This document shows positions 1-32,692 of a DNA stretch of 32,692 nucleotides, in pieces. Each line of letters starts with the position of its first letter. Positions within the stretch are counted from its first letter, which is position 1. The DNA is taken from IMG/VR virus record IMGVR_UViG_3300025701_001108, positions 1-32,692 of that record; one strand, given 5' to 3'. Under the pieces are notes generated by a model, which saw only the letters and a list, made by a program, of their open reading frames with translations, was not told the DNA's origin and did no database searches. The position numbers and the translations under genes were made by a program. The DNA is from a virus.

Positions 1-1
1 C

Positions 2-151
2 AACACTATTGAATCATGTATGACTCGTATTAAAGTTGTAAAGGAAATGATTACAGGAGAAAGACAAGCTGACCCTAAACAAGCAAGTCTCTATTTACAA
101 GAAATCAATAAAGCGTTGGAGGATATCCAACAAATCATATCGAGAGGATAA
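2..151 (+). CDS. 3' end of an unknown gene (partial)
   Basis: An open frame enters from the left edge and gives 49 residues before a TAA stop at 149-151. The visible part is a charged, probably helical C-terminus (…KALEDIQQIISRG). It ends three bases before the next ATG, so the two genes are probably co-transcribed. An AGAGGA at 143-148, inside its last codons, can act as the ribosome binding site of the next gene. I do not recognise the family, and the start lies outside the window. Confidence 0.6.
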   Translation, partial: NTIESCMTRIKVVKEMITGERQADPKQASLYLQEINKALEDIQQIISRG

Positions 152-154
152 GAA

Positions 155-1519
155 ATGAAATTTAGAACTCTTTTATTAGGGTTATCTGCTTTGTTCGTAG
201 GATTCAATGCAGCATTCTTTTCAGTAACTGGTTTAGCTAAATTATTTGCAGGAGCATCAGTATCAGTAATGATAATGGCTTCATCATTGGAATTAGCTAA
301 ATTAATTACTGCAGGATACCTATACAATTATTGGGATAAAATTAATAAAGGTTTCAGAATTTATTTATCTATTGGAGTTGTAATTCTAATACTCATAACA
401 TCATTGGGTATCTATGGATTTTTAACTGCTGCATTTCAAGATACTTTAAATCAATACAATGTATCATCTAAACAAAAAGCATTCTTACAACAGAAAGAAT
501 CTTATTGGGGTAGTGATGTAGCTCGTTTTGATAAAGAGTTAGAAAGAATCTCAAACAACATCTCTACTTTATCTAATGCCAAAGCAACTGGTATTCAAAT
601 AAAAGATACAACATCTACTACTGGGTTTAGACAGACAGTATCTACTACCGAACTTCGTTTATCTCAAAAGAGAATTGAAGTAGAAGAACAAAACCGAAGG
701 GAAGTTCAATCTAAGAGAGAAGTTGCTGCAGATTCACTACAATCAATTCAATTAAAGATATTAGAATTAGATACCGATACTGAAACAGGTTCTGAATTAG
801 GACCTCTACAATATCTTTCTACTTTATTAGATAAACCAATGACTGATATTATCAACTGGTTTATTCTTATTATCATTTTTGTATTTGACCCACTTGCAGT
901 ATCACTTGTAATTGCATTTAATATGGCATCTAAAGTTGATAAAGGTGAGAAAGATAAAAAGAAGGTAGTAGAGAGAAGAGAACTCTATGGTGAATCTGAT
1001 ATAGATAATCGGAAAGAATCCGATGTGTGGTCTAATACTTTACAAGATGGATTGGAAGATGAAGAGTGGGATGAATCACATGGGTTAGACTTGGTACTAA
1101 ATGATATGGTTCAAGATGTTGAAACAGAATCTGAAGATGATGATTTGGATGTAGATGAGATAACTGATTTATTAGATTCACTCAACATCTCAGAAGAAGA
1201 TGTGGTAGATGATAGAAATTTGGATATCGATGGTGATGGTATTATTACAGATGAAGAGCGAGATGCAGATTTAGATGGTGATGGTGAAATTTCAGAAGAA
1301 GAGAAACGAATATACTACGAGAATGGTGGGTGGAAAAATCCATACAATGGACAATCATATTATCACCACCCTTGGTTTGATTGGAAGAAAACTGAACGTT
1401 GGGTTAATGATAGACGTGCAATTGATTATTGGTTAAAGTATCGTGGTGGAAGTGCAAATAGTTTAGAAAAAATAAAAGGAAATAAATACCCAGAAGATTT
1501 TAATTCAAAAACTTATTAA
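155..1519 (+). CDS. Four-helix membrane protein with coiled coil and two EF-hand calcium loops
   Basis: This is a 454-aa inner-membrane protein of unknown role. Hydrophobic segments lie near residues 7-30, 33-58, 68-92 and 231-256. Residues about 95-205 are charged and helical, probably a coiled coil between the third and fourth membrane segments. After the last helix comes a very acidic region (about 285-384) ending in two adjacent, textbook EF-hand loops. Loop 1 has D357, D359, D361, G362, I364 and E368; loop 2 has D372, D374, D376, G377, I379 and E383. The tail (about 385-454) is Trp/Tyr/Lys-rich. The start is preceded by AGAGGA six bases upstream, one of the better Shine-Dalgarno matches here. 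The fold suggests a Ca2+-responsive membrane anchor, but function is not known. Dockerin-type calcium repeats are an alternative reading of the paired loops. Confidence 0.85.
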   Translation: MKFRTLLLGLSALFVGFNAAFFSVTGLAKLFAGASVSVMIMASSLELAKLITAGYLYNYWDKINKGFRIYLSIGVVILILITSLGIYGFLTAAFQDTLNQYNVSSKQKAFLQQKESYWGSDVARFDKELERISNNISTLSNAKATGIQIKDTTSTTGFRQTVSTTELRLSQKRIEVEEQNRREVQSKREVAADSLQSIQLKILELDTDTETGSELGPLQYLSTLLDKPMTDIINWFILIIIFVFDPLAVSLVIAFNMASKVDKGEKDKKKVVERRELYGESDIDNRKESDVWSNTLQDGLEDEEWDESHGLDLVLNDMVQDVETESEDDDLDVDEITDLLDSLNISEEDVVDDRNLDIDGDGIITDEERDADLDGDGEISEEEKRIYYENGGWKNPYNGQSYYHHPWFDWKKTERWVNDRRAIDYWLKYRGGSANSLEKIKGNKYPEDFNSKTY

Positions 1520-1520
1520 G

Positions 1521-1862
1521 ATGAGTCTAATAACAATTACAGATAAAGCAAAAAACAAAATCGTAGAAACTATACAAGATGAAGGTAAATCATTAGATAC
1601 CCATCATCTTAGAGTAGGGGTTATGAGTGGAGGTTGTAGTGGATTACAATACTTCATGGATTTTGGTTCTAAGAGTGATGTAGACCCTACTGATGAAATT
1701 ATCAACTTGGATGAATTACAAGTAGTAGTTGATAAAAAATCATACTTCTACCTATTGGGTTCTCAGTTAGATTTCTCTACCGGTCTTAATGGTAAGGGGT
1801 TTGAATGGTCAAATCCTCAAGCAGCTCGTTCATGTGGTTGTGGTGAAAGTTTTTCTCTATAA
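1521..1862 (+). CDS. A-type iron-sulfur cluster carrier (IscA/ErpA/HesB-like)
   Basis: This 113-aa protein has the full HesB/IscA fold signature: a central GGCSGLQY (C39) and the C-terminal CGCGESF (C105, C107). These three cysteines bind the 2Fe-2S or 4Fe-4S cluster in SufA, IscA and ErpA. Length matches the family (about 105-120 aa). A-type carriers deliver Fe-S clusters to apo-proteins in the cytoplasm. HesB-like genes are known as auxiliary genes in marine T4-like phages. The ATG follows the previous stop by one base, so it belongs to the upstream operon. A separate promoter starts just downstream. The client cannot be told from sequence; no obvious Fe-S enzyme is in the window. The exact subfamily (IscA, SufA or ErpA) is uncertain. 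Confidence 0.93.
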   Translation: MSLITITDKAKNKIVETIQDEGKSLDTHHLRVGVMSGGCSGLQYFMDFGSKSDVDPTDEIINLDELQVVVDKKSYFYLLGSQLDFSTGLNGKGFEWSNPQAARSCGCGESFSL

Positions 1863-1864
1863 TA

Positions 1865-1896
1865 TTTGGTAGTCTCAAATAATTTTTGTATATTTG
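1865..1896 (+). promoter_or_regulatory. Bacteroidota-type promoter before the UV endonuclease gene
   Basis: TTTG at 1865-1868 is followed, after 20 bases, by TATATTTG at 1889-1896. This matches the Bacteroidota housekeeping promoter (TTTG-N19-21-TAnnTTTG). The start codon at 1924 lies 28 bases past the -7 box, giving a short leader without a Shine-Dalgarno. Three similar boxes occur elsewhere in the window. Confidence 0.75.
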
Positions 1897-1923
1897 TAGT
1901 ATAAGATTTAAAACTACACAATT

Positions 1924-2826
1924 ATGAATTTAGGTTACGCATGTATTAATATGACACTTGGTGAACAGAAACCAAGAATTACCACCAATCGTTCAATGAT
2001 TAAAAAAACCTTTAAAGAGAAAGGTTTAGAATATGCAGGTGAACTTGCATTACAAAATGTACGAGATTTGTTTACCATTCTTCAATGGAACAATCGTAAA
2101 GGTATAAAGTTATTCAGAGTATCATCTGATATATTCCCATGGGCATCTGAGTATGGTATAGAAAACTTACCACAATATAAACGTATCGAAATGATATTAC
2201 AGGCCTGTGGTAATTATGCCAAACAAAATGGTATTCGTGTCAATGCACACCCTGGTCCTTTTAATGTATTAGTATCTCCACGTGAAAACGTGGTACAAAA
2301 TACTATTACTGATTTAGAGATTCATGGTAAGATATTTGATATGATGGGGTTAGAAAAATCTCCATACAATAATCTTAACATTCATTGTAATGGTGTATAT
2401 GGTGATAAACAATCTGCCATGGATAGATTCTGTACCAACTTCGAACGTTTATCGGATTCAGTTAAATCCCGTCTAACGGTAGAAAACGATGATAAAGCAT
2501 CTATGTACTCAGTAAAAGATTTGATGTACATACACGAACGTATTGGTATTCCTATTGTATTTGATTATCATCACCACCAATTTTGTACTGGTGGTTTATC
2601 AGAACAAGAAGCATTAGAACTTGCAATGACCTCATGGCCTGAAGGTATTACACCAGAGGTTCATTATTCGGAGAGTAAAGCATTACACGAAGAAAACTCT
2701 AAACTCAAACCACAAGCACATTCAGATTATATCAAAGAGTTACCCAACTTATATGGTAATGTGGTAGATGTTATGGTAGAGGCAAAAGCAAAAGAATTAG
2801 CAATATTACCTTTTATAAACAAATAA
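1924..2826 (+). CDS. uvsE: UV-damage endonuclease (UVDE/UvsE family)
   Basis: This 300-aa protein is recognisable along its whole length as a UVDE-type TIM-barrel endonuclease. It begins LGYACIN and has the conserved blocks FRVSSDIFPWAS, NAHPGPFNVLVSP, NIHCNGVYGDK, LTVENDD and PIVFDYHHHQF. These supply the His, Glu and Asp ligands of the metal cluster. Such enzymes nick DNA 5' of pyrimidine dimers and other lesions, starting a repair route independent of UvrABC. A phage copy would protect the phage genome in sunlit water. It has its own Bacteroidota-type promoter (1865-1896), unlike the gene before it. Two very small genes follow closely. The symbol follows bacterial usage. Confidence 0.93.
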   Translation: MNLGYACINMTLGEQKPRITTNRSMIKKTFKEKGLEYAGELALQNVRDLFTILQWNNRKGIKLFRVSSDIFPWASEYGIENLPQYKRIEMILQACGNYAKQNGIRVNAHPGPFNVLVSPRENVVQNTITDLEIHGKIFDMMGLEKSPYNNLNIHCNGVYGDKQSAMDRFCTNFERLSDSVKSRLTVENDDKASMYSVKDLMYIHERIGIPIVFDYHHHQFCTGGLSEQEALELAMTSWPEGITPEVHYSESKALHEENSKLKPQAHSDYIKELPNLYGNVVDVMVEAKAKELAILPFINK

Positions 2827-2829
2827 ATT

Positions 2830-2994
2830 ATGGATAGAAGTATTAGAATGGCCAAATCAGAAGTGGCACGTAAGAAAAGAAAATCGGTAAAAGAAATTAA
2901 GGAAACATTACAGAAGAAAATGTTCTCTCGATTAAAAAATAAAAGAAAGAAATTACAGAAGATAAAAAATAGACAGCATGATGGAACCCTTTGA
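2830..2994 (+). CDS. Small, strongly basic protein (54 aa)
   Basis: This short frame starts at an ATG three bases after the UV endonuclease stop and runs to TGA at 2992-2994. About half of its residues are Lys or Arg, spread over a predicted single helix. It has no cysteines and no hydrophobic segment. Such composition suits nucleic-acid binding, but no family is recognised. Its 3' end overlaps the next small gene by 17 bases in another frame, a compact arrangement typical of phage operons. Its reality is inferred from position, spacing and coherent composition. Confidence 0.5.
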   Translation: MDRSIRMAKSEVARKKRKSVKEIKETLQKKMFSRLKNKRKKLQKIKNRQHDGTL

Positions 2995-3115
2995 TAATCA
3001 AGGTAGAGATGATAGACAGTATGAAGATAGTATGAGAATAATGACTGGTGCATGTCTTACACTTGGACTTGTTGTTATTGGATTGATTATATATGGGGTA
3101 ATTACAAATGGCTAA
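2978..3115 (+). CDS. Small single-pass membrane protein (45 aa)
   Basis: An ATG-ATG pair at 2978-2983 opens a 45-residue frame ending with TAA at 3113-3115. The first 20 residues are polar and acidic. Residues about 23-42 form one hydrophobic helix (GACLTLGLVVIGLIIYGVI), followed by a three-residue tail. It looks like a small single-pass membrane peptide of unknown role. It overlaps the preceding basic-protein gene and ends two bases before the next gene's ATG at 3118, so it fits the local pattern of abutting genes. A holin-like role cannot be argued from this alone. Confidence 0.5.
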   Translation: MMEPFDNQGRDDRQYEDSMRIMTGACLTLGLVVIGLIIYGVITNG

Positions 3116-3117
3116 TA

Positions 3118-3741
3118 ATGAGAATTAATTTAAACGATAGTGTTGGTTATTGGAAATACAATTTTGACACTTCCAATATAGGTGATATTGTGTTAGATAC
3201 ACTCAATGTAATCAACCAAGTCAACAGTCCACAAGATGGACATGGTTTATGGTTAGGTTCCAAATCTAAAGAGTGGGTTATATCACAAGACCTTGGAAAT
3301 GTGGGAGATATTATTTTAGATGGAATATCTAAGTGTGAACAGCTACATACCCAACCATATAACTTAGTAGAGATTGGTTGTTGGGTTAATGTTGTGAATA
3401 AATCAAAAACAAAACAAACTATCCGTGATAAAAAAACTAATCAGCTGATATATCACACACATACCGAAATTGAACAGAGACTTGGCAATTCATTACCCAA
3501 TTATACATTTGTGTTCTATGTCCAGATGCCAGACAATTTATCAAATGAGGATGGTAAGTTATTTATAAAAGATAAAGACGGTATTGAATTTGGGATTCTA
3601 CCAAAAGTAGGAGATTTGATTATATTAGAAGGGGACATTCCTCATGCTCCAGTTGATGCACCTAACTCTACTAAAGATAGAATTGTAATTGCAGGAAATG
3701 TGATATTTAAAAATATAAAAAAGTGCAAAACAATGATGTAA
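3118..3741 (+). CDS. 2OG-Fe(II) oxygenase-like protein (1)
   Basis: This is a 207-aa protein of the double-stranded beta-helix type. The metal/cosubstrate set is visible as H115-x-E117, H176 (IPHAP) and R188 (DRIVIAG). A frame upstream is open back to 3052, but ATG 3118 is preferred because it abuts the previous gene and the translation before it looks non-coding. The block FYVQMPDNL recurs in the next protein, so the two are tandem paralogs. The family hydroxylates or otherwise oxidises proteins, peptides or small molecules using 2-oxoglutarate and O2. The substrate is unknown. The HxE in place of HxD is less usual but known in the superfamily. Its C-terminus (KTMM) is a divergent form of the tail shared by the enzymes of this block. 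Confidence 0.75.
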   Translation: MRINLNDSVGYWKYNFDTSNIGDIVLDTLNVINQVNSPQDGHGLWLGSKSKEWVISQDLGNVGDIILDGISKCEQLHTQPYNLVEIGCWVNVVNKSKTKQTIRDKKTNQLIYHTHTEIEQRLGNSLPNYTFVFYVQMPDNLSNEDGKLFIKDKDGIEFGILPKVGDLIILEGDIPHAPVDAPNSTKDRIVIAGNVIFKNIKKCKTMM

Positions 3742-3763
3742 TGTTAATAACATACTATAAATT

Positions 3764-4357
3764 ATGGAAAAAATACATATAACAGATGATGTATATATTT
3801 TTAAAATATCTTCAATTGAATATAATCAAACTAAGTTAATTGAAGAATTAATTTTTAATTTGGATATAACTAAACAACAATCTCCTCAAAATTCTAAATA
3901 TCCCGGAATACAAAGTGATATTTTTATAATAGGGGGTGAGTTATCATATGTTAGAAATCAAATTATTGATATATTTGATAATCTCATATATAAATCAAAA
4001 AATACATATTCATATAAGAATTGGGTTTATTTAAGTAGTAAAGAAAACCCACATACAAACTATCACGAACACACCGATATGCTTGGATTGAAATCCAAGG
4101 GTGAATGGACATGGACTTTTTATGTTCAAATGCCAGATAACTTAAAAGGAAATGATGGTGAACTTATGTTTTCAGTAAATGGTGTAGTAAAATCCATTTT
4201 ACCAGAGGATGGGGATTTGTTTATATTCCCTGCGGAATTAAAACATATGCCAAACACCAACCAATCATCTACTAAAGATAGAATTGTTCTAGCAGGTACA
4301 ATGAGTAAAATGGATTTGAGTAAAAAATATATCAAGAGAACCAATACATTATTATGA
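3764..4357 (+). CDS. 2OG-Fe(II) oxygenase-like protein (2)
   Basis: This 197-aa paralog of the preceding protein shares FYVQMPDNL, the LPEDGDLFIFP strand pair and DRIVLAG. The putative iron ligands are H103-x-D105 (in YHEHTDM) and H161, with R173 to hold the 2-oxoglutarate carboxylate. This is a complete triad plus Arg, as expected for an active dioxygenase. Residues 1-90 are divergent and may shape the substrate site. It ends NTLL, matching the tail shared by its neighbours. The gene overlaps the next by four bases (ATGA), which implies translational coupling to a sulfotransferase-like gene. The substrate is unknown. Confidence 0.8.
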   Translation: MEKIHITDDVYIFKISSIEYNQTKLIEELIFNLDITKQQSPQNSKYPGIQSDIFIIGGELSYVRNQIIDIFDNLIYKSKNTYSYKNWVYLSSKENPHTNYHEHTDMLGLKSKGEWTWTFYVQMPDNLKGNDGELMFSVNGVVKSILPEDGDLFIFPAELKHMPNTNQSSTKDRIVLAGTMSKMDLSKKYIKRTNTLL

Positions 4358-4884
4358 AGATATTAGTTTTATCAAGTATAAGATGTGGTGGTGAGTACTT
4401 TACAAAATCGTTAGCAGATACATATAATTTAAAACATATACACGAACCAAATAAAATTCGTGATTTTGGTAACGATGTATGCGTCAAAATACATTTACAT
4501 GATTCAATTTCTGTTGCTGATGTGATAGAACATAGTAAGTTATATAATTATGTGTTTTTATTAGATAGAAAAAATAAAAAAGAACAACTAAAATCAGCGT
4601 ATGTTACATACAATATAACCAACCACCGAACTTCTAAGTGGATGTGGAAAGATGAATATCTTGAAATTAATAATTTAGATGTGAGTATGGAATATCTTCA
4701 AAATTGCATATCAACCATACATACTAAATTAGTTAAAATTTCCAATTTAATAACTAAAGAAATAATTTATTACGAGGATTTATATCACAATCCAAATTCG
4801 GTTAATTTAGATGGTCTATCGTTTAGTCCGGATTTATCTAAAAGATATTACGTAAAAAATACAGATGAAAATAAACTAATTTAA
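4354..4884 (+). CDS. Short sulfotransferase-like protein (1)
   Basis: This 176-aa protein has the two cofactor motifs of the sulfotransferase P-loop fold. An N-terminal phosphate loop (LSSIRCGGEYF, residues 5-15) matches the 5'-phosphosulfate-binding loop PRSGTT. A central strand (VFLLDRKNKKEQLKSAY) matches the 3'-phosphate-binding motif. Typical sulfotransferases are 250-300 aa, so this is a reduced form with an Ile replacing the usual Pro of the loop; activity is not certain. It is closely similar to the protein at 7002 (both have HEP after the loop, IYYEDLY/IYYDDLY and a final NKLI). Its ATG overlaps the preceding stop (ATGA) and its stop overlaps the next ATG (TAATG). If active it would transfer sulfate from PAPS to an unknown acceptor. 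Confidence 0.7.
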   Translation: MKILVLSSIRCGGEYFTKSLADTYNLKHIHEPNKIRDFGNDVCVKIHLHDSISVADVIEHSKLYNYVFLLDRKNKKEQLKSAYVTYNITNHRTSKWMWKDEYLEINNLDVSMEYLQNCISTIHTKLVKISNLITKEIIYYEDLYHNPNSVNLDGLSFSPDLSKRYYVKNTDENKLI

Positions 4885-5099
4885 TGGCTAATATGAATGC
4901 AACCCCACCCATTGTGGTGGTACATAAAGGACCAAGAAAAAACTCAAAAATATATATTGATATATTTACTAATAGTAGAGTTGATGATATTATAAATTCA
5001 AATAAACGAAAGCCATTAATTCCTAAACAAAATGAAATTTTGGATATGGGGGTTGGTAGTAACTTTGAAAAGAGGTATAGAAAAAAATATAAGTTGTGA
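4884..5099 (+). CDS. Small basic protein of unknown function (71 aa)
   Basis: I do not recognise this 71-residue protein. It is basic, with an N-terminal ATPPIVVVHKGPRK segment and a C-terminal RYRKKYKL, and has no cysteine or membrane segment. It overlaps its neighbours on both sides: its ATG shares a base with the upstream stop (TAATG), and its TGA lies inside the GTGA start overlap of the next gene. It is therefore part of the coupled string between two sulfotransferase-like genes. Its last residues do not clearly match the shared (T/K/S)-L-(L/I/F) tail, although it does end in Leu. Confidence 0.6.
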   Translation: MANMNATPPIVVVHKGPRKNSKIYIDIFTNSRVDDIINSNKRKPLIPKQNEILDMGVGSNFEKRYRKKYKL

Positions 5100-5608
5100 A
5101 AGTTTTAATAATATCATTACCAAGATGTGGTTCAACTTCTCTGATGAATAAGATATCTGAAGAAAGAAACTTATTATCATATATGGAACCATTTTCAATG
5201 GAAACTGAAAATCAACCTCCTTATGATTTTTGGAATGATAAAACAAATGTAATTGTAAAAACCTTAATAGGTCAACCTCAATTAAATGATTTGATAAAGT
5301 TCTATACAGAATTTTCAAAAAATTTTGATGAAGTAATATTATTATCTCGTAAAGATTTGATAGCAGTATCTGAGTCTTATGCATATTTAAAATGGAATGC
5401 TGAAAATGGGTTTAAGATGGATGACGATTATGAGTGGGAAGAAACTCCTAATTTAGCGAAAACCCACCAACTGATAACTAAACTTAACGATGATATTAAT
5501 CAGTTAGCTAAAATATTAAATTTAAAAGTAACCTATTATGAAGAATTATTTAATTCAAATTCATCAAAACGATTACGAAAAAATAAAAGAGTGAAAACAC
5601 TCATATAA
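5096..5608 (+). CDS. Short sulfotransferase-like protein (2)
   Basis: Of the three related proteins this 170-aa one has the clearest sulfotransferase signature. ISLPRCGSTSL (residues 5-15) is the 5'-phosphosulfate loop, and VILLSRKDLIAVSESYAY is a good 3'-phosphate-binding motif with Arg and the downstream Ser. The family moves sulfate from PAPS onto hydroxyls or amines of carbohydrates, lipids, peptides or small molecules. The start is GTG at 5096, overlapping the previous TGA by four bases, and translation probably re-initiates there. The protein ends KTLI, again the shared tail, with codons CTC ATA that differ from those of its neighbours. It is short for the family and the acceptor is unknown. 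Confidence 0.8.
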   Translation: MKVLIISLPRCGSTSLMNKISEERNLLSYMEPFSMETENQPPYDFWNDKTNVIVKTLIGQPQLNDLIKFYTEFSKNFDEVILLSRKDLIAVSESYAYLKWNAENGFKMDDDYEWEETPNLAKTHQLITKLNDDINQLAKILNLKVTYYEELFNSNSSKRLRKNKRVKTLI

Positions 5609-6990
5609 TGAAGTTACGTGAAAACCAAGTAGAACCAGTTGCGATTGGTGTAGAGTTTTTTAAAACTCCTAAGATGAAACCTTCGATTATCGTTGCCCCA
5701 ACGGCATTCGGTAAATCGATTGTTATAGCAGCTATTGCCAAAGAACTTGGTGAGAAACTTCTTGTACTCCAACCTTCCAAAGAATTATTAGAACAGAACT
5801 ATAACAAGTTTATCACTTTAGGTGGTGAGGCATCAATCTACTCTGCCTCAATGGGAAGTAAAGAGTTGGGTGATGTTACTTATGCAACCATTGGTTCTAT
5901 CATTAAGATAGCAGGTAAATTTAGAGAGTTAGGGGTAACTAAAATCATTATCGATGAATGTGATAGATACCCTCGTGCTAAATCAGGACAACTCAGGAGA
6001 TTCGTTGATGGGATGAAAGCAACTCATGTTCTTGGTTTAACCGCTACTCCTTTAAAGTTACAAACCAATATGGGAGATACTGGTCCTTATTCTAAGTTGG
6101 TAATGTTAACCAATAAAAGTAAACATGGAATGTTCTTTAAGTTCATCCTCCACGTTTCTCAGATTCAAGATATTGTTGAGTTAGGATATTGGACACCATT
6201 GGAATATCAATCATATGATTTCGATACGGGTGCTCTTGTTTACAATTCAAGTGGTGCTGAATATACCAATGATTCTATTGCTCGTTCATATGAGAACCAA
6301 AACATTGGTAATAAAATTGTAAAGAAGATTGCTGAATTACAAAATAGAAAATCAATTCTTGTTGCAGTACCAACCATAGAACAAGCAACAAATCTTGCTA
6401 AGAGAATTCCTTCTGCAGCAGTTGTACATGGTGGAACTCCAAAAGATGAACGAAGAAGAATCATCGAGGAATTCAGAAACCAACAAATCAGAGTTATTGT
6501 ACAAGTAAACGTACTAACAGTTGGATTCGATTACCCAGAATTAGATTGTTTGATTACAGGTAGACCAACCGCCTCTATCTCTTGGTGGTATCAATTCGTT
6601 GGTAGAGGAACACGTATCCATGATAACAAGAAAGATTGTTTAGTGGTAGATTTCGTAGGTTCAGTAGAGAAGTTTGGAAAAGTAGAAGCACTGTATTACA
6701 AACAAGATGGTGAAGAAAATTGGGAACTATATGGAGAGAATAAAAAACAAATTACTGGAATACCAATGCATGAAATCGGTATTCATTTGGAAGGTGGTAT
6801 CAATCTTTCTGAAAAACGAAATGAAGAAGGTGAGATAGAAAAGGTTTATATGACCTTTGGTAAATACTCAGGCAAACCTGTTGCATCTATACCACCTTAT
6901 TATAGAAAGTGGTTATTGGATAATATAACATGGGGACCGTGGAATATTAAAATAAAAAATGAAATAGAACGATTACATAATTTAAAATAA
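5608..6990 (+). CDS. uvsW: UvsW-type superfamily 2 helicase with C-terminal FGKYxGK domain
   Basis: This 460-aa protein is an SF2 helicase of the T4 UvsW/RadD/XPB-like type. Motif I is APTAFGKS (30-37), motif II DECD (116-119), motif III TATP (145-148) and motif VI QFVGRGTR (329-336), with GFDYPELDCLI before it. T4 UvsW unwinds branched DNA and R-loops and switches the phage from origin-based to recombination-based replication. Residues about 415-440 (MTFGKYSGKPVASIPPYYRKW) resemble the small DUF3820 domain, an unusual addition. Codon use looks less A/T-biased than in the flanking accessory genes, consistent with a core gene among acquired ones. Its final RLHNLK lacks the shared tail. Its last 30 coding bases are repeated at 7617-7646. 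Confidence 0.88.
   Translation: MKLRENQVEPVAIGVEFFKTPKMKPSIIVAPTAFGKSIVIAAIAKELGEKLLVLQPSKELLEQNYNKFITLGGEASIYSASMGSKELGDVTYATIGSIIKIAGKFRELGVTKIIIDECDRYPRAKSGQLRRFVDGMKATHVLGLTATPLKLQTNMGDTGPYSKLVMLTNKSKHGMFFKFILHVSQIQDIVELGYWTPLEYQSYDFDTGALVYNSSGAEYTNDSIARSYENQNIGNKIVKKIAELQNRKSILVAVPTIEQATNLAKRIPSAAVVHGGTPKDERRRIIEEFRNQQIRVIVQVNVLTVGFDYPELDCLITGRPTASISWWYQFVGRGTRIHDNKKDCLVVDFVGSVEKFGKVEALYYKQDGEENWELYGENKKQITGIPMHEIGIHLEGGINLSEKRNEEGEIEKVYMTFGKYSGKPVASIPPYYRKWLLDNITWGPWNIKIKNEIERLHNLK
6961..6990 (+). repeat. Direct repeat copy 1 (end of helicase gene)
   Basis: These last 30 bases of the helicase gene, stop included, are repeated at 7617-7646 with three mismatches. The two copies bracket the third sulfotransferase-like gene. 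Confidence 0.8.
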
Positions 6991-7001
6991 GATACTTATT
7001 T

Positions 7002-7592
7002 ATGAAAATTTTAACTATTGCATCACCCCGCTCTGGTGGTAAATATTTTACAGAATATCTTGCCAATAGGTACAATTTAACACATTATCACGAACCTGAG
7101 ATGAATGGTAGGTTAGATAATATTTTATCAAAAAATAATATATCTGTTAAGCTAGTCACTTCTCATTTATATTACTATTATCATTTGGAAATGGGAATAT
7201 CAATTGATGAATCTATTAGTATTATTTGTGATAGAGTTAGTAAATTTAAGTTTGATAAGGTATATCTATTAGATAGATATCATACAGATGAATACATAGA
7301 AGCACTAATTAATTTAAAATTAAGACAGGAAAATAATCATGTTGATTGGGTATATAATGAACAATTTAAAAAAAAACATGTTACTAAATCTAACATAGAA
7401 TATTTTAAAGGATATGCTGAAGAAAGTACTAGATGGATTAATATGATATCTGATAAGTTAAGTATAGATGTAATCTATTACGATGACTTATATTACAAAT
7501 CAGATACAATTGATTTACAAGGACTAAAATTTATTCCAGATTTAAGTAAGAGATTACGAAAAGAATTACTAGATTCAAATAAATTGATTTAA
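7002..7592 (+). CDS. Short sulfotransferase-like protein (3)
   Basis: This 196-aa protein resembles the one at 4354. It has a phosphate loop IASPRSGGKYF (5-15), nearer the PRSGTT consensus than that of its paralog, then a HEPE motif. A strand VYLLDRYHTDEY occupies the 3'-phosphate-binding position, and IYYDDLYY lies near the C-terminus. The Ser normally found downstream of the Arg in the 3' motif is not obvious. It ends NKLI, identical to the 4354 protein but with different codons (AAATTGATT against AAACTAATT). It sits between two copies of the helicase 3' end, which suggests it was inserted as a unit. The next frame starts immediately after its stop. The sulfate acceptor, if any, is unknown. 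Confidence 0.7.
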   Translation: MKILTIASPRSGGKYFTEYLANRYNLTHYHEPEMNGRLDNILSKNNISVKLVTSHLYYYYHLEMGISIDESISIICDRVSKFKFDKVYLLDRYHTDEYIEALINLKLRQENNHVDWVYNEQFKKKHVTKSNIEYFKGYAEESTRWINMISDKLSIDVIYYDDLYYKSDTIDLQGLKFIPDLSKRLRKELLDSNKLI

Positions 7593-7646
7593 ATGGATAT
7601 TAGAAAATATAAAAACGAAATCGAAAGATTACATAATTTAAAATAG
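7593..7646 (+). pseudogene. 17-codon remnant of the helicase C-terminus
   Basis: The frame starts at an ATG directly after the sulfotransferase stop and encodes 17 residues ending KNEIERLHNLK. The last 11 are identical to the helicase C-terminus at 6958-6990. It abuts the next gene's ATG at 7647 with no spacer. The simplest reading is that the helicase's original 3' junction was duplicated when the 7002 gene was inserted. It could still be translated as a coupling peptide, but its length argues against an independent function. Confidence 0.6.
7617..7646 (+). repeat. Direct repeat copy 2 of the helicase gene end
   Basis: This copy matches 27 of the 30 bases at 6961-6990. Two of the mismatches within the frame are synonymous, so the peptide is unchanged, and the third alters the stop from TAA to TAG. 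Confidence 0.8.
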
Positions 7647-8246
7647 ATGATAGATAGAATTTATGTATTTGATGATATTATAGATAAAGAATCTCAGAAT
7701 ATTTTAGAAGAATATTTTTTAACTAATGATTCATTGTTTAAAAAAGATAACAATATTCAATATTTTGGTGATGAGGTTTATATGCCACAATCGGTTATAG
7801 TACCAACGAAGTTGGATAGTAATATTGATATTATTTTAAAAACTATTGAAGATACTGCTATAAAAAAAATTGGTAAAACAATTTTAAAAAACTATCGATA
7901 TAAGATAAATAAACTAGAAGTAGTTGATAATGATTTTGATGATATTATGAGTTTACATATAGATAGGTATGAGGAACATATATCTATTGTATATTATGTT
8001 AATGATACAGATGGAGATACTTGTCTGTATGAGATAGACCCATCTGATTTAAAAAATTGGCAACCTTTAGTGAGGGGTAGAAAATTTGAAAAATTTAAAT
8101 TTAAACAACAAGTTTCTCCCAAAAAAGGTAGAGTTGTGATATTTAATGGATTACTACCACACCATTCATCATACCCAACAATTACTGATAGGTATGTTGT
8201 AAACTTCAATACTGTTATTGACACAAAACCAACATCTTTATTTTAA
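7647..8246 (+). CDS. 2OG-Fe(II) oxygenase (3)
   Basis: This 199-aa protein has a complete iron/2-oxoglutarate set. H104-x-D106 lies in LHIDRYEEH, the distal His is H172 or H173 in LLPHHSSYP, and R182 lies in TDRYVVNFN. The order and spacing match small prolyl-hydroxylase-like dioxygenases found in many marine phages. It would use 2-oxoglutarate and O2 to oxidise an unknown substrate. It starts right after the helicase-tail remnant and ends TSLF, a member of the shared tail set. The next oxygenase starts four bases after its stop. The sequence is clearly divergent from the first oxygenase pair (3118 and 3764), so the block holds at least two oxygenase subfamilies. Confidence 0.85.
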   Translation: MIDRIYVFDDIIDKESQNILEEYFLTNDSLFKKDNNIQYFGDEVYMPQSVIVPTKLDSNIDIILKTIEDTAIKKIGKTILKNYRYKINKLEVVDNDFDDIMSLHIDRYEEHISIVYYVNDTDGDTCLYEIDPSDLKNWQPLVRGRKFEKFKFKQQVSPKKGRVVIFNGLLPHHSSYPTITDRYVVNFNTVIDTKPTSLF

Positions 8247-8250
8247 TAAT

Positions 8251-8802
8251 ATGTATCAACACTTTACCATACCAAATTTTCTAACCACATCAGAATGTAC
8301 TTCTATATTATCAAAATGTAAAAAAGAACTTACGTTAAAAAATGCAACAGTTCGTGATGGTGAAGTAAATTTCAAATCAAGAAAATCTTCGGTAGCATTT
8401 ATAGATGATTTGGGTTTTTTAAATAATAGATTAGAAACTATACTAATAGATTCAGTTAAAGTAAAGGGATTTTCCGTATCTGGATTACAACCATTCCAGT
8501 TTACTGAATATACTATGGGTGAATATTATAATTGGCATAGAGATAGTGATATAAATAATCCAAAGTTTTCTAATAGATTCTACTCAACGGTTATTCAATT
8601 AAACGATGAATATACTGATGGTGAATTACAATTAAATATCGATGATAATGAAATAACATTAGAACGTGGATTAGGTACACTATATATGTTTCCATCATAT
8701 ACACTCCATCAAGTAAAGCCTATAACAAGTGGGGTTAGGTACTCTCTTGTAAATTGGGTCAAGTTGGTAGAAAATAAAAACGAAAAGAAATCATTACTAT
8801 GA
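8251..8802 (+). CDS. PKHD-type 2OG-Fe(II) hydroxylase (4)
   Basis: This 183-aa protein looks like a prolyl-4-hydroxylase/PKHD-type dioxygenase. The iron ligands are H96-x-D98 in YNWHRDSD and H153 in YTLHQV, and R163 in GVRYSLVNW is the 2-oxoglutarate Arg. The stretch PFQFTEYTMGEYYNWHRD and the strand STVIQLNDEYTDGELQL are typical of the family. An upstream in-frame ATG at 8218 lies inside the previous gene, so ATG 8251, four bases after that stop, is chosen; the protein then begins YQHFTIPNFL, as PKHD proteins do. It ends KKSLL (shared tail) and overlaps the halogenase start by four bases. The substrate is unknown. Confidence 0.88.
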   Translation: MYQHFTIPNFLTTSECTSILSKCKKELTLKNATVRDGEVNFKSRKSSVAFIDDLGFLNNRLETILIDSVKVKGFSVSGLQPFQFTEYTMGEYYNWHRDSDINNPKFSNRFYSTVIQLNDEYTDGELQLNIDDNEITLERGLGTLYMFPSYTLHQVKPITSGVRYSLVNWVKLVENKNEKKSLL

Positions 8803-10028
8803 TGAATATAGTTGTTATTGGTGGAGGTACTGCCGGTTGGTTATCTGCATTATTTTTTAATCGCAAAATTAAAAATATAAATTTAACTTTAATTGAAAGT
8901 AAATCAATTGGAGTAATTGGTGTCGGTGAGGGTACTACACCTAATATAGTACCATTTCTTAAAAAGTTGGGTATCAATGAAACCGATTTTATTACTAAAA
9001 CAAAAGCTACTAAAAAGGTGGGAATAGCATTTGAAGGTTGGCCGGGAGATGATTCATCCTTTAATCATGACTTTCACCAAGATTCAAAATTAAGTTATGC
9101 ATATCATTTTGATAATAATAAAATTGGAAATTACTTTAAAGAATTAGGATTATCACGTGGTATCAATCATATTGAAGGTGATGTAATTGGATTTGATAAA
9201 AATGGTGATGATATAAATAAAATACATCTAAAAGATGGTTCATCAATACAATCTGATTTTATAATAGATTGTAGTGGATTCAAACGTTTGGTAATTGGAG
9301 ATGAATTAAATAGTGAATGGATTTCTCACACAGACCACTTAACTCTTAATTCTGCAATACCATTTAGAATACCACTAACCGATTCCGAAGAATATACCAT
9401 AGATAGTAAAACACGAACTCGTGCTATTTCTATGAAGTATGGGTGGATGTGGATGGTTCCTCTACAAGATAGATGGGGATGTGGTTATGTATTTGATGAT
9501 GGATATATAAATCAGGAAAATGCTAAACTTGAAGTAGAAGAGTATCTTAAAACAAAAATAGAAGTAAATAGAAAAATTCAATTTGAATCTGGCTATTTTA
9601 AAGATGTTTGGATTGGTAATTCAGTTGCAGTGGGATTAAGTAGTGGATTCTTCGAACCACTCGAGGCAACATCTATAATGACAGTTATTGCTCAATTAAA
9701 TAATTTACGTAAAACCAAATTCAATAAAGAATTACGAAGTTGGTATAATGAATCTATACAAAAATTCAATAACCAAGTTTATAATTTTATAAAATATCAC
9801 TATTTATGTGAACGAGAAGATACTGATTTTTGGAAAGAGTATAAATCCCATGAACTTCCAGAAACCTTATCTAAGTTACTTACTCATGATTTAAAACTAA
9901 AATACTTTGATAACCCTAAGATAGCAGAAATTTTTGATATAGATGATACTGAAATAATATTTGATTCTTATAATTATTCTACTGTTGGTTTAGGTAATTT
10001 CAAACAAATTACAAAATCTTTATTTTGA
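8799..10028 (+). CDS. Flavin-dependent (tryptophan-type) halogenase
   Basis: This 409-aa protein belongs to the FADH2-dependent halogenase family (PrnA/RebH type). The FAD-binding GGGTAGW is at residues 8-14. A GVGEGTTPN segment and a Lys-containing TKKVGIAF (K73 is the likely catalytic Lys that forms the haloamine) follow. The diagnostic GWMWMVP (215-221) is present, as is FFEPLEATSI (281-292), with E289 in the position of the active-site Glu. Characterised enzymes are about 500-540 aa, so this one is shorter at its C-terminus. They chlorinate or brominate electron-rich aromatics, often Trp, and need a flavin reductase; none is encoded in this window. Similar genes are known in marine cyanophages. 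It ends KSLF (shared tail) and is coupled to both neighbours. A monooxygenase relative is the alternative. Confidence 0.88.
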   Translation: MMNIVVIGGGTAGWLSALFFNRKIKNINLTLIESKSIGVIGVGEGTTPNIVPFLKKLGINETDFITKTKATKKVGIAFEGWPGDDSSFNHDFHQDSKLSYAYHFDNNKIGNYFKELGLSRGINHIEGDVIGFDKNGDDINKIHLKDGSSIQSDFIIDCSGFKRLVIGDELNSEWISHTDHLTLNSAIPFRIPLTDSEEYTIDSKTRTRAISMKYGWMWMVPLQDRWGCGYVFDDGYINQENAKLEVEEYLKTKIEVNRKIQFESGYFKDVWIGNSVAVGLSSGFFEPLEATSIMTVIAQLNNLRKTKFNKELRSWYNESIQKFNNQVYNFIKYHYLCEREDTDFWKEYKSHELPETLSKLLTHDLKLKYFDNPKIAEIFDIDDTEIIFDSYNYSTVGLGNFKQITKSLF

Positions 10029-10315
10029 TGATAAATATTAAAGATATATTGGATTCTTGGATAAAATCATTTAACCCAACCGATGATGAAATATCACGTG
10101 CAAATGATAGATATGATGTATGTAGTTCATGCCCATCTCGGCAAGAATTAATTAGAAATAAAAAATGGACTCTAATATGTGGTGAGTGTGGATGTCCATT
10201 AAGTAAAAAAGTATATTCATCCGTTGTAAACCCGTGTCCTCTTGAAAAATGGGAAAATGTAGATAAAAAACATAATCTTAATACAAGTATTAAGAAAACA
10301 AGTACCTTATTTTAA
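10028..10315 (+). CDS. Small zinc-ribbon-like protein (DUF6171-like)
   Basis: This 95-aa protein carries two CxxC-type clusters (C32/C35 and C51/C54/C56) and a late C70 in NPCPLEKW. The CGECGCPLSKK and CPLEKWE blocks match a small Cys-rich family common in tailed phages and probably bind one or two zinc ions. A TTG at 10025 opens the same frame, but ATG 10028, sharing a base with the halogenase TGA, is preferred. The role is unknown; it could be a scaffold or adaptor for the enzymes before it. It ends STLF, a clear case of the shared C-terminal tail on a non-enzyme. It is the last gene before a late-type promoter and the Hint protein. Confidence 0.78.
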   Translation: MINIKDILDSWIKSFNPTDDEISRANDRYDVCSSCPSRQELIRNKKWTLICGECGCPLSKKVYSSVVNPCPLEKWENVDKKHNLNTSIKKTSTLF

Positions 10316-10322
10316 TAAAGTT

Positions 10323-10332
10323 TATATTTATT
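10323..10332 (+). promoter_or_regulatory. Candidate late promoter before the Hint protein
   Basis: TATATTTATT matches nine of ten bases of the TATATTTATA motif found before other late genes here. It lies 39 bases (start to start) before ATG 10362 and has no TTTG box at the -33 position, as expected for a gp55-type promoter. Confidence 0.5.
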
Positions 10333-10361
10333 ACTATAACATAAAACCCTTATAGAAAAAT

Positions 10362-12314
10362 ATGAAGGCTACAATACTAGGAACTGATTTACTTCAAAGT
10401 GGTGATTCGGTAAAAATTTTAGAAATTAATACTAATGCTGCTATCTACAATAGAGGTGCAGAATTTTTAGATTACGATGCACTATTTAACGTACTCATAT
10501 CTAACAATATAACTGAATTTCACTTTATATATGTAGATGAAAAGTCACAGGCACCAAATGGAGCTGTGGAATTTGTGTTTGAAGATAAAATAAAAGAAAA
10601 ATGTACCGAGTTGGGTATATCATATACTCCACACGTAGTGCCAGGCGGCTCTGTTACGGTTCCTGCAATAGAAGATACAGATAATAAATTCATCTTACGT
10701 CAAGCATATGATACATCTGCACTTGTAGATTCAACATACTGTGCTGATAAATTTGAATTCTTTTCTTTAATGAGTGGTTCGTCATACATACCTGATACTT
10801 ACTTTTCATCGGATGATTTATCACTCGATGGGTTTAATTCATTGAATATAAATGATTCCCAATATCCTAACTCAGTACAAAAGGCTAGATATCCACAATA
10901 TGATAGAGAGGCGTTACCTCGTTTATCAAAATATACCACAACCGAACAATTAGCTTCTGCAAAATCTAATTTAGATTCTGATATTTTAATACAAGAATTT
11001 ATTCAAGATGACTCAAATGTAGTTGATGGGTACTGGAGTGTAATTAGAAGTATTGATATTATCTATGGTTCTAATTTAGATACCATTAGTTTGGGTGGAT
11101 ATACTCACTCTTCAGTAGTACCATTAACATTTTGTGATAATGAGTTTTACGAAAATGGAGTTGATTTAACTAAAAAGAGTAGAAGTAAATTCTTAAATCA
11201 AAATTCAAGCTTGGAAGTTGGGACGATACGTTATCACACGGATGAAGAATCTGATATTTTAATGTTTGATGGGAGTATATCTAACGTTACTCAAATACAA
11301 GAAGGTGATATAATTAAAACTGCCAACTTTGATTGGATAGTCGGTGGTAGTGGTGAAGAACATGATCCACGTACCTCATATACATCAGTAGACACTATAT
11401 CTGGTTCTTTATCATACGTTTCATCATCGTTGATTTCATCCGAATCACAAGAAGTTGAAAGCGTGTTTGTTCAAATAACGTTGGATAATGGTGAAGTTTG
11501 GACAGATACACTATCTACATCATATGTAATAGAGCGTTCTGGTTCACTTGATACTAACTTCGAATTTGTTAACAAATTATTAGTAGGTGATAAAATTATT
11601 ACCATTAATAAAACTACCAACAATGTTTCCAAGAAAGAAATTACATCATTAGATGTAGTTTGGGATAGTGTTAAAATTTATAACTTAGACTTTGAACCAT
11701 ACGATTATTTCATGGTAGATGTAAATAATGATGAATATGCATTGATGCATAATGTATGTACGTACTGTTATACATCTTGGGCACCATGTGGTAATTATTA
11801 TTGTGATAGTGGTTGTCCACCATGTGGTTTTAACTTTGGTGGTAGTGGATGCTTTGTAGCTGGAACTCAAGTTACACTATCAAATGGAGATACTAAAAAT
11901 ATTGAAGATATTGTTGTTGGTGATGTTGTTGTTTCCTATAATGAAGAAAGTGGAATTCAAGAACATAATGAAGTAACCGATTTAAACCAACCAATTCATA
12001 ATGATTTAGTTAAATATACATTCTCAAACGGAACAGAAATAACATCTACATATGACCACCCATTCTATGTAAATGATTTAGTATTAGCATCATATTCACC
12101 TGAATTGACTAATGATGTATATGATTTACCAACAGAAGTTACTAGAATAAAAGTAGGTGATTTCGTCTATCCACTTGATGGTGATGTAGATGTTACAATT
12201 ACTTCAATTGAAGAATTGATATCAGAAGATACACAAACTTATATATTTGGTGTTGAGAATAATCAGAACTTCTATGCCAATGGAATATTAGTACATAATA
12301 AAAAACAATATTAA
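10362..12314 (+). CDS. Tandem-Hint-domain protein with a six-Cys segment between the Hint modules
   Basis: This is a 650-aa protein. Residues 1-280 are not confidently recognised; IQEF and ILRQAYD stretches faintly recall ATP-grasp proteins. Residues about 285-464 form a degenerate Hint domain: MFDGSISNVTQIQEGD, a B-block-like ITLDNGEVWTDTLST lacking the His, a VGDKIITI block, and a terminal His463-Asn464. Residues 465-496 are Cys/Gly/aromatic-rich with six Cys (466, 469, 476, 481, 485, 488). Residues 497-646 are a canonical Hint: C497 in CFVAGT, T563-x-x-H566, VGD, and terminal VH645-N646. Only KKQY follows, so there is no Ser/Thr/Cys at +1 and no real C-extein. This looks like a bacterial-intein-like (BIL) self-cleaving domain rather than a splicing intein. 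The late-type promoter suggests late expression, perhaps as a virion or surface protein. Confidence 0.85.
   Translation: MKATILGTDLLQSGDSVKILEINTNAAIYNRGAEFLDYDALFNVLISNNITEFHFIYVDEKSQAPNGAVEFVFEDKIKEKCTELGISYTPHVVPGGSVTVPAIEDTDNKFILRQAYDTSALVDSTYCADKFEFFSLMSGSSYIPDTYFSSDDLSLDGFNSLNINDSQYPNSVQKARYPQYDREALPRLSKYTTTEQLASAKSNLDSDILIQEFIQDDSNVVDGYWSVIRSIDIIYGSNLDTISLGGYTHSSVVPLTFCDNEFYENGVDLTKKSRSKFLNQNSSLEVGTIRYHTDEESDILMFDGSISNVTQIQEGDIIKTANFDWIVGGSGEEHDPRTSYTSVDTISGSLSYVSSSLISSESQEVESVFVQITLDNGEVWTDTLSTSYVIERSGSLDTNFEFVNKLLVGDKIITINKTTNNVSKKEITSLDVVWDSVKIYNLDFEPYDYFMVDVNNDEYALMHNVCTYCYTSWAPCGNYYCDSGCPPCGFNFGGSGCFVAGTQVTLSNGDTKNIEDIVVGDVVVSYNEESGIQEHNEVTDLNQPIHNDLVKYTFSNGTEITSTYDHPFYVNDLVLASYSPELTNDVYDLPTEVTRIKVGDFVYPLDGDVDVTITSIEELISEDTQTYIFGVENNQNFYANGILVHNKKQY
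11214..11753 (+). other. Degenerate first Hint domain (residues about 285-464)
   Basis: This segment aligns by eye with the canonical Hint that follows: hydrophobic-DG-x4-I-x2-I-x2-GD near the start, a strand-NG-strand B block, VGDKIIT, then a final HN. The B-block His is Thr386 and no clear N-terminal Cys is present, so N-terminal acyl-shift chemistry is doubtful. The C-terminal His-Asn pair needed for Asn cyclisation is kept. The N-terminal boundary is approximate. Confidence 0.6.
11754..11849 (+). other. Six-Cys segment sandwiched between Hint domains (residues 465-496)
   Basis: These 32 residues contain Cys at 466, 469, 476, 481, 485 and 488 (CxxC-x6-C-x4-C-x3-CxxC), with one Trp, four Tyr and a Gly-rich end. 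The segment begins immediately after the first Hint's His-Asn and stops immediately before the second Hint's catalytic Cys. It may be a zinc- or disulfide-knuckle linker, or a peptide released by cleavage at both borders. Confidence 0.65.
11850..12299 (+). other. Canonical Hint (BIL-type) domain (residues 497-646)
   Basis: The blocks are in order: C497 in CFVAGTQV; NGDTKNIEDIVVGDVV; the B block TSTYDHPF with Thr563 and His566; RIKVGDFV; and the terminal ANGILVHN. All residues for N-terminal acyl shift and for C-terminal Asn cyclisation are present. The protein ends four residues later without a +1 nucleophile, so cleavage rather than splicing is expected. Confidence 0.88.
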
Positions 12315-12342
12315 AAAACAACAATAAAAAAGGAAATATATC

Positions 12343-12477
12343 ATGGCCGAACTTAAAGAAAGACAAAATCAAATTATATATTCGAGAATCGAACCACTAT
12401 CAGATGTTGTGAAGAGTAAATGTGCTACTGCATTTCAAGAAGTAGTTCAGAGGATTAAAGATAAACACTTATCTTAA
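12343..12477 (+). CDS. Small conserved-looking protein (44 aa)
   Basis: This short frame begins MAELKERQNQIIY and ends with TAA at 12475-12477. An AGGA at 12331-12334, eight bases before the ATG, is a clear Shine-Dalgarno, which is uncommon in this genome and supports the call. The protein is mixed-charge and helical with one Cys. An intrinsic terminator follows about 20 bases after the stop, so it closes the Hint-protein transcription unit. No family is recognised. Confidence 0.6.
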   Translation: MAELKERQNQIIYSRIEPLSDVVKSKCATAFQEVVQRIKDKHLS

Positions 12478-12493
12478 AATATTTTTACCCTTA

Positions 12494-12534
12494 ATAAAAA
12501 AATCTACATAAAGAAATTTGTGTAGATTTTTTTT
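12494..12534 (+). terminator. Intrinsic terminator after the 44-aa gene
   Basis: The inverted repeat AATCTACA (12501-12508) / TGTAGATT (12521-12528) has a 12-base loop. It is extended by an A-run before it and a T-run reaching 12534. It separates the accessory block from the next promoters. Confidence 0.85.
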
Positions 12535-12543
12535 GTATAATAT

Positions 12544-12574
12544 TTTGATAATTAGAATAAATTGATTATATTTG
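12544..12574 (+). promoter_or_regulatory. Bacteroidota-type promoter (tandem pair, upstream copy)
   Basis: TTTG at 12544-12547, 19 bases, then TATATTTG at 12567-12574. It lies just after the terminator and 90 bases before the nucleotidyltransferase start. Its -7 region (TATATTTGTAGTATA) matches the promoter at 1889 for 15 bases. Confidence 0.72.
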
Positions 12575-12613
12575 TAGTATATAAAGGATAAACATAAATT
12601 ATTCATAATTAAA

Positions 12614-12647
12614 TTTGTATAACTTAAAAAATATTCGTATCTTTATA
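12614..12647 (+). promoter_or_regulatory. Second promoter of the pair; hybrid of the two motif classes
   Basis: TTTG at 12614-12617, 20 bases, then TATCTTTA at 12638-12645. The -7 box continues into TATCTTTATA, which is also one base from the late-type motif TATATTTATA. It sits 27 bases (start to start) before ATG 12665. Confidence 0.6.
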
Positions 12648-12664
12648 TTATAAAATAATAATAT

Positions 12665-13102
12665 ATGAAAAAAGTAATTATAGTTAGTGGATATTTCAAT
12701 CCACTTCATAAAGGACATTTGGATTTATTTGAATCTGCAAAGGAACTTGGTGATATTCTAATTGTTATTGTAAATAATGATAAACAGCGTGAATTAAAAG
12801 GTTCTAAATTTTTTCAAGATGAGAATGAACGAATAAGAATTATACGAGCATTACATATGGTAGATATGGCTTGGATATCAGTTGATGAAGATAGTACCCA
12901 GATAGAAACATTAAAACTGATGTTTAGAAAATTTGGAGATGCAATGCAACTTTCATTTGCAAATGGGGGAGACCAAAATAATGATACGATACCAGAGCGT
13001 TCTATATGTGAAGGATTGGGTATTGAACTTATTGATGGTCTTGGAGAAAAGATTCAATCATCTTCTTGGTTATTAGAAAAGTATTTAAACATCACAGAAT
13101 AA
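12665..13102 (+). CDS. Cytidylyltransferase-like nucleotidyltransferase
   Basis: This 145-aa protein has the HxGH-superfamily fold: VSGYFNPLHKGHLDLF at the start (H15-x-x-H18), an IVIVNNDKQ strand, a DENERIRII helix and a late KIQSSSWLLEKY in the position of the ISSTxxR motif. The family joins a nucleoside monophosphate to a phosphorylated substrate, as in glycerol-3-phosphate cytidylyltransferase or the RfaE C-terminal domain. The substrate cannot be read from the sequence, and the terminal motif lacks the usual Arg. Related genes occur in marine T4-like phages. It is the first gene of a new unit, driven by two stacked promoters (12544-12647), and the next ATG comes two bases after its stop. 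Confidence 0.85.
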   Translation: MKKVIIVSGYFNPLHKGHLDLFESAKELGDILIVIVNNDKQRELKGSKFFQDENERIRIIRALHMVDMAWISVDEDSTQIETLKLMFRKFGDAMQLSFANGGDQNNDTIPERSICEGLGIELIDGLGEKIQSSSWLLEKYLNITE

Positions 13103-13103
13103 T

Positions 13104-13358
13104 ATGGATATAGAAAAATTAGTAAATGAGTATCCTAATGATATGGAACTCGGAAGTAAAGTTCGAGAACTTTATTTAAAAGGCAGAGAATCATTTGATA
13201 CTCTAAAAGAAGAAATGAAAGATGCTAAAATCTTTGAATCACCTGATGGTGGTAAAACTGTTTACGTTCGTGGATGGGGTGAAGATAGTAAAACAAGAAA
13301 ATTAGTTACAAACCAATTAACAATATTTGATGATGAATCTTATAAAGAATCCGAGTAA
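13104..13358 (+). CDS. Unknown 84-aa protein
   Basis: This 84-aa protein is not recognised. It is acidic at both ends, with a predicted helix (residues about 10-42) and a short beta region (KTVYVRGWGEDSKTRKLV). It starts one base after the nucleotidyltransferase stop, and its last 29 bases overlap the peptide deformylase gene in another frame. It has no Cys, membrane segment or signal peptide. The abutting arrangement and coherent composition support a real gene. Confidence 0.65.
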   Translation: MDIEKLVNEYPNDMELGSKVRELYLKGRESFDTLKEEMKDAKIFESPDGGKTVYVRGWGEDSKTRKLVTNQLTIFDDESYKESE

Positions 13359-13944
13359 ATTAAAAACTCCATTAGTGAGTAAACCAATGACACAAGAAGA
13401 GATTGATGAAATCTCTACAAAACTATTAAAAGGATTAACTAAATTTGGTGGTATTGGATTATCTGCAAATCAGATTGGGTTAGATGTCCGTGCATGTGTC
13501 ATCAATGTAAAAGAACCATTAGTTTTAATCAACCCAGTTGTAACTGAAGTTTCTAAGGAAACTGTTGCGTATGTAGAACAATGTTTATCATTGGATAAAA
13601 CAATGAAGAAACCAGTTAAAACAGTTAGACATAAATCCTTTACAGTTGAATGTGATAACTTAGGAACTGTAATCTTCTCACCTGATTCAACTGAATGGAA
13701 GGATTCTAACGAGTTCTTTTCCGATGAGGGGTTATTAGAAACAGTTTGTGCTCAACACGAGATAGACCACCTTAATGGGATTCTAATCACCGATAAAGTT
13801 AGAAGATATACTGCAACGATAACTGCACCTAAAAAATATGGTAGAAACGAACGAGTAATGGTAAAATTACCTGATGGTAAAACTGAATTCATGAAGTACA
13901 AGAAGGCAGAACCACTACTTGCAATCGGATGTGAAATCTTATAA
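13330..13944 (+). CDS. def: Peptide deformylase
   Basis: This 204-aa protein removes the N-formyl group from nascent proteins. The three PDF motifs are present: GIGLSANQIG (41-50), EQCLSL (83-88, metal ligand C85) and QHEIDHLNG (142-150, ligands H143 and H147, catalytic E144). The usual EGCLS has Gln in place of Gly, as seen in some phage and mitochondrial-type enzymes. Phage-encoded PDFs are well known in marine T4-like phages and may speed maturation of phage or host proteins late in infection. Two ATGs (13330, 13333) follow an in-frame TTG; I take the first ATG, which overlaps the upstream gene by 29 bases. The C-terminal 40 residues extend beyond the core fold. Confidence 0.92.
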   Translation: MMNLIKNPSKLKTPLVSKPMTQEEIDEISTKLLKGLTKFGGIGLSANQIGLDVRACVINVKEPLVLINPVVTEVSKETVAYVEQCLSLDKTMKKPVKTVRHKSFTVECDNLGTVIFSPDSTEWKDSNEFFSDEGLLETVCAQHEIDHLNGILITDKVRRYTATITAPKKYGRNERVMVKLPDGKTEFMKYKKAEPLLAIGCEIL

Positions 13945-13956
13945 TTTGTATTAAAA

Positions 13957-14211
13957 ATGGGAAAACTTATATTTAGATATACAGAGGAAGATTTCATTGA
14001 GGAGAATAGAGAGGCTAATGAAATCGAATTAAGCGTACCAGATGATATGAATATCACAGAGTACAAGGTTATGTGTGTAAGAATGGCGTACGCCATGGGT
14101 TATCATCCAGATTCTATAAAAAGAGGATTTGGAGATATAATTTATGGAGATGAAGATATTAACACACTAAAGGATTTATTAGATGAGCTCAGTATCACAA
14201 GAAATAATTAA
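13957..14211 (+). CDS. Unknown acidic 84-aa protein
   Basis: I do not recognise this protein. It begins MGKLIFRYTEEDF and is strongly acidic, with a central helix (ITEYKVMCVRMAYAMGYHPDSIKRGF) that looks like the ordered part. It follows the deformylase gene by 12 bases and overlaps the next gene by 29 bases in another frame. The context (small genes between deformylase and transglycosylase) suggests an accessory phage protein. No catalytic motif is visible. Confidence 0.65.
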   Translation: MGKLIFRYTEEDFIEENREANEIELSVPDDMNITEYKVMCVRMAYAMGYHPDSIKRGFGDIIYGDEDINTLKDLLDELSITRNN

Positions 14212-14425
14212 AGATTTAGCAAGACAAGTTCTACAACAAGGTGCTATAATCGATGCTCTATGTGATATTTTAGTGGATAAAAATGTAATTACTGATGAAG
14301 AACTTAATAGAGTCATCGATGATTATATTTTAGACCAAGAAAAATACATAGAAGAAATCAAAGAACAACAAAAATCTGAAATAGATTTTGGGGCATTGCA
14401 CTTCGGTCCCATAGGAGAATGTTAA
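14183..14425 (+). CDS. Unknown helical 80-aa protein
   Basis: This 80-residue protein is nearly all helix: an amphipathic segment (EIIKDLARQVLQQGAIIDAL), then an acidic helix (TDEELNRVIDDYILDQ), and a short FGALHFGPIGEC end. It is not recognised. Its ATG lies within the previous gene. It is the last gene before the promoter at 14441-14472, so it probably ends the nucleotidyltransferase-deformylase unit, although no terminator hairpin is visible after it. Confidence 0.65.
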   Translation: MSSVSQEIIKDLARQVLQQGAIIDALCDILVDKNVITDEELNRVIDDYILDQEKYIEEIKEQQKSEIDFGALHFGPIGEC

Positions 14426-14440
14426 AAATCTGAAGAAACA

Positions 14441-14472
14441 TTTGGTTATGTAATAATAATTTCGTATCTTTG
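14441..14472 (+). promoter_or_regulatory. Bacteroidota-type promoter before the transglycosylase
   Basis: TTTG at 14441-14444, 20 bases, then TATCTTTG at 14465-14472, a perfect TTTG-N20-TAnnTTTG. The start codon at 14502 is 30 bases past the -7 box. A short palindrome (TTCGTATC…GTTACGAA, 14461-14478) overlaps the -7 box and might be an operator. Confidence 0.75.
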
Positions 14473-14501
14473 TTACGAAGTATTATCAAGGAACTATTCA
14501 T

Positions 14502-15089
14502 ATGAGAAACTTTTTTTTATCATTTATCATTACCATATCATTTTTTCTAATGGCATTCAAGGCCCATGAAGTAATTTTAGAATGGCAAACTCCAATAGAA
14601 ATACCACAACCAAAGGCAATCAAAGTTATTATGCCAAAGTTAGAGGTTCCTAAAGTTGAAATCAATTTGAAAGATCATACTTCTTTTCTAAGAAACATTG
14701 GTAACTTTGAAAGTGGTAATCGATATGAAATAGTAAATCGTTGGGGTTATATGGGTAGATACCAATTTCACTTATCTACCTTAGAATCAATCGGTATTAA
14801 AACTACTAAGAAGAAGTTTTTATCTTCACCTACTTTACAAGAAGAGGCAATGACGAGGTTACTTAAATCTAATAAGAGAACTCTTAGAAGATATATTAGG
14901 AAATACAATAACACAATATTACATGGAGTATATGTTACCGAAAGTGGTGTACTAGCAGCTGCACATCTTGGTGGAGCTGGTAATGTGATTGAGTGGTTTA
15001 GAAAGGGAGAAGTTTTCAAAGATGGTAATGGAACACCTATTACTCGTTATATGAAAGTATTCTCAGGTTATGAATTAAATTTAGAATAA
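14502..15089 (+). CDS. Membrane-anchored lytic transglycosylase / endolysin
   Basis: This 195-aa protein starts with a short basic end and a hydrophobic segment (residues 4-19), which looks like a signal anchor or signal-arrest sequence. The catalytic domain (about 60-195) has GNFESGNRYEIVN (E70 as the likely catalytic Glu), GYMGRYQF (82-89) and AAAHLGGAGN (152-161). These match the lysozyme-like transglycosylase set in which Glu cleaves the MurNAc-GlcNAc bond with formation of 1,6-anhydroMurNAc. It probably acts in the periplasm for lysis. Alternatively it could be a virion-borne peptidoglycan hydrolase, but it has its own host-type promoter and is followed by a membrane/coiled-coil gene, as in lysis cassettes. 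Confidence 0.82.
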   Translation: MRNFFLSFIITISFFLMAFKAHEVILEWQTPIEIPQPKAIKVIMPKLEVPKVEINLKDHTSFLRNIGNFESGNRYEIVNRWGYMGRYQFHLSTLESIGIKTTKKKFLSSPTLQEEAMTRLLKSNKRTLRRYIRKYNNTILHGVYVTESGVLAAAHLGGAGNVIEWFRKGEVFKDGNGTPITRYMKVFSGYELNLE

Positions 15090-15090
15090 T

Positions 15091-15354
15091 ATGGATTATA
15101 TTTTAATTGGATTGATTACATCAGGTGTAGTTAATCTATTATTCCTTATAGGTGTTCGGAATCTACTAAGACAGAACGAACAACTTGAGGATAGATTAGT
15201 TGGGACTATTAAAGATACCCAATCTAAAGTATTAACTGCTCTTGAGAAAATGCAAGAGATTGATACAAGACAAGCATTTGAAAAAGATGATGAGGTTGGT
15301 GTAACTTTTGACCAACTCAAAAAAATAGTAGAAGATTTAAACGAACAATTATAA
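15091..15354 (+). CDS. Small membrane protein with coiled coil (87 aa)
   Basis: One N-terminal membrane helix (residues 3-25, ILIGLITSGVVNLLFLIGV) is followed by a charged helical region predicted to form a coiled coil (about 28-85). It begins one base after the transglycosylase stop and ends two bases before the late sigma gene. The N-in anchor plus coiled coil next to an endolysin fits an inner-membrane spanin subunit, but no partner lipoprotein is seen, so this stays a suggestion. Similar small anchored helices are also common as unknowns in T4-like phages. Confidence 0.7.
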   Translation: MDYILIGLITSGVVNLLFLIGVRNLLRQNEQLEDRLVGTIKDTQSKVLTALEKMQEIDTRQAFEKDDEVGVTFDQLKKIVEDLNEQL

Positions 15355-15356
15355 TA

Positions 15357-16133
15357 ATGCCAAGACCAAGAAAAAAGAAATCCAAAATATATTTTGGTAC
15401 ACCTGCACAAGAAGCAATCGAAGAATACAATGCATGTAAAGACCCAAAAGAAAGGTCTAAAATTTATCAAGAAAGAATTAAACATCCATTTGAAAAACTA
15501 GCAGAGAATGTAATTAATACATTTAAGTTTTCATACTTTGATGTTCCTAAAAAGGATATGCAAACTGAGGTAGTATCTACTATGGTAGAAAAGATGCATA
15601 TGTTTCAACCAGATAAAGGTAGAGCCTTTTCTTATTTTACTATCATTGCCAAGAATCATTTGATTTTAGCTAACAATGGTAATTACAAAAGATGGAAACA
15701 GAATGCTTTGATTTCTGAAATGCCTGAAACTTGGAATCCTGAAAATGATTTTGATGATACAACTGAAGCAGGTGAGTTTAGAGAATTTAAAGATATTATG
15801 ATTTCATATTGGGATAAGAATTTAAATTCTATTTTTACTAAGAAACGTGATTTACAAATTGCAGATGCTATTCTTGAATTATTTCGTAGAAGTGAGTATA
15901 TCGAAAACTTTAATAAAAAACATCTTTATCTTTTGGTAAGAGAAATGACAGATTGTAAAACTCATTACATTACCAAAGTTGTAAATACAATGAAGATACA
16001 TCAGAAAAAAATGTTAAATGATTATCTTGAACATGGTGAATTTAGAGAACCAAAGAAGAAAGAATTTTGGCAAGCACCTACTCAAGATGATTATATAGAT
16101 TCTAATCCATACATAGATGAAGATTTTTTATAA
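15357..16133 (+). CDS. 55: gp55-like late-transcription sigma factor
   Basis: This 258-aa protein resembles T4 gp55, the small sigma factor that redirects host RNA polymerase to late promoters. The core is residues about 42-105: a region-2-like helix pair followed by KDMQTEVVSTMVEKMHMF and PDKGRAFSYFTIIAKNHLI. The latter matches the sigma region 2 signature (FSYF…A.N) in the -10 recognition helix. The rest is charged and helical, with an acidic C-terminus (YIDSNPYIDEDFL) that may contact the sliding clamp, as the C-terminus of gp55 does. Length exceeds T4 gp55 (185 aa). The recurring TATATTTATA motif in this window is the natural candidate for its target. Conservation was judged by eye. Confidence 0.8.
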   Translation: MPRPRKKKSKIYFGTPAQEAIEEYNACKDPKERSKIYQERIKHPFEKLAENVINTFKFSYFDVPKKDMQTEVVSTMVEKMHMFQPDKGRAFSYFTIIAKNHLILANNGNYKRWKQNALISEMPETWNPENDFDDTTEAGEFREFKDIMISYWDKNLNSIFTKKRDLQIADAILELFRRSEYIENFNKKHLYLLVREMTDCKTHYITKVVNTMKIHQKKMLNDYLEHGEFREPKKKEFWQAPTQDDYIDSNPYIDEDFL

Positions 16134-16162
16134 AATACTCTCAATTCAATAATAGTATTTTA
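16131..16162 (+). terminator. Possible AT-rich terminator after the sigma gene
   Basis: TAAAATACT (16131-16139) and AGTATTTTA (16154-16162) form a perfect 9-bp inverted repeat with a 14-base loop, overlapping the stop codon. The stem has few G-C pairs and no long T-run, so it may be weak or only an mRNA 3' end. Confidence 0.35.
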
Positions 16163-16185
16163 TAAATTTAATTTTAAAATCTAAA

Positions 16186-16195
16186 TATATTTATA
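16186..16195 (+). promoter_or_regulatory. Candidate late promoter TATATTTATA
   Basis: A perfect copy of the motif, 26 bases (start to start) before the carbamoyltransferase ATG. No TTTG is found at the -33 position. The surrounding DNA is A/T-only, so chance occurrence is less unlikely here than elsewhere. Confidence 0.55.
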
Positions 16196-16211
16196 TATAA
16201 AGAAAAACCAA

Positions 16212-17918
16212 ATGAGTTATATATTAGGAATATCATGTGGATATCATGATTCAGCTGCAGCCTTAATTAAAGATGGAAAAGTTTTAGGTGCATGTGAAGA
16301 AGAAAGATTCACAGGTATCAAACATGATTCATCCTTCCCTACCAATACTATCAATTGGTTATATAAAGAATTCAACGTAGATGGTAGAGAAATTACCGAT
16401 GTTGTATTTTATGATAATCCTAAATTAAAATTAGATAGAATTGAGAAATCAACTAAACGTGGTCCTAAATCAGAAAAAGAACATCGTTTAGAAATTATCC
16501 AACGTAATAAAGAAAAGTTCGAAGAAATCGAACAACAGATACTTGATATCACTCATCCTTATGTAGATATTGAATATGGTGACCATCATTTATCTCACGT
16601 TGCATATTCCTACTATACTTCTCCTTTCCAAAAGGCCTCTATTCTTTCAGTAGATGGCGTAGGAGAGTGGGAAACAACTTCTCTATACTATGGAGAAGGA
16701 AATAAATTATTCCCTCTACAATCGATTAATTTCCCTCATTCATTGGGGATGTTATATTCTGCATTTACTGCCTTTCTTGGATTCAAACCAAACGAAGGAG
16801 AGTATAAGGTAATGGGATTAGCTCCTTATGGAAATCACGAAACTTATTTAAAACAATTTCAGAAACTTTACACTACTACTAAAGACGGTGGTTTTGAATT
16901 GGATATGAAATATTTTACATACGATTGGTCTGATGACCATATGTTTAATGAAAAGTTATCTTCATTATTTGATTTACCAAATAGATTTCCAGAAGAAGAA
17001 CTTACACAAGAACACAAAGATTTAGCAGCAACCTTACAACATCAATACGAATTTCTTTTATTTCGTTTGATTGATAAGTTATATGTATCACGTTCCAATC
17101 ACAACTTATGTTTAAGTGGTGGATGTGCATACAACGGAACGGCTAATGGGAAAATCTTAGAGAAATCTTTATACAAACAATTATGGATTCCATCAGCACC
17201 ATCTGATGCTGGTTCTGCTATTGGTTGTGCATTAGAATTCTTTTATAGAACCAATCCTAACTCACCACGAATTGATAATGTTAATCCTTACTTAGGTCCT
17301 TCTTATTCACGTGAAAATATCGAATCTGCATTGAAAGAAATGGAGAAAGAAGTTTATAGTGTTTATAAAATTGATTCTGAATTAATTCCTATTATATCTA
17401 AACAAATTGCTGAAGGTAATGTAATTGGTTGGTTCGAAGGAAAAATGGAATTTGGTTCTCGTGCATTAGGTAATCGTTCGATACTTGCAAATCCATGTGA
17501 CCCACAAATGAAGGCAAGAGTAAATCGTGTGATTAAAAAGAGAGAAGGATTCAGACCTTTTGCACCAATGGTAAAGTTAGAAGAACAAACTCGTTATTTC
17601 GAATACGATAAAACGGTTCCTTATATGAACCAAGTGGTAAAGGTAAAAGAAGAACATCAAAAGTATTTACCAGCGATTACTCACGTAGATGGTTCGGCTA
17701 GAATACAATCAGTATCTAACCAACACCATAGAAGAATGTATAAGTTACTACAACAACTCCAAGCGGATAATGGTTATCCAATGGTTCTTAACACTTCATT
17801 CAACTTGAAAGACCAGACAATGGTATTAGACCCACTAACGGCTATTAAAACTTTCTTAGATTGTGAAATGGATACCTTAGTTCTTGGTAATTATATCGTA
17901 AAGAAGAAGATTAGATAA
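16212..17918 (+). CDS. NodU/CmcH-family carbamoyltransferase
   Basis: This 568-aa protein has both halves of the family. The N-terminal Kae1-like domain has ILGISCGYHDSAAALI, EEERF, the metal-binding HHLSHVA (about 124-130), SVDGVGEW and GEYKVMGLAPYG. The C-terminal YrdC-like domain has GWFEGKMEFGSRALGNRSI and LNTSFNLKDQ. These enzymes use carbamoyl phosphate and ATP to carbamoylate a hydroxyl of an antibiotic, Nod factor or, as proposed for some phages, a modified DNA base. The length is normal and the motifs are intact, so it is probably active. Similar genes are frequent in marine T4-like phages. It has its own late-type promoter and sits directly before the structural genes. Its substrate, possibly a virion or cell-surface sugar or a tailored product of the accessory block, is unknown. 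Confidence 0.93.
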   Translation: MSYILGISCGYHDSAAALIKDGKVLGACEEERFTGIKHDSSFPTNTINWLYKEFNVDGREITDVVFYDNPKLKLDRIEKSTKRGPKSEKEHRLEIIQRNKEKFEEIEQQILDITHPYVDIEYGDHHLSHVAYSYYTSPFQKASILSVDGVGEWETTSLYYGEGNKLFPLQSINFPHSLGMLYSAFTAFLGFKPNEGEYKVMGLAPYGNHETYLKQFQKLYTTTKDGGFELDMKYFTYDWSDDHMFNEKLSSLFDLPNRFPEEELTQEHKDLAATLQHQYEFLLFRLIDKLYVSRSNHNLCLSGGCAYNGTANGKILEKSLYKQLWIPSAPSDAGSAIGCALEFFYRTNPNSPRIDNVNPYLGPSYSRENIESALKEMEKEVYSVYKIDSELIPIISKQIAEGNVIGWFEGKMEFGSRALGNRSILANPCDPQMKARVNRVIKKREGFRPFAPMVKLEEQTRYFEYDKTVPYMNQVVKVKEEHQKYLPAITHVDGSARIQSVSNQHHRRMYKLLQQLQADNGYPMVLNTSFNLKDQTMVLDPLTAIKTFLDCEMDTLVLGNYIVKKKIR

Positions 17919-17956
17919 CATTCTCTTAACATTACTTAACCTTTTCTTAACATTGA

Positions 17957-17966
17957 TATACTTATA
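17957..17966 (+). promoter_or_regulatory. Candidate late promoter TATACTTATA
   Basis: Nine of ten matches to the late motif, 26 bases before ATG 17983, the same spacing as at 16186. It is preceded by repeated CTTAACATT elements (17925-17953), which may be a binding site or chance. Confidence 0.5.
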
Positions 17967-17982
17967 ATAAAGAGGATTTATT

Positions 17983-18297
17983 ATGAGAAAATTAACTACA
18001 CTATTATTTCTTCTAATCTCAACGGCACTTTTCTCACAAGAGATAGAAGTAATCAAAGAAAAAATTAAAGTAAACGATGGAATCCAAAAGGGTACCTTAA
18101 TTTACAATGGAAACAAATACGTACAAGATGGTATTTGGAAATCGGATTACGCGAAAGCAAAATACGATATGGGAAAATTAGTTTGGTATGAACCAAAAGG
18201 TGACAAACGATATACTTATTCTTACATAGAGATGGAACAACTCCGTAGAAAGGTTCAACGTTTAGAAACACGTTTAGCATCTAATGATAAACCATAG
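17983..18297 (+). CDS. Small secreted protein with Bacteroidota-type signal peptide
   Basis: This 104-aa protein begins with a classic Sec signal: MRK, a hydrophobic core TLLFLLISTALFS, then QE, with cleavage expected after Ser18. A mature N-terminus starting with Gln is typical of flavobacterial exported proteins. The mature part has a beta-like region (GTLIYNGNKYVQDGIWKSDY…GKLVWYEPKGDKRYTY) and a C-terminal helix or coiled coil (EMEQLRRKVQRLETRLA). No family is recognised. An AGAGGA Shine-Dalgarno lies six bases before the ATG. A strong terminator follows. It probably acts in the periplasm or at the outer membrane, perhaps in lysis or superinfection exclusion. Confidence 0.8.
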   Translation: MRKLTTLLFLLISTALFSQEIEVIKEKIKVNDGIQKGTLIYNGNKYVQDGIWKSDYAKAKYDMGKLVWYEPKGDKRYTYSYIEMEQLRRKVQRLETRLASNDKP

Positions 18298-18320
18298 TCG
18301 TAGATTAAAGTGACTATGAT

Positions 18321-18350
18321 AAAACCCTCCCAATACGGAGGGTTTTTTGT
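18321..18350 (+). terminator. Strong intrinsic terminator
   Basis: CCCTCC (18325-18330), a six-base CAATAC loop, GGAGGG (18337-18342), then a T-run to 18348, with A-T pairs extending the stem at its base. It is the most GC-rich hairpin in the window and separates the secreted-protein gene from the baseplate genes. Confidence 0.93.
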
Positions 18351-18355
18351 TTTAC

Positions 18356-18365
18356 TATATTTATA
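18356..18365 (+). promoter_or_regulatory. Candidate late promoter TATATTTATA
   Basis: A perfect copy of the late motif right after the terminator and 32 bases before ATG 18388, with no TTTG at -33. Position after a terminator and before the structural genes makes it the most convincing of the set. Confidence 0.65.
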
Positions 18366-18387
18366 CAATGAACTAATGTATTAAAAT

Positions 18388-18798
18388 ATGAGTACAGATT
18401 TTGAATTATTCCCAGGAAAGAACTTGGGTGGTTTATTTAAAGATATCTACGATAACCAACAAACAAAGAAACTTCGTATATCTGAATTGATTGCTGAGAT
18501 GAAAAAGCTTATTCGTCATTCAGGTGATATGGCAGTGATGGGTCCTATTATACGAGATTTAATTGATTCATCTATTAAGAATGATGATTCACTTGTTAAG
18601 ATGGCAGCAATTGCTCAACGAATTATTGGAGCACAACACAAAGCAGAAGGTGATGCTGGTTTTTTATCTAATGAAGAAAAAGAGCAACTTCTTAAAGAAT
18701 TAGAAGAAACGGTTCATGAAGTAGCAGATGAACAAGATATAAAAGTAGATGAACTTACAAACGAAATTGAGGAGTTAAAACAAAAGGTAGGTAAGTAA
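18388..18798 (+). CDS. Unknown helical protein heading the baseplate unit (136 aa)
   Basis: This 136-aa, mainly helical protein has an N-terminal DFELFPGKNLGGLFKDIYDN motif, a central helical bundle (LRISELIAEMKKLIRHSGDMAV…MAAIAQRII) and an acidic coiled-coil end. It heads the structural transcription unit behind a late-type promoter, and its TAA overlaps the next ATG by one base. The position just before the hub protein suggests a baseplate or assembly role. Proteins of similar look occur in marine T4-like phages as conserved unknowns. No closer assignment is justified. Confidence 0.75.
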   Translation: MSTDFELFPGKNLGGLFKDIYDNQQTKKLRISELIAEMKKLIRHSGDMAVMGPIIRDLIDSSIKNDDSLVKMAAIAQRIIGAQHKAEGDAGFLSNEEKEQLLKELEETVHEVADEQDIKVDELTNEIEELKQKVGK

Positions 18799-20051
18799 TG
18801 GGAAGAAAGGAAGCATCATCACGTAGTAGATACCAAGGTGTCATATCTAACACCAAACAAAATAATTCAGGTGTAGTATCTCATGTTATTTTAAATGCAG
18901 ATGATGTATTTATTCCTGAAATTCAAGACTCGGAAACTAATCCGAAACCTGTCGATTCTTACGTTGGTCATGCAATTATCAGGAAACACACAGATTTTTC
19001 TTCAGCAGATTCTGATGGAGAACCATACGCACCATTCGACCCATCGGAAGGATTACCATTAGTTGGTGAAACTGTAGCATTAATATATTTAGGGGGAACT
19101 CCCTTTTATACTCGAATACCTAATAGGGATATCAATCGAGGAAATTCTCAAGAAGATAAGTTACAAACACTATCGCCAAATACCGAAACTCCTTCTAATC
19201 AAGCAAGTAATTACAAAGAAGTATCACAAACTAAAACCCCTGCAGCATCATCCGATTCATCTGAGAGGAAAGCAAAATTAGGTGATTATTTTGAACCTAC
19301 TGATATAAATCAACTTGTTTTATATGAAGGTGATAAAGTTATACAATCACGATTTGGTCAATCAATTCGTTTTAGTGGATATAATAATACAGATAATTTA
19401 TTTTCACCAACCATTATTATTCGAAATAGACAGAATGATGAAAGTTTGTCTACCCTTGAGAAAAATGAATTAGTTGAAGAGGATATAAATAAAGATGGTT
19501 CTACTATTTTATTATCATCTAATGATTATAAATTAGATTTCCAACCAGGTCTTGTTGATGATGGTGGTAATTCTGATTTTGAAACTACCCCAATTAAGTT
19601 TGAATTACCCGAGGAATATGTAGGGTTTGACCAAATGTTATTGAACTCAGAACGAGTTATAATATCTGCCAAATCACAGGAGATGATTTTTTATTCTAAA
19701 GGAAATTATGGATTTATTTCCGATGGTAAGTTTACAATTGATAATGGTAACGGTGGTGCAGATTTAGATTTCGGTGATGATGTAAACATTACTACTGATA
19801 GAAACGATTCTGATTTAACAATTATTACTGGTGATGGTAATATCTTACTAAATACCACCGAAACACAAGAACCTTTAGTTAGGGGAAATACTTTGGTAGA
19901 ATTGTTAGGAGAACTTATTGATGCAATTAATCAACAAGTGTATAACACACCAGCAGGTCCTTCTGCAGTTGGTCCTACAAATCGTTCAACTTTTAATGAT
20001 ATAAAGTCAAAGTTGCAAGATGCACTTTCTACATTAAACTACACAGAATAA
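18798..20051 (+). CDS. 5: gp5-like baseplate hub / spike protein (lysozyme-less)
   Basis: This 417-aa protein resembles the baseplate hub of marine T4-like phages. An N-terminal OB-fold-like region (about 8-115: YQGVISNTKQNNSG, LPLVGETVALIYL) is followed by a polar Ser/Thr/Asn-rich linker (about 115-155). Next comes YEGDKVIQSRFGQSIRFSGY (about 175-194), a signature of these hubs. Then comes a beta-rich part with TILLSSNDYKLDF and repeated ISAKSQEMIFYSKGNYGF / FTIDNGNGGADLDF / ITTDRND strands like the gp5 spike helix. No lysozyme domain is present, unlike T4 gp5. It would form the trimeric centre of the tail tip. The gene number is by analogy and the family match is by eye. Confidence 0.75.
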   Translation: MGRKEASSRSRYQGVISNTKQNNSGVVSHVILNADDVFIPEIQDSETNPKPVDSYVGHAIIRKHTDFSSADSDGEPYAPFDPSEGLPLVGETVALIYLGGTPFYTRIPNRDINRGNSQEDKLQTLSPNTETPSNQASNYKEVSQTKTPAASSDSSERKAKLGDYFEPTDINQLVLYEGDKVIQSRFGQSIRFSGYNNTDNLFSPTIIIRNRQNDESLSTLEKNELVEEDINKDGSTILLSSNDYKLDFQPGLVDDGGNSDFETTPIKFELPEEYVGFDQMLLNSERVIISAKSQEMIFYSKGNYGFISDGKFTIDNGNGGADLDFGDDVNITTDRNDSDLTIITGDGNILLNTTETQEPLVRGNTLVELLGELIDAINQQVYNTPAGPSAVGPTNRSTFNDIKSKLQDALSTLNYTE

Positions 20052-20054
20052 ATT

Positions 20055-20636
20055 ATGTCTTGGGATATCTTTAAAAATATGATGAAATCCTACATGGATA
20101 ATCCCAATGGAGTTAAATCCAAAGAGGCGTTTGCAAAACAATTTACTACTGCATATGATATGGCTATGAAAACGGGTTCCGTCACTACTCGTGGTTTTGG
20201 TGGAGCTCCTTTACCAGTTGCAACAGGTAATACTGAGGTAATGGAAAAGTTAATGATTGCTGCATGTGCAATTGCATTTACTAAAAGTGAAACTGGTAAA
20301 CATACATGGTTAAAAGATATAGGTCAAGCTATCATTGGTTATTGGGGAGGTGCAACCTTAGTTCAAGTACCACCACAAATACCAGTAATGGGTTCTTTCC
20401 AAAATATTTCACTAACAAGTGGTGTGGTATCTAATCCAGGAAAATGGCCAACAACAAGACCAGAGCAACCAATAGATGATGCCGGTAAGTTCTTAGATTT
20501 ATTTATCATCTACGCACAAACTCACTTATCATCGATACAATTTTCGGCATCAACCGTTTCGTTGTATTTTGGATTTCCTCTTATACCACCACTACCTGGA
20601 TTTATTCAATTGACGGGATATGCACTACCTAGCTAA
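20055..20636 (+). CDS. Probable virion protein next to the hub (193 aa)
   Basis: This 193-aa protein is not confidently recognised. The N-terminal 60 residues are helical (FKNMMKSYMDNPNG…AFAKQFTTAYDMAMKTG). The rest is Gly/Pro/Ser-rich with hydrophobic strands (AIIGYWGGATLVQVPPQIPVMG, FGFPLIPPLPGFIQL). It starts three bases after the hub stop and belongs to the same unit. A small baseplate component is the likely role. The Pro-rich hydrophobic end is unusual and could pack against the hub. Confidence 0.7.
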   Translation: MSWDIFKNMMKSYMDNPNGVKSKEAFAKQFTTAYDMAMKTGSVTTRGFGGAPLPVATGNTEVMEKLMIAACAIAFTKSETGKHTWLKDIGQAIIGYWGGATLVQVPPQIPVMGSFQNISLTSGVVSNPGKWPTTRPEQPIDDAGKFLDLFIIYAQTHLSSIQFSASTVSLYFGFPLIPPLPGFIQLTGYALPS

Positions 20637-20658
20637 AATACTATAAACTCAACGAGAA

Positions 20659-20668
20659 TATATTTATA
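20659..20668 (+). promoter_or_regulatory. Candidate late promoter TATATTTATA
   Basis: A perfect copy of the late motif, 35 bases before ATG 20694, in a 57-base intergenic gap. There is no TTTG at -33. It would start the second structural unit (gp25, gp6 and onward). Confidence 0.6.
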
Positions 20669-20693
20669 TTAAGATAATAACAAAACAATTAAA

Positions 20694-21332
20694 ATGGATT
20701 CCAAGAAATTAGCAAAACTAATTAAAGTAATCGTAGAAGCTGAAGTAGCTAAAAAACACGAACAATTCTTAACTAAAACCTTTCCAAAGATTTTAGAAGA
20801 GCAAGTGAACCTTAAATTAAAATCACATTTAAAGGAGTTGAAGGGAGGTGTATCTGCCCCTCTAACTCAAGTGGTTGAGGAGGTAGACCCATTCGAAGCA
20901 GCTAATCAAGTTCTACAACAAGAAAGAACACAAGTTCAAGAACAAAGAAAATTCACTAAGAACCCAGTTCTTAATGATATACTGAATCAAACACAACCAT
21001 TTAGTTCAGCACAAAGAAGTGGTGGACAAGTTGGTAGTGGTGGTGCATCGGTATTAGATAGATTACCACAACAACAAATTCAAGAAAATACACACATACC
21101 ATCTTACATGGATGCCGAACCAGATATTGACCAAACAATTAATATGGGTTCATCATTTGGTGCAGGTGGAACTGATGCTCTAAGGGCACAGATGGCTCAT
21201 AAAATGGGATATGGTGATGTAAGTTCACAAGGTGCACCTAAAAAAGGATTAGGTGTATCAACTGGGTTAGCAGCTTTAGATAGAGTATTGAATAGAGATA
21301 ATTCCGAACTTGTTAAAAAGTTCAAGAGATAG
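20694..21332 (+). CDS. Unknown Gln-rich structural-region protein (212 aa)
   Basis: This protein has a Lys-rich helical N-terminus (MDSKKLAKLIKVIVEAEVAKKHEQF), a Gln/Glu coiled segment (about 65-90) and a long low-complexity Gly/Ser/Gln region (about 100-165). It ends with a helical GVSTGLAALDRVLNRDNSELVKKFKR. The pattern of helix, disordered centre and terminal helix suggests a linker or assembly factor rather than an enzyme. It lies directly before gp25. Its stop overlaps the AGGAG ribosome binding site of gp25. No family name is offered. Confidence 0.7.
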   Translation: MDSKKLAKLIKVIVEAEVAKKHEQFLTKTFPKILEEQVNLKLKSHLKELKGGVSAPLTQVVEEVDPFEAANQVLQQERTQVQEQRKFTKNPVLNDILNQTQPFSSAQRSGGQVGSGGASVLDRLPQQQIQENTHIPSYMDAEPDIDQTINMGSSFGAGGTDALRAQMAHKMGYGDVSSQGAPKKGLGVSTGLAALDRVLNRDNSELVKKFKR

Positions 21333-21342
21333 GAGAGTATAA

Positions 21343-21774
21343 GTGGCTTACGTAATTGGTAGAAAAGTTGTAAAGGATACTGAATCGGATTTTGATTCTT
21401 TTGCATATGGAATTGCATCTCCTACCAAACGTGGTGCGGTTATGTTTGAACAAACTTTTACTTCCTATGATGCTGCTAAGAGTAATCTTAGAAATTTAAT
21501 GTTAACTGCTCGTGGTGAACGAGTAATGCAACCTGAGTTTGGTACTGGGTTACATGAACTATTATTCGAACCATTTGATGATACGTATGAGAGTAGGTTA
21601 CAAGAAATGATAACTCAATCTGTAAATTTTTGGTTACCATATATTACCATAGAATCAATTGAAGTTGATATGAGTGATGAAATGAAAGATAGACATACAG
21701 CAAATGTTAGCATACAATTCACAGTTGGTAATGATATAGAAACACAAGAAATAACCTTTACAGTACAGGGATAA
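21343..21774 (+). CDS. 25: Baseplate wedge protein gp25
   Basis: This 143-aa protein belongs to the GPW/gp25 family. The core RNLMLTARGERVMQPEFGTGLHELLFEP is the family hallmark, including the RGERVMxPxFG loop, followed by an IESIEVD strand and a final ITFTVQG. In T4, gp25 is a core component of the baseplate wedge and lies next to the tube-sheath junction. The length is close to the family norm (about 130 aa). The start is GTG at 21343, supported by AGGAGAG at 21331-21337 and by the protein beginning AYVIG. The next gene is gp6, the same order as in other T4-like phages. Confidence 0.93.
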   Translation: MAYVIGRKVVKDTESDFDSFAYGIASPTKRGAVMFEQTFTSYDAAKSNLRNLMLTARGERVMQPEFGTGLHELLFEPFDDTYESRLQEMITQSVNFWLPYITIESIEVDMSDEMKDRHTANVSIQFTVGNDIETQEITFTVQG

Positions 21775-21780
21775 TACAAT

Positions 21781-23796
21781 ATGGCACTTAATAGTACAAA
21801 TAAAAAAAATAAAGGTAGGGATATAAAGTATCTTAATAAAGATTTTGGACAATTCAGACAAAATCTAATTGAATACTCTAAAACATATTTTCCACAAACC
21901 TATACTGATTTTAACGAATCTTCACCTGGTATGATGTTCATAGAAATGGCATCATATCTTGGTGATGTTCTTGGATATTATATTGATGATACTTTAAAAG
22001 AATCATTAATGACAACTGCAGAAGATAAAGCTAACGTAATGGCTTTATCACAATATTTAGGATATAAACCAAAAGTAACTTCACCTGCAGTTGTTAAATT
22101 AGCAATTTATCAAAGAGTTGGTGTATTAAATGCACAAACAAATCCAGAACCCAATACTGATTATCTATTAAGAATTAAAGAAGGAATGAGTGTAGTTTCC
22201 AATACGGGAGTTTCATTTAGAACAACTGAATTGGTAGACTTTTCAGATGATACTGATAGAGAAGTAACCATATATAATCGTGATAGTCAAGGATACCCTG
22301 CAAATTATCTTATTAAGAAATATGTAAATGCTATTTCTGCAGAATTAAGAAGTGTTACAAAAACATTTACAAGTGCTGAACAGTTTTCTAAAATAGAAAT
22401 TGGAGATAACAATGTAATTCAAATTTACGATGTTCGCGACACAAGTGGTAACAAATGGTATGAAGTACCATATCTTGCACAAGAAATGGTTTATGTTGAT
22501 TATGCCAATACAGAACAATATGATAAAGATTTAGCACAATTTAAAGATTCGGTTCCAAGTATTTTAAAATTAACAAAAACATCAAGAAGATTTACGGTTC
22601 AAGTAAATGAAGATAATACTACATCATTAGTATTTGGTGGAGGTAACTCTACTACATCAGATGAAACATTAATACCTAATTTTAAAAATGTTGGATTAGG
22701 ATTGAATTCATCTATTGATAATCTTGGAGCATCATTCGACCCTTCTAATTTTTTAAAAACCAAATCATATGGTCAGACACCAGCAAATACAACATTAACA
22801 GTTAGATATTTAGTTGGCGGTGGTGTTGAATCAAATGTAAGTGCGGGTGAATTAACAACGATAGATAGTATAGAATATGACGAAGATACTACTATTTTTG
22901 ATGCGGATGAATTATCAGTATATAACTCATACAAATCATCAATTGCAGTTGAAAACGAAGAACCAGCAACGGGCGGTAGAGGTGCGGAAACGATTGATGA
23001 AATTAGAGAAAACTCTTTGGCTAACTTTGGTTCACAAAACAGAGCTGTAACTCGTAAGGATTATCAGGTACGAGCATTATCATTACCGGCAAAATATGGT
23101 GGTATTGCAAAAGTATATTGTGCACCCGATGGGGAGTTGGATAATAATTCACCTTCATCGATTCTAACAGACCCAAACTCTTTACAACAATTTACTGAGT
23201 TAGTATTATCATTAAAAGAAAAAGAAGGTATAACTGAAAAAGAAATACAGAATCAAGTAAATACATTCTTATCAGGAAAACAATCTGATTCTAAAGAGAA
23301 GAATAATCCATTTGCAATTAACTTATATGTTCTTGGGTATGATTCTACTAAAAAATTATCTACACTTAATCAAGCGATTAAAGAAAACCTAAAAACTTAC
23401 TTAGGTGAATATCGATTGTTAACTGATGGTGTAAATTTATTAAATGGATTTATTATCAATATTGGTGTTGATTTTGAAATTCGTGTATATGGTGGGTATA
23501 ATAAACGAGAAGTTCTTGTTAAGTGTATATCTGAAGTACAAAATTACTTTAACATTGATAATTGGACGTTCAATATGCCAATAAACCTTTCCGAATTAGA
23601 ATTAATTATTGCAGGAGTTGAGGGGGTTCAATCTGTACCTAAGTGTGTAGTTGTAAATAATTGCAAAGGTAGTTATTCAAATATATCTTATAATATTGAA
23701 GCTGCAACTAAAAATAAAATGGTATATCCTTCATTAGACCCTTCGGTGTTTGAAGTGAAGTATCCAAATAAAGATATAAAAGGGAGGGTTGTTTAA
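21781..23796 (+). CDS. 6: Baseplate wedge protein gp6 (baseplate J-like)
   Basis: This 671-aa protein matches the gp6/baseplate-J group. It has an N-terminal YLNKDFGQFRQNLIEYSKTYFPQ and a DFNESSPGMMFIEMASYLGDVLGYYID helix block, then a long beta region. The diagnostic GGRGAETIDEIRENS…RAVTRKDY lies at about residues 398-430. The C-terminal part (about 500-671) carries repeated alpha/beta elements such as VLVKCISEVQNYFNID. gp6 dimers form the inner ring of the baseplate and drive the hexagon-to-star change. The length is close to T4 gp6 (660 aa). The stop overlaps the next gene's ATG by one base. Confidence 0.92.
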   Translation: MALNSTNKKNKGRDIKYLNKDFGQFRQNLIEYSKTYFPQTYTDFNESSPGMMFIEMASYLGDVLGYYIDDTLKESLMTTAEDKANVMALSQYLGYKPKVTSPAVVKLAIYQRVGVLNAQTNPEPNTDYLLRIKEGMSVVSNTGVSFRTTELVDFSDDTDREVTIYNRDSQGYPANYLIKKYVNAISAELRSVTKTFTSAEQFSKIEIGDNNVIQIYDVRDTSGNKWYEVPYLAQEMVYVDYANTEQYDKDLAQFKDSVPSILKLTKTSRRFTVQVNEDNTTSLVFGGGNSTTSDETLIPNFKNVGLGLNSSIDNLGASFDPSNFLKTKSYGQTPANTTLTVRYLVGGGVESNVSAGELTTIDSIEYDEDTTIFDADELSVYNSYKSSIAVENEEPATGGRGAETIDEIRENSLANFGSQNRAVTRKDYQVRALSLPAKYGGIAKVYCAPDGELDNNSPSSILTDPNSLQQFTELVLSLKEKEGITEKEIQNQVNTFLSGKQSDSKEKNNPFAINLYVLGYDSTKKLSTLNQAIKENLKTYLGEYRLLTDGVNLLNGFIINIGVDFEIRVYGGYNKREVLVKCISEVQNYFNIDNWTFNMPINLSELELIIAGVEGVQSVPKCVVVNNCKGSYSNISYNIEAATKNKMVYPSLDPSVFEVKYPNKDIKGRVV

Positions 23797-24854
23797 TGTA
23801 TCAATTTTTAACAGCATCAAAAGATGCAACCATATACTTACAACAACCTAGTCAGAATACTGGGTTAGATGAGATATTAGAAGTTTCCAAAACTTATTAT
23901 GGAAACTTAAAAGATATTGCACATTCATTAATTAAGTTTGATACCAATTCATTATCATCATCACTTGTAAGTGGTGAGGTAACTATGAGTTCGGCGGAGT
24001 TAATTTTAAGAGAATGTGAATCTTCTGAAATACCTGTTGATTATACAATATTCGCACATCCAATTTATCAAGATTGGGATATGGGAATCGGAACTCGTTT
24101 CGATGAGATTTCTACCGATGGTGTAACTTGGAATACAAAAACCACAGGAACTGATTGGTTAGAAGGTATATATGAAAGTGGTGTAACTGGTTCCTTTAAT
24201 GGTAAAGGTGGTACGTGGTACACTTCATCAGTTGCAACTCAATCATTCTCATATGAAACTTCAGATGTAGTTATGGATGTTATCACTCCACTACAATCTT
24301 GGTTAGATGGTTCACTACCAAACAATGGTTGGATTATCAAACACGATTCTAATTTAGAAAATGATACTGAAGATTATGGACAACTAAAATTCTTTGGTAA
24401 AGAAACTAATACAATCTATCAACCTAAATTAAGAATTGGTTGGGATGATTCTACCTTTGAGACCGGTTCTCTTACTGAACTTACCTCTGATGATATTCAC
24501 GTAACGTTTAAGAGATTAAAAACAAGATATAAGGTTGGTAGTTCACCTGAGATTAGAGTGTTCGGTAGAGAGAAGTATCCACTTAAAACATATACTAATC
24601 TATATGCTTACAACGATGTGAAATTCTTACCGTCAACTACTTATTATCAAGTGAAAGATGTAATTACGGATGAGGTGATTATTCCCTTTTCAGATTACAC
24701 AAAAGTAAGTTGTGATTCTAATGGTAACTTCTTTAAACTTAATTTAAAAAATTGGGAAACACAAAGAGATTATTATTTAGAAATCAAAGTTGAAAGAGAT
24801 GGAGTAGTTGAATACTTTGAAGATAAAGATTTAACTTTTACAATAGAAAAGTAA
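23796..24854 (+). CDS. Tail/baseplate protein with DNRLRE-like beta domain
   Basis: This 352-aa, beta-rich protein starts FLTASKDATIYLQQPSQNTGLDE and continues with IAHSLIKFD and AELILREC. These resemble DNRLRE/carbohydrate-binding beta-sandwich domains (residues about 1-210, including a Trp-rich loop region and an LQSWLDG…GWIIKHD segment). Residues about 230-352 look like a second beta domain. In phages such modules sit in peripheral baseplate or adhesin proteins. It follows gp6 in the place where T4 has gp7/gp8, but it is not recognisable as either. Sugar binding is a possibility, not shown. Confidence 0.7.
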   Translation: MYQFLTASKDATIYLQQPSQNTGLDEILEVSKTYYGNLKDIAHSLIKFDTNSLSSSLVSGEVTMSSAELILRECESSEIPVDYTIFAHPIYQDWDMGIGTRFDEISTDGVTWNTKTTGTDWLEGIYESGVTGSFNGKGGTWYTSSVATQSFSYETSDVVMDVITPLQSWLDGSLPNNGWIIKHDSNLENDTEDYGQLKFFGKETNTIYQPKLRIGWDDSTFETGSLTELTSDDIHVTFKRLKTRYKVGSSPEIRVFGREKYPLKTYTNLYAYNDVKFLPSTTYYQVKDVITDEVIIPFSDYTKVSCDSNGNFFKLNLKNWETQRDYYLEIKVERDGVVEYFEDKDLTFTIEK

Positions 24855-24857
24855 TAA

Positions 24858-26027
24858 ATGGCAATAGATAATCAATTTAGAATAGGTGAGTTAATCAGTA
24901 GTGGTTCTCGTGCTATCGTTTCCAAAGACGAAGTAACGGGTAATCATACATTTACCATTGGTTCTAAAAAAACAGTTGATACACCATATCCACATATTAA
25001 AGGTGAACGAGATGGTGAATTAACTGGTAGAATTGAAAAGCCAAAATATAATGAAGAAGAACTCGTAAAGGCAGTTGATACTGTTGTTGATGAGCTTATT
25101 GGTCCTCCTAAAAAAGTTAAACCACCAGTAGTTCCTAAACCACTATATGATGATTTAAGACGATTATACGATGAACGTGGTGTTCAAATTAATGAATTGG
25201 AGGCTAAAGTTTTAGAGTTAGAATCTATTATTGCAGAATTGCGTGCTCTAATCGAATCATTACAAATAGAACTTGATGCGGCTAAATTACAGCAAACTGT
25301 TGCTGAAAACCAATCTCAACAAATTAACGAACAATATGTTGCGTTATTACAAGATTTCTCACAGGCAGTAATTAAATCAACTAAAGAGGGGATTGAACGT
25401 GTTTCTCTTAAAGCCCAAACAGAAGGTTTAATTGCTCAAAAAGAATCACTAAGAAATCAAATTCAAGCTTTAAACAATATTATAAAGGCTCTACAAGGTC
25501 AAATTGAAGTACAACAACAACAAATTGAAGCTCAGAATGTAAGACAAGCATCTGAATCTGCACTTGATGGACAAGCTGGTTCATTTGATGAGGTTGGTAA
25601 TGTTGGGTATAAAATTCCACAAGGTGAATTTAATGATACAACTAAACAATTATTTATCAAAACAGAAAATGATAACAGAATAAATGTATTACAGGGTACT
25701 GGATTAAATTTATTTAACTTTAATGAAGAACCAGTTACATTTACACTTGGTGTGACCGGTGATGCAACTAAATTTTTACAAGTACCTGGTTCAATAACTT
25801 TACCTGGTAGAGTAGATGAAAAACCTGGAGTTGGTCATGTAACATTTAAATGGAGTCCATTAGGACGTACTGGTAGTAGAAAATCAACTGTAAGTGGTAA
25901 TGTTACTATTTCCGCATCAAGTGGGGAAAGTTTTAGTGTTAAAGCGGATTATTTCAAAGAAGTTAAACGTAAGGATACATGGACAGCGCGTGGTAATGCC
26001 CGAGCAGTAGTGGGAAGTGAATTATAA
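24858..26027 (+). CDS. Coiled-coil tail/baseplate protein (389 aa)
   Basis: This protein has an N-terminal beta-type segment (1-60), a Pro-rich hinge (IGPPKKVKPPVVPKP, about 81-95) and a long coiled coil (about 96-230) with regular Leu/Ile heptads and many Gln. It closes with a C-terminal beta domain (about 240-389: FTLGVTGDATKFLQVPGSITLPG, then VSGNVTISASSGESFSVKAD). The layout is that of a trimeric fibre or spacer. It shares the opening MAIDN with the next protein, perhaps a common docking start. The gene lies between the DNRLRE-like protein and a repeat-bearing protein, with a one-base overlap downstream. The family is unknown. Confidence 0.72.
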   Translation: MAIDNQFRIGELISSGSRAIVSKDEVTGNHTFTIGSKKTVDTPYPHIKGERDGELTGRIEKPKYNEEELVKAVDTVVDELIGPPKKVKPPVVPKPLYDDLRRLYDERGVQINELEAKVLELESIIAELRALIESLQIELDAAKLQQTVAENQSQQINEQYVALLQDFSQAVIKSTKEGIERVSLKAQTEGLIAQKESLRNQIQALNNIIKALQGQIEVQQQQIEAQNVRQASESALDGQAGSFDEVGNVGYKIPQGEFNDTTKQLFIKTENDNRINVLQGTGLNLFNFNEEPVTFTLGVTGDATKFLQVPGSITLPGRVDEKPGVGHVTFKWSPLGRTGSRKSTVSGNVTISASSGESFSVKADYFKEVKRKDTWTARGNARAVVGSEL

Positions 26028-27712
26028 TGGCAATAGATAACTTTAAAAAAATAGAAGATAATAAGGGTTACCTTGTTAATGACAAAGATAGAAAAATCTT
26101 TGAGAGAGAAATCTCCAAAGGTTACTTTGGTATTAACGTAGGTGATACTATTGAATTTATCTTATATGATTCAAGTGATAATCCCTTACCGCAAGAATCT
26201 GCAGGAGGCAATACTGTAAGATATATTGAATATAATGATGATACTGAAAAAACTTATTTTGGTAAATCTCAAATCAATAAACAAAATATAAAATCCAACA
26301 ATGCTGAGGAATTCTTCATTGATACCGAAAAGTTGATTAAAGAAGCTGGATACTCTAATGGTATTTTCAAATCTCAAGTTTCTTTGTTAAATAGAAGATT
26401 GGGTTCTGACGGTAGAGAAAATGATACAACATGGATACATGAGATTTCTCCATCAAGAACTGAGATTAGAATTTTACCAACAATCGATTCAGATGGAAAG
26501 GTAAATTCAGATTTAGAAGCAAGATACGAATGCTTGGTTCAAGGAAAAACTTTTGCTGCAGATGTATTTCCATTGATGGACGAGTTTGTAGAACAATTTG
26601 ATGTTCAGAAAACGTTAGAATCAATGTTAACCTTAAAAGGAAGTGTATCATCTGGACAAAATTATATTAACTTAATTAAAGAAGAATTCAAAATAACTAA
26701 CTTTGAAATCTTTTTACAAAACGTTAAAGATAAATTTGTTCAGGCAGTTAATCATTATAAAGGTAATAGAGAATATAATATCTTATCAAATAGATATGGA
26801 CAACCTTTACAAACCACACCTCAACTATGTTTCGGTTCAAATGAAATAATGGATACCATTACTACAATCGCTGGTAATTGTATTGAGTATTATTTACCAA
26901 AAAGAAATATACAAGAAGAAACTTCATTAACCATAGAACAACAGGAAACATTAGATAAGGTTGGTGAGATTCTAAAAACTGTAACAAGTAATTCACAATA
27001 CAAATCAACTATACCAGATTCAGTATCTGCTAAAGTTATTGGCTGTAAAGACCCCAATGCATTAAACTACAATCCAAATGCAGATATTAATGATTCATCA
27101 TTATGTGTTTATGAACCTAAAGTAGAAGAGTTTGTAGATAATGTAATATCAGACCCACCTCCGCCACCTCCACCAAAACCAGTAGTGTGTAATGACCCTG
27201 CTGCATTAAACTTTGGATTGGAAGGAGTATGTATCTATGCACCACCAAAGGATGATAGACCATTTGAAGTTTTCCCAACTCTTGAATATGATACTTCAAT
27301 ATTAATCAAAGATGATATAACATATGTAATACCACTTGGTGATAGAGAAAAGAATACTACAAAATCACCTAACATCTTTACAGACCAACGAGATATAAAT
27401 GTTCGTGGAATTGGATTTGATGATGAAGTGAGAATGGAAAATATTAATGGAGTTGCTCAAATAGCAAATACACAAACCAATGATAGAATTATGAACGCTA
27501 AAGAACGATTAGTTGGTGGAACTGGTGATTTATCACAAGTTGGTGGTAGAACTCCAGGAACATCAGTAGCAGGTGTTCAAAATAATGTACCCGTTAAAAG
27601 TGGTGGTCGTTCAAATGAAGAGATGGAAACATTCAATGCAGTAGCAGCATCTAATGTATCTGGTGCTGGTATAACAATTAAAAGAACTGTTAAACCTAGA
27701 CAAGAAAAATAG
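26027..27712 (+). CDS. Structural protein with DPxALNY repeats and polyproline linker
   Basis: This is a 561-aa protein. Residues 1-330 are mixed alpha/beta and unrecognised. Then comes a Cys repeat, GCKDPNALNYNPNA…SLCVYEP (about 339-364), a polyproline run DPPPPPPPKP (about 376-385), and a second, shorter copy VCNDPAALNF…VCIY (387-404). The CxDPxAxNYNPxA…CxY motif is widespread in marine Bacteroidota surface proteins and some marine phages, usually as paired-Cys repeats. The last 150 residues are Gly/Asn/Thr-rich and end basic. It probably forms a baseplate or fibre element. The repeats may have come from host surface proteins. Overlap with the upstream gene is one base. Confidence 0.72.
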   Translation: MAIDNFKKIEDNKGYLVNDKDRKIFEREISKGYFGINVGDTIEFILYDSSDNPLPQESAGGNTVRYIEYNDDTEKTYFGKSQINKQNIKSNNAEEFFIDTEKLIKEAGYSNGIFKSQVSLLNRRLGSDGRENDTTWIHEISPSRTEIRILPTIDSDGKVNSDLEARYECLVQGKTFAADVFPLMDEFVEQFDVQKTLESMLTLKGSVSSGQNYINLIKEEFKITNFEIFLQNVKDKFVQAVNHYKGNREYNILSNRYGQPLQTTPQLCFGSNEIMDTITTIAGNCIEYYLPKRNIQEETSLTIEQQETLDKVGEILKTVTSNSQYKSTIPDSVSAKVIGCKDPNALNYNPNADINDSSLCVYEPKVEEFVDNVISDPPPPPPPKPVVCNDPAALNFGLEGVCIYAPPKDDRPFEVFPTLEYDTSILIKDDITYVIPLGDREKNTTKSPNIFTDQRDINVRGIGFDDEVRMENINGVAQIANTQTNDRIMNAKERLVGGTGDLSQVGGRTPGTSVAGVQNNVPVKSGGRSNEEMETFNAVAASNVSGAGITIKRTVKPRQEK

Positions 27713-27723
27713 GAATATAAAAA

Positions 27724-30700
27724 ATGGCATTAGACCCAAAAACAAAACCAACAACCCCAGGTAAGTTCAACGGAGAAATTCGTAATGGGTGGAATTGGAT
27801 AGAACCATCTCAAACTTGGTTAGATTTTTCTGCATTCTCTGGTACTTTTAATCCTGTTGCAAATTTAGCTGGAGCGGGTGTTACTACATTAGGTCTTGGT
27901 TCTCCAATTGGTTTACCTGATTTTGGTATTGATTTAAATACCATAACGGAAACCATTAAAAGAGAAAATCCTAATTTTAATATAAATGTTAACGCTGGAT
28001 TTGGTAATGGGCCAGAATTTAGGAATTTAAACACTAATCAGTTAAATACACTATTAAATGATGTTCAACCAGATAATGTTGTAAAACAATTATCATATAA
28101 ATTGATAACAGTTGTTATTTCCAAGAGTCCAAATCGTGGTGCATTTTATTTTGATAATGTAGAAGATGTACGGTCAGTACTACCAATACAAACAAAAAAT
28201 ATTCCCGCTAGAGGTCATAAGTTTGAATTAAAAGAAGGTAATAAAACACACCCCGATATATACACCATAAAAACTAATAATAATGTTCAGTCGATTATCC
28301 CAATGGAACCAACAGTTTCATTGTATAAAAATGGACGAGTTATCAGTACAATAAAACAATCAGATAGTGGCCCTTCTACATTTTCTATTCAATGGGATAC
28401 TTCATTGTGGGAAACACCAGAGGTAATACCTGCGGAAGAACAGGCAGTAAGAAATGAGTATAAGATAGAAATATTTCCAGATTCTGGTCAAGTTGCTGAT
28501 TTGATAAAATATAACTTTGATGGTCAAACTGCACCAGTACCCAATGATACTTTAATATCATTCGGTCCTGGTAATTTTAGCATAGAACCAAAGAATGATC
28601 AGATTGCACGAGAATGGAATTTTGAATATGTTCTTAGAAAAAATGGTTCCAAGATTGATACAAGTACTGCTAGTAAAAAAAGTTATAAATTACAACCAAA
28701 TGCAACTTATGCATTAATAGTTAATGCATCTAAGGCACCAATTAATAATACACCACCAACTACGTTTGGTAAACCCACAATATCGACAAGTTCAAATGTA
28801 GTAAGTTTTAATCTTGCTTCAAAAAGAACATCGTTATCATATTCCACTTCTAATGCAAATAGAGTAGTTTATACATTGGGAAATACTACGAGAGAATTAC
28901 CAGCAAATGGTACACTATCGTTAACCTCTTCGGATTTTTCTAAAGTAGGTCAATTTGAATTATATTTACAACCAGTTGGTAATGGTGGTAGTGGTGATGT
29001 TAAAAAGGTAATTGTAAACGTTTCCAATGCCAAATCAATTGCAGGTCCAGATATAACTCACATTACTTATCCTGAAAATATTATTGGTGAAGATTTTAAA
29101 GGATATGATATTGATTTTAAAATCTCATGGGCATCTGTAAATACTGATTGGGTTGATGTATGGGTTGGTAAAGTTTCTAACGATACCAAACTCTATACTA
29201 AAAGAGACCCACAAGGACAGCTTACCTTAAACATTAAAGATGTTCTTACCAAGGCAGGTGATAACTTATCAGAAGATGTTGATGTTGTAGATTTTAAATT
29301 ATTACTTTCTCCATTTAATGATAGGGGTGATTCTACCTTCCAAGGAAAAGTAGAAGAAATTACTATTAGATTTGACAAAGGTAATTTAAAACTTCGTAGA
29401 GGTAATGTAGTTCGAGATATTAGAGAAGTAATCTCTAAACAATTTGATACAAGTATTCTTAAACGAGAAGATTCCAAATACCTTACACATTTATTACATT
29501 TAGGTGAGGGTGATAATAAACTTATTTCTACATGGGGGGTTGATACCGAAACTTTTTCTGAATATAAAGTCGTAGACCCATTAACTGGTAGGGAAGAAAA
29601 AACTAAAGAAGTAAAAACTTTAGTTTTAAAATTATACGAACCTCTTTCAAAATCAGTTCAACCAAACCAACAAGTTTGGATGTCTAAGGTTCAATCAATT
29701 CCTTTATTAGAAAGTATAACTGTAATAGATGAAGCAGTTGAAGAGTGTGTTCCATTACAACCAAACTTCAATGAAAAGTTTTCGGATGATATTGGTTTAC
29801 AGATTTATGATGATTTAATAGCAAGTGGGTCTACCTCATCCACTGGATTAGTTAATCAATTTGTAAGTGGTAGTGGATTTGATTTAAAGAAGTTAGATAT
29901 ACAATTTGTATCTGAATCTTTTACATATATGGGTTCAGATAATACTGGTTATATAAAAGAATCTACCGGTGATACTTCTTGGTATTGGGAAAATTTTGTG
30001 AAATATTCTTCCGCAGAAGAAAGAGTTGAAAATTTTATTTATAAAGTAAAACTTATTGAATTTTATAATGATAGAATTTCATTAGTTACATCAGGTTCAC
30101 AATATACAAGTTCTATATCACTTTTCAAAGAAAAAGAAAGATTAGATGGACAAATATCCAATACTATCAATGGGTTTGATGCATTTGAAGATTTCTTATA
30201 TACTTCTTCTTCTATAAATGGTTTAACATATCCAAAGGAAAATGGAACAGATAGTTTATTACATTCTACAAGTTCAGAAGTTATTGGGTGGTATGAAAAT
30301 ATTATATCATCTGCTAGTAATTATGATTATAATAATAAACATAGATTAGTAAACAACTTACCACTTCATGTACAAAATGATGATGAAGGACAAGAGTTTG
30401 TTTTGTTCTTTGATATGTTGGGTCAACACTTTGATACTACTTGGGTATATACCAAATCACTTGCTAAGAGTAAAAAACTTGAACATAAATACCAAGATGG
30501 TATTAGTAATGAGTTTGTTTATCAGATGTTAGAATCCCTTGGTTGGGATGCTGATATGGGTGTTCAATCACAAGCACTTTGGCAATATGCATATGGTAAT
30601 TGGAATGCAGATAGGGATGAACGAGGAATCGATGAAACATCTAAATCTATATCATCTGGTAAATCAAATCAAAATGAAATTTGGAGAAGAATATTAAATA

Positions 30701-32692
30701 ACTTACCATATCTTTTAAAGCACAAAGGTACCAAGCGTGCATTACATGCATTGATGAGTTGTTATGGGATACCATCTTCATTGTTAACTGTTATGGAATT
30801 TGGTGGCCCGCGAGATACTACTAAAGGAGGAACTACTAAGTTTACTTATGATGATAGAACTGCCTCGATAAACATTAGTGGTTCTTCTAAAATTGAAATT
30901 CCATGGAAATCGTTTGAAGGAGATTTCCCAAATTCAGTAGAAGTACGAGTTAACTCTGAAATAAGACAAGACCAACAAATCATATATGGTTCCGATTGGT
31001 CAGTTGATGTAATTCAAGATACTGGCTCACTTGCAAGATTCCAATTAACAGTTGGTACTGAATCTGCTTCAACGGAACCAATGCCATTCTTTAACGATGA
31101 ATATACTCAAATCGTTGTTAATAGAGAAACTGGTAGTTTAGGTAATAGTGATTTTACACTTTATGCAAAAGAAGGATTCCAAGAAAGAATCAGAAATGAA
31201 GTATTCATAACTTTATCTGCACCGAGTTCTTCATGGGAAAGTGGTACCTCTATTTTTATTGGAGATACAACGTTCACGGGTTCACTTGATGAGATAAGAT
31301 TATGGAATACTGCATTGAATGAATTGGTAATTGAAAATCATACATTATTACCCGATGCAATAAATGGTAATCATTCATCTGCATCTTCTGAAGATTTATT
31401 ATTTAGAAATGATTTTGAATATCCAAAGGATAGAGGAACCTATTCTGATATTAAGAACGTTGCAATAAAACAAACTTATACAACATCTTCTATAGCAAGT
31501 GGGTTTGATTCAATTACCGAATACCCATACAACTATACTCCATATGAAAGAACTGTAACTGCACAAGTTCCTCAAAGTGGATTTAATTATAGTAACAAAG
31601 TTAGATTCGAGAATCAGTACAATTTAGATGGTTCTGAAATTGGAGACGGTGGGATTGGGTTATCATATAGAGATAGAAGTACTCAAAAATCATTTGATCA
31701 ATCACCAATTGATTCAGATAAGTTAGGATTATTCTTTTCTCCAATAAAAGAAATCAATATGGATATTCTACGTTCAGTAGGGCCAATCAATGTTGATGAT
31801 TTTATCGGTAATCCATCTGATGATTATAATGATTCATATACAGATTTAACAACCTTTAGAGAATATTATTTCCAAAGATATAATTTAAACTTTAATGAGT
31901 ATATCCAATTAGTAAGATATATTGATAGAACTTTATTTGACCAATTAGAATCATTAGTACCTGCAAGAGCTAAAGTTGCTAAAGGTTTATTAATTGAACC
32001 ACATATTTTAGAAAGAAGTAAAACTAAATGGAATAGACCGAGTGGTGAAGAAAATTATCACGAAACAACTATTGATACTTCAGAAGATACTATCTTAACA
32101 ACTGAACAAAATACTTTCTTATCTTTAATATCAGCAAGTGAAGATACTAAATTATCAACCGAACAACCATTCTATGATGGATATATTGATACGGAAGAAC
32201 TTAGTATTGTATCTGCATCAATTGATAATTTTGAAGGAACTTATGTAACAACAGATGCATCTAACCAAAGTGGAGTTATAACTCGAAATAGTGGTTCTAC
32301 GATGGGTGGATTTGAAATTAATATCGATGCTAAAATTACAGCATCTCTTAGTTCATTTTACGATTCAACTGATTTTACTCAAGTTGGTGGATTTGGACCT
32401 GATGATTTAGCAGTTGCTGGATTTGGATTATATGGGAGTGGTTCTCACTCAATCAGAACTCGTTTGGATTTAAATGGAAACATTGTTAAAGATAGAGTTA
32501 AGGTATTTAAAGTAAAAGAATCATACGAAGATACCGAACGAGTACAAGTTAGTGGATACCCAACTGGTAGTGGACTTGTAACATATGAAGTAAGAAACGT
32601 AACTCGTTATAAGGATTTTGTTACTATCCTACCATGGGATGGTGCAGATATTGAAGAGGGTGGTAATATCGTAGAGGCAACTCCATTGAATG
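27724..32692 (+). CDS. Giant tail/baseplate protein (partial, more than 1,650 aa)
   Basis: Reading from ATG 27724, I find no in-frame stop to the window edge, giving about 1,656 codons with the 3' end missing. The first third is beta-rich with fibronectin-like stretches. Residues about 985-1030 contain NLPYLLKHKGTKRALHALM and YGIPSSLL followed by EFGG, which resembles tail protein I-type baseplate proteins. About 1050-1215 looks like a LamG/concanavalin-type domain (FTGSLDEIRLWNTALNE). Near 1410-1440, LESLVPARAKVAKGLLIEPHILERSK is typical of large baseplate proteins in Bacteroidota and marine phages. By position it may replace T4 gp7. The LamG-like domain could bind glycans. Domain limits are approximate. 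Confidence 0.82.
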   Translation, partial: MALDPKTKPTTPGKFNGEIRNGWNWIEPSQTWLDFSAFSGTFNPVANLAGAGVTTLGLGSPIGLPDFGIDLNTITETIKRENPNFNINVNAGFGNGPEFRNLNTNQLNTLLNDVQPDNVVKQLSYKLITVVISKSPNRGAFYFDNVEDVRSVLPIQTKNIPARGHKFELKEGNKTHPDIYTIKTNNNVQSIIPMEPTVSLYKNGRVISTIKQSDSGPSTFSIQWDTSLWETPEVIPAEEQAVRNEYKIEIFPDSGQVADLIKYNFDGQTAPVPNDTLISFGPGNFSIEPKNDQIAREWNFEYVLRKNGSKIDTSTASKKSYKLQPNATYALIVNASKAPINNTPPTTFGKPTISTSSNVVSFNLASKRTSLSYSTSNANRVVYTLGNTTRELPANGTLSLTSSDFSKVGQFELYLQPVGNGGSGDVKKVIVNVSNAKSIAGPDITHITYPENIIGEDFKGYDIDFKISWASVNTDWVDVWVGKVSNDTKLYTKRDPQGQLTLNIKDVLTKAGDNLSEDVDVVDFKLLLSPFNDRGDSTFQGKVEEITIRFDKGNLKLRRGNVVRDIREVISKQFDTSILKREDSKYLTHLLHLGEGDNKLISTWGVDTETFSEYKVVDPLTGREEKTKEVKTLVLKLYEPLSKSVQPNQQVWMSKVQSIPLLESITVIDEAVEECVPLQPNFNEKFSDDIGLQIYDDLIASGSTSSTGLVNQFVSGSGFDLKKLDIQFVSESFTYMGSDNTGYIKESTGDTSWYWENFVKYSSAEERVENFIYKVKLIEFYNDRISLVTSGSQYTSSISLFKEKERLDGQISNTINGFDAFEDFLYTSSSINGLTYPKENGTDSLLHSTSSEVIGWYENIISSASNYDYNNKHRLVNNLPLHVQNDDEGQEFVLFFDMLGQHFDTTWVYTKSLAKSKKLEHKYQDGISNEFVYQMLESLGWDADMGVQSQALWQYAYGNWNADRDERGIDETSKSISSGKSNQNEIWRRILNNLPYLLKHKGTKRALHALMSCYGIPSSLLTVMEFGGPRDTTKGGTTKFTYDDRTASINISGSSKIEIPWKSFEGDFPNSVEVRVNSEIRQDQQIIYGSDWSVDVIQDTGSLARFQLTVGTESASTEPMPFFNDEYTQIVVNRETGSLGNSDFTLYAKEGFQERIRNEVFITLSAPSSSWESGTSIFIGDTTFTGSLDEIRLWNTALNELVIENHTLLPDAINGNHSSASSEDLLFRNDFEYPKDRGTYSDIKNVAIKQTYTTSSIASGFDSITEYPYNYTPYERTVTAQVPQSGFNYSNKVRFENQYNLDGSEIGDGGIGLSYRDRSTQKSFDQSPIDSDKLGLFFSPIKEINMDILRSVGPINVDDFIGNPSDDYNDSYTDLTTFREYYFQRYNLNFNEYIQLVRYIDRTLFDQLESLVPARAKVAKGLLIEPHILERSKTKWNRPSGEENYHETTIDTSEDTILTTEQNTFLSLISASEDTKLSTEQPFYDGYIDTEELSIVSASIDNFEGTYVTTDASNQSGVITRNSGSTMGGFEINIDAKITASLSSFYDSTDFTQVGGFGPDDLAVAGFGLYGSGSHSIRTRLDLNGNIVKDRVKVFKVKESYEDTERVQVSGYPTGSGLVTYEVRNVTRYKDFVTILPWDGADIEEGGNIVEATPLN

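Follow-up and report, generated by a model that had tools for sequence, protein, structure and literature searches.

A short C-terminal tail of four residues is concentrated in one functional class of proteins, the mutually unrelated tailoring enzymes by which many uncultured phages modify proteins and sugars. The tail seems to be an "address label", not described before, by which these enzymes are brought together on one partner. We tentatively read it as a C-terminal docking tag, whose common partner is most likely a neighbouring Hint-domain protein (here called HINT) or a structure built from HINT. The tail was found in the window, meaning the whole 32,692-nt stretch of IMG/VR record IMGVR_UViG_3300025701_001108 that was analysed, which is a 32.7-kb genome fragment from an uncultured phage. 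The baseplate wedge protein encoded there shares ~40% identity with its counterparts in Microcystis phage Mel-JY01, an uncultured phage, and Flavobacterium phage immuto.

Tails and their carriers in the window

All features described here are on the + strand. Nine tails had been listed in the initial annotation, and the DNA at the gene ends confirms all nine. The block starts with a 2OG-oxygenase-like protein (phrog_81; positions 3118 to 3741) ending in KTMM (3727 to 3738) and its paralogue, a 2OG-Fe(II) oxygenase-like protein (3764 to 4357) ending in NTLL (4343 to 4354). Three sulfotransferase-like proteins are encoded at 4354 to 4884 (NKLI, 4870 to 4881; the fold assignment is weak), 5096 to 5608 (KTLI, 5594 to 5605), and 7002 to 7592 (NKLI, 7578 to 7589). 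The other four carriers are a 2OG-Fe(II) oxygenase-like protein (phrog_274; 7647 to 8246) ending in TSLF (8232 to 8243), a 2OG-Fe(II) oxygenase of the prolyl-4-hydroxylase fold (8251 to 8802) ending in KSLL (8788 to 8799), a flavin-dependent halogenase of the tryptophan type (8799 to 10028) ending in KSLF (10014 to 10025), and a small zinc-ribbon-like protein (phrog_13558; 10025 to 10315) ending in STLF (10301 to 10312). The zinc ribbon was assigned from the Cys pattern, and a Pfam search of this protein gave no match. The three ends that had been set apart as not fitting were also borne out; these are HNLK on a DEAD/ResIII-type helicase (5608 to 6990), KYKL on a 71-aa protein (4884 to 5099), and KKQY on HINT. 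The helicase and the 71-aa protein lie within the block, and the homologue of each in a sister phage is likewise untagged. The consensus of the initial annotation fits 9 of the 11 called block genes versus none of the 24 genes elsewhere in the window, the Hint gene set aside (exact test, p = 2e-6, entered as 9 of 12 block genes with the Hint gene counted).

The nine carriers had been described as having unrelated folds. Their tails hold, but the window contains only about six independent families, because alignment places the three sulfotransferase-like proteins in a single family and there is homology between the first two 2OG proteins. Two of the three sulfotransferase-like proteins match each other with an E value of 1e-19. 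Profile and structure comparisons of this family gave weak matches (NodH sulfotransferase, E 0.08; Sulfotransfer_4 in 2 of 26 members). The product of 8251 to 8802 matches PF13640, has near-invariant H96, H153, and R163, and combines the double-stranded beta-helix with the HxD...H and R of 2OG-Fe(II) oxygenases. Its model (mean pLDDT 85) matches prolyl-4-hydroxylases in Foldseek with an E value of 1e-10, and this resemblance to protein hydroxylases would suit a protein substrate. The core of the model is confident and the tail is of low confidence, with the last nine residues outside the modelled core. Between the last conserved motif of the tagged 2OG proteins and their C-terminus lies a linker of 12 to 20 residues whose sequence varies. 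The sulfotransferase-like alignment likewise has a variable linker with the tail kept at the C-terminus. The same C-terminal motif is found on unrelated folds, above background, and behind a variable linker outside the fold, as in docking or sorting tags.

Occurrence and enrichment of the tail in related phages

Over the tagged proteins, the tail consensus is K-[KSTN]-[LI]-[ILF]-COOH, with Lys at position -4, Lys, Thr, Ser, or Asn at -3, Leu or Ile at -2, and Ile, Leu, or Phe at -1; the typical form is Lys-Thr-Leu-Ile. The tail is carried by 43 BLAST protein clusters of uncultured phages, between which no homology was detected; a cluster of this BLAST grouping was counted as tagged when at least 30% of its members had the tail. 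They include 2OG oxygenases, radical SAM proteins, sulfotransferase-like proteins, SET proteins, SGNH hydrolases, the halogenase, FkbM and other methyltransferases, short-chain dehydrogenase-like proteins, a glycosyltransferase family 25 member, and a SIS-domain protein, and several are families without a name. In L003, a contig reached via the halogenase, the tails of a similar block are TKFI, TKLL, KNIL, KRLL, KTLI, and others. Loci reached via the 2OG and sulfotransferase-like families have up to ~12 tailed genes, and the first 11 kb of L293 contain fifteen genes with two terminal hydrophobic residues. Among the ordinary phage gene families of these loci, most lack tagged members altogether and a few contain one or several. 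Genes for glycan synthesis adjoin several of the tagged loci.

Enrichment of the consensus of the initial annotation was tested on data outside those that had defined the motif, with the window and L003 excluded and with representatives at 60% identity. The consensus was found in 51 of 466 genes near HINT (within eight genes) and in 6 of 839 far genes, the latter drawn from four contigs (odds ratio 17, p = 8e-18), which contradicts the refuting case set out in the initial annotation, in which the tail is no commoner than background. Shuffling of the last 30 residues gave 0.9 expected matches versus the 51 observed, and the loose pattern turns up in ~1% of four-residue windows inside the proteins; chance and composition were ruled out on these two results. 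Synonymous codons of the tail are close to background, and tag-bearing families have the tail at high frequency regardless of whether the following gene overlaps, is close or distant, or is absent. Together with the variable linkers and the fixed C-terminal tail, the background codon usage and the irrelevance of spacing to the next gene point to selection on the protein. A DNA-level signal or translation coupling was ruled out accordingly, and the claim that the tail is not a repeated DNA element stands. Common ancestry alone of the tagged genes was ruled out by the 43 separate clusters.

The initial annotation had named absence of the tail from sister-phage homologues as a point against a tag. 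Such absence is contradicted in the phages that bear the system (L003, L100, L105, L121, and others) and is true outside it. In HTVC008M the 2OG and halogenase proteins have other ends, as do the halogenases in two further records, and the cyanophage homologues have no tail. For the radical SAM family, the tail was present in 41 of 45 distinct cases on viral contigs versus 1 of 89 homologues from bacterial genomes (p = 1e-28). Retention with the system and absence outside it is the pattern predicted for a tag tied to the system. Radical SAM loci without HINT within their 10-kb flanks are still tagged (0.28 per gene versus 0.41), which counts against HINT as the partner. Searches of isolate phages with one radical SAM query and one tagged 2OG query gave no match.

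The Hint protein as candidate docking partner

HINT is encoded at 10362 to 12314 in the window, and it is the neighbour of the tagged enzymes in related phages and the proposed hub or substrate. HINT proteins have an N-terminal domain of ~290 residues, a degenerate Hint domain, and usually at least one active-looking Hint domain. The window protein matches PF14890 and PF01079 and has the N-terminal Cys and C-terminal His-Asn of such domains; by sequence it is a Hint/intein-like protein, and autoprocessing is predicted. Its active-looking Hint domain (11850 to 12299) has Cys497, TSTYDH, and, near the C-terminus, VHN. Between the degenerate and active domains lies a Cys/Tyr-rich segment of 32 residues (11754 to 11849) containing a single Trp as well as several Tyr and Pro residues, a candidate modified segment that is absent from the other HINT proteins compared. 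The N-terminal domain (aligned and modelled over 10362 to 11231) has near-invariant D9, E21, N23, K174, and R229. Comparison with PDB folds gave no match at E ≤ 1e-3 and no convincing solved relative by sequence or fold. The best hits in BFVD were weak matches to ATP-grasp-type enzymes (E 0.02 and 0.06), and a permuted form of the window domain matched RimK at a sub-threshold E of 0.005, for one of six sequences. The conserved residues follow an order that recalls an ATP-grasp fold whose end has shifted to the start, possibly by circular permutation, but this N-terminal ATP-grasp-like motif is suggestive only. The N-terminal domain was not found in phage isolates (tblastn with one N-domain query) or in bacterial genomes, and none of the known peptide-binding domains could be recognised in HINT.

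HINT has one or more tagged genes within ten genes of it in 44 of the 45 distinct loci (HINT groups at 80% identity). The gene directly after HINT has two terminal hydrophobic residues in 80% of the loci, versus 10.6% far away. The HINT loci were gathered through HINT, so the ubiquity of HINT in them is partly by construction. Three small loci (L133, L171, and L183) have retained HINT with one or two tagged enzymes, and in a sister contig of 168 kb without the HINT N-terminal domain the tags are at chance level. The zinc-ribbon protein, which had been proposed earlier as a possible partner, is unlikely in that role; its homologue in L003 is untailed, and the family occurs in only 7 of ~100 loci. 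On genetic grounds, HINT next to the block is a better candidate.

With the tag concentrated in one enzyme class, a variable linker ahead of it, and a neighbourhood centred on HINT, docking is the reading that best fits. The tag would recruit to one common partner a changing set of phage tailoring enzymes, including hydroxylases, sulfotransferase-like proteins, radical SAM proteins, SET and FkbM methyltransferases, the halogenase, SGNH hydrolases, and others, and the docked enzymes would modify HINT or a structure built from it. We infer that the tag binds, that HINT is its partner, and that the HINT product is what is modified. A more elaborate form, in which up to ~fifteen interchangeable tagged enzymes dock on HINT and decorate it, after which the Hint domains release the product or conjugate it, is doubtful as a whole. 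In this scheme, halogenation, sulfation, and hydroxylation might fall on the segment at 11754 to 11849.

The tag might instead dock on another partner, such as a virion or glycan-assembly protein, some other phage protein, or a host protein; this is a real possibility, though a somewhat less likely one than HINT. Three sister contigs (G004, G019, and G038) have tagged genes and no detected HINT N-terminal domain, although all three appear incomplete and G038 has small Hint-like ORFs. In a contig of 326 kb, tagged SGNH and sulfotransferase-like genes are also found far from HINT, which indicates that the tag acts in trans and is no operon effect and which supports docking on HINT as well. These distant and HINT-less genes would suit a different partner, as would the glycan-synthesis genes beside several loci. 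Against this, tagged genes concentrate beside HINT in nearly every distinct locus, and the PDZ domain (PF13180 and PF00595), an obvious receptor for C-terminal peptides, was present in none of 15 records, a search that covered phage-encoded proteins. A phage-encoded PDZ receptor was dropped as a candidate on that result.

A packaging or localisation role for the tail, taking the enzymes into the virion, to a membrane, or to a compartment in the manner of peroxisomal SKL, is improbable. Short common C-terminal tags on unrelated soluble enzymes are typical of such signals, and the C-terminal end of HINT in L003 is an S74 chaperone domain of the tail-fibre type, but no compartment or capsid receptor was identified and the ordinary phage gene families in these loci are mostly untagged. 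A degron or stability signal read at the C-terminus by host proteases is less probable again. Bacterial proteases can read hydrophobic C-termini, but a degron needs no linkage to HINT, and the tag is concentrated in one class of tailoring enzymes, is linked to HINT, and also has selected basic or polar residues at -4 and -3. The genomes are AT-rich with many overlapping genes, and some tagged genes are paralogous, but an artefact of composition, shared ancestry, or a translation-coupling signal at gene ends is hardly credible in view of the shuffles, internal windows, separate clusters, background codon usage, presence of the tail at every spacing and without a following gene, and the phage-bacterial contrast in the radical SAM family.

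Significance and comparison with known systems

Open-access titles and abstracts on phage tags, Hint proteins, ATP-grasp proteins, and such enzyme sets yielded nothing on point. Within that literature, the statement of the initial annotation that no signal of such form has been described agrees with what was found. If the docking reading is true, the tail is a general address label for phage enzymes and picks out from sequence the members of a large hidden tailoring system, many of them without annotation. The label would also go some way to explaining the clustering of 2OG, radical SAM, sulfotransferase, and halogenase genes in some phage genomes. The tail would further provide a small portable docking tag for laboratory trials.

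The peroxisomal signal PTS1 is the C-terminal SKL of peroxisomal enzymes and is read by PEX5. Like the phage tail, it is a very short tag with a free C-terminus on an exposed linker, shared by many enzymes of unrelated folds. PTS1 is, however, a eukaryotic import signal that differs from the phage tail in sequence and length, and we know of no PEX5-like receptor or compartment in phages. PDZ ligands have the C-terminal form S/T-x-hydrophobic and share with the tail the free carboxylate, the hydrophobic last residue, and often Ser or Thr two residues before it. Unlike them, the phage tail has two terminal hydrophobic residues and a preference for Lys at -4, and Lys and Asn are about as common at -3 as Thr and Ser. 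The cargo-loading peptides of encapsulins and the encapsulation peptides of microcompartments bind a shell protein. The phage tail would resemble them as a terminal peptide by which enzymes reach a protein, in their case a shell, but they are longer than the phage tail. In RiPP biosynthesis, tailoring enzymes meet their precursor through a leader peptide. The phage loci resemble it, at the level of genes alone, in having hydroxylases, radical SAM proteins, methyltransferases, a halogenase, and a putative ATP-grasp-like domain around one linked protein. The short recognition element is on the substrate in RiPP systems, whereas in the phages it would be on the enzymes.

Extent of the tag

Fifteen genes whose products end in two hydrophobic residues were found within the first 11 kb of L293 (209-11056), a locus from another viral contig, with the tag form (K-[KSTN]-[LI]-[ILF]-COOH) in nearly all of them. 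Zero tags were found in the flanks examined of L296 and L297, which are phage radical SAM loci on contigs where HINT is present at another place. The NodU-type carbamoyltransferase of the window (16212-17918) has the C-terminus KKIR, and its sister-phage relatives end in KKIL or KKIF, near the tag form.

Neighbouring genes and possible cofactor supply

The block of tagged genes in the window is directly preceded by an iron-sulphur cluster assembly protein (1521-1862) and the UV endonuclease UvdE (1924-2826). In the sister phage fragments G019 and G038, S-adenosylmethionine synthetase-like genes (78014-78979 and 36240-37202, respectively), assigned by eye from the N-terminal sequence, have tagged genes nearby, and their products might provide a supply for radical SAM and methyltransferase enzymes.

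Variation among Hint-containing proteins

Small stand-alone Hint-like ORFs adjoining tagged genes were found in G038 (3594-4082, 21194-21625, and 21607-22074, in loci L252 and L253), a fragment in which the HINT N-terminal domain was not found. The degenerate and active Hint domains of the window HINT protein are separated by a 32-residue segment (11754-11849), VCTYCYTSWAPCGNYYCDSGCPPCGFNFGGSG, in which Cys, Tyr, Gly, and Pro are abundant and Trp occurs once; most other HINT proteins have just a few residues at this junction. The HINT relative at L003 (7632-9269), a contig identified by way of the halogenase and bearing a block similar to that of the window, has a C-terminal S74 chaperone domain of the tail-fibre type in place of the active Hint domain.
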